DNA of 64,000 bases, from assembly GCF_030849025.1 (NCBI RefSeq), contig NZ_CP118224.1, positions 852,001 to 916,000 on the forward strand. The letters are read 5' to 3'. The translations under genes and the position numbers were made by a program. The first letter of the stretch is position 1. Each line of letters begins with the position of its first letter. Below, one piece after another: positions 1-64,000 of the stretch. The DNA comes from Oceanimonas pelagia. Lineage in GTDB: Bacteria > Pseudomonadota > Gammaproteobacteria > Enterobacterales > Aeromonadaceae. The notes beneath the pieces are model-generated. The model ran no database searches and was not told where the DNA came from. It saw only the letters and a program-made list of their open reading frames with translations.

Positions 1-1682
1 GCTACTACCGCAAGGTGGAGCTGCGGCTGCTGGCCAGCAATAAAACCATTACCCGGGAAAACACCGCCCCCCCGCAGCGGGTGCCGGCCTGGTTTACCGA
101 TCTCGACCTGTTTGAGGGAGGGCATCACCAGGCGGTGCTCACTTCGGGCTGGCTGCAACTGGGCCAGTTGTATGTGGAAGGGCACACTGGCCATGCCTAT
201 TACCAGCTGTGGCGGGGCATGAGCCGGCTGGCCACCTGGTTTGCCGTGAGTTTTGTGCTGGTGTGGGCCTTGCTGGTGCTGGCCCTGCGTCATTTGCTCA
301 AGCCGCTGCACAGCATAGAGGAGCAGGCGCGGGAAATTGAACAGCACCATTTTGGCAAGACCATTCCGCTGCCGGCCACCCGTGAGCTCAGGCAGGTGGT
401 GTCGGCCATCAACGGCATGTCGGGCAAGCTTGAGGCCCAGTTTCAGGAGCAGGCCGCCGAGGCCGAGCGGCTGCGCCACCGGGCCTTTATGGACGATACC
501 TCGGGGTTGGGCAACCGGGCCTGGCTGATGGCCCAGAGCCAGGGCTGGCTGGGCGACGGACGGGGTGGCGCCGTGGTGCTGGTGTCGGCCCGGGTGCTGG
601 ACTGGCTGTATCGTGACGAAGGCTTTGAGGTGCGGGATCAGATGATTCGAGTGATTGGCAAAAACCTGCGCCAGCTGTGCCGGGATCATGGTGAGCATGT
701 GCTGGCGCGCATTTCGGCCACCGAATACGCCATGCTGGTGAGCGAGTCGGATCCGGCCACCCTGAAGCAACTGGGAGAGGCCATTAACCGGCAGATTGCC
801 GAGCTGGTCAAGGATCCGGAAGACGATCGGGAGATCTCGGTGGTGGGCATTGCCCTGGTGCAGCCCGGCGACGAAATCGGCCGCCTGCTGACCCGGGCCG
901 ACCATGCCCTTAACCGGGCCCACATGAATGAAACCGGTGTGGTGGTGGAGGCCCACCAGCAGCGCGAACGGCTGGGCCGGCTGCAGTGGAAGCAGTTGCT
1001 GGAGGAGGCTCTGGAGCACGACGGCTTTGAGCTCAGCGCCCAGGCGGTGATGGGCTTTCAGGGCGAACGCTACCATGAAGAGGTGTTTGTCAGCATACGC
1101 CGGGAAGGCATCGCCTATGGCGCCGACAATTTTCTGCCGGTGGCCGAGCAGTTTGGCCTGGGAGAACGGCTGGATCTGCACGTGGTGGCCCGGGCCCTGC
1201 GCATGCTGGAAGGCCGGCCGGAGCTGAAACTGGCGGTGAATTTAACGCGCCAGAGCTGCCATCAGGACGGTTTCTGGCGCAAGCTGTTTCAGATCCTGGA
1301 GCGTTACGAGTCGGTACGGGACCGGCTGTTGCTGGAGCTGCCGGAAAGCGCCTTTGCCGTTGGCTGGGAACGGCTGATCGCCCCGCTGGCGGGGCTCAAG
1401 GTGGAGTGGGGAGTGGATCATTTCGGGCGCCATTTCGATCTGCTGGTGCACCTGGGCCAGCTCAGGCCGAAATACGTGAAGCTGGATCAGGGCTACACCA
1501 GCCAGGTGCAGCAGCCCGATTACAACGACGCCTTTCTGGCCGCCGTGTGCCGCGCCGCCCACAGCATGGGGGCTTTGACCATTGCCTCCCGGGTGGAAAC
1601 CGGCGAGCAGGTGGAGCGCCTGAAAAGCCTGCACGTGGATGCTTATCAGGGATATGTCAGCCCGCCCGGCCGTCTTTGCTGA
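1..1682 (+). CDS. lapD: LapD-like c-di-GMP receptor (5'-truncated)
   Basis: The reading frame is open from the window edge, so the N-terminus and the first membrane segment lie outside. Visible order: the end of a periplasmic domain, a membrane helix (about residues 70-95 of the visible part), a HAMP segment starting at LLKPLHSIEEQ, a degenerate GGDEF domain and a degenerate EAL domain. The GGDEF signature is replaced by ISATEY and the EAL signature by QAVMGF, so it is probably catalytically dead and senses c-di-GMP. In the known Lap system LapD sequesters the periplasmic protease LapG when c-di-GMP is high, which keeps a LapA-type adhesin on the surface. The adhesin directly downstream carries a LapG-type site, which strongly supports this role. 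lapG is not in the window. Confidence 0.85.
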   Translation, partial: YYRKVELRLLASNKTITRENTAPPQRVPAWFTDLDLFEGGHHQAVLTSGWLQLGQLYVEGHTGHAYYQLWRGMSRLATWFAVSFVLVWALLVLALRHLLKPLHSIEEQAREIEQHHFGKTIPLPATRELRQVVSAINGMSGKLEAQFQEQAAEAERLRHRAFMDDTSGLGNRAWLMAQSQGWLGDGRGGAVVLVSARVLDWLYRDEGFEVRDQMIRVIGKNLRQLCRDHGEHVLARISATEYAMLVSESDPATLKQLGEAINRQIAELVKDPEDDREISVVGIALVQPGDEIGRLLTRADHALNRAHMNETGVVVEAHQQRERLGRLQWKQLLEEALEHDGFELSAQAVMGFQGERYHEEVFVSIRREGIAYGADNFLPVAEQFGLGERLDLHVVARALRMLEGRPELKLAVNLTRQSCHQDGFWRKLFQILERYESVRDRLLLELPESAFAVGWERLIAPLAGLKVEWGVDHFGRHFDLLVHLGQLRPKYVKLDQGYTSQVQQPDYNDAFLAAVCRAAHSMGALTIASRVETGEQVERLKSLHVDAYQGYVSPPGRLC

Positions 1683-1996
1683 CCTAATGGAGCGCCCGGG
1701 TACAAGCACCCGGCGCCCAGCTGTTTCGAGTGATGGGCAGTCCCCGGTTTATCGGGGCAACGGTGTTGCATAAAGCATGATTTACCCGCTTACAGCCGTG
1801 AATAAATCTGCACCTATAAAGCTTGCATCTCTTTTAACCTCCACCACCATCCCGCTGGGTGCTGGACCTTAAAATCATCCATTTTTTCGAAAGGTATTCT
1901 CCCGTTTTATGCGGGTGGTGGCGATATTTTGTGCAGGATCCATCAGGCATTCCCCCCTAGCCTTAAGGTAAGCGAAGCGGTAACAGGGATGCAGAC
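1683..1996 (+). promoter_or_regulatory. Intergenic region upstream of the adhesin
   Basis: These 314 bases carry no gene. Just after the lapD stop is an imperfect inverted repeat (GCGCCCGGGT / ACCCGGCGC) without a T-run, so a weak terminator at best. A small CCCG/CGGG hairpin lies near 1903-1917. The adhesin promoter should be here, but I see no convincing -35/-10 pair. Confidence 0.4.
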
Positions 1997-4900
1997 ATGG
2001 ACACAACACGAATAGACAATGCGGTTCAGGTTGTCAGCCTGAAAGGTCAAGCCTTTATTATTGAAAAAGATGGAACGGTTACGCCGGTCAGGGCAGGGCA
2101 GGTTTTGCCGGAAGGTGCACTGCTGCTGACCGACGAAAACTCCGGCATCGTTTACGGCGAGGCGCCGGAAAACACGGCGGCGGCAGCGCCGGTTTCCGAC
2201 GAGGCGACCGCCGCCGAGGCAGAAGCCATTCAGGCCGCCATTCTGGCCGGACTGGATCCCACCAAACTGTTTGCCGCGCCGGCCGCGGGTAATCCGGTGG
2301 CCGGGCCGGCCGCCGCCAGTGGCAGCGGCAACGCCGGCTTTGTGGTGGTGGACCGTACCGGCGATTCGCTGCTGGCCGAGGCCGGCTTTGATACCACCTT
2401 TGCCAATCAGGGCGTTGTCTCTGTGTTCGAGGCGCTGCCGGAGCGGGATATTCCCGAAGCCGCAGACATAGACTCCATTCCCGAGATTGTGGTGGTGATA
2501 GATCCGCCTCCGACCCCTCCCGGTGATGGCGGCGGTAACGGCGGCGGCACAGACTACGCATTTGTAGAAGAAAGCGCCCTGCCTAATGGCACCAACCCCG
2601 GCAGCGACAATGAAACGGCCACCGGTTATTTCGACATTAATACCGGCAACGACGAGCTGGCCAGGGTTGAGATACGCCTGCCCGGCGGCGAGTGGGTAGA
2701 CGTGACCGGCGGCGGTGTGATTGAGGGGCAGTATGGCACCCTGACGGTGACAGTGGAAAATGGCGTTTACCTGTGGCGTTACGATCTGAATGGTGCCACC
2801 GCCCATCCGGATAAGGGAGAAACCGGTGCCGACGATACCCTGGCCGATGATTTCGAGGTGCGGGTAACCGACGATGATGGCGATCAGGCCACCGCCGGCC
2901 TGACCGTGCATGTACACGACGATGGCCCCGTTGCCGAGTCGGACTCGGTATCCGTGAATGAGGCCGGCCTGCCCTGTTACAATCTGGTGCTGATCATCGA
3001 TACCTCCGGCAGCATGGAAGGCGAACGCCTGGCGCTGGCCAAGCAGGCCCTGATCAACCTCATCAACAGTTATGGCGAGGTATCCTCCAAGCTCACCATC
3101 AGCATCATTACCTTTGCCAGTCTGGCTTATTTCGACGAAGAAGACATGCGCGACATGACGCCGGAAGAAGCCATTGCCTTTATCAACACCCTGGAGGCCG
3201 ATGGCAGAACCAACTACGAGGATCCGCTGGAAGAAGCCCAGGAGCTGCTGACCGAGCAACTGGCCGAGAAGCCCGGCTATGAACACAAGGTTTATTTCAT
3301 TTCCGACGGTGAGCCCAATGAAGGCTTTCCGCCGGCAGGCTGGCAGGACTTTGTGGATGACAATGGCATAGATGTCATTGCCGTGGGCGTGGGCGAAGAC
3401 AGCCCGCAGGCCAAGGACGAGCTCGACAAGGTCGGCAACAAGGGGGACACCACCCTGATTATTGAGGACCCCAAAGAGCTGGATGCGGCCCTGCAGGAGA
3501 CGGTGCCCAGCCAGGTGTCCGGCAATGTGCTGGCCAATGATGACTTTGGCGCCGATGGTCCGGGCCGGGTGGTGTCGGTCAGCTATGGCGATCAGACCTA
3601 TGCCGTGCCGGAAGGGGGATCGGTGTCCATTCCCACCGGCAGCAACGGCACCCTGGTAATGTATTCAAACGGTGATTTTACCTACACAGGCCCGGCCGAT
3701 GTCAGCCAGGACATTACCGAGCACTTTGTTTACACCATGGAAGACAGCGATGGCGATCCCAGCAGTGCCACCCTGAGCGTGACCCTGCAGAATGACGGCG
3801 GCACCCAGATTCATCTCAAGGGCCTGGACGTGGACGGCGGTGAACAGACCCTGGATGAACGGCACCTGCCTCAGGGCACCGATCCCCAGCCCGGTGAGCT
3901 GACCAAATCCGGTACCTTCTCCCATGAAGGCAACGGCGAGGTCGACACCCTGACCATTGCCGGAGTCAAGGTGCTGGAAAACGGTGTTTACCAGGGAGAT
4001 GCCGGCGGCCAGGTGGTGATTGTGAATGATGGCGGGCGTCTGCTGGTGATCACCGGCTATCACGCGGCAACCGGCACCTTCAGTTACAGCTATACCCTGA
4101 AGGACAACAGCCTGCTGCACGATGAGGCCGGGCGCGACAGCCTGACCGAGCAGTTCCGGGTGTTCATCAGCGACACTCAGGGCGCCACCGACACCGCCTG
4201 GCTGGACATCAACATCATTGACGACATTGCCGTCATCAACGGAGTGCAGCATGGCATTATGGCCAATGTGGCCGCGACCCTGAGCGGAAGAGTGGATCTC
4301 GGCTATGGCGCCGATGACGGGTCACTCGCGCTGTCGGGCGTGGCGCCGGACGGCTTGTATTACACCACCGTCTCCGGCCCCGGTGGCAGCCAGATCATTA
4401 CCGCCACCGTAGGGGATAAAAACGGGGAGGTGTATTTCACGCTGACGGTGTACCCGGACGGTCGTTACGACTTTGAGCTGGTCAATCCGGAGCCGGTGCT
4501 GGCCACCACCAAGGATCTGACCGGGTTGACCGCCGGCAAGCCGGTGCTCAGCCTGGAGCTTCCCGTCAATGGCATTACGGCCACCTTTACCGAGTTGCAG
4601 CCCAGCCCCGGCAAGGGGGGGGTTAACTCCTCCAATAACGGCATGGGTATTGACGATAACCTGGTGGACAAGGGAGACGTGCTCAAGGTGGCGTTCAGTG
4701 GTGCCATCTCCAATGTCGGCTTTACCCTGAACAAGTTCAGCACCGGTGACGTCATGACCTGGGTGGTGCTCAGTGCGGGGATCGTCGTGGCTTCGGGCAC
4801 CTGGACGCCGCCCGCCGGCACCAAGGAGGGCAGTGATGTGGTGTTCAACCTGCTGGATCCTGTGGTGGGTTCAAGCATCACCTATATCCAGGGCTCGGCC

Positions 4901-5554
4901 GAAGAGATCAGGGCCGCCGGTTTTGACGAGCTGCACCTGGGCTCCGGCAGTGGTGACTACCGCCTGCTCGACATGACCATTTACGAAGAGATCTTTCCGC
5001 AAGACGGCAACCTGCTGTTCGATATCGATATTCAGGACGGCGACGGCGACCTGGCGTCGACCAGCCTCAGCATCACCATTGAGGCCGATGGCACCGAGGC
5101 GAGTGGTTTTACCCTCTCGGGCACGGCGGCCGATGAAGTGCTGCTGGGCAGCAACGGCAACGATATCCTGATTGGCGGCGAGGGCGATGACATTCTGATC
5201 GGCGGTCTGGGCAACAACACGCTCACCGGTGGTGCGGGCATGGATACCTTTCGCTTTACCCAGGCCGATGCCGGCTCCGTCAACATCATCACCGACTATG
5301 AAAAAGGCGTGGATGTGGTTGATCTCAGGGAGCTGCTCACCGGGGAAGAGGGCGGCAATCTCTCCGCCTATCTGGAGTTTACGCAATCCGGCAGCGATAC
5401 CCTGCTGAACGTTACCCCCGCCGGCGATGGCGGCGACAGCCAGCAGATCCGTTTTGAAGACACCAACCTGATGGACTTGTACGGAGCCGCCAGCAGCGAG
5501 GCCCTGATCCAGGCCATGGTGGATGATCAGACATTGCAGATTGACAAGGCCTGA
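1997..5554 (+). CDS. LapA-type RTX adhesin with LapG-cleavable retention module and vWFA domain
   Basis: A 1185-aa type I-secreted surface adhesin, short for the LapA class. Residues 1-110 resemble the N-terminal retention module and contain FAAPAAGNP; the A96-A97 bond in PAAG matches the site LapG cuts. VCBS/cadherin-like segments follow. A von Willebrand A domain (about 327-500) has the MIDAS motif DTSGS at D335, TNYEDP and ISDGEPN, and sits between VSVNEAGLP and SGNVLANDDFG, i.e. inside a VCBS-type linker. The C-terminus has RTX nonapeptides (GSNGNDILIGGEGDD, near nt 5150-5250) and a typical type I secretion tail. With LapD upstream, surface retention and biofilm attachment should be controlled by c-di-GMP. 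The lapBCE-like exporter is not in the window. Confidence 0.88.
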   Translation: MDTTRIDNAVQVVSLKGQAFIIEKDGTVTPVRAGQVLPEGALLLTDENSGIVYGEAPENTAAAAPVSDEATAAEAEAIQAAILAGLDPTKLFAAPAAGNPVAGPAAASGSGNAGFVVVDRTGDSLLAEAGFDTTFANQGVVSVFEALPERDIPEAADIDSIPEIVVVIDPPPTPPGDGGGNGGGTDYAFVEESALPNGTNPGSDNETATGYFDINTGNDELARVEIRLPGGEWVDVTGGGVIEGQYGTLTVTVENGVYLWRYDLNGATAHPDKGETGADDTLADDFEVRVTDDDGDQATAGLTVHVHDDGPVAESDSVSVNEAGLPCYNLVLIIDTSGSMEGERLALAKQALINLINSYGEVSSKLTISIITFASLAYFDEEDMRDMTPEEAIAFINTLEADGRTNYEDPLEEAQELLTEQLAEKPGYEHKVYFISDGEPNEGFPPAGWQDFVDDNGIDVIAVGVGEDSPQAKDELDKVGNKGDTTLIIEDPKELDAALQETVPSQVSGNVLANDDFGADGPGRVVSVSYGDQTYAVPEGGSVSIPTGSNGTLVMYSNGDFTYTGPADVSQDITEHFVYTMEDSDGDPSSATLSVTLQNDGGTQIHLKGLDVDGGEQTLDERHLPQGTDPQPGELTKSGTFSHEGNGEVDTLTIAGVKVLENGVYQGDAGGQVVIVNDGGRLLVITGYHAATGTFSYSYTLKDNSLLHDEAGRDSLTEQFRVFISDTQGATDTAWLDINIIDDIAVINGVQHGIMANVAATLSGRVDLGYGADDGSLALSGVAPDGLYYTTVSGPGGSQIITATVGDKNGEVYFTLTVYPDGRYDFELVNPEPVLATTKDLTGLTAGKPVLSLELPVNGITATFTELQPSPGKGGVNSSNNGMGIDDNLVDKGDVLKVAFSGAISNVGFTLNKFSTGDVMTWVVLSAGIVVASGTWTPPAGTKEGSDVVFNLLDPVVGSSITYIQGSAEEIRAAGFDELHLGSGSGDYRLLDMTIYEEIFPQDGNLLFDIDIQDGDGDLASTSLSITIEADGTEASGFTLSGTAADEVLLGSNGNDILIGGEGDDILIGGLGNNTLTGGAGMDTFRFTQADAGSVNIITDYEKGVDVVDLRELLTGEEGGNLSAYLEFTQSGSDTLLNVTPAGDGGDSQQIRFEDTNLMDLYGAASSEALIQAMVDDQTLQIDKA

Positions 5555-5571
5555 CGCAGGGGGAATGAGCC

Positions 5572-6057
5572 ATGGCCAGGGTGATCACGGTAATGCTGCA
5601 GGGCATTGGCTACCACTGGAACGGACAGGACATTCTGGTGGACGACGGCATCAGTCTGCCCTGGTCCCTGGCGGGCTCATCCCTGGAGCGGATAGAGCTG
5701 GTTGATCGGGAAGGCGAAACCACCGCCACCTTTTCCATCGACTTTGAACGCCAGGAGTGGACCCTGGCGGGCGAAAGCGAGCCGGGCGAGGTGATCCTGG
5801 TGGATGACAAGGGCGCGGCCCTGACCGCCCTTTCTCCGCTGACGGTGCAGGCCATGCTGTTGCCCGAGGCGGCGCTGGTGCCGGCCCCGGGCCTGGTCGG
5901 CGACGATCCGCTGCCCCTGAGCCTGGATGACATTCTGCTGAGCAGCGAACTGCCCGCAGGCCTGCCCGGTGCGACGCTTCCCGACACAGGCGGCCTCGAC
6001 AGTGAGCTGATCGACGATGTGATCAATTGGCTCTCGGTGTATAGTCCTCCTGAATAA
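5572..6057 (+). CDS. Unknown acidic protein downstream of the adhesin
   Basis: A 161-aa protein starting 17 bases after the adhesin stop, with GGGGGAATGAGCC upstream of the ATG, so probably co-transcribed. I do not recognise a family. There is no signal peptide or membrane helix. The N-terminal half looks beta-rich (IGYHWNGQDILVDDG, EPGEVILVDDKG); the C-terminal half is Pro/Leu/Asp-rich and ends IDDVINWLSVYSPPE. The position suggests a role in making, exporting or tuning the adhesin, but that is inference from neighbourhood only. A terminator follows at 6101. Confidence 0.6.
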   Translation: MARVITVMLQGIGYHWNGQDILVDDGISLPWSLAGSSLERIELVDREGETTATFSIDFERQEWTLAGESEPGEVILVDDKGAALTALSPLTVQAMLLPEAALVPAPGLVGDDPLPLSLDDILLSSELPAGLPGATLPDTGGLDSELIDDVINWLSVYSPPE

Positions 6058-6100
6058 AGGAGCGGGAGCAGTCCATTGGCGCAGGCTGACCGCCTGCATC

Positions 6101-6126
6101 AGCGCCCGCAGGGCGCTTTCTTTTAT
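6101..6126 (+). terminator. Rho-independent terminator after the adhesin operon
   Basis: AGCGCCC-GCA-GGGCGCT forms a 7-bp GC-rich stem followed by TTCTTTTATT. It lies downstream of the 161-aa gene and before the SIMPL-domain gene. Confidence 0.8.
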
Positions 6127-6161
6127 TCGAGAAGCCCGCATACGTTAAAAAGAGGATTTCC

Positions 6162-6866
6162 ATGCGTAACAAGCCCCGGTTCGTTTTGTTCGGCCTGCCC
6201 CTGCTGTTCAGCTCGGCGGTCTTTGCCATTGCCGTGCCCGATGCGCCGCATCTGGTAACCCAGGGGGAGGCGAGCATCAGCGTGGCTCCCGACATGGCCA
6301 CCCTGGAGCTGGCGGTGACCGCGGTGAAAAAGGACAGCCGCCAGGCCAAGGAGGAGGTGGATACCCGCGTGGCCGCCCTGTTCAGCGGCCTCAGTGCCCT
6401 CGGCATTAAAAAGGCGGATATCGACAGCGGCAACCTGGTCACCCGGCCGGATTATGATTATTCAAACAATGGCAAGCGCGAGCTCACCGGTTATCAGGCC
6501 GAGCGTACCGTGACCATTCGGCTGTATCAGCTCGACAACCTGAGTCAGGTGATTGACACCGCACTGGCGCAGGGAGTGCAGAATGTGCAGCGCATTGGTT
6601 ACGGAGTGCGCGAGGCCGAGGGCTATCAGCAACAGGCCCGTCAGGCCGCCATGGCCCATGCCCGCAAACTGGCGGGTGAGCTGGCCACCGGTTTTGAACA
6701 GTCTCTGGGCGAGATCTACGCCATTGAATATGCCGGCCAGCCGCCGGTGCATCCGCGCCCGATGGGCGCCGTCAAGATGATGGCCGCCGATGCCGCTCAG
6801 GAGAGCTACCAGCAGAACGAGATTGAATTCACCGACCGGGTACAGGTGGTCTACACCCTGAAATAA
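6162..6866 (+). CDS. SIMPL-domain (DUF541/YggE-like) periplasmic protein
   Basis: A 234-aa protein with a signal peptide (cleavage probably after SSAVFA, about residue 22), so periplasmic. The mature part has the SIMPL/DUF541 pattern: VTQGEASISVAPDMATLELAV at the start, then GYQAERTVTIRLYQLDNL and a YGVREAEGYQQQARQAAM segment. E. coli YggE, of the same family, is linked to reduced oxidative stress, but its biochemistry is not settled. It looks monocistronic, between the terminator at 6101 and the bidirectional terminator at 6895. Confidence 0.85.
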   Translation: MRNKPRFVLFGLPLLFSSAVFAIAVPDAPHLVTQGEASISVAPDMATLELAVTAVKKDSRQAKEEVDTRVAALFSGLSALGIKKADIDSGNLVTRPDYDYSNNGKRELTGYQAERTVTIRLYQLDNLSQVIDTALAQGVQNVQRIGYGVREAEGYQQQARQAAMAHARKLAGELATGFEQSLGEIYAIEYAGQPPVHPRPMGAVKMMAADAAQESYQQNEIEFTDRVQVVYTLK

Positions 6867-6894
6867 CCCCCTCTGTAGCGGACATTCTTCATGA

Positions 6895-6918
6895 AAAAAG
6901 GGGCTTTCGCCCCTTTTT
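6895..6918. terminator. Bidirectional terminator between SIMPL gene and serA
   Basis: AAAAAGGGGC-TTTC-GCCCCTTTTT: a perfect 10-bp stem with A-run and T-run on opposite sides, between two convergent genes. It can serve both strands. Confidence 0.9.
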
Positions 6919-6941
6919 GGTCATGTTTGCCCGCCGGGCCG

Positions 6942-8171
<1,230 letters not shown>

Positions 8172-8307
8172 TACCGGGTCCTTTATGACAACTGCTTTGG
8201 GTTTTCCATAAAGTATCAAAAACATCGACTTTAGGGAATTTTTGCTGTTAAAGTCACGTTTTTTTAAGTTATAAATTTTTTTTTAATCGTGGCCCGCACA
8301 ATCATCA

Positions 8308-8331
8308 GGCTGAGCGGGGGAGTGCTCAGCC
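8308..8331. other. Hairpin between serA and tesB
   Basis: GGCTGAGC-8 nt-GCTCAGCC forms a perfect 8-bp stem 52 bases before tesB. On the + strand it is followed by ACGGCCTTTT, so it may be a leader attenuator for tesB or a relic terminator. An A/T-run lies nearby at about 8272-8284. Function unknown. Confidence 0.4.
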
Positions 8332-8382
8332 ACGGCCTTTTCATGTTAACGTAGGCTCAGTCATTTCAACCGGGTACCCTTC

Positions 8383-9258
8383 ATGAGTCGAGCACTGGAC
8401 GATTTGTTGACCCTGCTGGCGCTGGAGCCGCTGGACGATGGCCTCTACCGGGGGCAGAGCATGGATCTGGGGTTTGGCGCCGTGTTTGGCGGCCAGGTCA
8501 TGGGCCAGGCGCTGGCGGCGGCCAAATACACCCTGACACCGGAGCGACCGGTGCATTCCTTTCATTCCTATTTTCTGCGCCCCGGCGATGTGAACAAGCC
8601 CATCATCTACGACGTGGAAAACATTCGCGACGGCAAAACCACCTCTACCCGCCGGGTGCAGGCGCTGCAATACGGCAAGCCCATTTTTTACATGACGGCG
8701 TCGTTTCAGCAGCCGGTGGCCGGTTTTGAACATCAGGCCCTGATGCCGGAGGTGGCGGGCCCCGAAGGCCTGGTGCCGGAAAGCGAGCGGCTGGCGGCGC
8801 TGGCCGACAGGGTGCCGGCCAGGCTGCGCAAAAAGCTGCTAGCGGATAATCCCATCGACATGCGTCAGGTCAATTATGTGGACCCCATGAAGCCGGAAAA
8901 GGCCGAGCCCCACCGCTGTGTCTGGCTGAAGGCCAATGGCGCGCTGCCCGATGATCTGCGCATTCACAAATACCTGCTGGCCTATGCCTCCGACTTCAAT
9001 TTTCTGCCCACGGCGCTGATGCCCCACGGCCACTCCTTTTGGGAGCGGGAATTGCAGGTGGCCACCATCGATCACTCCATGTGGTTTCATGACGACTTCA
9101 GGTTTGACGACTGGGTGCTGTACGTCATGGACAGCCCCCGCGCCATTGCCGGTCGTGGCCTGGTGCAGGGCCGGCTGTACAGTCGCGATGGCCGGCTGGT
9201 GGCATCCGTGATGCAGGAAGGCCTTATTCGCCCGCGCGGCGCCCTTGCCCGGGAGTAG
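8383..9258 (+). CDS. tesB: Acyl-CoA thioesterase II
   Basis: A 291-aa double-hotdog thioesterase hydrolysing medium and long acyl-CoA to free fatty acid and CoA. Family hallmarks: FGGQVMGQALAAA near the N-terminus, PVHSFHSYFLRPGD, and the second hotdog with ASDFNFLPTAL, DHSMWFHDDFR and GLVQGRLYSRDGRLVAS. Length fits E. coli TesB (286). Cytosolic, probably monocistronic; ung follows after 72 bases in the same direction. Confidence 0.94.
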   Translation: MSRALDDLLTLLALEPLDDGLYRGQSMDLGFGAVFGGQVMGQALAAAKYTLTPERPVHSFHSYFLRPGDVNKPIIYDVENIRDGKTTSTRRVQALQYGKPIFYMTASFQQPVAGFEHQALMPEVAGPEGLVPESERLAALADRVPARLRKKLLADNPIDMRQVNYVDPMKPEKAEPHRCVWLKANGALPDDLRIHKYLLAYASDFNFLPTALMPHGHSFWERELQVATIDHSMWFHDDFRFDDWVLYVMDSPRAIAGRGLVQGRLYSRDGRLVASVMQEGLIRPRGALARE

Positions 9259-9330
9259 CCCGTGCCAGCACGCCGGGGCGTGGCCCGGCAACGGAACGTT
9301 TAGTCAATCATCCATCACCGGACAGCAGTC

Positions 9331-10005
9331 ATGAGTACAACCTGGAGTGAGGTCCTCGGACCGGAAAAACAACAACCCTATTTTCAGCAGACCATGCAGG
9401 CGGTCACCGCGGCCCGCCGGGCGGGCAAGGACATCTATCCGCCGGAAGCAGACGTGTTCAATGCCCTTAAGCTGACCGAGCTGGCCCAGGTAAAAGTGGT
9501 GATGCTGGGCCAGGATCCCTATCACGGCCCCGGTCAGGCCCACGGCCTGTGTTTTTCCGTGCGCCCCGGGGTTCGGGTGCCGCCGTCGCTGCGGAATATG
9601 TATAAAGAGCTGGAAAACGATATTCCCGGCTTTGAGATCCCCAACCACGGTTTTCTGGAGTCCTGGGCCCGGCAGGGCGTGCTGATGCTCAATACCGTGC
9701 TGACGGTGGAAAAGGGCAAGGCCCATTCCCACGCCAGGCTGGGCTGGGAAACCTTTACCGATAAGGTCATTCAGGCGGTCAACGATCACTGCGAAGGCGT
9801 GGTGTTTTTATTGTGGGGCAGTCACGCCCAGAAAAAAGGCAGTCATATTGATCGTCAGCGCCACCATGTGCTGAGCGCGCCTCACCCCAGCCCCTTGTCG
9901 GCTCACCGCGGCTTTTTTGGTTGCCGGCATTTTTCTCAGGCCAATCAGTTGCTGATGGCTCAGGGCGCTTCCCCCATTAACTGGCAGTTGCCGCTGGAAG
10001 TATGA
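9331..10005 (+). CDS. ung: Uracil-DNA glycosylase
   Basis: A 224-aa family 1 uracil-DNA glycosylase that removes uracil from DNA to start base excision repair. The water-activating loop [18 protein letters not shown] contains D62. The DNA-intercalation loop [13 protein letters not shown] begins with catalytic H185. Length matches the family (E. coli 229). A perfect hairpin follows immediately after the stop. Confidence 0.97.
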
Positions 10006-10010
10006 AAAAA

Positions 10011-10028
10011 GGCGCCGTTAACGGCGCC
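10011..10028 (-). terminator. Terminator shared by ung and the DUF3545-like gene
   Basis: GGCGCCGT-TA-ACGGCGCC is a perfect 8-bp stem. It is preceded on the + strand by AAAAAA, which becomes a T-run for leftward transcripts, so it best terminates the gene at 10048-10236. It may also serve ung. Confidence 0.8.
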
Positions 10029-10047
10029 TGAATTATATTACGTGCTC

Positions 10048-10236
10048 TTACAGCTCCAGCTCCTCGGCCAATTGATCGAGCTCAAAGGTACAGTCGAGTT
10101 GCTGAAGTTCTTCCTGCAAACGCCTTTTGTCCTTAAGGGCTTCTATTTCCCGCCATTTGCGTTTCTGGGCGGGCTCACGCGGTGCGCGCGGGGACTTCTC
10201 AACCACAAATTCCTGATCGAAGCGTGACCTCTCCAT
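10048..10236 (-). CDS. Small basic/acidic protein, DUF3545-like
   Basis: A 62-aa protein with a central basic segment (PAQKRKWREIEALKDKRRLQ) and an acidic leucine-rich tail (LDQLAEELEL), predicted mostly helical. This resembles the DUF3545 family of marine gammaproteobacteria as I recall it; there is no known function. The start has a good GGAGG-type site just upstream and a terminator follows the stop. Confidence 0.65.
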   Translation of the reverse strand: MERSRFDQEFVVEKSPRAPREPAQKRKWREIEALKDKRRLQEELQQLDCTFELDQLAEELEL

Positions 10237-10390
10237 GGGGCTCCCTCCTGTTGGCTATCAGTTGCAGTCGCAATTCATATATCACAGCAGGTTATAAAAT
10301 AGAATGTTATTATTGCAGAATTGTTATCTTGAGACGCAAAATGGGGAATAGGGGGAGATGGAGCGCGTGCGGCTTGCCCCAGCAAGGAGA

Positions 10391-10430
10391 GGGGACTCGC
10401 GATTCCCTGATCCCGAGTCCCCAATCCCTG
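10391..10430 (-). repeat. Period-7 G-rich repeat and hairpin after transaldolase
   Basis: Reading leftward, starting 4 bases after the tal stop: CAGGGAT TGGGGAC TCGGGAT CAGGGAA, a degenerate 7-base tandem repeat. The flanks GGGGACTCG (10391-10399) and CGAGTCCCC (10414-10422) are perfect 9-bp inverted arms, so the array also folds as a hairpin that may end the tal transcript. Similar arrays lie at 13036 and 44748. Confidence 0.7.
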
Positions 10431-10434
10431 TTAT

Positions 10435-11388
10435 TTAGATCATCGCCTTGAGCATGTCTTCCAGCTTGCCCTGGTCGACGGCAAAGTTGCGAATGCCCTC
10501 GGCCAGTTTTTCGGTGGCCATGGCGTCCTGGTTTTGCTCCCAGCGGAATTCGGCTTCGGTCATGGGGGCTGGGCGGGCCTGAGTGGCGCCCTGGTCCCGC
10601 AGTTTCTGCACCACTTCGCCCTCGCTCTGGCTCAGCTCTTCCAGCAGGCCGGGACCAATGGTCAGGCGGTCGCAGCCGGCCAGTTCGAGAATTTCGCCGG
10701 TGTTGCGGAAACTTGCGCCCATGACCACGGTTTTGTAGCCGTGGGCCTTGTAGTAGTCGTAGATACGGGTGACCGACAGCACGCCCGGATCTTCCGCCGG
10801 GGCATAGTCTTTCTTGTCGGTGTTGGTTTTGTACCAGTCGAGAATGCGGCCCACAAAAGGTGAAATGAGATAGGCGCCGGCTTCGGCACAGGCGCGGGCC
10901 TGGGCAAAGCTGAACAGCAGGGTCAGGTTGCAGTTGATGCCTTCCTGCTCCAGCACTTCGGCGGCGCGAATGCCTTCCCAGGTGGAGGCCAGCTTGATCA
11001 GAATACGCTCCTTGCCGATGCCGGCCTCGGCATAGAGGGCGATCAGCCGGCGGGCCTTGGCGATGCTGGCCTCGGTGTCGAACGACAGCCGGGCGTCCAC
11101 CTCGGTGGAGATGCGGCCGGGAATGAGCTTGAGAATTTCACAGCCGATGTTCACCGCCAGCTTGTCTGAAGCGTCGATCAGCTGTTGCTCGGTGTTCTGG
11201 CTCCGGGCCCTGGCCCAGGCCACGGCGTCTTCGAGCAGCGGGCGGTATTCGGGGATCTGCGCTGCCTTCAGAATAAGAGACGGGTTGGTGGTGGCATCTT
11301 CGGGCTGATACTTGCGAATGGCGTCGATGTCGCCGGTGTCGGCCACGACGGTGGTAAACTTGCGCAGTTGAGCGAGAGTGTTGGCCAT
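10435..11388 (-). CDS. tal: Transaldolase
   Basis: A 317-aa enzyme, the same length as E. coli TalB, moving a dihydroxyacetone unit from sedoheptulose-7-P to glyceraldehyde-3-P in the non-oxidative pentose phosphate pathway. The Schiff-base lysine is K132 in [11 protein letters not shown], with the family motif DATTNPSLI at 31-39. GAAGGACCCGTTC precedes the ATG. It is divergent from the symporter gene; the 222-base gap carries a CRP-like site. Confidence 0.96.
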
Positions 11389-11501
11389 GAACGGGTCCTT
11401 CAGGGTGTTGTTTAGCGCTATATTCTAATTTTAACGGCATTGAAAGTCATTTGCCTTGGCCGCCCGGTGCGGTTGTGCAGGACGGGGAAGATACGGCCTG
11501 T

Positions 11502-11517
11502 TGTGATCCGGCTCACG
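11502..11517. promoter_or_regulatory. Probable CRP site between tal and the symporter gene
   Basis: TGTGATCCGGCTCACG matches TGTGA-N6-TCACA with one mismatch. It lies 94 bases before the symporter start and 114 before tal, so it could act on either divergent promoter. Confidence 0.6.
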
Positions 11518-11610
11518 TGGCGCGAGCCCACGGCTGTGGTACATTGCGCCGCTTCGCGTGGACCTCATTCCCATGATGGCCATGAAATTTGATGTAACAC
11601 AGAGGTGCCC

Positions 11611-13032
11611 ATGGACTCCTTTATCTCCTTTATCAACAACCTGCTGTGGGGATCCGTGCTGATCTACCTGCTGCTGGGGGTTGGCATTTTCTTTACCGTG
11701 CGGCTGGGGCTGATTCAGTTTCGCCATTTCGGCCACATGTTCTCGGTGCTGAAACACAGCCGCCAGTCCGACGCGGCGGGCATATCGTCGTTTCAGGCAC
11801 TCTGCACCAGCCTGGCGGCCCGGGTGGGCACCGGCAACCTGGCCGGTGTGGCGGTGGCGCTGTACCTGGGCGGCCCCGGCGCCATTTTCTGGATGTGGCT
11901 GATCGCCCTGATCGGTATGGCCACGGCCTTTGCCGAAAGCGCCCTGGCCCAGCTTTACAAGGTGAAGGACGACGACGGCAACTACCGGGGCGGCCCGGCC
12001 TATTACATGGAACGGGGCCTGGGCATGCGCTGGATGGGCGTGCTGTTTGCAGTGTTTCTGATCATTGCCTTTGGCCTGGTGTTCAATGCGGTGCAGGCCA
12101 ACTCCATCAGCGCCGCCATGCAGGTGGCGTTCAGCGTGCCCGAGTGGGCCACCGGCCTGGTGCTGGTGGTGCTGGCGGGGCTGATCATTTTTGGCGGCCT
12201 GCGTACCATTGCCCGCTTTGCCGAGCTGGTGGTGCCCTTTATGGCGCTGGCCTACCTGCTGATCGCCCTGGTGGTGGTGGCCATGAACCTCACCGAGCTG
12301 CCCGCGGTGCTGGCGCTGATCGTGAAATCGGCCTTTGGCCTGGAGCAGGCCGGCGGCGGTGCCATGGGCTATGCCATTTCCCAGGCGCTGATCAACGGTG
12401 TGAAGCGGGGCCTGTTCTCGAACGAGGCGGGCATGGGCTCGGCTCCCAACGCCGCCGCCTCGGCCACGCCCTATCCGCCCCACCCGGCGTCTCAGGGTTA
12501 TGTGCAGATGCTGGGGGTGTTTGCCGATACCATCGTCATCTGCACCTGCACCGCGTCCATTATTCTGCTCTCCGGCCAGTTTGAACCCGGCTCCGGCATT
12601 ACCGGCATTGAGCTGACCCAGAAGGCACTGGCACACGAAGTGGGTGACTGGGGCAATATCTTTATTGCCATCGCCATTCTGTTCTTTGCCTTTACCAGCA
12701 TCGTGGCCAATTACGCCTATGCCGAAAACAACCTGGTGTTCCTGGAGCACAACCACCCCGCCGGCCTGCTGGTGTTCCGCCTGTTTGTGCTGGGCATGGT
12801 GATGTTCGGCTCTGTGGGGGAACTGCCCACCATCTGGGCCATGGCCGACACTTCCATGGGCATGATGGCGCTCATTAACCTGGTGGCCATTCTGCTGCTG
12901 TCGGGCGTGGTGGTGAAGCTGGCGAAGGACTACAACGACCAGCGCAAGCTGGGCCGGTTGCCGACCTTTGACGTGAGCAAGTATCCCGAACTGCACAATC
13001 AGCTGGAAGAGGGGATCTGGGACAAGAAGTAA
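11611..13032 (+). CDS. AGCS-family sodium:alanine/glycine symporter
   Basis: A 473-aa inner-membrane protein with about 10-11 hydrophobic helices. It takes up alanine or glycine with Na+. AGCS signatures: ARVGTGNLAGVAVALYLGGPGAIFWMW read in two halves, FAESALAQLYKVKDDDGNYRGGP and GLFSNEAGMGSAPNAAA. I place the start at the ATG at 11611, which has AGAGG 5 bases upstream; the GTG at 11605 is too close to that site. Substrate choice within the family cannot be read from sequence. Confidence 0.92.
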   Translation: MDSFISFINNLLWGSVLIYLLLGVGIFFTVRLGLIQFRHFGHMFSVLKHSRQSDAAGISSFQALCTSLAARVGTGNLAGVAVALYLGGPGAIFWMWLIALIGMATAFAESALAQLYKVKDDDGNYRGGPAYYMERGLGMRWMGVLFAVFLIIAFGLVFNAVQANSISAAMQVAFSVPEWATGLVLVVLAGLIIFGGLRTIARFAELVVPFMALAYLLIALVVVAMNLTELPAVLALIVKSAFGLEQAGGGAMGYAISQALINGVKRGLFSNEAGMGSAPNAAASATPYPPHPASQGYVQMLGVFADTIVICTCTASIILLSGQFEPGSGITGIELTQKALAHEVGDWGNIFIAIAILFFAFTSIVANYAYAENNLVFLEHNHPAGLLVFRLFVLGMVMFGSVGELPTIWAMADTSMGMMALINLVAILLLSGVVVKLAKDYNDQRKLGRLPTFDVSKYPELHNQLEEGIWDKK

Positions 13033-13035
13033 ATG

Positions 13036-13066
13036 CAGGGATTAGGGACCAGGGAATAGGGATTGG
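13036..13066 (+). repeat. Period-7 G-rich tandem repeat after the symporter gene
   Basis: CAGGGAT TAGGGAC CAGGGAA TAGGGAT TGG starts 4 bases after the stop codon, on the coding strand. It has four G-triplets at regular 7-base spacing, so it has G-quadruplex potential in DNA or mRNA. It shares the CAGGGA core with the arrays at 10391 and 44748. Confidence 0.75.
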
Positions 13067-13067
13067 A

Positions 13068-13085
13068 GCCCCGCTGAAGCGGGGC
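13068..13085 (+). terminator. GC-rich hairpin after the symporter gene
   Basis: GCCCCGC-TGAA-GCGGGGC is a perfect 7-bp stem with a tetraloop, directly after the G-rich repeat. The downstream tract CTTGAAC lacks a real T-run, so it is an imperfect terminator. Confidence 0.5.
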
Positions 13086-13095
13086 CTTGAACACA

Positions 13096-13197
13096 GTCAC
13101 TCCGGGCTTGACCCGGAGTCCATCGCATGGAGCCCAGTACTCTGGCGGGATGCACAGTTGTCTGCCACCCGGATTCCGGCTCAAGGGCCGGAATGAC
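13096..13197. repeat. REP-like inverted pair (about 100 bp)
   Basis: The left unit GTCACTCCGGGCTTGACCCG and the right unit, whose reverse complement begins GTCATTCCGGCCCTTGAGCC, are divergent inverted copies of one palindromic motif. They flank about 45 bases of unique sequence, a BIME/MITE-like layout. The same architecture recurs at 29526-29616 and 34518-34642. Confidence 0.7.
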
Positions 13198-13232
13198 CAG
13201 GGCGGGCCGCCCGCGCTCCAATTATTGTTTTT

Positions 13233-13267
13233 GTCTTACGTCTTACGTCCAACGTCTTATGTTACGG
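13233..13267 (-). repeat. Period-7 TAAGACG-type tandem repeat
   Basis: On the + strand: GTCTTAC GTCTTAC GTCCAAC GTCTTAT GTTACGG, strict 7-base period. It overlaps the stop codon of the leftward isochorismatase-like gene. The sequence differs from the CAGGGA arrays, but the period and the position at a gene's 3' end are the same. Confidence 0.7.
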
Positions 13268-13813
13268 CTGTTCCCCTACCAGAAACTGTTTGCTGATGGT
13301 CTTGAAGGTGTCGGTGCCGGCCTGCTGCATCAGCTCAAACACCACCATTTCCCGGCTGACGATGTGTGCCCCGGCGGCGCGCATGCGCTCCAGCCCCAGC
13401 CGGCGGTTTTCCTCGGTGCGGCTGCCCACCGCGTCGGCCACCACGAACACCTCCTTGCCCGACTGCAATAACTCCAGCACGGTTTGCAGCACGCACACGT
13501 GGGTTTCCATGCCGCACACAATAATCTGGCCGCGGTCCTGCCAGTGCTTGGGCAGGCAACCGCCGGCCACGGCGGAAAAGTGCACCTTTCTGGCCACGTC
13601 GGGGCGCTCCACCAGGGCGGTGAGAGCCGGCAGGGTATGGCCCAGGCCACGGGGATACTGCTCGGTGAACAGGGTGGGAGTGCCCAGCAGCTGGCAGGCG
13701 CCGATCAGCCAGCCGGCGCGCGCCACCAGGCGTTCGCCCTGATCGATGGCGGGCACCAGCTTTTCCTGAATGTCGATCACCAGCAGCGCGGCTTTTTCGG
13801 GTTGTATCAGCAT
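13262..13813 (-). CDS. Isochorismatase-family cysteine hydrolase
   Basis: A 183-aa cytosolic hydrolase of the isochorismatase superfamily. The Asp-Lys-Cys triad is visible: D in LLVIDIQEKL, K in ARKVHFSA and C in VCGMETHVCVLQTVLEL. Relatives include YcaC-like and nicotinamidase-like enzymes; the substrate cannot be told from sequence. The start is the ATG at 13813, preceded by AAGGAGACACAC; seven more upstream codons are open but lack a ribosome site. Its 3' end lies in a period-7 repeat. Confidence 0.85.
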   Translation of the reverse strand: MLIQPEKAALLVIDIQEKLVPAIDQGERLVARAGWLIGACQLLGTPTLFTEQYPRGLGHTLPALTALVERPDVARKVHFSAVAGGCLPKHWQDRGQIIVCGMETHVCVLQTVLELLQSGKEVFVVADAVGSRTEENRRLGLERMRAAGAHIVSREMVVFELMQQAGTDTFKTISKQFLVGEQP

Positions 13814-13896
13814 GTGTGTCTCCTTGATAAACAACGGCTTTCAGTATGCCCTGTTCGGCGCCAATAAGCAGCCCGGCCGGAGCACCGGGCCGGCCG

Positions 13897-15780
13897 TCAC
13901 ACCCTGAACCTGGCCAGCAGCTCATCCTGATGCTGCATCTGCTCCAGCATGGCATGGCATTTGTGCAGCTGCTCCAGGGCGCCATTGGCCACGCCCTGGC
14001 TGATGTCCCGAATGTTGGTGGTGTTCTGGTTGATCTCCTCGCTGGTGGCGCTTTGCTCTTCGGCGGCGGTGGCAATTTGCAGGTTCATGTCGTTGATCTG
14101 GGCAATGGCCTCGCGAATGCGCACCAGCACCTCATTGGCCTCGGCGGCATCGGCCGTGGTGCGGGCGGCCAGCTCCTGGCTCTGCTGCATCTTGTGCTCG
14201 GCCTGCTGCACGCCCTGCTGCAGTTTTTCGATCATGTCGCCGATCTCCCGGGTGGACTGCTGGGTGCGCGAGGCCAGCGAACGTACCTCGTCGGCCACCA
14301 CGGCAAAGCCGCGACCCGACTCGCCGGCCCGGGCCGCCTCGATGGCGGCATTGAGCGCCAGCAGGTTGGTCTGCTCGGCAATGCCGGTGATCACCGACAG
14401 TATCGACTCGATGTTGCGGCTGACCTGGGCCAGCTCGTGCACCGAGGCCATGGTGTCGTCCATGTCGGCGGCCAGCCGTTCAATGGCCTGGGTGGAGCGG
14501 GACACCACGGCGGCGCCCTGCTCGGTTTCCTGGTTGGCGGCATGGGCGGCCTCGGCGGCATGCTGGGCATGACGGGCCACGTCGTTGGCGGTGGCGGCCA
14601 TTTCGTGCATGGCGGTGGCCAGCTGGTCCAGCTCCTGCAACTGCCGCTGCAACTGCTGCTCGGCCTGCTCCGACTGCGCCGAGGTCTCGCTGATGCGCGA
14701 CTTCAGCGACTGGGCGCTGTGCATGACCTTGCCGATCAGCTGTTGCAGGTGGGCGAGAAAGCCGTTGAACTCGCCGGCCACCAGGGCAAACTCGTCTTTC
14801 CTGGTGACCGGCAGGCGCCGGGTGAGATCGCCCTCGCCGCTGTTGATGTCGGCCAGGGAGCGGTGCAGACCGCCGAGGGGCCTGAGCTGGCTGCTCATCA
14901 GCACGATCAGAATCGCCAGACTGATGGCCACCCCGAGCGCGGCAATGATCATCGCCTGCCATTGCAGGCGGTCGGCCCGGGCCATGACGATGCCTTCGTC
15001 CAGAGCCACGCCGATGTACCAGTCGGCGCCCTGCAGCCCCTTGAGCGGCGTGAACGCCACCCAGTGGGGCCGGCCGTTCAGGGTGTGGGTGGCCAGTTCG
15101 GTGCTGATGGCCGGGGCGGAGCCGTCGAACAGCTCGCTCAGGCGGCGGCCGTTGAGGGCGCTGTCGGGGTGGGAAATGATGTTGCCGTTGCGCGCCACCA
15201 GGAAGGCGTGGCCGGCGCCGTTGAAGTCGATCACATTAATGGCACTGGCCACGGTTTCCAGGCTGAGATCCCCGCCAAAGGCACCGAGAAAGCGGCCATT
15301 GTCGGTGATTGTGGCGACCGCGGAGATAAGGATGTCGCCGGTGCTGGCATCGGCGTAGGGCTCGGTCAGCGAAGCCTGTTCGGCCTGCCGGGCCACCGCA
15401 TACCAGGGGCGCTGGCGGGCGTCCCAGCCGGCCGGGTTCCAGCTGGGCGTATTGCTGATGGCGCGGCCCTGCTCGCTTTCCAGACCACCGAAGATCAAAA
15501 TGAATTCGTCCCGCAGCAGTGGCAGGTTAAAGGTCTGCTGCACTTGCTCGCGACTGAAGTCGGCGTCGATCTGCTGGGCGGCCATGTCGATCAGCCTGAG
15601 CTTGCCGTTCAGCCAGTTTTCTATCTGGCGGGCGAGGGTGGCACTGGTTTCATGAATGGCGGCGGCGGTCTGATCGCGCAGGCTTTCCCGAACCTGGGTG
15701 AGCTGCAGCCAGGAGAGCAGGCCCACGGTTACCAGCAGCACGGCGGCGGCGGTCAGGCCCACCTTGTGAGTGAGTTTCAT
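13897..15780 (-). CDS. Methyl-accepting chemotaxis protein with dCache-type sensor
   Basis: A 627-aa receptor. Order: cytosolic Lys/His start, TM1 (about 8-27), a periplasmic dCache_1-like domain (about 30-270, with [18 protein letters not shown] and [14 protein letters not shown]), TM2 (about 285-305), HAMP, then the long helical signalling domain with hairpin tip [20 protein letters not shown] and the flank [12 protein letters not shown]. WxxRxWY plus YxD patterns in dCache domains often bind amino acids or amines, so such a ligand is plausible. There is no C-terminal CheR-docking pentapeptide (it ends LARFRV). The ATG at 15780 matches the signal-anchor start [16 protein letters not shown]. 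Confidence 0.93.
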
Positions 15781-16152
15781 ACAACGATTCCCTGTTATTG
15801 CTTGGGTTGAGGCTACGACCAAAGGCGTATTGAACGGCGCCGCCTGCAGGAACACAACCATTGCGTTTCATTGTTTGCGCCAGTGCACATTTTTTTAACA
15901 TGGGCCTGGCTGCGGTGGCGTGACTGGCTGCTTTTTGCGCGTTTTCACGCCGTGTTTTTCTTGCCCGAGCCGGGTTTTCGATTTATTTATATCGCCTTTC
16001 CGAGTCAGCAAAGGAGTTATCACCGGCACGTCGCGTCGGGCACTCGCCCTGTTCGCCAGTTTCTTTTCCGCAGTATTCCGTTTCGGACTTTTCCCAGCTT
16101 TTCACAATCTGTTTTCGTCACTGTTTTGGTTTTGCCTGGAGGTAAGGCGTTG
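15781..16152. promoter_or_regulatory. Divergent intergenic region, mcp / ykgJ-like
   Basis: 372 bases without a supported gene. The rightward frame is open across it but has no plausible start and an odd composition. It ends with GGAGGTAAGG, the ribosome site of the YkgJ-like gene. An isolated AAAGGAG at about 16010 is not followed by a start codon. No clear sigma28-type promoter was found for the chemotaxis gene. Confidence 0.4.
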
Positions 16153-16488
16153 ATGAGTGGTGGCAATCCCTGTTTGAGTTGCGGCGCCTGCTGCGCGTTT
16201 TTTCGTGTGTCGTTTTACTGGGGCGAAGTGCACAGCGACTTCGCCGTGCCCGAGGCCCTGACCGAGCCGGTGTCTTATACCCGGCTGGCCATGGCCGGTA
16301 CCAACCAGCCTTCGCCCCGCTGCGTGGCGCTGGAAGGGGAAGTGGGGACCTGTGTATCCTGCTCCATTTATGAAAACCGGCCCAGCCCGTGCCGGGACTT
16401 TGAAGCCCATGATCCCGGCGGTGCCTGCAACCGGGCCCGGGCGGCTCACGGGCTGCCGCCGCTGGAGGAGCCGCCCATCGCCGCCTGA
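16153..16488 (+). CDS. YkgJ-family zinc/iron-chelating cysteine-cluster protein
   Basis: A 111-aa protein with the family's cysteine pattern: CLSCGACCAFF at the N-terminus, then RCVAL, GTCVSCSIYENRPSPCRDF and a late Cys. The family (YkgJ/PF03692) is annotated as metal-binding, possibly an Fe-S or Zn cluster; its role is unknown. I chose the ATG at 16153 because GGAGGTAAGG lies 6-7 bases upstream; the longer open frame (from 15871) has no such site. Confidence 0.85.
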   Translation: MSGGNPCLSCGACCAFFRVSFYWGEVHSDFAVPEALTEPVSYTRLAMAGTNQPSPRCVALEGEVGTCVSCSIYENRPSPCRDFEAHDPGGACNRARAAHGLPPLEEPPIAA

Positions 16489-16574
16489 TGCCTCGGTGAA
16501 ACATAAGCGGCGGAAAAGGCTGGTGTTTTGAGGGGGGTTCGGTAGTCTTTAGGCAGAACACAAGGAGCCTGGTT

Positions 16575-17198
16575 ATGGAAAAACTGTCTGCCCTCGAACA
16601 ACGGGTGATTGGCTGCCTGATTGAAAAACAGGTGTCCACCCCCGATGTGTATCCGCTCACCCTCAATTCACTGGTGAATGCCTGCAACCAGAAAAGCAAC
16701 CGGGATCCGGTGCTGAGCCTGAATGAGAATGACGTGCAGTCTGTGCTCAACACGCTCGGGGCCCGGCGGCTGGTGAACAACGTGGCCGGCTTTAATGCCC
16801 GGGCCGCCAAGTATCAGCACCGTTTTTGCAACACCGAGTTTGGCGAGCTGCAGTTCAGCCCCGGTGAGCTGGCCATTGTCTGTGAGTTGTTGCTGCGGGG
16901 CCCGCAGACCCCGGGCGAGCTGCGCAGCCGCTGCGCCCGGCTGCATCCGTTTGGGGAGGTGAGCGAGGTGGAGGCCTGCCTGCACAGCCTGATGGAAAAG
17001 GGCCCCTTTGTGGTGAAGCTGGAGCGTCAGCCCGGCAAGCGGGAGTCGCGTTACGCCCACCTGTTTGGTGACGCGCCGGTGAGCGAGCCGGCGGCCCCGG
17101 CCGCATTGGGTGAGGATGCCCAGGCCCGCATTGTCGAGCTGGAAGCGGAAGTGGCCCGGCTCAAGGCCCGTATTCGCGAGCTGGAAGGGGAAGCCTGA
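16575..17198 (+). CDS. yceH: YceH family protein (DUF480)
   Basis: A 207-aa protein matching YceH: LEQRVIGCLIEKQVSTPDVYPLTLNSLVNACNQK read in parts, then NDVQSVLNTL and LLLRGPQTPGELRSR. The family folds as tandem winged helices; function is unproven. The C-terminal 40 residues form a charged coiled coil (IVELEAEVARLKARIRELEGEA region). AAGGAG sits 9 bases before the ATG. Confidence 0.92.
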   Translation: MEKLSALEQRVIGCLIEKQVSTPDVYPLTLNSLVNACNQKSNRDPVLSLNENDVQSVLNTLGARRLVNNVAGFNARAAKYQHRFCNTEFGELQFSPGELAIVCELLLRGPQTPGELRSRCARLHPFGEVSEVEACLHSLMEKGPFVVKLERQPGKRESRYAHLFGDAPVSEPAAPAALGEDAQARIVELEAEVARLKARIRELEGEA

Positions 17199-17207
17199 AG
17201 CCTGCTC

Positions 17208-17239
17208 ACTCGTTCCCACGCCGAAGCGTGGGAACGAGT
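17208..17239. repeat. Perfect 14-bp palindrome between yceH and the SCO gene
   Basis: ACTCGTTCCCACGC-CGAA-GCGTGGGAACGAGT, exact arms with a 4-base loop, centred between two convergent genes. The CTCGTTCCCACGC core resembles a dispersed palindrome I know from many proteobacteria. It could also act as a bidirectional terminator, though no T-run follows. Confidence 0.75.
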
Positions 17240-17250
17240 CCCTCGCCTTG

Positions 17251-17784
17251 TCAAAGTCCCATTTTTTCTATCATCGCCTCGGGCCCGCCGGGCAGGCCGC
17301 TTTGCTGAAACAGAAGGCGGCCCTGTTCGTCCAGGGCGGTGACGGTATTGGCGTGAGCGATCTCGCCGCCGGCCAGCGCGGCGTATTTGATGCCGACCGC
17401 CATGGCCAGGGTGCGCACCTGATCGTCGTTGCCGCTGAGCAGGGTCCAGTGAGCGTCAAGCCGGTGCTTGCCGGCGAAGTGTGCCATCACTTTGGGGGTA
17501 TCTACTCCCGGAGTGAGCGATATCAGCACAAAGCCGAGTTGCTGCTGCTGGGCCGGCGTCAGCGCCTGCTGAATACGTTTGAGATCCGATACGATCACCG
17601 GGCAGGCGGTGGCACAGTCGGTGTATATAAAGGCCAGCAGCCGTTTTTTTCCCGCCAGGGTGTCCATCTTCACCTCGCGTTCATGGCGGTTCTGCCAGGT
17701 ATCGTTCAGCAGGTAGAGCGAATCGTCGGGCAGCCCGAGGGCATTAAGGCTGAACAGCATCAGCCACCAGGTGAGGTGTTTCAT
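17251..17784 (-). CDS. SCO1/SenC-family copper chaperone
   Basis: A 177-aa protein with a short signal sequence and a thioredoxin-like fold. The copper ligands of the family are present: C57 and C61 in the CxxxC motif (CATAC) and H144 in EIAHANTV. SCO proteins deliver copper or reduce thiols for CuA sites. As the third gene after nirK and nirV, it probably helps load copper into NirK or a partner. Its start overlaps the nirV 3' end by 41 bases, implying co-translation. Confidence 0.88.
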   Translation of the reverse strand: MKHLTWWLMLFSLNALGLPDDSLYLLNDTWQNRHEREVKMDTLAGKKRLLAFIYTDCATACPVIVSDLKRIQQALTPAQQQQLGFVLISLTPGVDTPKVMAHFAGKHRLDAHWTLLSGNDDQVRTLAMAVGIKYAALAGGEIAHANTVTALDEQGRLLFQQSGLPGGPEAMIEKMGL

Positions 17785-18520
17785 TATTGATCTCCTTGGC
17801 GCAGCGAAAGCCCAGGTTGCCCAGGGCGTAGGTGGCTTTCAGGCTGGAGCGAAAGCCGTAACGCATAAAGGCGGCGTAGTCGGACGGATCGGCACTGCCG
17901 GCCGCCGCCGAGCCGCAGAACAGCCCTTGATCCAGGCTGCTGTCGCCCCGGGATTCCCCGGTGACCAGGGCCGAGTTAAAGTCCCGGGTCCATTCCCACA
18001 CCAGGCCGTGCAGATCCTGCACTCCCCAGTAATTGGCCGGGCTTCGGCCCACGTTATGCAGGTGTGCGGTGGCGGGCCGGGCATACCAGTCGAGAATGCG
18101 CCGGGTAAAGCCGGGCTCGCTGGCACCAAGGGCAGCGGTTTGTGAGGCCTGGGCGGCGTATTCCCATTCCGCCACCGTGGGCAGCCGCTTGCCCTGAGCA
18201 CGGCAATAGGCATCGGCGGCAAACCAGGACACAAAGGTAACCGGCTGATGGTACTGCTCCTCAGCCGGCGTTAAACCGGGCCAGTGTTGCAGATAGGCCG
18301 GCTCGGTCAGTAGGGCAGGAGGACGGCCCGGCTGCCATTGTGGATGAGCGGCCACAAAGGCCGCGAATTGCCGGTTGGTGACCGGGGTCTTGTCGAGCAT
18401 AAAGGGCGCCACCGGCGTGAGCGGACTGTCCTTGGTCAGATACAGGGGCCTGACTTCCCCGGCGGGAAGCGAGGCCATGTCGGTCGCCAGTGTCAGGCTC
18501 AGCAGCAGCGCCAGGCTCAT
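17744..18520 (-). CDS. nirV: NirV-like formylglycine-generating-enzyme-fold protein
   Basis: A 258-aa protein with a signal-like N-terminus and an FGE/SUMF1 fold: FMLDKTPVTNRQFAAFV, PVTFVSWFAADAYCRAQGKRLPTVAEWEYAA in segments, and LHGLVWEWTRDF, ending LGNLGFRCAKE. NirV proteins sit next to nirK in many denitrifiers; their reaction is unproven. The cysteine pair used by true formylglycine-generating enzymes is not evident. The start (18520) overlaps the nirK stop by one base (TGATG type). Confidence 0.85.
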   Translation of the reverse strand: MSLALLLSLTLATDMASLPAGEVRPLYLTKDSPLTPVAPFMLDKTPVTNRQFAAFVAAHPQWQPGRPPALLTEPAYLQHWPGLTPAEEQYHQPVTFVSWFAADAYCRAQGKRLPTVAEWEYAAQASQTAALGASEPGFTRRILDWYARPATAHLHNVGRSPANYWGVQDLHGLVWEWTRDFNSALVTGESRGDSSLDQGLFCGSAAAGSADPSDYAAFMRYGFRSSLKATYALGNLGFRCAKEINNETPHLVADAVQP

Positions 18521-19941
18521 CAGTGGGCACTCCCTTCCATGATGATGGTCTTGCCTTTTTCCCGGCGCTCGGCCACCTGTTCGGGGGTGACGTCGCCGCC
18601 GTCGTTACCCCAGCTGTTAAGCACATAGGTCAGCACGTTGGCGGTGTCTTCGTCCGACAGGCGCATGGCCGGCATGATGCTGTCGTAGGCCTGACCATTG
18701 ACCTTGATGGGGCCTTTCAGGCCGTGCAGCACCACGTCGGTGGCGCGGGTGTGATCGGCATTAAGAAAGTCTGAAGCCGCCAGCGGAGGAAAGGCGCCGG
18801 GAATGCCCTGGCCCTCGTTCTGGTGACAGGCCTGACAGTTGGCCTCATAGGCCCGCTTGCCGTACAGCAGGCGTTCTTCTTTGGTTTTGGCCACCACTTT
18901 GGGATGTCCGTTGGGCATGACCTGTACCGCCGAGCCTTCAGGCAGATAGACGTTTTCGGCCACCTTGCCGGAATAAACGATTTTGTCTTCGGGGCCTTCC
19001 ACCTGCATCATGCCCAGCGCGCCCTTGTTAAAGGCACGGAAAATGGAGTGATCCACCATGATGAAATTACCGGGCACGTCGAGCTTGAACTCGGCCATGG
19101 CGGCGCCGCCGGCGGGCACCAGGGTGGTTTGCACGTTTTCATTGATGGCGGTGCCACCTTCCACGTTGACCTTGTCGAAGATCTCGCCAATCACGTGAAA
19201 CGACGACACCAGATTGGGCCCGCCGTTACCCACATACAGGCGCACGGTTTCGCCCACATTGGCGGTAAGCGCCTTGTCGCCGTTGAGCGCACCCACGGCG
19301 CCGTTGAACACCACATAGTCGGGCTGCTCGCGAATGGCCTTGTCCATGTCAAAGGACTGCAGTCCCTGCTCGCCGTATTCGCCCTTGGTGTAGAAGTCGC
19401 CCTGCATCACGTAATACTCCCTGTCTACCGGGGGCAGGCCTTCTTTGGGCTCCACCAGGATCAGGCCATACATGCCGTTGGCCACGTGCATGCCCACCGG
19501 GGCGGTGGCGCAGTGATACACATACAGGCCGGGGTTGAGCGCCTTGAAATTAAACACCGAGGTGTGACCGGGGGCAGTAAAGGAGGATGCGGCGCCACCG
19601 CCGGGACCGGTAACCGCGTGCAGATCGATGTTGTGGGGCATTTTGGAGCTGGGGTGGTTGGAGAGATGGAACTCGACTTCGTCCCCTTCCCGCACCCGTA
19701 AAAACTGGCCGGGCACCGAGCCGCCAAAGGTCCAGAACATGTATTCCACCCCGTCGGCGATTTCCATGACTTTTTCCACGGTTTCCATTTTTACCACCAC
19801 TTTGGCGGCATGATCCCGGGTGATGGGCGGCGGTACTACCGGCGGCGAAGTGAGCATGGCTTCTTCTACAGGCAGCTGGCTGGCCTGAGCGGAGAAGGCG
19901 AGGGCGAGACTGATGGCGGCAACAAGCTTGCGAGGCTTCAT
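18520..19941 (-). CDS. nirK: Copper nitrite reductase with C-terminal cytochrome c domain
   Basis: A 473-aa periplasmic enzyme reducing nitrite to NO. Signal peptide 1-20. Two cupredoxin domains carry type 1 Cu ligands H103, C144, H152, M157 and type 2 ligands H108, H143, H298, with catalytic D106 ([10 protein letters not shown]). After residue 350 a class I cytochrome c domain is fused, with CQACH at 369-373 and a probable axial Met in [11 protein letters not shown]. The fused haem is thought to pass electrons into the T1 copper in such three-domain NirKs. First gene of nirK-nirV-sco; an FNR/NnrR-type box lies upstream. NO reductase is not in the window. Confidence 0.95.
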
Positions 19942-20018
19942 AGGATACTCCCTGCACTGAGTGCTACTATTTATGTGTATCTCAAATGCAAGTTTGATCG
20001 TTATGTAGCCAAACAGGA

Positions 20019-20032
20019 CTGATCTGGATCAA
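20019..20032 (-). promoter_or_regulatory. FNR/NnrR-type box upstream of nirK
   Basis: CTGATCTGGATCAA fits TTGAT-N4-ATCAA with one mismatch. Its centre is about 84 bases upstream of the nirK ATG, which allows a class II promoter. Such boxes bind FNR, ANR or the NO sensors DNR/NnrR, consistent with induction by low oxygen or NO. Confidence 0.75.
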
Positions 20033-20045
20033 TAAAGTGAAAACT

Positions 20046-20134
20046 AAAAAGGGGTCTTAAAAGGGGTCGGAGTCATTTTGCAGCTAACGCCGAAAAATGA
20101 CTCCGACCCGTAATTGACTCCGACCCCTTTTTAT
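20046..20134. repeat. GGGGTCGGAGTCA-type inverted repeat cluster
   Basis: GGGTCGGAGTCATTTT (20064-20079) and AAAATGACTCCGACCC (20094-20109) are perfect 16-bp arms. A third copy, TTGACTCCGACCCCTTTTT, follows, and the outer ends (AAAAAGGGGTC / GACCCCTTTTT) also pair. This motif recurs in many gammaproteobacteria near REP or RAYT elements, as I recall. It touches the LysR stop codon and, with its T-runs, can end that leftward transcript. Confidence 0.75.
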
Positions 20135-21018
20135 ACGAGCGTTTCCAGAAAGGTTTCCAGCACCAGGTTGGGCCGCTGGCTGCGGGCGGTAATGGCACAA
20201 AAATGGGTGGTAAACCCGGGTTGCAGGGCGCGCAGCCGGCCGGCCTTCACCCAGGGGGCGGCGTAGTGATCGGGCAGGTAGCCGAGATAACAGCCGGTGA
20301 GCACCAGAAACAGTATGCCTTCCCGATCATTGGCCTGGGCGCCGGCAATATGGCGATCATACAGGGCGGCGGCCTCGGCGGGACGGGCAAAGCGGGGCTG
20401 CACCAGCTCGTGTTCAAAGACGTTGCCGGCAGGATCGGCAAACAGCGGGTGGTTGTCGGCACAATAGAGGCGGGTGCTTTCTTCATACAGCGGCCGGTAA
20501 TCGAGTCCAGGCAGCTCCCTTACCTTCGGGACCACACCCACATTAAGGCGGCCGTCGAGCACACCGATTTCAATGTCGTCGGAAGGCTGCATGCGCAGAT
20601 CAATCTGCACCTGGGGCCCGCGCGCCTTGAGGGCGGCCAGGCCATGAGTGATTTTCATGCCCGGGTGGCTGACCAGGTTGTCGGTAATGCCGATCACCAG
20701 GGTGCCCTGCAGATGCCGGTGCAGTTCGCTGATTTCGGCGCGAAAGTGCTCCACGGCGCCAAACAGCCGGTCGCCGGCTTCCAGCACGCGCTTGCCTTCG
20801 TCGGTCAGGGCAAACCCGGCCCGGCCCCGCTGGCACAGCTTGACCCCCAGCCGTTTTTCCAGATCCGCCATCTGCATGCTGATGGCCGCCCGGCTGATGC
20901 CCAGCGCCACCTCGGCGGCGGAAAAGCCACCGCAGGCCACCACGGTGCGAAACACGCGCAGCAGCCTGAGCTCAAAATCACTGACCTGGCCAAGGGGAGA
21001 GGGTTTGGACGGCGTCAT
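20131..21018 (-). CDS. LysR-family transcriptional regulator
   Basis: A 295-aa regulator. The N-terminal winged helix-turn-helix (about 15-75) reads FELRLLRVFRTVVACGGFSAAEVALGISRAAISMQMADLEKRLG in segments. The C-terminal effector domain runs from about 95. The neighbours are convergent to nirK's promoter side and yciI/yciB upstream, which gives no clear target. Not autoregulated in the classic divergent layout, because the upstream gene is in the same direction. Confidence 0.9.
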   Translation of the reverse strand: MTPSKPSPLGQVSDFELRLLRVFRTVVACGGFSAAEVALGISRAAISMQMADLEKRLGVKLCQRGRAGFALTDEGKRVLEAGDRLFGAVEHFRAEISELHRHLQGTLVIGITDNLVSHPGMKITHGLAALKARGPQVQIDLRMQPSDDIEIGVLDGRLNVGVVPKVRELPGLDYRPLYEESTRLYCADNHPLFADPAGNVFEHELVQPRFARPAEAAALYDRHIAGAQANDREGILFLVLTGCYLGYLPDHYAAPWVKAGRLRALQPGFTTHFCAITARSQRPNLVLETFLETLV

Positions 21019-21068
21019 GCAGATCCGGCCGCCTTTCTTCCGGTGCGGAAACGGGCAGCCGTTCGGGC

Positions 21069-21368
21069 TCAGGGCAGGACTTTCTTGAAGGGCTTGACGA
21101 TGACGCTGGCATAGACGCCGGCGGCCACGTAAGGATCGGCGTCGGCCCAGGCTTGAGCGGCCTCGAGCGAGTCGAATTCGGCAATCACGGTACTGCCGGT
21201 AAAGCCGGCATCGGCGGGATCTTCGGCGTCAATGGCCGGGTTGGGGCCGGCCACCAGCAGGCGGCCTTCATCGGCCAGGGCCTGCAGCCGGGCCAGGTGG
21301 GCCGGGCGGGCTTCCTTGCGCAGGGGCAGGCTGTTGGGGTTGTCCTGGCTGAAAATCACGTACCACAT
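21069..21368 (-). CDS. yciI: YciI-like protein
   Basis: A 99-aa protein of the YciI/YCII family (E. coli 98 aa), a ferredoxin-like fold with a putative His/Asp active site. It starts [14 protein letters not shown] and contains [22 protein letters not shown] and [22 protein letters not shown] in parts. The true start is the ATG at 21368; the frame continues far upstream only by overlap with yciB. It lies 11 bases after yciB, the conserved yciB-yciI pair. Confidence 0.92.
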
Positions 21369-21379
21369 GAAAATTGTCC

Positions 21380-21931
21380 TTAACGTTGATTGTTTTGTTG
21401 GGATTGTAGCGGTTGCCGGCGATAGAGGTAGAGCACGGTCGCCAGGGTAAACAGCAGGGTCAGGCCGAGCAGGCCGAACACCTTGAAGTTGACCCACCAT
21501 TCCTGGGGCAGGTTGAATGCCACATAGACGTTGAGTGCGCCGCAAAAGGCAAAGAAGCCGGCCCAGGCCAGGTTGGCTCTGTCCCATACCGCGGCCGGCA
21601 GGGTCAGCTCCTTGCCCAGCATCTGCTGAATGAGGTTTTTGCCAAAGCCGTAGCGGCTTACCAGCAGGCCCAGGGCAAACAGGCCGTTGACCGCGGTCAC
21701 CTTCCATTTGATAAAGGCATCGTCATGAAAAAACATGGTCATGCCGCCAAAGCCCAGCACCAGCACCAGAGTGATCAGGTGCATTTTTTCCAGTTTTCTG
21801 TGGCGCAGCCACTGCACCAGCATCTGCACACAGGTGGCGGCCATCAGCGCGCCGGTGGCGGCGTAGATGTCCACGGTTTTGTAGACCACGAAAAAAATGA
21901 TCAGCGGAATAAACTCGGCAAATTGCTTCAT
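21380..21931 (-). CDS. yciB: Inner-membrane septation/intracellular septation protein A
   Basis: A 183-aa protein with about five membrane helices, matching YciB/Isp[27 protein letters not shown] (in parts), [23 protein letters not shown] and [18 protein letters not shown]. coli YciB (179 aa) affects cell-envelope synthesis and division. It leads the yciB-yciI unit. Confidence 0.94.
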
Positions 21932-22019
21932 TGTCGGAATCCGAACAGCGTAGGTACTGCCAGTTTACTCATTAGCAGGACGGCTGGCAAAGCCGCCCTC
22001 GCTGGCCGGGCCTGCCGGC

Positions 22020-22769
22020 CTACTGATGCCGGCGATCGATTTCCCGCCGCCAGCGGCATTCCAGACTTTCGGGGTGGGTGGGGCCGTAACAGGCCCGGGG
22101 CTGGCCGCTGTACCAGGCCCACAGCTGGTTGCCGAAGTCGTAATGCCACCACTCGCTGGGCAGGTTGGTAAAACCGGCGTTGGTCATGGCCCGGTAGAGC
22201 AGCCGGCGATTGGCAATCACCTGCTGCTCATGGGGCGTGGGCGTGGCCAGCTGCTCAAAGGCGGCGGTGTGTGACCAGGGTGTGGCTTCGTCGAACTGGG
22301 TGCCCATGTCCAGCATCAGGCCGTGCTCATCGATCAGCGTCACGTCCACCGAGCCCCCGGTCAGATGGGGACTGGGGGCCCGGGGATCGGTGCTGGGCAG
22401 CGACACAAATTCCCGGGTCAGCTGTTCCAGCTCGGCGGCGGGCTTGTCGGGCCAGTGGTTTTCAATGGCGTTATACAGGGTGTCGTACAGATATTGCTGA
22501 ACCGAGTAGGGGCGCCAGCTGTCCATCACCAGCAGGGTCAGGCCTTTTGGCAGGCTGCGGGCCGCCGCCAGCAGGCGTTGATACACTCCCCGGCGCATGT
22601 GGCACTCGGGCACCGCGTTGGGAATGCCCAGCTTGTAGTAGGCCGGGTAGCACGCCAGGTTTGCCGGAGCCAGGCTGGCGGGCACCAGCTCCTCATGGTT
22701 TTCCCGAATGGGCAGTGCCGACACGCGGCTCCAGTCGGGATCATGCAGCAGGGGAATAGGGGCGTTCAT
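22020..22769 (-). CDS. D-alanyl-D-alanine dipeptidase (VanX/DdpX-like)
   Basis: A 249-aa M15D zinc dipeptidase hydrolysing D-Ala-D-Ala. Zinc ligands H135 and D142 (SPHLTGGSVDVTL) and H209, with catalytic E206 (SEWWHYDFG) and R86 (DSWRPYSVQ), match the VanX arrangement. No signal peptide is seen, so it should act in the cytoplasm on imported dipeptide. The ATG is preceded by GGAGGACAGGC and overlaps the DctM stop by 4 bases (ATGA), so it is translationally coupled to the TRAP transporter. That suggests the transporter brings in its substrate. A resistance role is unlikely in this context. Confidence 0.88.
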   Translation of the reverse strand: MNAPIPLLHDPDWSRVSALPIRENHEELVPASLAPANLACYPAYYKLGIPNAVPECHMRRGVYQRLLAAARSLPKGLTLLVMDSWRPYSVQQYLYDTLYNAIENHWPDKPAAELEQLTREFVSLPSTDPRAPSPHLTGGSVDVTLIDEHGLMLDMGTQFDEATPWSHTAAFEQLATPTPHEQQVIANRRLLYRAMTNAGFTNLPSEWWHYDFGNQLWAWYSGQPRACYGPTHPESLECRWRREIDRRHQ

Positions 22770-24052
22770 GCCTGTCCTCCGAACAGTCCGGGCAGCCACA
22801 GTACCAGCCCGGGAAACAGGATCAGCACCACCAGCACCAGCAAGGCGATGGCAACAAAGGGCCAGATGGTCTTGAACAGCTCGGTAATTTCCAGCCGGCT
22901 GACGGCGGCGGCCACAAAGACGCAGGCGCCCATGGGCGGGGTTATCAGGGCAATGGTGATGTTCAGGGTGATGATGATGCCGAGGTGCACCGGATCCACA
23001 CCCGCCGCCATGGCTACGGGCATGAAGATGGGGGTCAGCAGCATCAGGGCGGACACCTCTTCCATGAACATGCCGGTGGCAAAGGTGATCAGGCTGAGCA
23101 GCAACAGCACCAGTACCGGCTGTTCGAGAATGGGATCAAACAGGGTGACGAAGGCCTTGGGTACCTGGGCGTAAGACAGCAGCCAGCTGACCACCGCCGA
23201 GGCGGCCATGATCAGAAACACGGCGCTGGTCAGGCGGGCGGTTTCCACCAGGGCGCTCCACAGCCGGTGCCAGCTCAGCTGCCTGGTGAACAGGCCGATC
23301 AGGGCCACATAGGCCACGGTGAGGGCCCCCGACTCCGTGGGCGTGACCACCCCGAACACGATGCCACCGACGATGATAAAGGGCGCCAGCAGTGCCGGCA
23401 GGGCGCCCCACAGAGCCTGCAAAAACAGCCCCATGGTCGGGCGCTGGCCCGACACCGGCAGCCGTGCCTTGCGGGCGTAAAACCAGTTCATCACCATGAA
23501 CACCAGGCCCAGCAGCAATCCGGGAATGACGCCGGCCAGGAACAGATCTCCCACCGAGGTATTGGTGAGCGAGGCATAGAGGATCATGAAAATGCTGGGC
23601 GGAATAATGGGGCCGATCAGCGAGCTGCCCGCGGTCAGGCCGGCGGCGTAGGAGGCCGAATAGCCTTCTTTTTTCATCGCCGGCACCAGCAGGGAGCCCA
23701 GCGCCGAGGTGTCGGCCACCGCCGAGCCGTTGACGCCGGCAAAGAATACGCTCGACACCACATTGACATAACCCAGCCCGCCCCGCAGGTGGCCCACCAG
23801 GACCCGGGCAAGGGCCATCAGCTGTTGCGTCAGGCCGGCACTGTTCATCAGGTTGCCGGCCAGAATAAACAGCGGAATGGCCATCAGCGAGAAGACGTTG
23901 ATGCCGCCAAAAAACTGCTGCGGCACCATGCGCCCCAGCATGGACGGATCGATAAACATGAAACCGACCACGGCGGTGAACAGCAGGGCAATAAACAGCG
24001 GCAGGCCCAGCAGAACATGCACGATAAAGGAGGCAAACATGGCCAGGGTCAT
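22766..24052 (-). CDS. dctM: TRAP transporter large permease (DctM)
   Basis: A 428-aa membrane protein with about 12 helices. DctM signatures: LPLFIALLFTAVVGFMF, IPLFILAGNLMN, GVNGSAVADTSALGSLLVPAM and GLTAGSSLIGPIIPPSI. It is the ion-coupled channel of a TRAP uptake system. I take the start at 24052 (MTLAMFASF), overlapping the DctQ stop by 4 bases; the longer open frame upstream is DctQ sequence read in another frame. Confidence 0.94.
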   Translation of the reverse strand: MTLAMFASFIVHVLLGLPLFIALLFTAVVGFMFIDPSMLGRMVPQQFFGGINVFSLMAIPLFILAGNLMNSAGLTQQLMALARVLVGHLRGGLGYVNVVSSVFFAGVNGSAVADTSALGSLLVPAMKKEGYSASYAAGLTAGSSLIGPIIPPSIFMILYASLTNTSVGDLFLAGVIPGLLLGLVFMVMNWFYARKARLPVSGQRPTMGLFLQALWGALPALLAPFIIVGGIVFGVVTPTESGALTVAYVALIGLFTRQLSWHRLWSALVETARLTSAVFLIMAASAVVSWLLSYAQVPKAFVTLFDPILEQPVLVLLLLSLITFATGMFMEEVSALMLLTPIFMPVAMAAGVDPVHLGIIITLNITIALITPPMGACVFVAAAVSRLEITELFKTIWPFVAIALLVLVVLILFPGLVLWLPGLFGGQA

Positions 24053-24522
24053 GAGCGGGCTTCCTTGCAGCCAAAGGGGCCGCGCAACAGGTTGAAGACA
24101 AACAGCAGGCCAAAGCCCAGCGGCAGGCTGAGCACCGGCCAGGTGCGGCTGATGCCGAGCCCCATGGTGGTGAAGCGGCTGACCGAAAAGGCATAATGCC
24201 AGGAGTACCAGCAGAATCCGGCGCTGATAACCAGGATCAGCAACCACTGGTACAGCTTGAGGAGTCGGGCCAGGGGCAATGGCAGCCGTTGCTCGAGCAG
24301 GCCAATGCGCATGTGTTCGTTGCGTATCAGCACCACGCCGGCCATCAGCAGGGCACAGGCAATGATCAGAAAACGTGACAGTTCGTCCATCCAGATGGGC
24401 GAACGGCCCAACAGGTAACGGGCGGCCACGCCGTACAGCAGCACCAGCAGGTTGGTCAGGATCAGGGTACCGACCACCGCCTCAACCAGCCGGCTCATCA
24501 GGGTTATCAGTCGTTGTCTCAT
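24049..24522 (-). CDS. dctQ: TRAP transporter small permease (DctQ)
   Basis: A 157-aa membrane protein with four helices, matching the DctQ family: RYLLGRSPIWMDELSRFLII and a later RTWPVLSLPLGFGLL. It forms the membrane complex with DctM. It follows dctP after 55 bases and overlaps dctM by ATGA. Confidence 0.9.
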   Translation of the reverse strand: MRQRLITLMSRLVEAVVGTLILTNLLVLLYGVAARYLLGRSPIWMDELSRFLIIACALLMAGVVLIRNEHMRIGLLEQRLPLPLARLLKLYQWLLILVISAGFCWYSWHYAFSVSRFTTMGLGISRTWPVLSLPLGFGLLFVFNLLRGPFGCKEARS

Positions 24523-24577
24523 GGCGCAAAGGGGCGGCCGTCAGGCCGCCAGAAAGGTAGGATGATTCAGAAAAAAC

Positions 24578-25609
24578 TCAGAGCTTGCCGGCGTCTTCCA
24601 GGGCAAGATCCACCCACTTCTGCTCGATGTTCTGCTCTTTGAGCCAGTTGATGTAGGAAGGCTTGGCCTTTTCCTGGAACTGCGCCAGCTCCTCGGCGGT
24701 GGGGCGGTACACTTGCATGCCCTTGTCGGCCAGGAACTGAACGCGCTCTTCCACCTTGGCTTCCACCGACTCGCGGTTGAGCCGGTTGGCTTCGGCCACG
24801 GCGTCTTTCAGCGCCTGACGCTGCTCGTCGGTCAGCGACTCAAGCAGTTCGCCGTTGGCCACCAGGAACTGGTCGGAATACTGAATGTTGGCCAGGGTCA
24901 GGTGTTTTTGTACCTCCTGCAGGCTGCCCAGAATGATGTACATGGGCGGGTTCATCTGGCCGTCGGCCACCCCGGTTTTCAGCGCCATGTAGACTTCGGT
25001 CCAGGGAATGGGCGTGCCCGAGGCACCAAAGGCTTCATACAGAGCTACCTGGCTCTTGTCCATGGCGCGAAAGCGCAGTCCCTTGAAGTCTTCCGGCGAC
25101 TTGATCGGGCGCTTGTTGTTGGTAAAGGCCAGGAAACCGCCCTCTTCCACCACCGCCAGCAGGTGGGTACCGGTGCGCTCGGTAAATTCCTGCTGGGCGG
25201 CCTTCCAGTATTCCCCTTCATCAAAGAAGCGGCGGGCGTGATCGAAGTCGCGGAACAGGAAGGGAATGGAGCTGGCATAAATTTCCGGGAACAGGGGCGA
25301 AATACCGGCAAACGACGCAATGTTCAGGCCGGGGGCGGCCATCACCTGCTCCATGCGCTGCACTTCCTCGCCCAGCATGCTGTTGGGGTAGAGGGTCAGC
25401 TCCAGCTCGCCACCGGTTTTTTCTTCCACCAGTCGTTTCAGGTTGCTGGCAAACAGGTGAACCGCGTTTTTCTCTGCATCCGGCGCACCGTTATAGGACA
25501 GATCGATGGTGGTGGCGGCCTGGGCCAGGCCGGCCGCCATCAGGCTGCCGGCGCCCAGCAGGGTAATCAGGGCCTTGCGCAGGGGAGAAAGGGCAAATGA
25601 CGTGTTCAT
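24578..25609 (-). CDS. dctP: TRAP transporter substrate-binding protein (DctP)
   Basis: A 343-aa periplasmic protein with a signal peptide (1-31, cleavage after GLAQA). DctP features include the LRFRAMDKSQVALYEAFGASGTPIPWTEVYMALKTG region (in parts), whose arginine normally binds a carboxylate of the ligand, and GVADGQMNPPMYI. It captures the substrate for DctQM. Because the operon ends in a D,D-dipeptidase gene, a D-amino-acid dipeptide or cell-wall fragment is a candidate ligand; that is inference. Confidence 0.93.
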   Translation of the reverse strand: MNTSFALSPLRKALITLLGAGSLMAAGLAQAATTIDLSYNGAPDAEKNAVHLFASNLKRLVEEKTGGELELTLYPNSMLGEEVQRMEQVMAAPGLNIASFAGISPLFPEIYASSIPFLFRDFDHARRFFDEGEYWKAAQQEFTERTGTHLLAVVEEGGFLAFTNNKRPIKSPEDFKGLRFRAMDKSQVALYEAFGASGTPIPWTEVYMALKTGVADGQMNPPMYIILGSLQEVQKHLTLANIQYSDQFLVANGELLESLTDEQRQALKDAVAEANRLNRESVEAKVEERVQFLADKGMQVYRPTAEELAQFQEKAKPSYINWLKEQNIEQKWVDLALEDAGKL

Positions 25610-25723
25610 TGAATGATCTCCATATCGTGATAACGGGTCGGGGTACGAAATCAGATTAGGTGTTGAGCTGTTGACTTTTCAATAGGGAAAGCGTTGATCT
25701 TTATGCAACACCAGCGGTGGCTG

Positions 25724-26638
25724 TTACCGGCTCTGACTGAAAAACAGCATGCCTTCACTGAGGTGGCGCAGCAGGCGCTCGCCGGCCACGGTCAGCTCGC
25801 GACCCTTGTGGCTGACGATCTGCGCCTCGGCCCTGGCCAGGATCGGATGGGGCGCGGGCAGACAGATGATTTTTCCCGCCATGACTTCCTCGTGCACGGT
25901 CAGCCTGGGCATAAAGGTCAGCCCCATGCCGGACAGCACAAAATTCTTGAGCACCGACACCGAGTTGGTCTGCAACTGGGGGTGGAAGCGAATGTGCTCG
26001 AGCTGTTCAACCAGCCGGGGCAGCTGGCCCATGCCGAACTGCTGATCGATCAGCGCCAGCGGGTAGTTCAGCACATCGTGAATATCGGGGCGGGCCTTGC
26101 GGGCGAGCGGGTGCCCCGGCGGTGTGATCAAGTCGAGCGGCCGGTTGCGGGTGACGTGGCAATGCAGTTCCGGGTCCGGCTGGGGCGCATACACCAGCGC
26201 CAGATCGACCTCGTCCTCCTTGACCAGGCGAGCAGCCTCGTTGGCGCCGGCCATTTCCACGGAAATGGCAATGTCCGGGTAGCGCTGCATAAAGTTCTGC
26301 AGCGGCGCCGAGATCAGATCGGCGATAAAGCCTTCGCCCACCGCCAGGGTTACCTGACCGCGGCGCAGATCCTGCAGCGCCTCGATACGGGACAGGGTGG
26401 CCTCTTCGCTTGCCTTTTGCTGACGATAGAGGGAGATCAGCTCCTCGCCCACCTCGGTCGGCACAAAGCCCTGGCCGTTGCGATAGCCCACCGGCAGGCC
26501 GATCTCTTCTTCCAGCTGATGCAGTTGCCGGCTGATGGCCGAGACATCCACATTCAGCCTGGCCGCGGCCTTGCGCAGCGAGCCCTGGCGGGACACTTCA
26601 TTGAGGTAGCGCAGAGCCCGCGGATTGAGTTTCCACAT
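25724..26638 (-). CDS. LysR-family regulator next to the TRAP operon
   Basis: A 304-aa regulator with N-terminal HTH (LRYLNEVSRQGSLRKAAARL, NVDVSAISRQLHQLEEEIG) and a LysR substrate domain. It lies 16 bases after the EamA exporter gene and 114 bases before dctP, all in the same direction. It probably controls the TRAP-dipeptidase operon and may be co-transcribed with eamA. Confidence 0.9.
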   Translation of the reverse strand: MWKLNPRALRYLNEVSRQGSLRKAAARLNVDVSAISRQLHQLEEEIGLPVGYRNGQGFVPTEVGEELISLYRQQKASEEATLSRIEALQDLRRGQVTLAVGEGFIADLISAPLQNFMQRYPDIAISVEMAGANEAARLVKEDEVDLALVYAPQPDPELHCHVTRNRPLDLITPPGHPLARKARPDIHDVLNYPLALIDQQFGMGQLPRLVEQLEHIRFHPQLQTNSVSVLKNFVLSGMGLTFMPRLTVHEEVMAGKIICLPAPHPILARAEAQIVSHKGRELTVAGERLLRHLSEGMLFFSQSR

Positions 26639-26654
26639 ATACCCAGCCCCTCTG

Positions 26655-27530
26655 TCAGGCCCGCACAGGAGCGGCGGCGAACGGCCGCCGGTCCAGCACG
26701 CTTTTGGTGATCATCGCCAGCAGCACGATGGCGCCGCCCAGCAGTCCCTGGTTGCTGGGACGCTCGCTTAAAAACAGCCATACCAGCAGGGTGCCAAGCA
26801 CGGTTTCCAGCAGCATCAGCAGGCTCACTTCTGCCGAGGGCAGGTAGAGCGGGCCGCGCTGAATAAGGGTAAAGCCCGCCGGGATCAGCACCAGGCACAG
26901 CAGTACCAGCCAGCCCAGATCCACCGGGCCGGGCAGCATGATGTGGCCGCTCCAGGCCAGGGTGAGGGCGGCGGTGAACAGGCCGCTCAGGGCCAGCATG
27001 GGGCTCATGTCGATGCCGGGTTTGCTGCGCGCCAGGGTCAGGTTACCGGCCAGGCCGACCGCCGACATCAGCGCCAGCAGGTTGCCGAGCAGGGAGCCTT
27101 CGCCGGCGTCGTCGAGCACGATGAGGCCGATGCCGCACAGGCACACGCCAATGGCCAGCCAGGTGCGCAGGGGCAGCCGTTCATGCAGAAAAAGGCGGCT
27201 CAGCAGGGCGGCGATCAGTGGCGTGGAGGCCAGGATCACCAGCACGTTGCCGGCCCTGGTGAAGTGGTTGCCGAGCACAAAGCCAAAGGTGCCCACGGTA
27301 AACAGCAGGGCACAGCCCACCCCGGCCAGGCCGCACACGCGAAAGGCGGCAGGCCAGGCCGCACGATGGCGGGCCGCCACGATCAGCCAGAAGCCCAGCA
27401 TGTTGAGCAGGGCGCGCCACAGCACCAGTTGATCCGGCGGCACACTGATAAGCCGGAGCAGCAGCACATCGGGAGAGATAATCAACACGCCCAGGGCGGT
27501 CAGCAACAGTCCTTTTTGATGATGGTCCAT
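26655..27530 (-). CDS. EamA/DMT-family transporter
   Basis: A 291-aa inner-membrane protein with ten predicted helices in two EamA repeats (for example FVLGNHFTRAGNVLVILASTPLIAALLSRLFL in the first and LPSAEVSLLMLLETVLGTLLVWLFL in the second, each in parts). DMT carriers export amino acids or metabolites; the substrate is unknown. It is 48 bases downstream of rbsR in the same direction and close to the LysR gene. Confidence 0.88.
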   Translation of the reverse strand: MDHHQKGLLLTALGVLIISPDVLLLRLISVPPDQLVLWRALLNMLGFWLIVAARHRAAWPAAFRVCGLAGVGCALLFTVGTFGFVLGNHFTRAGNVLVILASTPLIAALLSRLFLHERLPLRTWLAIGVCLCGIGLIVLDDAGEGSLLGNLLALMSAVGLAGNLTLARSKPGIDMSPMLALSGLFTAALTLAWSGHIMLPGPVDLGWLVLLCLVLIPAGFTLIQRGPLYLPSAEVSLLMLLETVLGTLLVWLFLSERPSNQGLLGGAIVLLAMITKSVLDRRPFAAAPVRA

Positions 27531-27578
27531 GACAAGCGCGATTCAAATGAGCAAACCCCGAGGCTAACCGGAGTGGCG

Positions 27579-28583
27579 CTAAATGGCCAGTGCCGCGCTG
27601 CTTTCCCGTATCACCAGTGAGGGTTCCAGCGGCAGCAGGCGCCGGGGCGACGCCGGATCCTGTATGCGGGCCAGCAGGGTGTCTACCGCCAGCGCGCCCA
27701 GTTTCGCTTTGGGCTGCTCTATGCTGGTGAGGGCCGGCACCAGATAGCGGGCCAGCTCGATGTTGTCATAGCCCACCACCGAGATATCGCCGGGCACCGC
27801 GAGGCCGGCGTCGGCCAGGGCCCGCAGGGCACCGGCGGCCATCATGTCGTTGCAGGCAAACACCGCCGTGGGCCGCCCGGGCAGGGCCAGCAGACGCTCC
27901 ATGGCGGCCTTGCCGCCGGCCAGCTCAAAGCCACCGTCCACTATCCATTCCTGCCGTACCGTCAGCCCGGCGGCGGCCATGGCCGCCCGGAAGCCGGCCA
28001 GCCGCTCTTCGCTGGCGCGCTGGCCGGCGGGGCCGGTAATGCAGCCGATGCGGCGATGACCGAGCCCGAGCAGGTGCCCGGTGGCCAGCCGGCCCCCCTG
28101 CTGGCCCGAGTCCTTGATCAGATCGGCATCGAGATCCACCGGGCCCCAGTCGGCCAGCACCAGAGGCAGGCTGGCGTGGCGGTGAAAGGCGCCGTCGTTG
28201 AGCTTGGCCTGGGTGCACATGACGATCACGCCGTCCACCCGCTTTTGCTGCAGCATGTCGAGGCTGGCCCCCAGCCGTTCCCGGTCGCCCTGGGTGTTGC
28301 ACAGCACCAGGCTGTAGCCCAGCTCATAGCAGCGCTGCTCCACCCCCTGCACCACTTCGGCAAAAAACGGGTTGCTGCTGGAGCTGACCAGCATGCCGAG
28401 GGTGCGGGTCTGGTTGACCTTGAGGCCGCGGGCCAGCGCCGAAGGGGTGTAGTTCAGGGTGTCAATGGCCTGCTGTACCCGCCCGGTGATTTCCGGGCTG
28501 ACGAACCTTGTCTTGTTGAGCACATGGCTGACGGTGGAGGTGGATACCCGGGCCAGCCTGGCCACGTCCTTGATGGTGGCCAT
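27579..28583 (-). CDS. rbsR: Ribose operon repressor (LacI family)
   Basis: A 334-aa repressor. The LacI-type HTH reads MATIKDVARLARVSTSTVSHVLNKT in segments, with hinge PSALARGLK, then a periplasmic-binding-protein-like ribose domain. It is the last gene of rbsDACBKR. Its ATG overlaps the rbsK stop by one base (TAATG). An RbsR-like operator is present upstream of rbsD. Confidence 0.93.
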   Translation of the reverse strand: MATIKDVARLARVSTSTVSHVLNKTRFVSPEITGRVQQAIDTLNYTPSALARGLKVNQTRTLGMLVSSSSNPFFAEVVQGVEQRCYELGYSLVLCNTQGDRERLGASLDMLQQKRVDGVIVMCTQAKLNDGAFHRHASLPLVLADWGPVDLDADLIKDSGQQGGRLATGHLLGLGHRRIGCITGPAGQRASEERLAGFRAAMAAAGLTVRQEWIVDGGFELAGGKAAMERLLALPGRPTAVFACNDMMAAGALRALADAGLAVPGDISVVGYDNIELARYLVPALTSIEQPKAKLGALAVDTLLARIQDPASPRRLLPLEPSLVIRESSAALAI

Positions 28584-29494
28584 TAACCTTGCTCCAGCAA
28601 CGCCTCGATTTCGTCCCGGTAGGGCACCGAGGTCTGGGCGCCGGGGCGGGTCACGGAAATGGCCGCCGCCGCCTGAGCAAAGCGCACCGCCGGCTCCAGT
28701 GCCAGGCCCTGTTGCAGCGCGGCCAGCAGGGCGCCATTAAAGGTGTCGCCCGCCGCCGTGGTGTCCACCGCCTTGACCGCAAAACCGGGAATGCGCCGGC
28801 CCCGGCCCTGTTCGCTCAGCCACACGCCGCGGGCCCCAAGCGTGATGATCACGGTGTCAATGCCTTGCCGGTGCAGCGCCTGGGCGGCGGCGGCGGCGCC
28901 GGCCTCGTCCTGCACCGCCACCCCGGTGAGGCGTTCGGCTTCGGTCTCGTTGGGGGTGATCAGATCCACCAGCGCCAGCAGCTCGGCGGGCAGCGGTTGG
29001 GCGGGGGCGGGGTTGAGCACCACTTGTGCGCCCTGGGCCTTGGCGGTTTTGGCGGCGGCCAGGTTGGTTTCCAGCGGTATTTCCAGTTGCAGCAACAAGC
29101 GATCGCAAAACAGGGCGCTGGCATGGTTTTCCAGCCGCGCCGGCGTCAGGGCGGCGTTGGCGCCGGCGGCCAGGGCGATGGTGTTTTCGCCGGCGTCGTT
29201 CACCTGGATCAGCGCCACCCCGGTGTTGACCCCGGGGACGGTGTCGATGGCGCCGGTGTTAATGCCATCGGCGGCAAAACCCGCCAGCAGGTCTTTGGCC
29301 ATGGCATCGTCGCCCACACAGGCCACCAGCCGGGTGTCGGCGCCGGCGCGGGCGGCGGCCACCGCCTGGTTGGCGCCCTTGCCGCCGGGTACGATGCGGT
29401 AGTCGCTGCCGGTGAGGGTTTCGCCGGGGCGGGGAAACTGGGGCAGGTGGATCACGTGATCGATATTGATGCTGCCGGTTACGGTTAAGGTCAT
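28583..29494 (-). CDS. rbsK: Ribokinase
   Basis: A 303-aa PfkB-family kinase making ribose-5-phosphate. Motifs: GGKGANQAVAAARAGA (substrate side), and KAVDTTAAGDTFNGALL with the catalytic base D in the anion-hole motif. The ATG at 29494 is chosen; 12 upstream codons lie in a palindromic repeat. It is separated from rbsB by 131 bases that contain that repeat. Confidence 0.95.
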   Translation of the reverse strand: MTLTVTGSINIDHVIHLPQFPRPGETLTGSDYRIVPGGKGANQAVAAARAGADTRLVACVGDDAMAKDLLAGFAADGINTGAIDTVPGVNTGVALIQVNDAGENTIALAAGANAALTPARLENHASALFCDRLLLQLEIPLETNLAAAKTAKAQGAQVVLNPAPAQPLPAELLALVDLITPNETEAERLTGVAVQDEAGAAAAAQALHRQGIDTVIITLGARGVWLSEQGRGRRIPGFAVKAVDTTAAGDTFNGALLAALQQGLALEPAVRFAQAAAAISVTRPGAQTSVPYRDEIEALLEQG

Positions 29495-29525
29495 GCTGTT
29501 TGCTCTAAAATGCCTTGGCTGATAC

Positions 29526-29616
29526 GTCATTCACCGCGAAGGCGGGGATCCAGAGCCGACGGCACCGGATTTGAATCAGTGTCGTCCTCGTGGACTCCCG
29601 CCTGCGCGGAAGTGAC
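29526..29616. repeat. REP-like inverted pair inside the rbs operon
   Basis: Left unit GTCATTCACCGCGAAGGCGG; the right unit's reverse complement begins GTCACTTCCGCGCAGGCGGG. The two face each other across about 40 unique bases. The unit resembles the widespread GTCATTCCCGCGNAGGCGGGAATCCA palindrome. It sits between rbsB and rbsK, a place where such elements can protect the upstream mRNA end. Confidence 0.7.
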
Positions 29617-29625
29617 AAGAGAAAG

Positions 29626-30507
29626 TTACTTGCCGATCACCTGCAGCGGCACCGGAATATGGCTGGCCACGGTTTCGCCCTTCAGTACCCGGTCGGCGGT
29701 TTCCACCGCGATGGCGCCGATTTCACCGGGCTGCTGGGCGATGGTGGCGGCGAGGCGGCCGCCTTCCACCGCCTTGATGCCGTTTTCGGTGCCGTCAAAC
29801 CCCACGATCAGCACGTCTTTCTTGTTGGCGGCCTGCAGCGCGCGCATGGCGCCCAGGGCCATTTCGTCGTTCTGGGCGAACACCGCCTGCACCTCCGGGT
29901 TGCCGGTGAGCAGGTTTTCCATCACGTTCAGGCCCTTGGTGCGGTCAAAGTCGGCGGGCTGGCTGGCCAGCAGGGTAAAGCCGTGCTCGCTTACCGCCTG
30001 GGCAAAACCCTCGCCGCGCTCGCGGGCGGCGCTGGTGCCGGCAATGCCTTCCAGCTGGATCACGCGGGCGCTTGCGCCCACTCGCTCGGCGATAAAGTCG
30101 CCCGCCATTTTGCCGCCGGCCACGTTGTCGGAGGCGATATGGGACACCACCTCGCCCCGGCTGGCGGCGCGGTCCAGGGTCAGCACCGGCAGGCCGGCAC
30201 GGTTGGCCAAGCGAATGGCGTTGGCCACGGCGTCGGAGTCGGTGGGGTTGATCAGCAGCACCCTGGCGCCGCGCACACTCAGGTCTTCCACATTGGCCAG
30301 CTCCTTGGCGGGGTCGTTCTGGGAGTCGAGCACGATCAGCTTGTAACCCAGCTCGGCGGCCTTTTGCTCGGCGCCTTCCTTCATGGTCACGAAGAAGGGG
30401 TTGTTGAGGGTGGAAATCACCAGTGCCAGGGTGTCCTGGGCATAGGCGCCGGCGGTCAGGGTGGCGCTTACCAGCGCGGCGGACAGCAGGGAGGTCAGTT
30501 TTTTCAT
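29626..30507 (-). CDS. rbsB: D-ribose-binding periplasmic protein
   Basis: A 293-aa protein with a signal peptide (cleavage after GAYA, about residue 23). The binding domain matches Rbs[24 protein letters not shown] and [20 protein letters not shown] in parts, plus [17 protein letters not shown]. It delivers ribose to RbsAC and can signal to chemotaxis receptors. Same length class as E. coli RbsB (296). Confidence 0.95.
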
Positions 30508-30532
30508 GATGCGTTTCCTTTCCTTGTGTGAG

Positions 30533-31498
30533 TTACTTGTTTTTGTTGTCGACCAGCACCGCCAGCAGGATCACCGAGGCCTTGGCGATCATCTGGTAGT
30601 AGGAAGACACGTCGAGCAGGTTGAGGGCGTTGTTGAGAAAGCCGATGATCAGGGCGCCGATCAGGGTGCCCATAATGGCGCCCCGGCCGCCGGCCAGACT
30701 GGTGCCACCCAGCACCACCGCGGCGATGGCGTCCAGCTCGTAGCTGGTGCCGGCGGTGGGCTGGGCCGACGACAGCCGGCTGGTGACGATAATGGCCGCC
30801 AGCGCCGACAGCATGCCGCAGATGGCATACACGCCCATCTTCACCCGGGCCACGTTGATGCCCGACAGCCGGGCCGCGGCCTCGTTGCCGCCCACCGCAT
30901 AGATATAGCGGCCAAAGCGGGTGTGGTTGAGCAGGTACCAGGCGCCGAGGAAGGTCAGGCCCATCAGCCACACCGGCACCGGAATGCCGAACACGTAACC
31001 GGTGCCGAACCAGGCGAACAGGTCGGCGGTATCGGTAAAGCCGGTGGAAATGGGCCGGCCGTCGGTATAGACCATGGTTACGCCGCGCAGCAGGGTCATG
31101 GTTACCAGGGTGGCAATAAAGGCCTGTACCCGGCCCTTGGCCACGATCACCCCGCTCACGCCGCCGAGTGCAAAGCCCGCCAGCAGCACCGCCGGCAGGG
31201 TGATGAACATGGACAGCTCCATCGACACCATGCTGGCGGCAAAGGCACCGCACAGGGCCAGCACCGAGCCCACGCTGAGATCGATGCCGGCGGTGAGGAT
31301 CACCAGGGTCATGCCCACGGCGATGATGGCGTTGACCGAGGTCTGGCGCAGAATGTTAAGCAGGTTGTCCACGGTAAAGAAGTTGGGGCTGAGCAGGGAG
31401 ACCACCCCAATCAGCAGGATCAGGGCGATCAGCGACTTCTGGGCGATCAGCCATTCCTTGCTGAACCAGCGACGGCCGGAATTGAGAGCGGTGTTCAT
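30533..31498 (-). CDS. rbsC: Ribose ABC transporter permease
   Basis: A 321-aa membrane protein, same length as E. coli RbsC, with the family motif [15 protein letters not shown] and the late EAA-like loop [18 protein letters not shown]. Its start overlaps the rbsA stop by 4 bases. Confidence 0.95.
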
Positions 31499-32997
31499 GC
31501 CATTTCCTCTTGTTGTGTCTGGCTCACGGCGGCGGCCAGCAGTTGTTCCTGAGTGGCCTCGGCGGCCTTGAATTCACCGGCAATGCGACCTTCGTGCATC
31601 ACCATAATGCGATCGCTGATGCCCAGCACTTCCGGCATGTCGGACGACAGCAGCAAAATGGCCATGCCCTGTTGCTTGAAGCGGTTGATCAGCTGGTAGA
31701 TTTCCTTTTTGGCGCCCACATCCACGCCCCGGGTGGGTTCGTCCAGGATCAGCACCCTGGGTTTGGTCATCAGCCCTTTGGCGATGGCCACCTTTTGCTG
31801 GTTGCCACCGGAGAGGTTGCCAATCAGCTGCTCCCGGCCCGGGGTCTTGATATTGAACAGGCGAATAAACTCGTCCACCGCACGGCGTTCGGCACCATGA
31901 TCGAGCTGGGGCCCCTTGCAGAAGTCCGCCAGCGCCGACAGGCTCATGTTGGCCTGCACCGACAGTCCCAGCACCAGGCCATCGCCCTTGCGGTCTTCGG
32001 AAATATAGGCAATGCCGGCCTCCAGCCCCTGGTGCGGGGTGCTGGCCTGGTAGGGCTGGCCCGCCAGGATGACGGTGCCGGCGTGGCGGCGCTCGGCGCC
32101 GCACAGAATGCGCGCCAGCTCGGTGCGGCCGGCGCCCATCAGTCCGGAAAAACCGAGAATTTCACCTTCCTTGAGGGTGAAGCTGACGTCCTTCACCCCG
32201 GCACCGGAAAGGGCCTCTACCCGCAGCACTTCCTTGCCGGCGTCCACCGCCAGGCGAGGGTACTGCTCGTCGAGGCGGCGACCCACCATCATTTCGATCA
32301 GCCGGTCCTCGTCGATGTCGGCCACCGCTTCCTCGCCAATCCACCTGCCGTCGCGCAGCACGGTAATGCGATCGCAGATTTCAAAAATTTCCGCCAGCCG
32401 GTGGGAGATATAGACGATGCCGCAGCCGGCCTGGCGCAGCTCTTCAATCACCCGGAACAGGGCCCGGGTTTCGGTGTCGGTGAGGGCGTCGGTGGGCTCG
32501 TCCATGATGATCACGTCGGCGTTGAACGACAGCGCCTTGGCGATCTCGACCATCTGCTGGGCACCAATGCTGAGGTTGCCCACCCGGGTGTTGGGCGAGT
32601 GCTTGATCTGCAGCCGGTCCAGCAGCCCCTGGGCGTCGGCGTAGAGCTTGCGCCAGTCGATTTTGCCAAAGGCATTCACCGGCTCACGGCCGAGAAAAAT
32701 GTTCTCGGCAATGGTCAGCTCCGGCAGCAGGTTCAGCTCCTGGTGAATAATGCCGATGCCGGCCTGTTGCGACTCGCGCGGGCCTTTAAAGCGGCGTTCC
32801 TCACCCCGGTAGCGAATGGTGCCGGCGTCGGCCTGATAAATGCCGGTGAGCACCTTCATCAGGGTGGACTTGCCGGCGCCGTTTTCGCCCATCAGGGCCA
32901 TCACCTGGCCCGCGTAAACATTGAGGCCGGCCTGATCCAGCGCCTTGACGCCGGGAAAGGCCTTGTCGATGCCGGAAAGAGACAATATCGGGTTCAT
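31495..32997 (-). CDS. rbsA: Ribose ABC transporter ATPase
   Basis: A 500-aa fusion of two ABC domains. The N-terminal domain has Walker [13 protein letters not shown] and signature [16 protein letters not shown]; the C-terminal domain has [15 protein letters not shown], and its Walker A is degenerate ([11 protein letters not shown]), as usual for monosaccharide ATPases. The ATG at 32997 is 8 bases after the rbsD stop. Confidence 0.95.
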
Positions 32998-33005
32998 GGT
33001 TTTCC

Positions 33006-33425
33006 TCAGAAGGGCACGCCGGCGCACAGAAGAAGGTTGGCGTAGGGCGTGCATTCACCGGTGCGGATCACGGCCCGGCTGTGGCCGCTGCGCCGCTTGA
33101 ACTCGGCATGGCTGACATAGCCGACGGCAATGTCGCGACCCTGATCATGGGCGGCGTTGGCGATTTGTGCCAGCAGACGCCGGTGCAGATCCGGACTGGC
33201 CGTCTTGATTTCTTCCGCCAGCACCACGGCTTCCAGCTGCAGCTCGCAGAGCAGGGCGCCAAGGGTGCCTTCAAGGTCCGGCAGACCGGGACTGACCGCC
33301 AGATCGATACGCTCCACCCCGGCGGGCACCGGCAGGCCGGCATCCCCCAGGGTGATTTCGTCGGTATGGCCGAGGCTGGCCACGAGGGCGGAGAGGTGGC
33401 TGTTCAGCAGAGTGGTTTTTTTCAC
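33006..33425 (-). CDS. rbsD: D-ribose pyranase
   Basis: A 139-aa enzyme, equal to E. coli RbsD, interconverting ribopyranose and ribofuranose for ribokinase. Family features: [16 protein letters not shown] and the C-terminal [19 protein letters not shown]. The start is a GTG (33425): MKKTTLLN fits the family N-terminus, and open codons upstream run into the operator region. First gene of the rbs operon. Confidence 0.93.
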
Positions 33426-33485
33426 GGTGGCGCCTTGACTGTGGGAGAAGAGATTTCTCCTGGTTGACCGAAAAATAACGGCGAA

Positions 33486-33507
33486 ACGGTTACGCAAACG
33501 ATTCGAT
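33486..33507 (-). promoter_or_regulatory. RbsR-type operator
   Basis: ACGGTTACGCAAACGATTCG resembles the LacI/PurR/RbsR class operator (ACGCAAACGTTTNCGT) around a central CG. It lies about 60-80 bases upstream of the rbsD start. rbsR in the same operon is the likely ligand. Confidence 0.6.
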
Positions 33508-33565
33508 GGCGGGATTTTAGGTAAAAACGCCGGCAATGTTAGTTGAATATATGCTTTGGACTTAA

Positions 33566-33587
33566 AACTGTGATCCAGATCGTGTTT
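33566..33587. promoter_or_regulatory. CRP site upstream of rbsD
   Basis: AACTGTGATCCAGATCGTGT: TGTGATCCAGATCGTG compares with the ideal TGTGATCTAGATCACA. It lies about 70 bases beyond the operator, as expected for a catabolite-activated sugar operon. Confidence 0.7.
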
Positions 33588-33740
33588 TGTCTTTTCACCG
33601 GTTGGGCAGCACAATATTCGTTTGTGTCCCGTTTTGGGCAGCGGCGAAGCGGGCGGGAAAAATACCGGTTCCTGGCTGCCTCGGGCGGGGTGAATTGGTA
33701 CACTGCGGGCCGCCGTTTTTTGCTTTAAACAGGTAATATT

Positions 33741-34511
33741 GTGACCGCCAGCCCGTTAACCACCGAATTCGACACCCTGCTTGCTCCCATTCACGACTTT
33801 CTGCACTGCGCCACGCCGGACGCCTGGATAGCCGAGGCACGCAAGCCCGAGCGGCTGGCGGTGCTGCTGGTGGATCACGCCAACTGCGAAATGAAGGCGG
33901 CGATGAGCGCCCACAGCCTGGTGCGCCGTTACTGCCTGCCCAGAGACAAGCGCAAGCTGCTGCCCAGCCTCGACTTTTACAAGTCCCTCGACGCCTTGCC
34001 GGAAAAGGGCGAAGTGCTGGGCAAGCAGACCCTGCTGGGGGACAACCGCCGGGTGTTTGACGAGCTGGCCAAGAACGATTTGCTGGTGAAAATGGTGCGG
34101 CTCATTCAGGAAGAGCTGCATCATTTCGAGCAGGTGCTGGAGATCATGCAGGCCCGTAATGTGGCCTACGACCCCCTGTCGGCGTCCCGCTATGCCAGGG
34201 GGCTGCTGGCCCATGTGCGCACCCATGAGCCGGCGGCCATGGTGGACAGGCTGATTATCGGCGCCTATATCGAGGCCCGCTCCTGCGAGCGCTTTGCCCG
34301 GCTGGCGCCCTTTCTGGATGAGGAGCTGAGCCGGTTCTATGTGTCGCTGCTGCGCTCGGAAGCCCGTCACTATCAGGACTACCTGACGCTGGCGCGGGAC
34401 TATGCCGGGGCAAGTATCGATGACCGGGTGGCATTTTTCGGTGAACGGGAAGCGGCGCTGATCCAGGCGCCCGACGGCCTGTTCCGCTTTCACAGCGGTG
34501 TGCCGGCCTGA
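33741..34511 (+). CDS. miaE: tRNA-(ms2io6A)-hydroxylase
   Basis: A 256-aa non-haem di-iron monooxygenase hydroxylating ms2i6A37 of tRNA to ms2io6A. Ferritin-like helices carry the iron ligands: HANCEMKAAMSAHSLVRRY, QEELHHFEQVLEIM, YIEARSCERFARL and LRSEARHYQDYL. Length fits the family (about 250). The start is a GTG at 33741. MiaE is patchy among gammaproteobacteria and acts after MiaA and MiaB. Confidence 0.93.
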   Translation: MTASPLTTEFDTLLAPIHDFLHCATPDAWIAEARKPERLAVLLVDHANCEMKAAMSAHSLVRRYCLPRDKRKLLPSLDFYKSLDALPEKGEVLGKQTLLGDNRRVFDELAKNDLLVKMVRLIQEELHHFEQVLEIMQARNVAYDPLSASRYARGLLAHVRTHEPAAMVDRLIIGAYIEARSCERFARLAPFLDEELSRFYVSLLRSEARHYQDYLTLARDYAGASIDDRVAFFGEREAALIQAPDGLFRFHSGVPA

Positions 34512-34517
34512 GCCATA

Positions 34518-34642
34518 TCACCATTCCCGTGAAGACGGGGACGGAGGGCCATTTAACCCACACCACCGTTTGTTTATTTCGGCATTAATACAGCAGGTTT
34601 AATGTCGTCTGCCCTGGATTTTCACTTCGCGGAAATGACGGG
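34518..34642. repeat. REP-like inverted pair between miaE and sapF
   Basis: Left unit TCACCATTCCCGTGAAGACG; the right unit's reverse complement begins CCCGTCATTTCCGCGAAGTG. Same motif and inverted layout as at 13096 and 29526, with about 70 unique bases between. It lies between convergent genes and is the most degenerate of the three. Confidence 0.6.
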
Positions 34643-34658
34643 GGTTGGGGCGGGCCCC

Positions 34659-35459
34659 TCAGTTCTTCGGCGGTTGCCAGCGGAATTCATTGTTGTAGCT
34701 TTGCAGCAGGCGTACCGCCTGCTCGCTTTGCGGATTGCTCAGCACCTTGTGGGTGGGGCCCGCTTCCACCACATGACCTTCGTGCATCAGAATGACCTGG
34801 TCGCTGATGTGACGCACCACCCCCAGATCGTTGGCCACCAGCACGTAAGACAGCCCCAGGTTTTCCTGCAGGCTCAGCAGCAGGTTGATGACCTGGGAGC
34901 GTACCGAAATGTCCAGGTTGGAAATGGCCTCGTCGGCGACGATGATGCTGGGTGAGAGGATCAGTGCCCGGGCCAGGGCCACCCGCTGTTTCTGCCCGGT
35001 GGAGATCATCTGCGGATAGAAGTGGTAGTGATCCGGCAGCAGTCCAACCATGCGCAGGGTGTCCAGCACCAGGGCTTCGCGCTGCTCGGCATCGAGCTCC
35101 GTGTTCAGCAGCAGGGGCGCGTCCAGGATCTGGCCAATGCGGCTGCGCGGGTTGAAGGCGGTGTTGGGATCCTGAAAAATCATGCGAATAAGCTGGCAGC
35201 GCTTTTTGTAGTCGCCGGCCTCGATTTTTTCCCCGTCGATAAAAATGCTGCCCTGGGTGGGGGGCAGCACGCCGGCCAGCACCTTGGCCAGGCTGCTTTT
35301 GCCCGAGCCGGCGTCGCCCATCAGCGCCAGGGTCTGGCCCCGCTCCAGGGTGAACGACAGCGGATAAAAGGCGGTTTTCACGGTTTTGCGAAACAGCCCG
35401 GAATGATTGACGAACACCTTGCTGAGGTTGTCCACCTTGAGCAGGGGCGGGCGGGTCAT
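34659..35459 (-). CDS. sapF: SapF ABC ATPase
   Basis: A 266-aa ATPase (E. coli 268). Walker [17 protein letters not shown], signature-like [15 protein letters not shown], Walker [13 protein letters not shown]. It powers the SapBC transporter. The start overlaps sapD by 4 bases; longer upstream sequence in this frame is sapD read out of frame. In E. coli Sap components export putrescine and support TrkH/TrkG; in pathogens they affect antimicrobial-peptide resistance. Confidence 0.93.
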
Positions 35460-36457
35460 TTCTTTTTGCCCTCCGGCATGTTGAGGGGAAAGTGACAGTA
35501 ATAGCTCTGCCCCTTGTATTTGGCCAGCGGCGGCGCCACCACGCACTGGCGCTGGGCCCGCGGGCAGCGCGGCCCCAGCCGGCAGCCGATGGGCAGGCTC
35601 TGCAGCGGCGGGATCACGCCCGGCAAGGTATTCAGCCGGGACTTGTGGGGCAGGCTGCCGTCGAGATCCGGCATCATCTGCAGCAGGGCGGCGGTGTAGG
35701 GATGATGAGGCCGGGTCAGCAGCTGATCCCGGGTGCCCGACTCCACCGCCTGGCCGCAATACATGACGGTAATGTTGTGGGTTAGGTGGGCAAAGCTGGT
35801 GATGTCGTTGCCGATCAGCAAAATGGTGGTGCCCGACAGCTTGTTGACCCGCTCCAGCAGGCGGAATATCTGTGCCTGGTTGGTGGCTTCCATGGCGTTG
35901 GTGGGCTCGTCGGCCACCAGCAGCTTGGGCTGGTTGGCAATGGCCATGGCGATCATCACCTTCTGGCATTCGCCGTCGGAAAGCTGAAACGGGTAGGCGT
36001 TCATCACCATTTTGTGATCCCGTATGCCCACCCGGTGCAGCAGGCCAATGGCCTGATTGCGCCGCCAGTGCCAGCGTTGCCACCATTTGCCCTGAAAACT
36101 GCGGGACGGAATGGCCTCCACCAGCTGGGCGCCGATTTTTTCCGACGGATCCAGGCTGGTGGCGGGCTCCTGAAAGATCATCGCCATGTCCCGGCCCATC
36201 AGCAGCCGCCGCTCTTTGGGCGACAGGCTCTGCAGGTCCACGTTGTCCAGATACATGCGATCGGCGGTCACCCGCCAGGTGTCCCGGGCAATGCCCACTA
36301 TGGTCTGGGCCACCAGGCTCTTGCCCGAGCCCGACTCGCCCACCAGGCCGCGGATTTCCCCCTCGGCCAGGGTCAGGCTGAACTTGTCCACCGCCTTGAC
36401 CATGCCCTGGGGGGTGTCGATTTCAATGGTGAGATTGCGAATATCCAGCAGTGGCAT
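35456..36457 (-). CDS. sapD: SapD ABC ATPase
   Basis: A 333-aa ATPase with Walker [15 protein letters not shown] and an oligopeptide-type C-terminal segment including a cysteine motif ([14 protein letters not shown]). The signature is [15 protein letters not shown]. It pairs with SapF. Its ATG overlaps the sapC stop by one base. Confidence 0.93.
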
Positions 36458-37350
36458 CAGTCCATTACCTCGTTAATGGCCTGGCGCAGGCCTTCACCCA
36501 CCATGTTCACCACCAGCACGCTGAACAGAATGGCCAGCCCTGGCAGGGTCACGGTCCAGGGGGCCAGAAACACCAGATCCATGGCGTCCGACAGCATGGC
36601 GCCCCATTCCGGCTTGGGTGGCTGGGCGCCCAGGCCGAGAAAGCCCACGGCGGTGATGTCGAGCATGGCCGCCGACAGCGCCCGGGTGGTCTGGCTCACC
36701 AGGGTGTCGCTCAGATTGGGCACAATGCCAAAGCGCAGAATGCGCCAGGCATTGCCGCCGTCCAGGCGAATGGCGGTGATGTATTCCTTCTGCATTTCTT
36801 CCGACACCGAGTTGTAGGTGGCGCGAATGTACTGGGGAATGAGCGCCAGGGTAATGGCGATCAGGGTGTTGAACAGCCCCGGGCCGAGAATGGCCACAAA
36901 GATGATGGCCAGCAGCAGCGAGGGAATCGACAGCAAAGTGTCGAGCAGGTGATTGAGCACGCTGGCCTTGAGACCCCGGCTCATGCCGCCGAGAATTCCG
37001 ATGGCGCTGCCCGTCAGCAGCGCCACCATCACCACCAGCACGGCGTTGCCAAAGGTGAGCCGGGCGCCGTTAATCAGCCTGGAGAGCATGTCCCGGCCCA
37101 GATCATCGGTGCCGAGAAAAAAGTCCACATTGCCCTCATCGGCCCAGGACGGCGGCAGCAGCAGGGCCTCGCTGAACTGTTCATAGGGGGCGTAGGGGGC
37201 CAGCCAGGGGCCCAGCAGGGTAAGGAGGCACAGCATGCCCAGGCCCCACAGCCCCACCATGGCCAGGGTGTTCTTGCGAAACAGCTGCCAGGCCCGCTCC
37301 CGGGGCGAACGCACCTGTAACTCGGGATAGATGTTAGCCCTGGCTGGCAT
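36457..37350 (-). CDS. sapC: SapC permease
   Basis: A 297-aa inner-membrane permease of the Dpp/Opp C type (E. coli 296), with about six helices and the loop [28 protein letters not shown] (in parts). Its start overlaps the sapB 3' end by 17 bases. Confidence 0.93.
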
Positions 37351-38296
37351 AAATGGCCTTCCTTCTGATGGGGTAGATCAGGGTCGAGAGAATGTCCATG
37401 CCCACGCTGGCGACGATGGTAAAGGTGGCGATGGCCAGGGTGCCGCCCTTGATGGCGGCATAGTCCTGCAGCGAAATGCTGGTCACCAGCCAGCGTCCCA
37501 GACCTGGCCAGTCGAACACGATTTCGGTCATCATGGCCGAGGTCAGCACGGTGCCGAACTGCAGCCCCAGGGTGGGAATGGCCATGGGAAAGGCATTGCG
37601 CAGGCCGTGGCGCAGCACCACGTGGGTGTCGCTGAAGCCCTTGGTCAGGGCCGCGCGAATGTAATTCTGCTTGAGTACGTCCAGCAGGGCACTGCGAATT
37701 TGCCGGATCACTTCCGTGGTGGGCACGATGGCCAGCACCAGCGCCGGCAGCACCAGGTGGCGCAGGGCATCGACAAACGACTCCCACTTGTGGGGATGAT
37801 CGGTCAGCAGGGTGTCGATGGTCATGATGCCGGTGACCGGGGTGATGTCATAGAGCAGGCTGAGCTGGCCCGACACCGGCAGCCAGCCCAGGTGCAGGGA
37901 GAACAGCATCACCAGCAACAGCCCGAGCCAGAACACCGGCACCGAATAGCCCACCAGGGTGCCGGTGAGGATCAGGGTGTCCTGCCAGCGTCCCTGGCGC
38001 ACCGCCGCCAGGGTGCCCACCGGCACGCCCACCACCAGGGAGATCACAAAGGCCGCCAGGCACAGCTCCAGGGTGGCCGGGAAATACTGCCCCAGCGCCC
38101 CCAGCACCGGCAGCCCGGTGGCGCTGGACACACCGAAATCGCCCGCCAGCAGATCCTGCAGAAACAGCCAGTAACCGTGCCAGAAGTCGCCTTCGCCCTG
38201 TTGCAGCAGGCGAAACTCCAGGCCGTAGGCGATCAGGGTGAGCAGCAGCAGGGTGCTCACCAGCAGGTTGAAGCGTCGCAGCAGGTAAATCAGCAT
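37334..38296 (-). CDS. sapB: SapB permease
   Basis: A 320-aa permease of the Dpp/Opp B type (E. coli 321): MLIYLLRRFNLLVSTLLLL start, and cytoplasmic loop RSALLDVLKQNYIRAALTKGFSD (in parts). It starts 2 bases after the sapA stop. Confidence 0.93.
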   Translation of the reverse strand: MLIYLLRRFNLLVSTLLLLTLIAYGLEFRLLQQGEGDFWHGYWLFLQDLLAGDFGVSSATGLPVLGALGQYFPATLELCLAAFVISLVVGVPVGTLAAVRQGRWQDTLILTGTLVGYSVPVFWLGLLLVMLFSLHLGWLPVSGQLSLLYDITPVTGIMTIDTLLTDHPHKWESFVDALRHLVLPALVLAIVPTTEVIRQIRSALLDVLKQNYIRAALTKGFSDTHVVLRHGLRNAFPMAIPTLGLQFGTVLTSAMMTEIVFDWPGLGRWLVTSISLQDYAAIKGGTLAIATFTIVASVGMDILSTLIYPIRRKAIYASQG

Positions 38297-38298
38297 GG

Positions 38299-39897
38299 CT
38301 ACTCCTTCCAGGCCTGGCGCAGGGCCACGCCGCCGTAGGGCCGCAGTTGCAGGCCGTGCACCGTGCGCCGGTGGGCCTGTTGCTTGAGGGTATGGTTAAG
38401 GGGAATGAGCGGCATGTCCAGTTGCATGATTTCCTGGGCCCGATGGTAATAGCCGATGCGCTCGCTCAGGTTGGGGGCGGTGAGGGCCGCCGCCAGTTGC
38501 CGCTCAAACAGCGGGTGGCACCAGCGGCTGGCGTTGGTGCCGGTGGCAATGGCCTGGCAGCTGAGCAGGTTGTGCAATATGTTGTCGGGATCCGGGTTGT
38601 CGGCGGACCAGCCGGTGAGCACCGCATCCTGCTCGCCGGCCATCAGCTCCCGGCGCAGGATCTGCTCTTCCAGGCTCTGCAATCTCACTCGAATGCCGAG
38701 CTCGCCCAGCCGGCGCTGGATCAGCTGGCCGGTTTTGAGGCTGTCGGGGTTAAAGCTGCGCGCCCCCGCCGGCAGCAGCAGGGTCATGTCAAAGCCGTCT
38801 GCCAGCTCCGCCTGGGCCAGCAGCCAGCGGGCCCGCGCGGCATCGGGCAGGGGCATCAGCAGGTTGGGGTGGTAGCCCCAGGACACCGGCGGCAGCACCG
38901 ACTCGGCGGCAGAGCCGATGCCGAAATATACCGCCTGCAGAATGTCGTCGCGAGACAGCGCCAGTGCCAGCGCCTTGCGCACCCGCACATCGTCAAAGGG
39001 CGGCTTTTGCGTGTTGAGCGCCAACACCGATACATTCATGCCGGTGGCCTGATCCAGCACCAGCTCGGGGTGAGACTTGATCACCGCCATCTGGCTGGCG
39101 CCGGGGTGGGCCATCACATCGCACTCGCCGGTGAGCAGCTTGGCCAGCCGCTTCGACGACTTGGGGGTGATGTCGAACACCAGCTGGGCCAGCGCCACCT
39201 CGCCCCGCCAGTAGCCGGGGTGGCGGTGATAGCGAATAAAGTCGTCAATGCGGTACTGGGCCAGCAAAAAGGGGCCGGTGCCCACGGGCTGCTGATCCAG
39301 CAGCGCGGGAGTGCCCGCCGCCAGCAGCTGCGCGCCGTATTCCGCCGACAGGATCACGGCGTAGTCGGTGGCCAGGTTGGTAATAAAGGAGGCATCGGGG
39401 CGGCTCAGCACAAATTCCACTTCCCGCGGCCCCAGTGCCCTGACCTCGCGGATCAGCCCGCTCAGGCCAATGCTGTCGAAGAAAGGATAATGGCCGCCGC
39501 TGACGGCGTGATAGGGGTGGTTGCCGTCGATAAGCCGCTGAAAGCTGAACACCACGTCGTCGGCATTGAACGGCCGGCTGGGGGTAAAGCCGGCGGTATG
39601 ATGAAACTGCACGCCGGGGCGCAGGGTAAAGCGGTAGCGCAGGCCGTCGTCGCTGCGGTGCCAGCTCAGTGCCAGCGCCGGCTCCGGCTGCAGGGTGACG
39701 GGGTTGATGTCCAGCAGGCGGTCGTAAAGCTGGTGGGCGGTGGCGTCCAGAGTCTGGGTGGAGGCGGCCAGCTGCGGGTTGAAGGTCAGAGGGGCGCCTT
39801 CCGCGCAGTAAAGCAGGCTTTCTTTTGCCAGTTGTCGGTCACTGCCGTCACATCCCGCCAGCAGCAGGGCGGTGAGCCAGCATAGCCAGAAACGCAT
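38299..39897 (-). CDS. sapA: SapA periplasmic binding protein
   Basis: A 532-aa family 5 solute-binding protein with a lipoprotein-like N-terminus (LLAGCDGSDRQ), about the E. coli SapA length. The SBP_bac_5 core includes RYRFTLRPGVQFHHTAGFTPSRPFNADDVVFSF in parts. The lipobox is notable because E. coli SapA is described as soluble. It begins 2 bases after pspF, so the sap genes are co-transcribed with the phage-shock regulator. Confidence 0.92.
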   Translation of the reverse strand: MRFWLCWLTALLLAGCDGSDRQLAKESLLYCAEGAPLTFNPQLAASTQTLDATAHQLYDRLLDINPVTLQPEPALALSWHRSDDGLRYRFTLRPGVQFHHTAGFTPSRPFNADDVVFSFQRLIDGNHPYHAVSGGHYPFFDSIGLSGLIREVRALGPREVEFVLSRPDASFITNLATDYAVILSAEYGAQLLAAGTPALLDQQPVGTGPFLLAQYRIDDFIRYHRHPGYWRGEVALAQLVFDITPKSSKRLAKLLTGECDVMAHPGASQMAVIKSHPELVLDQATGMNVSVLALNTQKPPFDDVRVRKALALALSRDDILQAVYFGIGSAAESVLPPVSWGYHPNLLMPLPDAARARWLLAQAELADGFDMTLLLPAGARSFNPDSLKTGQLIQRRLGELGIRVRLQSLEEQILRRELMAGEQDAVLTGWSADNPDPDNILHNLLSCQAIATGTNASRWCHPLFERQLAAALTAPNLSERIGYYHRAQEIMQLDMPLIPLNHTLKQQAHRRTVHGLQLRPYGGVALRQAWKE

Positions 39898-39899
39898 GT

Positions 39900-40898
<999 letters not shown>

Positions 40899-41010
40899 AA
40901 AAGGCTACACTCTGGTTAATTTCGCCAAATAGTAGTGTTTTTTACCAGTGTGGGCCAGTTTCGCCGAAGCGCTCTGGTGGCCATTCCCGGCCTGGCGGCG
41001 ATATTAAGGC

Positions 41011-41026
41011 TGGCACGAACCTTGTA
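41011..41026 (+). promoter_or_regulatory. Sigma54 promoter of pspABC
   Basis: TGGCACGAACCTTGTA matches TGGCAC-N5-TTGCW at -24/-12. It lies 58 bases before the pspA ATG, in the pspF-pspA divergent gap where PspF is expected to bind upstream. Confidence 0.85.
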
Positions 41027-41083
41027 TTGATCATGGCCAAAGACGCGGGCACACCGCCCGTGGTGTTATCAAGGAGAGTTCTT

Positions 41084-41752
41084 ATGAGCATCTTTTCCAG
41101 AATGGCCGACATCATCAATGCCAACCTCAACGCCCTGCTCGACAAGGCCGAGGATCCGGAAAAAATGGTCCGGCTGATCATTCAGGAGATGGAAGACGAG
41201 CTGGTGCGCGAGCGCTCCAACCTGGCCCGCTTTCTCGCCGAGAAAAAGGATTTGCTGCGCCAGATTGAACGCCACCGGGAGCGGGTGGAAGAATGGCAGG
41301 GCAAGGCCGAGCTGGCGCTGACCAAACAGCGGGAAGACCTGGCCCGGGCCGCGCTGCTGGAAAAGAAAAAGCAGAGCGAACTGCTCGCCGCCCTGGAGCA
41401 GGAATGCACCCTGGTGGAAGAGAGCATGAACAAGCTTTCCGACGCCATCGCCAAGCTGGAAGCCAAGCTGGCCGATGCCCGCGCCCGCCAGCAGGCCATG
41501 CAGTTGCGCCAGCAAAGCGCTCAGAGCCGCATTCAGGTGCAGGAGCGGGTGCGCCGCAGCGAGAACCAGTCGGCCATCGACAAGTTCGACCGTATGGAGC
41601 GTAAAATCGACGAACTGGAGGCCCGGGCCGATCTCTACAGCCAGAGCAAGGGGCTGGAGCAGGAGTTTGCCGAGCTGGAGGTGGACGACGCCATCAGCAA
41701 GGAGCTGGAACGGCTCAAGGCGAAAATGCACGATAACAAGGAGCAGCAATGA
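41084..41752 (+). CDS. pspA: Phage-shock protein A
   Basis: A 222-aa coiled-coil protein of exactly E. coli length. It is an ESCRT-III-like membrane-stress effector and the inhibitor of PspF. Family start MSIFSRMADIINANLNALLD with LDKAEDPEKMVRLIIQEMEDEL (in parts). AAGGAG precedes the ATG at 41084. It overlaps pspB by 4 bases. Confidence 0.96.
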   Translation: MSIFSRMADIINANLNALLDKAEDPEKMVRLIIQEMEDELVRERSNLARFLAEKKDLLRQIERHRERVEEWQGKAELALTKQREDLARAALLEKKKQSELLAALEQECTLVEESMNKLSDAIAKLEAKLADARARQQAMQLRQQSAQSRIQVQERVRRSENQSAIDKFDRMERKIDELEARADLYSQSKGLEQEFAELEVDDAISKELERLKAKMHDNKEQQ

Positions 41753-41982
41753 CCGAACTGGCCTGGGCCCTGGTGGCCCCGTTAAACATCTTTCTGTTTC
41801 TGGTGGTGCCCATCTGGCTGGTGCTGCACTATCGCAGCAAGCGCCGGCTGGATGAGGGCCTGGACGACAGCGCCCGCACCCGTCTGGAGCAGGCCCTGCA
41901 ACAGTCCGAACAGCTCGCCGAGCGGGTGGAAACCCTGGAGCGGCTGCTGGATCAGGAGGTACCGGAATGGCGTCGACACTGA
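41749..41982 (+). CDS. pspB: Phage-shock protein B
   Basis: A 77-aa protein with one N-terminal membrane helix (PLNIFLFLVVPIWLVLHYRSK, split) and a cytosolic helical tail. It signals membrane stress with PspC to PspA. It overlaps both neighbours. Confidence 0.92.
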   Translation: MTELAWALVAPLNIFLFLVVPIWLVLHYRSKRRLDEGLDDSARTRLEQALQQSEQLAERVETLERLLDQEVPEWRRH

Positions 41983-42362
41983 TCAACCTGTATCGCGACA
42001 AGCGCAACGGCAAGCTGGGCGGCGTGTGCGCCGGCATTGCCCGCCGGCTGGAGGTGGAGCCCTGGCTGGTGCGGGTGCTGGCCATTACCGGGCTGCTGTT
42101 CGCCAGTTTTCTGACCCTGGTACTCTATATCGCCGCCTGGCTGCTGCTGGACGACCTGCCGAGGGAGCAACAGGAGCCCGCTGTTCAGGAGCATGTCAAG
42201 GCCGCCGGCTGGCGCTCGGGGCTGGCTCCCCGGGAAGCACTGGAACGGCTGGAAACCCGGCTGGCCCGGCTCAACACCCGGGTCGCCGCCATGGAGCGGC
42301 TGATCACCTCCGGCGAATTTCGCCTGCGCCGCCAATTCAACGATCTGCGCGAGGATAAATGA
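41967..42362 (+). CDS. pspC: Phage-shock protein C
   Basis: A 131-aa PspC-domain protein: LYRDKRNGKLGGVCAGIARR and WLVRVLAITGLLFASF, then a second hydrophobic stretch and a coiled coil (LERLETRLARLNTRVAAMERL, split). There is no pspD; ycjX follows with a 4-base overlap. Confidence 0.93.
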   Translation: MASTLINLYRDKRNGKLGGVCAGIARRLEVEPWLVRVLAITGLLFASFLTLVLYIAAWLLLDDLPREQQEPAVQEHVKAAGWRSGLAPREALERLETRLARLNTRVAAMERLITSGEFRLRRQFNDLREDK

Positions 42363-43762
42363 ACAAAACGGCTCTTCGGCAGTGGCGCAACAAGGCGGAG
42401 TCCTGGGTGCAGCGGGGGTTGGATCGCCGGCTGCGGCTGGCGGTCACGGGACTCAGCCGCAGCGGCAAGACCGCCTTTATTACCAGTCTGGTGAACCAGC
42501 TGGAGCATGCCGGGCTCGATGCCCGGCTGCCGCACTGGCCGCCGGCGGCGGAAGGCCGGCTGCTGGGCAGCCAGCGGGTGCCCGGCCGCCATCATCACGT
42601 GCCCGCCTTTGGTTACGAGGCGGCCCTGCGCCAGCTGGCCGCCAGCCCGCCGGTCTGGCCCGAGCCCACGAGGGGCATCAGTGAAATTACCCTCGCCATT
42701 CGCTATTGCCCCAAAAACCGGCTCAAGCGCCGGTTGCAGGACACCGCCACCCTCTATCTGGAGCTGGTGGACTACCCAGGTGAATGGCTGCTCGACCTGC
42801 CGCTGCTGTCGATGAGTTACGCCGACTGGAGTGCCCAGCAGCGCGAGCTGTTGCAAACGCCGGCATTGGCCGGCCTGGCGCAACCCTGGTTGCAGGCCGG
42901 TGAGGCCATTGCCCCCGACAGCGCCGCCGACGACGCCGTGCTGGCGCCCCTGGCGGCGGCCTACACCCGGTGGCTGCACGACATCAAGCGGGAATGCGGC
43001 GCCTACCTGGTGCAGCCGGGGCGCTTTGTGCTGCCCGGCGAATACCAGGGTGCGCCCATGCTGCAGTTTGTGCCCTGGCTGTGGGGCCCGGTGCCGGCGG
43101 GGCTCAACGAGCGGCATCATTACGGCATGATGGAAACCCGCTTTGAGCACTACAAAAAGCACCTGGTGGCGGGCTTTTACCGGGATCACTTCGCCGGCTT
43201 TGATCGCCAGATCGTGCTGGTGGACTGCCTCAGCGCGCTCAATCGCGGCCCCGACAGCTTTGCGGATCTGGGCCGGGCGGTAAACGCCATTGTGCAAAGC
43301 TTTGATTACGGCAAAACCGGCTGGTGGCGGCGGCTGTTTGCCCCCCGCATCGACAAGCTGCTGTTCGCCGCCACCAAGGCCGATCACCTCACCCCGGATC
43401 AGCACGGCCGGCTGACCCGGCTGCTGTCTACCCTGGTGCGGGGCGGCCATCGTCATGCCCGGCTGTCGGGCATCGACATCGAGACCCTGGCGCTGGCGGC
43501 CATCAAGGCCACCACCAGCGGTGAGGTCAGCCACCAGGGCGAAGCCATCCCCGCCCTGCAGGGCCGGCGCCTGGAGAACGGCGAGCCGGTGACCCTGTAT
43601 CCGGGGGAGGTGCCGGAGCAGTTGCCCGAAGCGGACTTCTGGCAGCGCCAGGGCTTTGATTTTACCGACTTTGCGCCTCCCCGCTGGCAGCCGGAGCAGC
43701 CGCTGCCCCACCTGCGCCTGGATCGGGCGTTGGCCTTTTTACTGGGAGACAAACTCGCGTGA
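42359..43762 (+). CDS. ycjX: YcjX-like GTPase/ATPase
   Basis: A 467-aa protein (E. coli 465) with Walker A TGLSRSGKTAFITSL and the family phrase LYLELVDYPGEWLLDLPLL. It belongs to the psp regulon in E. coli; the role is not settled. It overlaps pspC and ycjF by 4 bases each, so it is in the pspABC-ycjXF operon. Confidence 0.93.
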   Translation: MNKTALRQWRNKAESWVQRGLDRRLRLAVTGLSRSGKTAFITSLVNQLEHAGLDARLPHWPPAAEGRLLGSQRVPGRHHHVPAFGYEAALRQLAASPPVWPEPTRGISEITLAIRYCPKNRLKRRLQDTATLYLELVDYPGEWLLDLPLLSMSYADWSAQQRELLQTPALAGLAQPWLQAGEAIAPDSAADDAVLAPLAAAYTRWLHDIKRECGAYLVQPGRFVLPGEYQGAPMLQFVPWLWGPVPAGLNERHHYGMMETRFEHYKKHLVAGFYRDHFAGFDRQIVLVDCLSALNRGPDSFADLGRAVNAIVQSFDYGKTGWWRRLFAPRIDKLLFAATKADHLTPDQHGRLTRLLSTLVRGGHRHARLSGIDIETLALAAIKATTSGEVSHQGEAIPALQGRRLENGEPVTLYPGEVPEQLPEADFWQRQGFDFTDFAPPRWQPEQPLPHLRLDRALAFLLGDKLA

Positions 43763-44784
43763 CCCTGAAAACCAAAGTGATTCTCGACCGGCCCCTGCAC
43801 GCGCCAGAGGATGAGCCCCTGCGCCCCGGGCAGGCCCTTGACGATAACGACTTTCTGCAGGCCGAGGCCAAGGCCACCGGGCCGATGGCGGCGCTGCGCC
43901 CCCGGCGCCGGCACCGGCTGTGGAGAGCGGCGCTCGGTCTGATGCTGGGGTTGCTGCTGGTGCATTCCGGCCTGTCGTTGTGGCAGACCTGGCAGCACAG
44001 CCAGTGGCTGGGGGCGGCCTGGAGCCTGGCGCTGGCGTTGCTGGCGCTGGCCGCCGGCAGCAGTCTGTGGCGTGAAGCCAGGCAACTGCGCCGGCTGGAG
44101 CGGGTCTGTGCCCAGCGGGCCCGGGCCGAGCAGTTACTGGCCGAGGCCGGTCATGGCCGGGCGCGGGGGTTTTGTGAACGGCTGGCGTGCCAGAGCGGGC
44201 TGGAGCACAGCGATGCCTTTGCCCACTGGCGGGCCGGCCTGACCGGTGACGAGCAGGATGGTGAGGTGCTCGCTCTTTACAGCCGGCAGGTGCTGGCCGT
44301 GCAGGACCGCCAGGCCCGGGCCAGGGTGCTGAAATGGTCCGGCGAGGCGGCGGTGATGGTGGCGGCCAGCCCCCTGGCGGCGGTGGACATGCTGCTGGTG
44401 CTGTGGCGCAACCTGAAAATGATCGAGGACATCAGCCAATGTTACGGCATTCGCCTGGGGGCGCTCAGCCGGCTGCGGCTGCTGAAAAGCGTGCTGCACC
44501 ACATGCTTTATGTGGGGGGGTCGGAAGCGGCCATCGACGCCGGCATGGACTTGCTGGGGCTGGAGCTGGCCGGGCGGCTGTCGGCCCGGGCCGGGCAGGG
44601 CGTGGGCGCCGGCCTGCTCACCGCGCGTCTCGGCCTGCAGACCATGGATCTGTGCCGGCCGGTGCCCTGGCAGGGCGACGAGAAAAAGCAGCTGGGCGGC
44701 ATACGGCGCGCGCTGATTGACAGAGTGGTGAAACTGCTGAGTAAAAACAGGGAACCGGGAGATCGGGAGCAGGGAGTGGGGTGA
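43759..44784 (+). CDS. ycjF: YcjF-like inner-membrane protein (DUF697)
   Basis: A 341-aa TIGR01620/YcjF protein with two membrane helices near 55-100 and the conserved late region WSGEAAVMVAASPLAAVDMLL (split) and CYGIRLGALSRLRLLKSV. Oddity: the last 13 codons lie in a period-7 G-rich repeat (44748-44782), giving the tail KNREPGDREQGVG, and the stop overlaps the 3' end of the opposite-strand tRNA-His by 8 bases. The tail is probably repeat-derived rather than ancestral. Confidence 0.92.
   Translation: MTLKTKVILDRPLHAPEDEPLRPGQALDDNDFLQAEAKATGPMAALRPRRRHRLWRAALGLMLGLLLVHSGLSLWQTWQHSQWLGAAWSLALALLALAAGSSLWREARQLRRLERVCAQRARAEQLLAEAGHGRARGFCERLACQSGLEHSDAFAHWRAGLTGDEQDGEVLALYSRQVLAVQDRQARARVLKWSGEAAVMVAASPLAAVDMLLVLWRNLKMIEDISQCYGIRLGALSRLRLLKSVLHHMLYVGGSEAAIDAGMDLLGLELAGRLSARAGQGVGAGLLTARLGLQTMDLCRPVPWQGDEKKQLGGIRRALIDRVVKLLSKNREPGDREQGVG
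44748..44782 (+). repeat. Period-7 G-rich repeat at the ycjF 3' end
   Basis: CAGGGAA CCGGGAG ATCGGGAG CAGGGAG TGGGG: the same CAGGGA-type unit as at 10391 and 13036, with one 8-base step. It is translated as part of ycjF. Confidence 0.7.
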
Positions 44785-44853
44785 CCGACGGGGCTCGAAC
44801 CCGCGACAACCGGAATCACAATCCGGGACTCTACCAACTGAGCTACGGTCACC
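44777..44853 (-). tRNA. tRNA-His (GTG)
   Basis: A complete 77-nt tRNA, including the extra G-1 typical of tRNA-His and an encoded CCA. Anticodon stem-loop CCGGATTGTGATTCCGG with anticodon GTG; T-arm GGGTTCGAGCCC. It was probably transcribed with tRNA-Arg(TCT) before the 6.9-kb element separated them; now only element sequence lies upstream. Confidence 0.95.
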
Positions 44854-44856
44854 ACT

Positions 44857-44873
44857 AAATGGCGCGCCCTGCA
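44857..44873. other. Left attachment core (displaced tRNA-Arg 3' end)
   Basis: AAATGGCGCGCCCTGCA is identical to 51717-51733, the 3' end of tRNA-Arg(TCT). It is part of a longer 62-base repeat (44812-44873). This copy lacks the rest of tRNA-Arg, as expected for the host fragment pushed away by integration. Confidence 0.75.
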
Positions 44874-45238
44874 AAAGGGGTAACCTGTGGCTGATGTTAA
44901 AACATCAGAAATATCAGTCACTTGGATAAATGGTGTGGCTGATACGGGGGCGTATTTTAAGCAGCTATGTAACCTTCTGCAAGCACTTTTGATACTTACG
45001 ATCTTGGGTGGTGCTTGTTGGCTAAAAGATCAACGCTGTGGCGGGAGACCTGTCAGGCGGACGGACTTTTGTTACTGAGTGTCCCTTGTATAACATAGAA
45101 ATATCTTAAGGTTTTGATTAATAGGTTCTTTTAGAGCGCTCCATACTGCCAAAGATCAATGAAACAGGCATTCTAACCACAAGGTAATGGGTAGGGCAGG
45201 GGTATGCTTTAGAATGGCAGGGAGAGCCGTTTAGAGGC
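44874..45238. other. Left-end region of the element
   Basis: 365 bases without a confident gene. It holds TGTGGCTGAT twice (44886 and 44935), TGTAACCTT at 44969, and the hairpin CTGATGTT/AACATCAG at about 44892-44909. These look like attachment-site architecture. An open frame at 44887-45078 (GTG start, AAGGGG upstream, one hydrophobic stretch) would encode 63 aa; I give it low weight because it overlaps these repeats. Confidence 0.45.
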
Positions 45239-45436
45239 CTATAAGCTTATGACTTTTTTACAGCTTTCATAGTGTTTGATGGTGATTACATGCTGTTTGC
45301 TGGCGCTGCTCATGGAGTAAACACAATACTTCACCTGCTCGACCACATACTCACCCCGTAACAACATCGTAGTGGCATAGGCTGATGGGGCAGCCAGTAC
45401 CCCACATAGCAACAACATTAAATAAACAGATTTCAT
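45239..45436 (-). CDS. Small secreted protein of the element
   Basis: A 65-aa protein with a clear signal peptide (MKSVYLMLLLCGVLAAPSAYA), leaving a mature part of about 44 residues with two cysteines (YCVYSM and ESCKKV) that could form a disulphide. I do not recognise it. Its ATG overlaps the resolvase stop by 4 bases, so it is translationally coupled to the resolvase. Confidence 0.6.
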   Translation of the reverse strand: MKSVYLMLLLCGVLAAPSAYATTMLLRGEYVVEQVKYCVYSMSSASKQHVITIKHYESCKKVISL

Positions 45437-46056
45437 GCTTCTGTCTCCTTCATCTGTTTGGCTACTTTGGCGACAGTGGCTCTTGAGCAACCCAATAACG
45501 CAATAACCTTGTTGTAGCTTTTCCCGTCTGACAGTAATTCTTTGACCTTGCCATGAAGCACCATATCAACGGGGCGACCTTTGTATCCACCTTCAGCCTT
45601 CTTTTTGGCAATACCTTGTGCCTGTCTTCTGCGTCTGTCTTCATAGTCCTTACGGGCAATGGCAGTCAACATATCCAACATCATGCCGTTCAGGGCTTCC
45701 AGCATTCGGCTGGTGAACTCATCTCCTGACTTGATAAGCTGGTGGCTTGTCGGTAAGTCCAGAGCAACTACACGGATTCCTTTACTCTCAATCGTGGATC
45801 TTAACGCCTTCCAGTCATTGGCGTTCAACCGGCTCAGGCGGTCTACCTGTTCCACCAGCAGCACATCACCTGCTTGGGCAACATCCAGCAATCGGAACAG
45901 CTCAGGGCGTTTCAGACTGGCACCAGATTCATTCTCTATAAACCATGCTGACACGGTTAATCTTTGAGCTTGTACGAAATCAATCAACTGCTCTTTGGCA
46001 CGGCTGGCATCCTGCTCATTGGTTGACGCTCTCAGGTAGGCATACACACGGTTCAT
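45433..46056 (-). CDS. Serine recombinase (resolvase/invertase family)
   Basis: A 207-aa small serine recombinase. The catalytic domain begins VYAYLRASTNEQDASRAKEQL with the nucleophilic serine in RAST, then EQVDRLSRLNANDWKALR with the DRLSR motif. The long helix E and a C-terminal HTH (GKSYNKVIALLGCSRATVAK, split) follow. I start at the ATG at 46056 with GGTGA upstream; another ATG 12 bases earlier is possible. In the element it may resolve dimers or invert a segment; a res-like site would lie in the gap upstream. Confidence 0.88.
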   Translation of the reverse strand: MNRVYAYLRASTNEQDASRAKEQLIDFVQAQRLTVSAWFIENESGASLKRPELFRLLDVAQAGDVLLVEQVDRLSRLNANDWKALRSTIESKGIRVVALDLPTSHQLIKSGDEFTSRMLEALNGMMLDMLTAIARKDYEDRRRRQAQGIAKKKAEGGYKGRPVDMVLHGKVKELLSDGKSYNKVIALLGCSRATVAKVAKQMKETEA

Positions 46057-46867
46057 CTGAATCACCATAGTCTGTTTTAATTGGTTTAATAATAGTGGTC
46101 TGCTTTGGGTTTGTAAAGATGTATTAGTGAACCAATAAACAAGAGGTGTTGTGTAGTCTGATTTGTGTATACCCAATGTAAACCAGCGCCAGCAGGCGAT
46201 AGTCATAGCCAGGCACGGGAAGCCTGAGGCAGAGGGGATACCACACACGAACTGAATTGATTAATAGTAATTTTTATATATTAAAAAATATTGATATCAA
46301 GAGGGCGCTTTGTTAAGCAAAACGTGTTGTATATAAATTTTCATATCCTTCAATCCTTTACTATCACTGTATTTCCCTCCATTAGCATGTCAGTATTGTT
46401 TGTTTTTTTAATGTAGCTCATTGATTTATATGGTTTATTATTGATATATTTAAACCTTGTTTATTATGTTGTTGACACTTTCGGCTGTGCGTAGTGTAGT
46501 TGTGACACTTTTTATGTATAAAGCTATTACATATTTAGTGTCATTTTTTCAATGGTTCATATAGAGGCTAAGCATTACTCACTAAAACACAGTTCGTAAT
46601 ACTACCCTCTAACATCACTACTATCAGACTACCTACAACAAACAGACGTTGTAGCTAACCTTGATAGAGTGCTGTATGAATAATATGGAGTAAGAGAGCG
46701 AAACAAAGCAACTCACTACGTTCATTGCTGTTGTCCGCTCCCTAACAACAATTAACGAAACACATATCACCTTCCTCATTATCATTCGTTGGTGCAATGG
46801 TTTCTATTGTTGTGTTGGTAGGGCTAAAGCCCCTCTATAAAAGAACAGTGGCGCATAGCCGCCGGTG
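46057..46867. other. 811-bp AT-rich non-coding region of the element
   Basis: No supported gene on either strand. Visible structure: TGACACTT at 46473 and 46503 (30 bases apart) and its inverse AGTGTCA at 46537; a nested inverted repeat at 46621-46667 (CTATCA...CTACAAC...GTTGTAG...TGATAG); very AT-rich stretches at 46260-46470; a GGGC/GCCC hairpin at about 46828. It could hold a replication origin, a res site, a regulatory RNA or phage-responsive promoters. The sequence alone does not decide. Confidence 0.5.
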
Positions 46868-48364
46868 TCAGGCTTGCAGGTGGCTGGTTGGGATGTTCCT
46901 TTTGTTCATCCAGTTAATACACTGCTCAAGTGAGTCAATGTTGTTCTTGCTCTTCCAGGATTTAAAGGCATTGTGATGTTCTGGAGGGATACCAAGCCAT
47001 TTGGCAGTCAGCTTGAACTCCCCGGACTGCAGGTGCTGCTGACGCTCATATTGTTCTTGTTGCAGCTTCACCTTATTCCCGTCAATAGCAAAATCCTTCA
47101 CCAGCTCAGCGCCTTTAAAGTGACCATTAAGCAGGTAGTTTGCTGCCCGCTCGTCCGGCACGATAACAACATAAGTGGTGTCTGAATCTTCATGATTACG
47201 GATTATTCCCCGAGTGGCAGCCTGGAAGATTGGCTCGTGGTATATCTGGTTTATCATTCCATGCTCTAATAATTGCAGGTTTATTCCATGCTTATCAGCT
47301 ATCTCATTGCATTCAGCTTTCTGTAAGTTATCCAGGTTAGCCTGATATATACAAATCACAGCTTCATAGCTTACAAGGTCATTCCTTCCGTGTGGGTTAT
47401 AGGGTACAAAGTTAGCTTGTCCGTAATCCCACTTTTCATTTTCTTGATTACTGTTAACGGTATAGATAAATCTGTCCTTTCCGTAGTGCTTCAGGGCTGC
47501 TCCGGCATTAATCCGCATCTGTTGATAGACTGTGAACCCATCGGGCTTGTAGTTACCATTAACGTCTAATGTCAGCACTCGATTACCATCTACACATCTG
47601 TTTCTGCTGTAGTTGATGCCAGTGAGTAGGGGAATTACCTTGGTTCGTTTAGGGTTGTTGTAAGCACTGTATTTTGGTTTTATATCATTGCTTGGTACGA
47701 ATACTGCTCCCTGAGCCTTCATTAGCTCTGTAGTCGCCAGCCCTTCCACCTGAGCCGCCAGCATGTAAATACTGTCTGCATGTTGCAGATGCTCCACCCA
47801 ATTGAACACCACAGACCAACGGAACTCATTGTCACCCATCCGTGTTACAGTGCTACCCAGCTCTAAAGCCGTTAACATGCTTTCCATCTTCTCTGACCGT
47901 GTACCTTGTGCTTTGATTGCTTCAATACCGTCATTCCCGTGGTCAGGATGAAGAGTGTACTTGCAGCCGTCTATGTTGCAGCAGTTCCCCAAAATATTGA
48001 GAATGTCGGTTGTATCCTTCACGGGGATAGAACCCAAGTTAATTGTGCTCGGCACTTCATCAATGATGACCGTGTACCCGTGCAAGAGGGTAGGATCAAT
48101 CTTCATAAACCCTTGATGGCAACAGACAATAACGCTAACTTTATTTCTTAGGTTTTGCTCAATCTGAGCACCAACACGACTGTTACCTGTAGTGTTAGAT
48201 ACAGCAATGGCTTTAGATCGTGTAATTTTGTTGAAAGTCTGATCTGCCAGCTTTTGTCCTATGTTTACAATTATGAACTTATCTTGGCTATTGTTGACAA
48301 GCTCAATTACTTCATGGGTCTTGCCTCCAGCGGGAATAGCGGTTACGGTTTTGATTTCAGTCAT
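46868..48364 (-). CDS. SF2-helicase-like ATPase
   Basis: A 498-aa cytosolic protein I cannot name. A P-loop is at the very N-terminus (AIPAGGKT, residues 9-16); Walker B is YTVIIDEVPS (D102-E103); a motif VI-like QAATRGIIR is at 381-389. This order fits a superfamily 2 helicase core as seen in phage and plasmid genes. The middle (about 130-350) and the C-terminal basic tail (KWLGIPPEHHNAFKSWKSKN) have no family I recognise. It may unwind DNA for element replication or act with the neighbouring nuclease. The ATG has AAAGGAG 13 bases upstream. Confidence 0.7.
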   Translation of the reverse strand: MTEIKTVTAIPAGGKTHEVIELVNNSQDKFIIVNIGQKLADQTFNKITRSKAIAVSNTTGNSRVGAQIEQNLRNKVSVIVCCHQGFMKIDPTLLHGYTVIIDEVPSTINLGSIPVKDTTDILNILGNCCNIDGCKYTLHPDHGNDGIEAIKAQGTRSEKMESMLTALELGSTVTRMGDNEFRWSVVFNWVEHLQHADSIYMLAAQVEGLATTELMKAQGAVFVPSNDIKPKYSAYNNPKRTKVIPLLTGINYSRNRCVDGNRVLTLDVNGNYKPDGFTVYQQMRINAGAALKHYGKDRFIYTVNSNQENEKWDYGQANFVPYNPHGRNDLVSYEAVICIYQANLDNLQKAECNEIADKHGINLQLLEHGMINQIYHEPIFQAATRGIIRNHEDSDTTYVVIVPDERAANYLLNGHFKGAELVKDFAIDGNKVKLQQEQYERQQHLQSGEFKLTAKWLGIPPEHHNAFKSWKSKNNIDSLEQCINWMNKRNIPTSHLQA

Positions 48365-48366
48365 AG

Positions 48367-48471
48367 TTATATGTTTTCTCCTTTGTTGTTGAAAGCCACA
48401 TACGCAAAAAAGCAAAAGAGGGCCGCCACCGTAAGGTGGTTGCCTCTAATGCTGAACAGGATTATGCGCAT
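48367..48471 (-). CDS. Possible 34-aa leader peptide
   Basis: ATG at 48471, TAA at 48367, ending 2 bases before the helicase ATG. The peptide is hydrophobic (LTVAALFCFFAYVAF in its middle). No good ribosome site precedes it. It spans a terminator-like hairpin, so it may be a leader of an attenuator or simply chance. Confidence 0.25.
   Translation of the reverse strand: MRIILFSIRGNHLTVAALFCFFAYVAFNNKGENI
48405..48446 (-). terminator. Hairpin plus T-run in the helicase leader
   Basis: Leftward reading gives GAGGC-AA-CCACC-TTAC-GGTGG-CG-GCCCTC followed by TTTTGCTTTTTT. It lies between a good -10 (TATAAT near 48490) and the helicase start. It can end the upstream transcript or attenuate the helicase message. 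Confidence 0.6.
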
Positions 48472-48564
48472 TGTGGAGAGGTACGGAATTATACCCCTGT
48501 TTTCATTGTTGCCCGGTTTCCTTATTGAGTCAATATTTTTTTGTGGTTTTCATTGAATGAATTT

Positions 48565-49563
48565 TCAATCTTCATCAAGCTCCACATCATCAAACGATTG
48601 CAACGCTTCGATAAAGCCATCTTCTTGAAAAAGATAAACACCGGTTTGCTCGGCTAACTCAATGGCAGAGTCCGTAAAAAATGAGTTGGTAACTACAAAG
48701 GCCATGCCGGCATTGTAAAACTGTTGTGCTGATAAGGCTTCCTGTACTGCCTTGTTGCCAACCTTTGAAGTGTAGTATTTGGCTTGAACAATGGCTGTTA
48801 TATCCTGGTAAGTGATTATGAGATCTGCCCCTTGATCACCTGACCCTCTGGTTACTTCAGCAGTCCATGAGGTTTCCTCATTAACTCTTGTGGAAAGGTG
48901 GAACTCATAATCGTGTCCTGACATTGGAACTTCGTTATTGGCCTCTTCTGAAGTAGCTACGGCATCAATATAGTTGTCTATCATGTCGCAATATTCAGAC
49001 ATGCCTTCACAATCATGAACAAGATAATGATAGCTAAGGCTAATAAATTCAAAGTCGTCACGCCGATTGATAGAGTATAAGTACTCTCTTAGTTCACTGG
49101 TTTTCTCATAAAAAGAAAATAGTGGAATATCTATTTTCTCTTTAAAGTATTTATTTAACTCCTTTTGCCACTTGTCAAACTTATAATCACCATATTCATC
49201 TTTGTATATCAGTCTGTTTTGTTTTTGTGCTAATACGTTATGGTGCTCTTCAATTTTAGGCTGTATGACCTCTTTGAACGCGATTGCGTTATATATTCTT
49301 GATCCAATGAATATTTGATCGTTTATTATGTTTTCAGTTTTCACGAATTCGTAGAGCTCATCTCGGCTCTTTATTTTTAAAAACTCTTTGACGTCATTCA
49401 TGTGTTTGTGAAAAAACTGAAGTGGGAATGCGAGTTCAGCGTTGTACTTTTTTATCAATGTAAGCATTTCGTAGAGCTCTTCTACTTGTGCTTCCGCAAT
49501 GTTTGCTTCTTTTCTTTCTTTTATTTTTCTTAAAATTGATCCGATCATTTCTAAAGTGCTCAT
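48565..49563 (-). CDS. Mrr-type restriction endonuclease-domain protein
   Basis: A 332-aa protein. The C-terminal Mrr_cat-like PD-(D/E)XK domain is clear: GSGDQGADLIITY with D247, then AIVQAKYYTSKVGNKAVQEAL with Q260-x-K262, and VVTNSFFTDSAIELAEQTGV. The N-terminal 200 residues are helical, charged and unrecognised, perhaps a target-sensing module. Mrr nucleases are type IV enzymes cutting modified DNA, but Mrr-like domains also serve other defence systems. No methyltransferase is nearby. The gene lies between the zinc-ribbon gene (19 bases upstream) and the helicase leader. Confidence 0.85.
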   Translation of the reverse strand: MSTLEMIGSILRKIKERKEANIAEAQVEELYEMLTLIKKYNAELAFPLQFFHKHMNDVKEFLKIKSRDELYEFVKTENIINDQIFIGSRIYNAIAFKEVIQPKIEEHHNVLAQKQNRLIYKDEYGDYKFDKWQKELNKYFKEKIDIPLFSFYEKTSELREYLYSINRRDDFEFISLSYHYLVHDCEGMSEYCDMIDNYIDAVATSEEANNEVPMSGHDYEFHLSTRVNEETSWTAEVTRGSGDQGADLIITYQDITAIVQAKYYTSKVGNKAVQEALSAQQFYNAGMAFVVTNSFFTDSAIELAEQTGVYLFQEDGFIEALQSFDDVELDED

Positions 49564-49582
49564 GTTAGTTAGGTTTGAAAAA

Positions 49583-50206
49583 TTACATTATTGAACAATC
49601 TCTAGCAATAACATTCATCATCAGGCCGTCAATACGGCATGCAACTGTCAGGTTGCTACCTTTGTTTAGTCTGCTTAATTCACTGTTGGTGCTGTCGTCG
49701 AACATGGCTTGCAGCTCTGGGATCTGAAATTGAGCTCCTGTGCCAAGCGTGACATATGAGGTGCCCATGATATCTTTCTTTATGCTGCTGATGATGCCTC
49801 TTGTCATTATTATTCTATCTTTATATCGTGCATCAGCACCTATTTCATTGTTTTCGTAGTCTGATAACAGTTTCTCAATGCTTACATTGAGTGCTATCTC
49901 TTGGCTTGAGTTATCTTCATGATGTGAACTGGTTTCTATATAGTAATCAACACCATCTTCTGCTAATCCAATTCCCATAGTGAGGGCAAGCCAAGTAAAG
50001 GCTGTCACTTTCGCTTTTTTGGTGTGCCCTTTTCGTAAGGTAAACCAAGAGAAAATGATTGGTAAAAGGAATATTCCTAAGCCCAACAAAACACCAACTG
50101 ACCTTTTGGGCGGGTCCTGGTTGTCATTTGGTCTGCCACAGTGCGGGCAGGTTGCGGCGGAAGTAGATATATCATTGCCACAATCAGAGCATTTGATGAT
50201 TGCCAT
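49583..50206 (-). CDS. Zinc-ribbon membrane protein with OB-fold-like domain
   Basis: A 207-aa protein. The N-terminal zinc ribbon has C6-x2-C9 and C20-x2-C23 (CSDCG, CPHCGRPN). Two hydrophobic segments follow (about 36-58 and 66-82). The C-terminal part resembles the tRNA_anti-like OB fold: DARYKDRIIMTRGIISSI, then SYVTLGTGAQFQI and GSNLTVACRIDGLM. Function unknown; as a membrane partner 19 bases upstream of the Mrr nuclease it could be a sensor or effector of one system. Similar proteins also occur alone. Confidence 0.75.
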   Translation of the reverse strand: MAIIKCSDCGNDISTSAATCPHCGRPNDNQDPPKRSVGVLLGLGIFLLPIIFSWFTLRKGHTKKAKVTAFTWLALTMGIGLAEDGVDYYIETSSHHEDNSSQEIALNVSIEKLLSDYENNEIGADARYKDRIIMTRGIISSIKKDIMGTSYVTLGTGAQFQIPELQAMFDDSTNSELSRLNKGSNLTVACRIDGLMMNVIARDCSIM

Positions 50207-50349
50207 TTTTTATCCCTTTGTGTTTTTAGTTTTTAACTTGCCATGTCTTCTGGTGTTGCATATGGAAAGCATATGGTAAGGCACCATGTTGATCGATAGC
50301 AGGTTATGCACAAAAAAGAAACCACATGAGTCTGAAATCTATACGACAA

Positions 50350-51570
50350 TCACGTCTTTTTCTGCTCGTGCCGGTGCATCCGCGCCAGCACATGGTGCAG
50401 GTATTCCAGGCTTCTGCCTTTGCCGTAGTGGTGGATCATGCCTTCACGGCTCCAGCCCATCAGGCTGACGATTTCCATTTCCGTTGCTCCCGACTCTATC
50501 AGCCGGCTATTCAGGCTGTGGCGAAAGCTGTGGCTGGTGCCCTGTTCAACCACGCCAGACAGGAACTTGTTTACCGCTTGAGAGCAGCCGTCACCCTTGA
50601 ACTTGCCGTCCTTGATATAACGGGGAAAGGCGTGTTTCTGTTCTGGTTGTGCTGCTGCTTTTACAATGCTGGCGAATTCCAGGCTGATGCCGGTAAGGGG
50701 GATTAACCGTTCGCTGTTGTCGTTCTTCAGGCCTCGTTGATCATGGGGTTTGATTACAAGGTGAGGAATGGGGGCGTCCAGTTTGATATCGTCCAGCAGC
50801 AAGCCGCCTATCTCGGCGTTTCTGCAACCGGTGTCGTAGAGCAGGCCCACAATCTGGGCGGTGACCAGTGCCGACTTTCTTCTGATCGTCTCCCGTACCT
50901 TCAGCAACTCGTCTGCCTCGAAGGTGTGACGTTTTTCAGCGTCTTTCTTGATGTTGTCGAAGGGGACGCCGGCAAAGGGGTTGCTAATGTTCAGATCGTG
51001 CAGTTGCAGGGTTAACCGGACTTGTCTGCTGATAAACCCAACGGCTTTTTTGATGGTGGCGGTTTTGAGCTGCTGCTCTGTCTTGAGGCGTTCAACCACT
51101 ATCAGCACGTCACGCTTTTTGATATGGGCAAGGATAGGGGGGAGATCTGCAAAGTATCCAAAGCAGCGGGTGATCTCGGTCGTTTTCTTTTTGTTGCCTT
51201 GATGGGCCTTCAGGGCATGGTGCTTGATGTCGTTCAGGGTAATGGTGTGCTGCTCTGGTGCTGGCGTGGGAACCAGCTCGGCAGGAGGAGGGCTTGCCGG
51301 TTGAATGATAAGCACGGGGGAGGGGGTGACGTTATGCTTTAACTGCTCAAATTCCTTGTTGTGCTGCAAGGCCAGTGCTTGGGCTTGTTGGGATGCCTGG
51401 TTCAGGTCTTTGGTCTTGAGGGAGAACACCAGTTCACGCTTGCCGTTGTAGTGGCGGCGTAGTGGAGCGGGGACGGCCCGGCGGTAGTAGAACAGGCCGG
51501 TGGTGCTGCGTTGTTGCAGGTAGGATACGGAGACGGTAAAAGCCCCGATTTTGAATGTAGCTTGTGGCAT
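50350..51570 (-). CDS. int: Tyrosine-type site-specific integrase
   Basis: A 406-aa phage-type integrase. The arm-binding/SAM-like N-terminal part (about 1-190) precedes the catalytic domain. Catalytic residues: R in DTGCRNAEIGG, H347 and R350 in SHSFRHSLN, and nucleophile Y382 in MIHHYGKG. I use the ATG at 51570, with GAGG 7 bases upstream, instead of the in-frame GTG at 51582. It reads away from tRNA-Arg and is the closest gene to the right attachment site. Confidence 0.93.
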   Translation of the reverse strand: MPQATFKIGAFTVSVSYLQQRSTTGLFYYRRAVPAPLRRHYNGKRELVFSLKTKDLNQASQQAQALALQHNKEFEQLKHNVTPSPVLIIQPASPPPAELVPTPAPEQHTITLNDIKHHALKAHQGNKKKTTEITRCFGYFADLPPILAHIKKRDVLIVVERLKTEQQLKTATIKKAVGFISRQVRLTLQLHDLNISNPFAGVPFDNIKKDAEKRHTFEADELLKVRETIRRKSALVTAQIVGLLYDTGCRNAEIGGLLLDDIKLDAPIPHLVIKPHDQRGLKNDNSERLIPLTGISLEFASIVKAAAQPEQKHAFPRYIKDGKFKGDGCSQAVNKFLSGVVEQGTSHSFRHSLNSRLIESGATEMEIVSLMGWSREGMIHHYGKGRSLEYLHHVLARMHRHEQKKT

Positions 51571-51644
51571 CGTATACCTCACGAATCAACCACAAGTTAC
51601 ATAGGGCTTGTAACCTTTTTTGTAACCACAGCTCTTGGTGTTGG

Positions 51645-51713
51645 GGAATCACAATCCGGGAAATAACAGCGTTTTCAAGCTGTTACTACTCTACCAACTG
51701 AGCTACGGTCACC
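51645..51713 (-). pseudogene. tRNA-His 5'-half remnant with a 27-base insertion
   Basis: The acceptor 5' strand, D-arm and anticodon arm of tRNA-His are present (51688-51713 and 51645-51660), but a 27-base segment (51661-51687) splits them and there is no T-arm. The insert folds as TAACAGC-8 nt-GCTGTTA. The element appears to have carried this copy with its attachment site; the intact gene is at 44777. Confidence 0.8.
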
Positions 51714-51716
51714 ACA

Positions 51717-51733
51717 AAATGGCGCGCCCTGCA
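51717..51733. other. Right attachment core inside tRNA-Arg
   Basis: Identical to 44857-44873. It contains the CCA end and 3' acceptor strand of tRNA-Arg, so integration left the tRNA intact. Confidence 0.75.
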
Positions 51734-51796
51734 GGACTCGAACCTGCGACCATCCGCTTAGAAGGCGGATGCTCTATCCAGCTGAGCTAAGGGCGC
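51720..51796 (-). tRNA. tRNA-Arg (TCT)
   Basis: A complete 77-nt tRNA with encoded CCA. Acceptor GCGCCCT/AGGGCGC, anticodon loop CTTCTAA with anticodon TCT, T-arm CAGGTTCGAGTCCTG. It reads the rare AGA/AGG arginine codons. Its 3' end is the insertion site of the neighbouring element. Confidence 0.95.
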
Positions 51797-51945
51797 TTTG
51801 TTGCACGGGCTTGGCCGGCAACGGGGCGGCATAATACCGGCTTGGGCCCACAGGGTCAACGGCTTTATCCTCCCGGGGTTTCTTATCAAAGGCGCGAAAA
51901 AATGCGACAATTGTCGCAGGTTTATAAAGGTGAGAAACAACGCAG

Positions 51946-52803
51946 ATGTCAGCTCAAATAATCGATGGAAAAGCGATTGCACAGGCGGTGCGCAACCAGG
52001 TGGCCGAGCGGGTCGCCGCCCGCAAGAGCGCCGGCAAACGGGCCCCCGGCCTGGCGGTGATACTGGTGGGAGCCAACCCGGCCTCTCAGGTGTATGTGGG
52101 CAGCAAGCGCCGGGCCTGCGAGGAAGTGGGCTTTGTGTCCAAGTCCCACGACTTGCCCGAGCACACCACGGAGCAGCAGTTGCTGGATCTGATTGACGAG
52201 CTGAATCAGGATCCGACCATAGACGGCATTCTGGTGCAGTTGCCGCTGCCGGCTCATATCGACACCACCCTGGTAGTGGAGCGCATTCATCCCCACAAGG
52301 ACGTAGACGGCTTTCACCCCTACAATGTGGGTCGCCTGGCCCAGCGTATTCCGGCCCTGCGCCCCTGCACTCCCAAGGGCATCATGACCCTGATTGAGCG
52401 CAGTCACATCAAGACCCATGGTCTCAATGCCGTAGTGGTGGGCGCTTCCAACATCGTGGGCCGGCCCATGACCCTGGAGCTGCTGCTGGCCGGCTGCACC
52501 ACCACCACCTGCCATCGCTTTACCGAGGATTTGCGGGGCAAGGTGGAAGGGGCCGATCTGCTGGTGGTGGCGGTGGGCAAGCCCAACTTCATTCCCGGTG
52601 ACTGGATCAAGCCCGGCGCCGTGGTGATCGACGTGGGCATCAACCGCCTGGACGACGGTCGCCTGGTGGGGGATGTGGAATATGCCGTGGCCGCCGAGCG
52701 TGCCGGTTACATCACCCCGGTGCCCGGCGGCGTGGGCCCGATGACGGTGGCCTCGTTGATTGAAAACACCCTGATCGCCTGCGAGCGTTACCACGACAAC
52801 TAA
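51946..52803 (+). CDS. folD: Methylenetetrahydrofolate dehydrogenase/cyclohydrolase
   Basis: A 285-aa bifunctional enzyme (E. coli 288) of one-carbon metabolism. The catalytic lysine is in [12 protein letters not shown]; other signatures are [20 protein letters not shown] and the NADP loop [13 protein letters not shown]-terminal [12 protein letters not shown] is conserved. A promoter should lie in the 149-base gap after tRNA-Arg. Confidence 0.96.
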
Positions 52804-52822
52804 TCAGTAACGGGGGAGTGGC

Positions 52823-53647
52823 ATGAAGTGGCTCGACAAGGACGTCCTGTACACCGTCATTTTCGGCACCGAAACCCCGGCGGGCCGCCGCTTTGACATT
52901 GCCCTGATCATCGCCATTCTGTTGTCGATGGTGGTGTTGCTGCTGGACTCCATCGGCAGCATTCGCGCCCAATACGGCCCCTGGTTGTATGGCCTGGAGT
53001 GGGGCTTTACCCTGCTGTTTACGGTGGAGTTCGGTTTGCGCATCTGGTGTGCGCAAAGCCGCAGCGCCTATCTGCGCAGCTTCTACGGCATGATCGATCT
53101 GCTGGCGGTACTGCCCACCTACCTGGCCATCTTCCTGCCCGGCGCCAGTTTTCTGCTGATGGTACGCCTGCTGCGGGTGCTCAGAGTGTTCCGCGTGCTC
53201 AAGCTGATCCGCTACATGGACGAGGCCAACACCCTGATGCGTTCGCTCTACCAGAGCCGGCGCAAGATACTGGTGTTCTTCAGCAGCCTGTTTATTCTGG
53301 TGACCCTGTTCGGCTCGCTGCTCTATGTGGTGGAAGGGCCGGAAAACGGCTTTACCAGCATTCCCACCGGCATCTACTGGGCCATTGTTACCATCACCAC
53401 GGTGGGCTTTGGCGACATTACGCCGCAAACCTGGCTGGGCCGGGGCATTGCCGCCGTCACCATGCTGATGGGCTACGCCATTATCGCCGTGCCCACCGGC
53501 ATTATTACCGCCGAGCTCGGGCGGGAGATGCGCCGGGAGTATTCCCGCCGCCATTGCCCTCAGTGCGATCGCAGCGGCCATGAGCGGGATGCGACATTCT
53601 GCAATCATTGTGGCGCCGAGCTGGAGCCACCCAATGACAGGACATGA
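52823..53647 (+). CDS. Voltage-gated K+ channel with C-terminal zinc ribbon
   Basis: A 274-aa six-helix channel. The S4 helix (112-131) has regular arginines (MVRLLRVLRVFRVLKLIR) and the pore has the K+ filter TVGFGD at 193-198. After S6 the cytosolic tail ends in a four-cysteine zinc ribbon (C245, C248, C260, C263; CPQC and CNHCG). The ribbon is a plausible metal or redox sensor or assembly site. It starts 19 bases after folD. Confidence 0.92.
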   Translation: MKWLDKDVLYTVIFGTETPAGRRFDIALIIAILLSMVVLLLDSIGSIRAQYGPWLYGLEWGFTLLFTVEFGLRIWCAQSRSAYLRSFYGMIDLLAVLPTYLAIFLPGASFLLMVRLLRVLRVFRVLKLIRYMDEANTLMRSLYQSRRKILVFFSSLFILVTLFGSLLYVVEGPENGFTSIPTGIYWAIVTITTVGFGDITPQTWLGRGIAAVTMLMGYAIIAVPTGIITAELGREMRREYSRRHCPQCDRSGHERDATFCNHCGAELEPPNDRT

Positions 53648-53659
53648 GCCGCTGCCGAA

Positions 53660-53701
53660 GTCCGTCCTCTCCGTGACGGCGGAGAGCCTGAGCTGACGGA
53701 C
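53660..53701. repeat. REP-like palindrome after the channel gene
   Basis: Outer arms GTCCGTC / GACGGAC and inner arms CTCTCCG / CGGAGAG form a nested palindrome of 42 bases just after the stop and before the terminator at 53705. It resembles a single diverged unit of the GTCATTCC-type family. Confidence 0.5.
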
Positions 53702-53704
53702 AAT

Positions 53705-53732
53705 AAAAAGGGGAGCGGCGGCTCCCCTTTTT
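53705..53732. terminator. Bidirectional terminator, channel gene / lipoprotein
   Basis: AAAAAGGGGAGC-GGCG-GCTCCCCTTTTT: a perfect 12-bp stem with A- and T-runs, between convergent genes. Confidence 0.92.
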
Positions 53733-53750
53733 GCGTTTGCCTTGCGGCGC

Positions 53751-54149
53751 TTATTGCTGGCTTTCTTCCACCACTTCGTTGACCTTGCGCTCGGCTTCGG
53801 CGGCGGCTTCTTCCATGGCCTCGGTGGCGGCATCGAGTTTTTCCCCGGCGGCCTGGGCGGCCTCGTTCAACGCCTCACCGGCGGCATCGGCCTGTTCACC
53901 GGCAGCCTGCGCGGCCTCGTTCACGGTTTCGTCAATGGACTCACCCAGTTGTTCCATGGTGCCTTCTTCTTCCATGCCCAGGGCTTCCTGCGCTTCGTCC
54001 ATGGTTTGCTCGGTCTGTTCCTGCACCTGCTCCACGGCGTTATCCATCTGTTCGCCGGCCTGCTCCGCCGGCCCCTTGTTGTCGCAGGCCGCCAGGCCAA
54101 AGGCGGTGATGGAAGTAAACAACAGAATATTCAGCAGTGACTTGTTCAT
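53751..54149 (-). CDS. Alanine/glutamate-rich small lipoprotein
   Basis: A 132-aa protein with a lipoprotein signal (lipobox FGLAAC, Cys at 21). The mature part is low-complexity, Ala/Glu/Gln-rich and helical, with an imperfect repeat of about 11 residues (AAQAAGEQADAAGEAL, NEAAQAAGEKLDAATEAM). This looks like an amphipathic coiled coil. There are no other cysteines. Role unknown, perhaps envelope structure. The ATG at 54149 has GGGAGAACCT upstream. Confidence 0.75.
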   Translation of the reverse strand: MNKSLLNILLFTSITAFGLAACDNKGPAEQAGEQMDNAVEQVQEQTEQTMDEAQEALGMEEEGTMEQLGESIDETVNEAAQAAGEQADAAGEALNEAAQAAGEKLDAATEAMEEAAAEAERKVNEVVEESQQ

Positions 54150-54384
54150 AGGTTCTCCCTGTTTTATCGACGGGGTTGCGGGATAGTCCGCTTTTTGGTG
54201 ACGACATACACAGTAATAGCCCAAATGGGGCGGAAGCAACAGCCATGAGAATATGATGCTATTCCGCATTTATACAATTAAAGCTTTATAAATCAATGAC
54301 TAATCATAGGTCGCGAAAGCGGCTGACGCACCGAAAGGGCCGCGAGTCCGGCTTGGTATGACGAACCCTGACGGGGTGGCCGGT

Positions 54385-54660
54385 TCAGGGCCGGGTGTCT
54401 TGCAGTATTTCGTCCAGTTTTTGTTCCGCGGCCCTTGAAGCCTGCTCCAGCACCTGCCGGTGGCGCTTTTGCTGTTGCGCCATTACCTCGGGCTCGGGAC
54501 GGGGGGCGGGCAGGGCAGTGGGCTCACCGGCGTGCAGGCCGGTTTCCATTACCTCATCAATGTGATCTTCCACTTTGGCGGCGGGACCGTGAGGTTCACA
54601 GCCGGTGAGGGCCGAAAGGACGGAAAGTATGGCGAACAAAGCGGGGAGGTGTTGTTTCAT
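54385..54660 (-). CDS. Small lipoprotein
   Basis: A 91-aa protein with signal and lipobox (SVLSALTGC), a Pro/Glu-rich middle (ALPAPRPEPEVM) and a charged helical end (QKRHRQVLEQASRAAEQKLDE, split). Not recognised. AGGAG lies 9 bases before the ATG at 54660. It lies 235 bases upstream of the other lipoprotein gene in the same direction; the two may be related in role. Confidence 0.65.
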   Translation of the reverse strand: MKQHLPALFAILSVLSALTGCEPHGPAAKVEDHIDEVMETGLHAGEPTALPAPRPEPEVMAQQQKRHRQVLEQASRAAEQKLDEILQDTRP

Positions 54661-54720
54661 GTCAGGCTCCTGTTCAGACAAACATCGGCCATGGCACTTG
54701 TTGAGACCATGCGGGCATTA

Positions 54721-54753
54721 ACATCAAGGGCACCATGTGGGTGCCCTTGATGT
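54721..54753 (-). terminator. Hairpin after cysS
   Basis: ACATCAAGGGCACC-5 nt-GGTGCCCTTGATGT: a perfect 14-bp stem 18 bases after the cysS stop. Only a short TTAA follows leftward, so termination may be weak; RNA 3'-end protection is also possible. Confidence 0.7.
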
Positions 54754-54770
54754 GATTTTCAACCCCGGTG

Positions 54771-56150
<1,380 letters not shown>

Positions 56151-56298
56151 GTTCGAGTGTCTTGGTGGTGAGGGTTAAGGGTAACAGCGCTTATTGAACC
56201 GTTAATGGCCACCCGGTGCAAGCCCGGGCGACATTCGGCGCCCAGACATGATTTAATAACGGCCCGCAACGGCAGAGCGACTCAAGGGAGAGCAGGGC

Positions 56299-56979
56299 AT
56301 GCGCATACTGGTGGTGGAAGACAATCCCGACATACTGGTGAACATTGTCGATTACCTCGGCCTCAAGGGTTGTGTCGTCGACGCCCTGGGCAACGGCGCC
56401 GCCGCCGAGGCGCTGCTGGCCCGGCAAGAGTTCGACCTGCTGGTGCTGGATCTGGGCCTGCCGGGGCTCGACGGCCTGGAGCTGTGCCGGCGGCTGCGCC
56501 GGGAGCTGAACCCCATGCCGGTGCTGATGCTCACCGCCCGCGATACCCTGCACGACAAGCTGGCCGGATTTGAGGTGGGCGCCGACGATTACCTGGTCAA
56601 GCCCTTTGCCCTGCCGGAGCTGTGGTCGCGCATTCAGGCGGTACTGAAGCGCAGCCAGCGGCAACTGGTGCGCCGGCTGACGGTGGCGGATCTGACCCTG
56701 GATCTGGATACCTTGCGGGTCAGCCGTCAGGGACGCAACATCAACCTCAACCCCAAATGCCTGAAATTGCTGGAAGTGCTGATGAAACAGTCTCCCGGGG
56801 TGGTCAGCCGGGCGACCTTGGCCAGCCAGCTGTGGGCCGACGAGCCCCCCGACAGCGACGGTCTCAAGTCGCACATCTACCTGCTGCGCAGCGCCATCGA
56901 CAAGCCCTTTGACCGGCCGCTGCTGCACACGGTGCACGGCCAGGGATACCGGCTGGCAGCCACCGACTCATGCGCCTGA
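56299..56979 (+). CDS. OmpR-family response regulator
   Basis: A 226-aa regulator. Receiver domain with phosphoacceptor D51 (LLVLDLGLPGLDG), Lys in DDYLVKPFALPEL; winged-helix DNA-binding domain (VSRATLASQLWADEP, HTVHGQGYRL). It overlaps the kinase gene by 10 bases. With eptA directly after the kinase it looks like a PmrA-like or CarR-like regulator of envelope modification, which is inference from order. Confidence 0.9.
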   Translation: MRILVVEDNPDILVNIVDYLGLKGCVVDALGNGAAAEALLARQEFDLLVLDLGLPGLDGLELCRRLRRELNPMPVLMLTARDTLHDKLAGFEVGADDYLVKPFALPELWSRIQAVLKRSQRQLVRRLTVADLTLDLDTLRVSRQGRNINLNPKCLKLLEVLMKQSPGVVSRATLASQLWADEPPDSDGLKSHIYLLRSAIDKPFDRPLLHTVHGQGYRLAATDSCA

Positions 56980-58220
56980 GCATTAATGCCCGGCTGCAGT
57001 GGGTGCTCAACCTGCTGATCGTCAGCCTGAGTCTGGTGGCGGCGGTGGCCATGGTGCTGCTGGTGTTCTGGTTTGAACGCAGTCTGTTTTACAACCACCT
57101 GCACAGCGACCTGCTCGATCAGGTGCATGCCCATGCCGATGAGCGGCAACCACTGGTGTTGTCCATGACCGACACCACCTACTACAAGCTGCCCGCCGCA
57201 GAGCAGACGCTGTTGCCCAAAGCCTTTCGGGACTACCCGGAGGGCGGCCACGAGGTGCTGCTGGACGACGGGGCCTACAACCTGTTTGTGCATTACCAGC
57301 CCGGCTGGGTGCATGTGCTGGTGCAGGATCAGAGCGAGTTTGAGCGTTACGAACTGCGGGTGTTTGGCGGCGCCGCCCTGGCGGTGCTGGCAGTATGGAT
57401 TCTGGGCTTCTGGCTGTCGCGCCGGCTCAGCCGGCAGATCCTGCAGCCGGTGTCCCGTCTGGCCCGGGACGTGGCCCGGTTACGGCAGCAGCCCGGTGCC
57501 CGCCTGCAGGGGCATTACCCAGACGATGAAACCGGCGTGCTGGCCCGCACCTTTGAGGATTATGCGGCCCGATTACACACCCTGCTGCAACGGGAACAGC
57601 AGTTTTCCGCCAATGCCAGCCACGAACTGCGCACGCCCATGATGGTGATCCGCGGCGCCCTCGACATGCTGCGGGAAACCGGCAGCGGCAGGGCGGCGGA
57701 ACGCCGCCAGCTTAATCGTATTGAAGGCGCGCTGCACGACATGCAGCAGCAGGTGGAGCTGTTTTTGCAACTGTCCCGTTCCCCCGAGGCGGCGACCCGC
57801 CACGACACGCCCGTGCCCCTGGGCCGGCTGGCGGCCAGCTGCATTGAGGCCTGGCAGGCCCGGGCGCATGCCCGGGGGCTGACCCTGGAGCTGAAGGCCG
57901 AGGGTGGCGCCGGCGACGGACCCGCGCTGCCCGCCACCCTGACCGCGGCGGTGATCAACAACCTGTTGCGCAACGCCCTGGAGCACACCTCCGAGGGGCG
58001 GGTGGAGCTGTGCCTGGGGCCGGACTGGCTGGCGGTGATCGACAGCGGCGCCGGCATTGATCCGGAAGTGCTGGCGCGGGTGCGGGAGCGGGGCATCAGC
58101 GGCGGCGCCGGCTTTGGCCTGGGGCTGGCCATTGTCGAACGCATTTGCGAACACCAGGGCTGGCGCCTGAGTCTGGCGCCCAACCGGCCAAAAGGAACCC
58201 GGGTGCGCATCGGGTTTTGA
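56970..58220 (+). CDS. Sensor histidine kinase
   Basis: A 416-aa kinase. TM1 about 12-34, a periplasmic sensor of about 95 residues, TM2 about 133-150, a HAMP-like linker, HisKA with H218 (NASHELRTPMMVIRG) and HATPase_c with N box (INNLLRNALEHT) and GAGFGLGLAIVERI. Partner of the upstream regulator. Ligands such as polymyxin, acid or metals are possible but not shown. Confidence 0.9.
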   Translation: MRLSINARLQWVLNLLIVSLSLVAAVAMVLLVFWFERSLFYNHLHSDLLDQVHAHADERQPLVLSMTDTTYYKLPAAEQTLLPKAFRDYPEGGHEVLLDDGAYNLFVHYQPGWVHVLVQDQSEFERYELRVFGGAALAVLAVWILGFWLSRRLSRQILQPVSRLARDVARLRQQPGARLQGHYPDDETGVLARTFEDYAARLHTLLQREQQFSANASHELRTPMMVIRGALDMLRETGSGRAAERRQLNRIEGALHDMQQQVELFLQLSRSPEAATRHDTPVPLGRLAASCIEAWQARAHARGLTLELKAEGGAGDGPALPATLTAAVINNLLRNALEHTSEGRVELCLGPDWLAVIDSGAGIDPEVLARVRERGISGGAGFGLGLAIVERICEHQGWRLSLAPNRPKGTRVRIGF

Positions 58221-58314
58221 CCTTTTTTTCACTGAGCCCCGATTAACCTCAATGGCAGTTTGCCGCGTCCGGCCCCGGCCGTGAACGCGGCCTGTTCTGT
58301 TGTTGAGGCCGATA

Positions 58315-59946
58315 ATGGATACTTCTTCCCGTTCAAGCATTTCTTCCCGCCGGCTGGTACTGCTGCTGGCGCTGTATTTCTTTTTTGTTCTCAACCTGCC
58401 GCTCACCACCCGGCTGGCCGGCATACTGGAAGGGCTGGACGGCGTCAGCGCCGGTTTTGTGCTGTCCATTCCGGTGTTCTTTGTGGCGGCGCTCAACCTG
58501 CTGTTTACCCTGGTGGCGGTGAAATACCTGGAAAAGGGCATTTTCATCACGCTGCTGTTGCTGTCGTCCGCGGTCAGTTACGCCATGTTTGAATACGGCG
58601 TGGTGTTTGACCGGGACATGATGGCCAACATCATGCAGACCCACCGGGGCGAGGCCAGCTCCTACCTGAACGTGGCCTCGGTGCTGTGGTTCGGACTGAC
58701 CGGCCTGCTGCCGGCGCTGCTGGTGGCCCGGGTGCGTATTGAGCATGGCGGTGTGCTTAAGGATCTGCGGTGGAAGGGGGTGTCGGTGCTGGGCTCGCTG
58801 GCCGCCATCGGGCTCGTCGCCGCCGGTTACTACCAGGATTACGCCTCGGTGGGGCGTAATCACAACTACCTGAAACAGCTGATCATTCCTACCTATTACC
58901 TCTCCAGTGCCGGTGGTTATATTGATCAGACCTACCTGACAGAAACGCTGCCCTGGCGCCCGCTGGGAGAGGATGCAAGCGTCGCGCGGCCTCATCGAAA
59001 CGGCAAACCCAACCTGCTGGTGCTGATGGTGGGGGAAACCGCCAGGGGCATGAACTTTGAGCTGAACGGTTACCCCCGCGACACCAATGCCTTTACGCGG
59101 GAGCAGGGGGTGGTGTCGTTTCAGTCGGTGAGCTCCTGCGGCACCGCCACCGCGGTGTCGGTGCCCTGCATGTTCTCGCGCCAGTCCCATGACGACTACG
59201 ATGCCGGCCAGGCCGGACGGCAGGACAATCTGCTGGATGTGCTCAGCCACGCCGGGCTCGACATCACCTGGCTGGACAACGACGGTGGCTGCAAGGGGGT
59301 ATGCGAGCGGGTGGCCACCCGGACGTTTCGTCCCGAAGACGGCGGCCCCCTGTGCGACGGCGATTATTGCCAGGATGGTGTTCTGCTTGAGCCCCTGCAC
59401 CAGGCTCTGGAACGGCCCGGCTCGCAGGACAGGGTGCTGGTGCTGCACATGGTGGGCAGCCACGGCCCCACCTACTACCAGCGTTATCCGGCGGAGTTTG
59501 CCCACTTTACCCCCGACTGCCGGCGCAGCGACATTCAGAACTGCAGCGCCCGGGAGCTGGTGAACACCTATGACAACACCCTTTACTACAGCGACTACAT
59601 CATCAGCCGGGTACTGACGGCGCTGAAACAGCATAGCAATGAGTGGAACACCGGCCTGCTGTATCTCTCCGATCACGGCGAGTCCCTGGGCGAGAGCGGT
59701 CTCTACCTGCACGGCATGCCCTATGCACTGGCGCCGGAGCAGCAGACACGGGTGCCGCTGCTGCTGTGGTTGTCCGGTGAGTTTGAGCGGGAAATCGGGC
59801 TGAACCGCCGGTGCCTGCAACAACAGGCCCGGGAAGGCCGCTTCTCCCATGACAACCTGTTTGACTCTGTGCTGGGGCTGATGGGGGTAAGCACCCGGGT
59901 GTACCGGGCTGAACTGGACATGCTGGCCCCCTGCCGGCTTGGCTGA
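58315..59946 (+). CDS. eptA: EptA/MCR-like phosphoethanolamine-lipid A transferase
   Basis: A 543-aa protein with five N-terminal helices and a periplasmic alkaline-phosphatase-like domain. Zinc and catalytic motifs: E241 in MVGETARGMNFELNGY, the nucleophilic Thr in SSCGTATAVSVPCMF, and YLSDHGESLGESGLYLHG. Paired cysteines (NDGGCKGVC, LCDGDYC, PDCRRSDIQNC) match EptA/MCR. It transfers phosphoethanolamine from phosphatidylethanolamine to lipid A, lowering cationic-peptide binding and releasing diacylglycerol. The ATG at 58315 has GAGG upstream. It lies 94 bases after the kinase. It is a chromosomal relative, not shown to be a mobile mcr. Confidence 0.92.
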   Translation: MDTSSRSSISSRRLVLLLALYFFFVLNLPLTTRLAGILEGLDGVSAGFVLSIPVFFVAALNLLFTLVAVKYLEKGIFITLLLLSSAVSYAMFEYGVVFDRDMMANIMQTHRGEASSYLNVASVLWFGLTGLLPALLVARVRIEHGGVLKDLRWKGVSVLGSLAAIGLVAAGYYQDYASVGRNHNYLKQLIIPTYYLSSAGGYIDQTYLTETLPWRPLGEDASVARPHRNGKPNLLVLMVGETARGMNFELNGYPRDTNAFTREQGVVSFQSVSSCGTATAVSVPCMFSRQSHDDYDAGQAGRQDNLLDVLSHAGLDITWLDNDGGCKGVCERVATRTFRPEDGGPLCDGDYCQDGVLLEPLHQALERPGSQDRVLVLHMVGSHGPTYYQRYPAEFAHFTPDCRRSDIQNCSARELVNTYDNTLYYSDYIISRVLTALKQHSNEWNTGLLYLSDHGESLGESGLYLHGMPYALAPEQQTRVPLLLWLSGEFEREIGLNRRCLQQQAREGRFSHDNLFDSVLGLMGVSTRVYRAELDMLAPCRLG

Positions 59947-60025
59947 GGTGAAACCGGTTTTTGACCTTTTTTCGACCTCCCGCGCATTAGTCTGGGCCGA
60001 ATGGATCGGCGTTCTGAAGGTAACG

Positions 60026-61999
60026 ATGAGCATATTCAAACAACGGCTGGGCCCGCTGTGGCCCTTTTTCTGCTTTTTTGTACTCGACCTGGGGCTGCTC
60101 GGCGCCAGCCGGCTGGGGCTGGCGCTGTGGCAAGCGGGCAGAGTGACCGGCGCCGAGGGCTGGGGCCCGGTGCTGCTGCAGGGGCTGCGGGTGGATGTGT
60201 CCACTCTGTGCTGGCTGTTTGGCGTGCCGGCGGTGTTCACCCTGCTGCTGGCCGGCAAACATGGCCCCGGCCGCGCCTGGCAGTGGCTGATGCGGGTGTG
60301 GCTGACCGCAGGCACCGGCCTGCTGCTGTTGCTGGAGCTGGCCACGCCGGCCTTTATCAACACCTATGATCTGCGCCCCAACCGGCTGTTTATTGAATAC
60401 CTCATCTACCCGAAGGAGGTGTTCGGCATGCTGTGGCAGGGCCACCTGGCGGCGCTGGTGCTGGCGGGCGTGCTGGTGCCGGCGGCGGCATGGGCGCTGT
60501 GGCGCTGGTCGGGCCGGCTGTGCCGCCACCTAAGCCTGCCCGCCTGGTACTGGCGGCCGGTGCTGGCCCTGCTGGTGCTGGCGCTGGGGCTGCTTGGCGG
60601 CCGCTCCACCCTGGGACACCGCGGGCTGAACCCGGCGCTGGTGGCGTTTTCTACCGATCCGCTGGTCAATGCTCTGGTGCTGAACTCCGCCTATTCGGTG
60701 GGCTTTGCGCTCAAACAGCTGGGCAAGGAGGAAAGCGCGGCCTCCCTTTATGGCCGCATGGACCGACAGGAGTTGCTCGATACCTTATATCAGGCTCAGG
60801 GGCGGCCGGCGCAGGATTATGTCTCCGCCGCGCTGCCGAGCCTGACCCACAACACCGCCAGCTACCGGGGCAAGCCCAGGAACCTGGTGATCATTCTGGA
60901 AGAAAGTCTGGGCGCTCAGTTTGTAGGCTCGCTCGGCGGCCTGCCGCTGACCCCGGAGTTCGACAAACTGGCGCAACAGGGCTGGCTGTTTGAGCAGCTC
61001 TATGCCACCGGCACCCGCTCGGTGCGCGGCATAGAAGCGGTGATCAGCGGTTTTACCCCCACGCCGTCCCGGGCCGTGGTCAAGCTCGACAAGAGCCAGG
61101 CCGGCTTTTTTACCCTGGCGCAATTGCTGCACGAGCGGGGTTACCACACCCGGTTCATCTATGGCGGTGAGAGTCATTTCGACAACATGGCCAGCTTCTT
61201 CCTCGGCAACGGCTTTGAGCACATAGTGGATCAGCGGGATTTCGAGTCACCGGCCTTTGAGGGCGCCTGGGGCGTGAGTGACGAGGATCTGTTTGCCCGG
61301 GCGCATCAGGAATTTGAGCGGCTGCACGACGACGGCAAACCCTTTTTCAGCCTGGTGTTCAGCTCCAGCAACCACGATCCCTTTGAGTTTCCCGACGATC
61401 GCATCGAGCTCTATGAGCAGCCCAAGGCCACCCGCAACAACGCCGCCAAATACGCCGACTATGCTCTGGGCCGGTTCTTTGAGCGGGCGCGGCAGTCGGA
61501 CTACTGGCACGATACCCTGTTCCTGGTGGTGGCGGATCACGACTCGCGCACTTATGGTCCCGAGCTGGTGCCGGTGCCGCACTTTCGGGTGCCGGCCCTG
61601 CTGCTGGGTGAGGGCATCAGGCCCCGGCGCGACCACCGGCTGGTGAGCCAGATAGATCTGCCGCCCACCCTGTTGTCGCTGGCCGGCATCGACAGCGACA
61701 ACCCCATGCTGGGGCAGGATCTGACGCAATATTCCCCCAACCGGGCGCTGATGCAGTTCGATCAGAATTTCGCCCTGCTGAAGGGCAGCGACATGGTGGT
61801 GCTGCAACCGGAGCAGGACGCCCTCGGCTTTCGCTATGATGCCGGCGGGCAGCAGCTCACCCCGGCGCCGGTGAACGCCGGGCTGGCGCACCAGGCCAGG
61901 GCCTATGCGCTGTGGGGCAGCCTGGCCTACCAGCAAGGGCTGTACCGGCTGCCCGCTGGGCGCTTTATCGCCGGCCAGGCAGGGGCGGGGGTTCGCTAA
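60026..61999 (+). CDS. LTA-synthase-family phosphotransferase
   Basis: A 657-aa membrane protein with about five N-terminal helices and a periplasmic sulfatase/alkaline-phosphatase-fold domain: NLVIILEESLGAQFVGSLGG, then ATGTRSVRGIEAVISGF with a candidate nucleophile Thr, SSSNHDPFEFPDDR and VVADHDSRTYG. The family uses phosphatidylglycerol (LtaS, OpgB) or PE to modify glycans; in Gram-negatives the acceptor is often unknown. The longer open frame from 59939 overlaps eptA; the ATG at 60026 has GAAGG upstream and begins the first helix. Probably co-regulated with eptA. Confidence 0.85.
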   Translation: MSIFKQRLGPLWPFFCFFVLDLGLLGASRLGLALWQAGRVTGAEGWGPVLLQGLRVDVSTLCWLFGVPAVFTLLLAGKHGPGRAWQWLMRVWLTAGTGLLLLLELATPAFINTYDLRPNRLFIEYLIYPKEVFGMLWQGHLAALVLAGVLVPAAAWALWRWSGRLCRHLSLPAWYWRPVLALLVLALGLLGGRSTLGHRGLNPALVAFSTDPLVNALVLNSAYSVGFALKQLGKEESAASLYGRMDRQELLDTLYQAQGRPAQDYVSAALPSLTHNTASYRGKPRNLVIILEESLGAQFVGSLGGLPLTPEFDKLAQQGWLFEQLYATGTRSVRGIEAVISGFTPTPSRAVVKLDKSQAGFFTLAQLLHERGYHTRFIYGGESHFDNMASFFLGNGFEHIVDQRDFESPAFEGAWGVSDEDLFARAHQEFERLHDDGKPFFSLVFSSSNHDPFEFPDDRIELYEQPKATRNNAAKYADYALGRFFERARQSDYWHDTLFLVVADHDSRTYGPELVPVPHFRVPALLLGEGIRPRRDHRLVSQIDLPPTLLSLAGIDSDNPMLGQDLTQYSPNRALMQFDQNFALLKGSDMVVLQPEQDALGFRYDAGGQQLTPAPVNAGLAHQARAYALWGSLAYQQGLYRLPAGRFIAGQAGAGVR

Positions 62000-62054
62000 C
62001 GCCGCCGCTTGCGCTAAACTCGGCAACTGAACTCAAATACTCGGAAACATGAAC

Positions 62055-62552
62055 ATGGTCACACTGCATACTACCTACGGCGACATTACCCTTAACCTGT
62101 TTGCCGACAAGGCCCCGGAAACCGTTGCCAACTTTCTGCAATACTGCCGCGACGGTCACTACGACAACACCCTGTTCCACCGGGTGATTGACGGTTTCAT
62201 GATTCAGGGCGGCGGCTACGGCCCCGGTTTTGAAGAAAAGGAAACCCGTGCCGCCATCAAGAACGAAGCCGACAATGGCCTGAGCAACAAGGTGGGCACC
62301 ATTGCCATGGCCCGCACCATGGAGCCTCACTCCGCCACCGCCCAGTTCTTTATCAACGTCAACGATAACGACTTTCTGAACTTCAAGTCTGCCACCACTC
62401 AGGGCTACGGCTACTGCGTGTTTGGCGAAGTGAGCGAAGGCATGGACGTGGTCAACAAGATCAAGGGCGTGGCCACCGGCACCCGCGGCTACATGCATCA
62501 GGATGTACCGGTCGACGACGTGCTGATCACCGGCGTGACCGTCAGCGAATAA
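62055..62552 (+). CDS. ppiB: Peptidyl-prolyl cis-trans isomerase B
   Basis: A cytosolic cyclophilin. With the ATG at 62055 it has 165 aa, near E. coli PpiB (164), beginning [10 protein letters not shown]; an ATG 6 bases earlier is possible. Active-site motifs [29 protein letters not shown] and [14 protein letters not shown] are intact. A strong hairpin terminator follows at 62574. Confidence 0.95.
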
Positions 62553-62573
62553 GGCGTTCCCGTTATTGCCTTG

Positions 62574-62603
62574 CAATGCCCGCCCCGGCGGGCATTGTTG
62601 TGT
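62574..62603 (+). terminator. Terminator after ppiB
   Basis: CAATGCCCGC-CCCG-GCGGGCATTG: a perfect 10-bp stem followed by TTGTGTTT. Confidence 0.85.
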
Positions 62604-62639
62604 TTGGAAGCGGACGGTGTGATACCGGATAGTTGATTA

Positions 62640-63380
62640 ATGCCCCATACCCTGTTTATTGCCGATTTGCACCTGAGTGCCGGCCGGCCCGATATTACCG
62701 CTGCCTTTCTGCACTTTATGGAGCACGAAGCCCCCGAGGCCGATGCCCTGTATGTGCTGGGGGATCTGTTTGAATTCTGGATTGGCGACGACGAGCCGAG
62801 CACACTGAACCGGCAGGTGGCGGCAGCGTTCCGGATCTGCCGCGAAGGTGGCACGCCGGTGTATTACATTCACGGCAACCGGGATTTCATGCTCGGCCGG
62901 CGTTTTGCCGCCGAGGCGGGCATGACGCTGCTGCCTGAACACAAGGTCATTGACCTGTATGGCGAGCCGGCCCTCATCATGCACGGCGACACCCTGTGCA
63001 CCGATGACGCCGGCTATCAGCGTTTCCGGCGCATCACCCGGCTTGGCTGGCTGCAATGGCTGTTTCTGCGCCTGCCGCTGCAAAAGCGGCTGAAAATCGC
63101 CGACGGCATTCGCGGCAGAAGCGCCCGGTCCAAACAGGAAAAGAGCGTCACCATCATGGACGTAAACCAGGCCGAGGTGGAACGGCAAATGCGCCGGGCC
63201 GGGGTACGGCGGCTGATCCACGGCCATACCCACAGGCCCGCCGTTCATGACTTTGAGCTGGACGGCCGGCCGGTGCAGCGGCTGGTGCTGGGCGACTGGT
63301 ACACCCAGGGCAGCGTGCTGCGCATTGGCCCTGATAATACCGAGCTGCAACGCCGTGAACTGAACAAGGACATGCCATGA
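62640..63380 (+). CDS. lpxH: UDP-2,3-diacylglucosamine diphosphatase
   Basis: A 246-aa metallophosphoesterase hydrolysing UDP-diacylglucosamine to lipid X in lipid A synthesis. Metal motifs in order: IADLHLS, VLGDLFEFWIGDDE, IHGNRDFMLG, MHGDTLCTDD and IHGHTHRPAVH. Length near E. coli (240). It overlaps dgkA by 4 bases (ATGA). Confidence 0.96.
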   Translation: MPHTLFIADLHLSAGRPDITAAFLHFMEHEAPEADALYVLGDLFEFWIGDDEPSTLNRQVAAAFRICREGGTPVYYIHGNRDFMLGRRFAAEAGMTLLPEHKVIDLYGEPALIMHGDTLCTDDAGYQRFRRITRLGWLQWLFLRLPLQKRLKIADGIRGRSARSKQEKSVTIMDVNQAEVERQMRRAGVRRLIHGHTHRPAVHDFELDGRPVQRLVLGDWYTQGSVLRIGPDNTELQRRELNKDMP

Positions 63381-63751
63381 AACCGGGCAAAACCGGACTG
63401 AAACGAGTGATTGCGGCCCTGGGTTATTCCCGCCAGGGGCTGGCGAGCGCCTGGCGCTTTGAGGCGGCCTTTCGTCAGGAATGCATGCTGGCGCTGGTGC
63501 TGGTGCCGGTTGCCCTCTGGCTGGAGCTGGGCCTGAGCGAAACCCTGTGGCTGGTGGTAAGCCTGATGCTGGTGCTGGTGGTGGAGCTGCTCAATTCCGC
63601 TATCGAGGCGGTGGTGGACCGCATTGGGCCCGAGCATCATGAGCTGGCGGGGCGGGCCAAGGACACCGCCTCGGCGGCGGTGCTGCTGACCCTGTTGCTG
63701 GCGGTGTTTGTCTGGGCCATGGTGCTGGGCAGGCATTTTCTGGCGGGCTGA
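63377..63751 (+). CDS. dgkA: Diacylglycerol kinase
   Basis: A 124-aa three-helix membrane kinase returning diacylglycerol to phosphatidate. Signature VVELLNSAIEAVVDR and RAKDTASAAV; the N-terminal ASAWRFEAAFRQE helix is conserved. Diacylglycerol is made by phospholipid headgroup transfer (EptA, LtaS/OpgB types), so the location near those genes is meaningful. Confidence 0.95.
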   Translation: MKPGKTGLKRVIAALGYSRQGLASAWRFEAAFRQECMLALVLVPVALWLELGLSETLWLVVSLMLVLVVELLNSAIEAVVDRIGPEHHELAGRAKDTASAAVLLTLLLAVFVWAMVLGRHFLAG

Positions 63752-64000
63752 AGCCGCGGCAGGCGGAGCCACACGGAAAGGAGCTTTCGCCAAACGGTAT
63801 TCATGAATGGTCACAAAGCGGTCCGAAGGGTAAAAATTTTGTGATCATTCTCGCTTTTTGAGCACCTTGCACTGGCGCCCTGGCCATGGAGAGTAACAAG
63901 GCATTAACAAGCTTAATGCGCCGATTTAAAGTATTCATTTCTGTTATGGGCGGCCAGCCTCTAGCATCAGGGACATGCGCTAATCAGCCATTCATGGGGC
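63752..64000. other. Non-coding end of the window
   Basis: 249 bases without a supported gene. It may hold the promoter of a gene beyond the edge. I see a weak CRP-half-like TGTGATCATTC at about 63840 and no hairpin of note. Confidence 0.35.

Follow-up and report, generated by a model that had tools for sequence, protein, structure and literature searches.

The window (the whole stretch of 64,000 nucleotides that was analysed) contains a 6.9-kb element integrated in the Oceanimonas chromosome, with tRNA-Arg(tct) on one side and tRNA-His on the other; both tRNA genes are left whole (ARAGORN). Its genes, all on the minus strand, encode an integrase, a zinc-ribbon/membrane/OB-fold protein (hereafter ZnR), an Mrr nuclease, a helicase, a serine recombinase and a 65-aa secreted-type protein. 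The features are as follows:

44777..44852, minus strand: tRNA-His (gtg), intact, outside the left end (ARAGORN)
44828..44873: left copy of the 46-bp end repeat, comprising the first 25 nt of tRNA-His, a spacer and the 3' end of tRNA-Arg (98%)
45239..45436, minus strand: 65-aa small protein, N-terminus signal-peptide-like by eye (translation, comparison; kept in all three elements)
45433..46056, minus strand: serine recombinase, plasmid-type resolvase (Resolvase PF00239, 7.6e-23; in all three elements)
46057..46867: candidate origin region, the non-coding DNA separating resolvase from helicase (ORF, Pfam and Rfam checks)
46070..46172, minus strand: res-like stretch upstream of the resolvase gene (three elements aligned with four small plasmids)
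46473..46479: additional TGACACT, a third half-site next to the dyad (starts 25-30 bp apart in the three elements)
46503..46543: 41-bp dyad, outer arms TGACACT/AGTGTCA, inner arms TATGTA/TACATA
46868..48364, minus strand: SF2 helicase of the phrog_2467 family (2.6e-58; AlphaFold2; Foldseek)
48534..50165: exchangeable cargo block, most of ZnR plus Mrr (blastn)
48565..49563, minus strand: Mrr-type nuclease (Mrr_cat PF04471, 2e-18; plasmid relatives)
49583..50206, minus strand: ZnR, with zinc ribbon, hydrophobic segment (by eye) and OB-fold (tRNA_anti-like PF12869, 5.2e-19)
50350..51582, minus strand: tyrosine integrase (DUF6538 PF20172, 6.5e-16; Phage_integrase PF00589, 2e-14)
51665..51684, minus strand: hairpin AACAGC-N8-GCTGTT within a tRNA-His fragment at the integrase end (three-element comparison)
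51688..51733: right copy of the 46-bp end repeat (repeat search)
51720..51796, minus strand: tRNA-Arg (tct), intact, integrase end (ARAGORN)

A preliminary description of this DNA had reported a 17-base exact repeat at both edges. The exact copies are present (44857-44873 and 51717-51733), but they form only part of the 46-bp repeat, whose copies are identical at 45 of 46 positions, with one mismatch; its tRNA-His share follows the ARAGORN boundaries. A second exact 17-bp match occurs at 44812-44828 and 51645-51661, its right copy being separated from the 46-bp repeat by the insertion of the hairpin, which is identical in all three elements known at this site. The integrase does lie beside tRNA-Arg, as had been described, with the correction that the intact tRNA-His bounds the other side. 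The genome holds two identical copies of tRNA-His (gtg), according to a whole-genome search, and the gene adjoining tRNA-Arg is presumably folD-like. GC content is 0.36-0.55 inside the element versus 0.59-0.70 outside (1-kb windows), so that its interior is indeed AT-rich. Six same-strand genes had also been noted, correctly, although the serine recombinase, now recognized as a plasmid-type resolvase, was left unnamed.

Profile searches of the six proteins yielded no structural, packaging, conjugation or methylase families, in agreement with the preliminary description, and the same held for nine short or re-cut ORFs from the non-coding stretches and the left end. Across the element and its edges, only the two tRNAs reached a curated Rfam score. 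YrlA-like and Plastid-ycf2 matches at the tRNA-Arg end fell below theirs. Promoter and terminator scans gave results at chance level only. The tRNA-Arg/tRNA-His tandem occurs without an insert in 13 of the 15 genomes matched by junction pattern (13 congeners). Integrase, attachment-type repeats, empty sites and the lack of structural and conjugation families all fit the original reading of a small integrative element that is neither an ordinary prophage nor an ICE. A literature search, among sources available in part, found no account of it.

Relatives occupy the same tRNA-Arg/tRNA-His site in two more Oceanimonas genomes (G003 and G014), giving three elements at one site. All three share a backbone of tyrosine integrase, ZnR/membrane N-terminus, SF2 helicase, serine recombinase and small secreted-type protein, and the window and G003 represent two species that keep these five genes together with matching ends, dyad and res-like DNA. 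Of 75 family genomes, the three carriers alone have an integrase match at E<=1e-40; the plasmid search with the integrase gave 4 records, all weak. The start codon of the small protein overlaps the resolvase stop, and this protein (as a 61-aa cut) weakly matches phrog_4641 (7.3e-5). In the G014 element the integrase is split over two frames and transposase genes are inserted, a decay from which elements of this kind may often be inactive. The end repeats are near-identical within each genome, which could alternatively mean long vertical residence.

Between integrase and helicase, blastn aligns none of the cargo block with the G003 element, while its flanking sides are 97% and 87% identical. 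The ZnR body and Mrr were thus exchanged as a block between two elements with 97% identical integrases, and the boundary of this block falls between Mrr and helicase. Mrr occurs in one of the three elements and in 1 of 75 family genomes; the other two elements have the helicase without it. No structural family was matched by the four cargo proteins tested from G003 and G014; one of them matches phrog_29597, of unknown function (4.5e-19).

In ZnR, zinc-ribbon models score just under their cut-offs, and the protein matches phrog_8545, annotated 'superinfection exclusion Sie-like' (8.6e-16). It has no match among solved structures by sequence at E<=1. Only one phage record was found for ZnR-OB, a Klebsiella prophage in which the relative stands by itself. 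Mrr has the residues GSGDQGAD...VQAK, which we take to be a preserved D..QxK motif; its Mrr_cat domain would agree with Type IV (modification-dependent) Mrr restriction. The N-terminus of 200 aa had been described as unrecognised; it is not peculiar to this gene, since two Mrr proteins of 319-321 aa, encoded on plasmids as solitary genes, align along it (27% overall). Mrr is solitary in both plasmid contexts inspected. There are six phage records of Mrr, covering the catalytic part only. A structure model (pLDDT 39) was left unused. Mrr also resembles the ZorD C-terminus (1.5e-10). Membership in Zorya was rejected, as only this Mrr-like part of ZorD matches, and ZorA and ZorB do not. ZnR and Mrr are separated by 19 bp and may represent a two-gene cargo; the few contexts inspected contained no second ZnR-Mrr pair.

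The helicase matches the phrog_2467 profile over its full length (residues 2-473) and carries the motifs GGKT (Walker A), DEVP and Q-R-R. Across 18 aligned sequences, G-K-T, Q-R-R and the leading acidic residue of the DExx box do not vary. Its AlphaFold2 model (pLDDT 82) gave Foldseek matches to XPD/DinG and phage helicases; by sequence, neither the helicase nor the Mrr profile matched solved structures at E<=0.1. Relatives occur in 207 phage records, and the three that were opened all belong to Straboviridae, i.e., they are T4-like. Others are surrounded by tail genes in prophage-like loci, and a distant one sits in a ~13.5-kb element with a capsid gene. At E<=1e-100 the helicase was found in 3 of 61 relatives, the same three carriers as the integrase. 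A helicase profile matched 5 of 394 genomes of the order (G000, G003, G034, G036 and G151), G014 not being among the matches listed; the G151 helicase, used as a query in 295 genomes, retrieved G151 itself only. A search of genome contigs returned an O. marisflavi locus only, records near the window having possibly been left out. Against plasmid records, the window helicase had no match and the G034 helicase had four, partial and weak. Scanning 369 class genomes with phrog_2467 gave 112 matches at E<=0.001, which we attributed to generic SF2 similarity, since 5 of 14 controls match too; the window scored 8.8e-59 and all others 2.4e-9 or weaker. Many of these matches are short and N-terminal, in open frames of ~670 or 1,150 aa that, from their length, are presumably UvrB and Mfd. 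No known Rep, primase or iteron family was found in the element, the only link to Rep proteins being a weak match to CyRepA1 (4.1e-4, far below its cut-off).

The serine recombinase is 68-71% identical to its best plasmid matches, and the plasmids bearing these ~70% identical resolvases are 5.5-5.9 kb in size. The res-like DNA (GTATA ... AGAC-N3-TATWWTTRAACCA-N3-AAAACAGAC) is alignable in all four small plasmids aligned; in two Vibrio plasmids, whose resolvase is related as well, the DNA upstream differs. A multimer-resolution module of plasmid type is predicted to be present. The res-like site lies at the resolvase-proximal end of the non-coding stretch, and near the helicase end identity with the G003 element reaches 99%; seven short ORFs within this stretch have no Pfam match above cut-off, and Rfam finds no match over it.

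The dyad occurs in 3 of 75 family genomes, exactly the three integrase carriers, and in the most divergent of them it is inverted, with two compensatory changes in the arms. We rejected it as the res site of the resolvase, as six plasmids with related resolvases lack it and a different, res-like stretch aligns in four of them. Its best match in each of the six has 9 mismatches, and one mononucleotide shuffle of each gave 5-9. No dyad was found in the stretches searched of the helicase-bearing prophage-like loci L007, L066, L067, L082 and L083. Viral contigs were scanned with the helicase, Mrr relatives, the resolvase and the dyad: one contig matched for Mrr, two for the resolvase and none for the dyad.

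Sequence comparison places the element firmly between tRNA-Arg and tRNA-His, with a dedicated integrase and a backbone of helicase, dyad-bearing stretch and resolvase with res-like DNA. We lean, with somewhat better than even confidence, towards a minimal integrative replicon, that is, an integrating-plasmid-like element, possibly a phage satellite. Excision by the integrase would yield a circle. The helicase would drive its copying by host or phage enzymes, a process in which the dyad probably serves as origin or operator, and the resolvase would reduce multimers to monomers, an activity of no use to an island confined to the chromosome. Lacking genes for packaging or conjugation, the element would need a helper for transfer. 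Exchangeable genes would occupy the slot that separates integrase from helicase, here the membrane ZnR/OB protein and Mrr, a cargo that most likely protects against competing phages. Much more tentatively, the elements might represent an unrecognized Oceanimonas lineage of plasmid/phage-satellite hybrids, with a T4-phage-type helicase acting at the dyad, a captured plasmid resolvase, a swappable anti-phage slot and, possibly, a T4-like helper.

A strict, PICMI-like satellite, excising in response to a virulent and perhaps T4-like phage, copied with a boost from the helicase, packaged as concatemers by the helper and protecting the host from other phages through its cargo, seems to us possible but rather unlikely. 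Its scale would be that of PICMI115, with integrase, replication gene and defence slot, and the phage records of the helicase family, as well as the distant relative beside a capsid gene, point the same way. Yet AlpA, primase and fis site are missing, a resolvase would oppose a packaged-concatemer life, and viral contigs, scanned with helicase and dyad, gave no packaged form. The preliminary idea of a satellite with a replication unit is plausible, the helicase family being phage-borne and travelling with the integrase. We regard as improbable that the element derives by decay from a prophage or larger island, of which integrase, helicase and morons would be the remains. Helicase relatives among tail genes, the lone Klebsiella ZnR relative and the visibly decaying carrier would suit such an origin; the retention of backbone, ends, dyad and res-like DNA in two species argues against it, as does the lack of structural families in the window's six proteins and the four cargo proteins tested.

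The preliminary description had also proposed that helicase, Mrr and ZnR form a new defence system, which we now consider very improbable. They are same-strand neighbours, Mrr is like the ZorD C-terminus and ZnR-OB is like superinfection-exclusion proteins. Nevertheless, the three-element comparison, with the helicase always present, Mrr in a single element and the ZnR/Mrr block replaced as a unit, indicates that the three are not one defence machine, an outcome that the preliminary description itself had named as refuting its reading. The cargo edge splits Mrr from the helicase, relatives of Mrr (two plasmids) and ZnR-OB (one phage record) stand alone, and the helicase has no PADLOC match.

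Under the minimal-replicon reading, phrog_2467, hitherto of unknown function, gains a testable role in small-replicon replication, and the dyad offers a defined DNA target for testing the helicase. The element blurs the border between integrative plasmids and phage satellites, its cargo slot is a concrete spot in which to seek new defence genes, and it teaches that neighbouring genes in such islands need not form one system.

Among known systems, the abortive-infection proteins AbiP and PdpSau are described, in the portion of the source available (PMC10127798), as combining a membrane segment and an OB-like domain in a prophage/defence setting, like ZnR; they differ from its N-terminal zinc ribbon, and the likeness is by description only. 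The match to the T4-like phage protein Aeh1 ORF031c (phrog_2467, beside gene 55) covers 94% of the helicase at 24.9% identity, and phrog_2467 proteins of such phages align with it over the full length. In three T4-like phages the phrog_2467 protein is one of 279-376 annotated features, whereas in the element it is the only replication-like gene. CyRepA proteins of cyanobacterial plasmids, according to the accessible part of their description (PMC10079941), use a DEXDc helicase domain as plasmid Rep; they also have a primase-like DUF3854 domain, which was not detected in the element helicase. Islands moved by jumbo phages likewise have, in the excerpted account (PMC12595487), a tyrosine integrase, direct repeats, defence cargo and no self-transfer genes, but they sit downstream of tmRNA rather than at tRNA-Arg/tRNA-His.

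PICMI satellites of Vibrionaceae, as far as their partial account goes (PMC10803314), resemble the element in size (~6 kb; PICMI115 has six genes in 6,110 bp), in pairing an integrase with one replication gene, and in having an exchangeable defence slot and no capsid-remodelling genes. The element shares the integrase (PF00589, 2e-14), but lies at tRNA-Arg/tRNA-His rather than beside fis, and has helicase and resolvase in place of AlpA and a DUF3987/DUF5906 primase: the primase had no match among the six proteins, nor had AlpA or HTH_17 in these or the nine short or re-cut ORFs. The Pseudomonas aeruginosa plasmid pHS87b (11.2 kb, site-specific integrative, phage-related, replication gene unknown) has a P4-type integrase, a tRNA-Thr site and capsid and TOPRIM genes, and the available portion of its description names no SF2 helicase or resolvase (PMC4739549). 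It is, like the element, small, with an integrase at a tRNA gene and a (45-bp) attachment repeat, and the hallmark of integrative plasmids, an integrase with attachment repeats at a tRNA gene, is found in the element as well.

Two tRNA genes called by ARAGORN delimit the element:

44777-44852, minus strand: tRNA-His, intact, on one side of the element
51720-51796, minus strand: tRNA-Arg, on the other side

The DNA between them stands out as AT-rich in the GC profile of the window, and a repeat search of the window showed that the two copies of a 46-bp repeat, which differ at one position, flank the element. The 17-base exact repeat that the preliminary description placed at both edges is indeed present, but it forms only one end of this 46-bp repeat. 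On the integrase side, the repeat continues into a tRNA-His fragment broken by a hairpin (AACAGC-N8-GCTGTT), the same in all three elements whose ends we compared, namely that of the window and those at the same site in two other Oceanimonas genomes, G003 (locus L005) and G014 (locus L006). In each, a tRNA-His 5' fragment is followed by the identical 20-nt hairpin (window 51645-51733, L005 5890-5975, L006 about 17440-17540). In the three elements, the spacer and the tRNA-His fragment are near-identical between both ends of one genome and different from genome to genome. A whole-genome search found a second, identical copy of the tRNA-His gene elsewhere in the window's strain.

We searched 75 family genomes for a junction pattern made of the tRNA-Arg end, at most 30 bases, and the tRNA-His start. 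The pattern occurred in 15 of them, all within the 23 of the genus, and the window's genome and G003 were the element-bearing matches. In 13 of the 15, a whole tRNA-His lies 6-7 bases after the tRNA-Arg end; ARAGORN called both tRNA genes in 12 of these 13 empty-site genomes, while the contig of the thirteenth (L021) begins inside tRNA-Arg. The third carrier, G014, escaped the pattern, as single-base changes have altered both of its tRNA genes.

A helicase search matched four of 61 genomes: besides the window's own, it gave relatives at the same site in G003 (79% identity) and G014 (56%) and, as the fourth genome, a weak match in G036 (6.1e-5). Common to the three elements are the integrase, the N-terminus of ZnR (the zinc-ribbon/OB-fold protein), the helicase, the serine recombinase and a secreted-type protein of 64-65 aa. 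By blastn, the window and G003 are 96.8% identical from tRNA-Arg to window position 50166, show no homology from 50165 to 48534, and resume at 87% identity from 48533. The exchanged block comprises the ZnR body and the whole Mrr-type nuclease gene; in its place, G003 has another ZnR tail and a 403-aa protein that matches no family in Pfam or PHROG at E<=0.01. Protein identities to the window are 0.97 for the integrase and 0.37 for ZnR in G003, and 0.77 and 0.60, respectively, in G014, values that plainly speak for cargo exchange. Because of the block replacement, these identities and the presence of Mrr in just one of 75 family genomes, the helicase is, on sequence grounds, backbone and Mrr cargo, and ZnR occupies a backbone position whose content is exchangeable. 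The helicase genes of the window and G003 are themselves a mosaic of blocks with 97-100% and 65-81% identity (window 46960-48460 against L005), which suggests recombination among such elements.

Mrr contains an Mrr_cat domain (2e-18) and keeps the D..QxK motif. Its relatives occur on 216 plasmid records, the best 20 of which are 29-35% identical over about residues 100-326; the alignment reaches the protein start weakly (27%), and in both plasmid contexts inspected the relative is a single gene. ZnR has a zinc ribbon and a hydrophobic segment in addition to its tRNA_anti-like OB domain (5.2e-19), and matches phrog_8545, 'superinfection exclusion Sie-like' (8.6e-16). Judging from these domain and family matches, an anti-phage role of the cargo is likely. 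A ZnR relative was found in one phage record only, a Klebsiella prophage, as a lone gene on the strand opposite to its neighbours. PADLOC called no system on the element; it matched only the C-terminal part of ZorD and, more weakly, nuclease models.

The helicase matches phrog_2467 almost end to end (2.6e-58), and tblastn detected relatives in 207 phage records. The best 30 of these, at 23-27% identity, have hosts including Aeromonas, Escherichia, Cronobacter and Enterobacter. All three records inspected are Straboviridae, and in Aeh1 and phiAS5 the relative adjoins late sigma factor gene 55. An AlphaFold2 model from 18 sequences (pLDDT 82) falls among SF2 helicases in Foldseek; XPD and DinG are nearest in the PDB (TM 0.42-0.49 in the top five), and in BFVD the model matches phage proteins with TM up to 0.70, including named helicase-like proteins of Atu_ph07 and phiRSL1. 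No match was found among plasmid records, and the sole Rep profile matched, weakly, was CyRepA1. We infer that the helicase may serve as a replication protein.

Within the order, the helicase profile matched five of 394 genomes. Two other genomes of the family, G034 and G036, encode more distant members. The relative in G034 (phrog_2467, 9.4e-32) has tape-measure and distal-tail genes on either side; two viral contigs also carry distant members, and the one inspected has the same tail-gene setting. This setting, recorded at the prophage-like loci L066 3265-15302 and L082 4286-15375, is an unusual location for a replication gene. Genes near the G036 relative (phrog_2467, 1.5e-23; L007 2149-9463) encode a PAAR protein, a TseH-like type VI effector, a CI-like repressor and a serine recombinase. 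In G151, the relative (BLASTP 3e-7 with the window helicase; phrog_2467, 6.9e-38) lies between 15-bp exact repeats, together with an integrase and major capsid protein E. This stretch (L067 3065-16536, about 13.5 kb) starts just past a pseudouridine-synthase gene and encodes a 559-aa integrase, the phrog_2467 helicase, the capsid protein and few further recognisable phage genes; it is possibly a capsid-carrying satellite. Repeats of this length could occur by chance.

The serine recombinase of the element is a predicted plasmid-type resolvase: among the matches listed, 'recombinase family' proteins encoded on Klebsiella plasmids of 5.5-5.9 kb share about 70% identity with it. Two viral contigs, L106 and L107, each encode a resolvase about 60% identical to that of the element. 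The DNA directly upstream of the gene aligns with that of all four enterobacterial plasmids aligned; these and the three elements share GTATA (GTATAC in six of seven rows) and a block AGAC-N3-TATWWTTRAACCA-N3-AAAACAGAC. Two Vibrio plasmids with a related resolvase gene were excluded from this alignment, and their upstream stretch differs. The predicted resolvase and the res-like site point to a plasmid-type maintenance module and hint at a circular, multiplying stage.

The 811-bp non-coding stretch contains one further feature:

within 46057-46867: 41-bp dyad, TGACACT-N3-TATGTA-N9-TACATA-N3-AGTGTCA

A third half-site lies 25-30 bp from the dyad, start to start. The 41 bp are identical in G003; the G014 dyad, also 41 bp, has two compensatory outer-arm changes and one unpaired inner-arm change, and keeps the AAA...AAA polarity and the third half-site. 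In G014, the dyad and third half-site (L006 9697-9737) are inverted relative to the genes, the dyad coming after the helicase stop codon and the half-site lying inside the gene's last codons. With up to two mismatches, the pattern occurs in exactly the three carriers among the 75 family genomes, at a single place each. It was absent from 100 window shuffles at up to three mismatches, a descriptive count given that the pattern derives from the same site, and no equally strict dyad arose in 2000 mononucleotide shuffles of the non-coding stretch. A role as res site was rejected on comparison with plasmids bearing a related resolvase; a candidate origin and an operator are the live options. The non-coding stretch is up to 99% identical between the window and G003, an identity that, given the mosaic helicase genes, could stem from recombination in addition to constraint.

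Our analysis found no evidence of a free form, and the element encodes no known replication initiator. In one of the three carriers (G014), the integrase frame is split and transposase genes are inserted (DDE_3, 3.6e-33). The element may be inactive and inherited only vertically, because the end repeats are nearly identical inside each genome yet differ between genomes. The main rival reading, in which the element lives as a satellite and is packaged by a phage, is consistent with the observations.

The literature searched contained no description of this element. In the parts of the published accounts consulted, pHS87b is the closest known system in build and PICMI the closest in size and plan; of the four features required by the PICMI model as given there, the element has the integrase and lacks AlpA, the primase and the fis site. 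We would class it as a new variant among small integrative plasmids and satellites.
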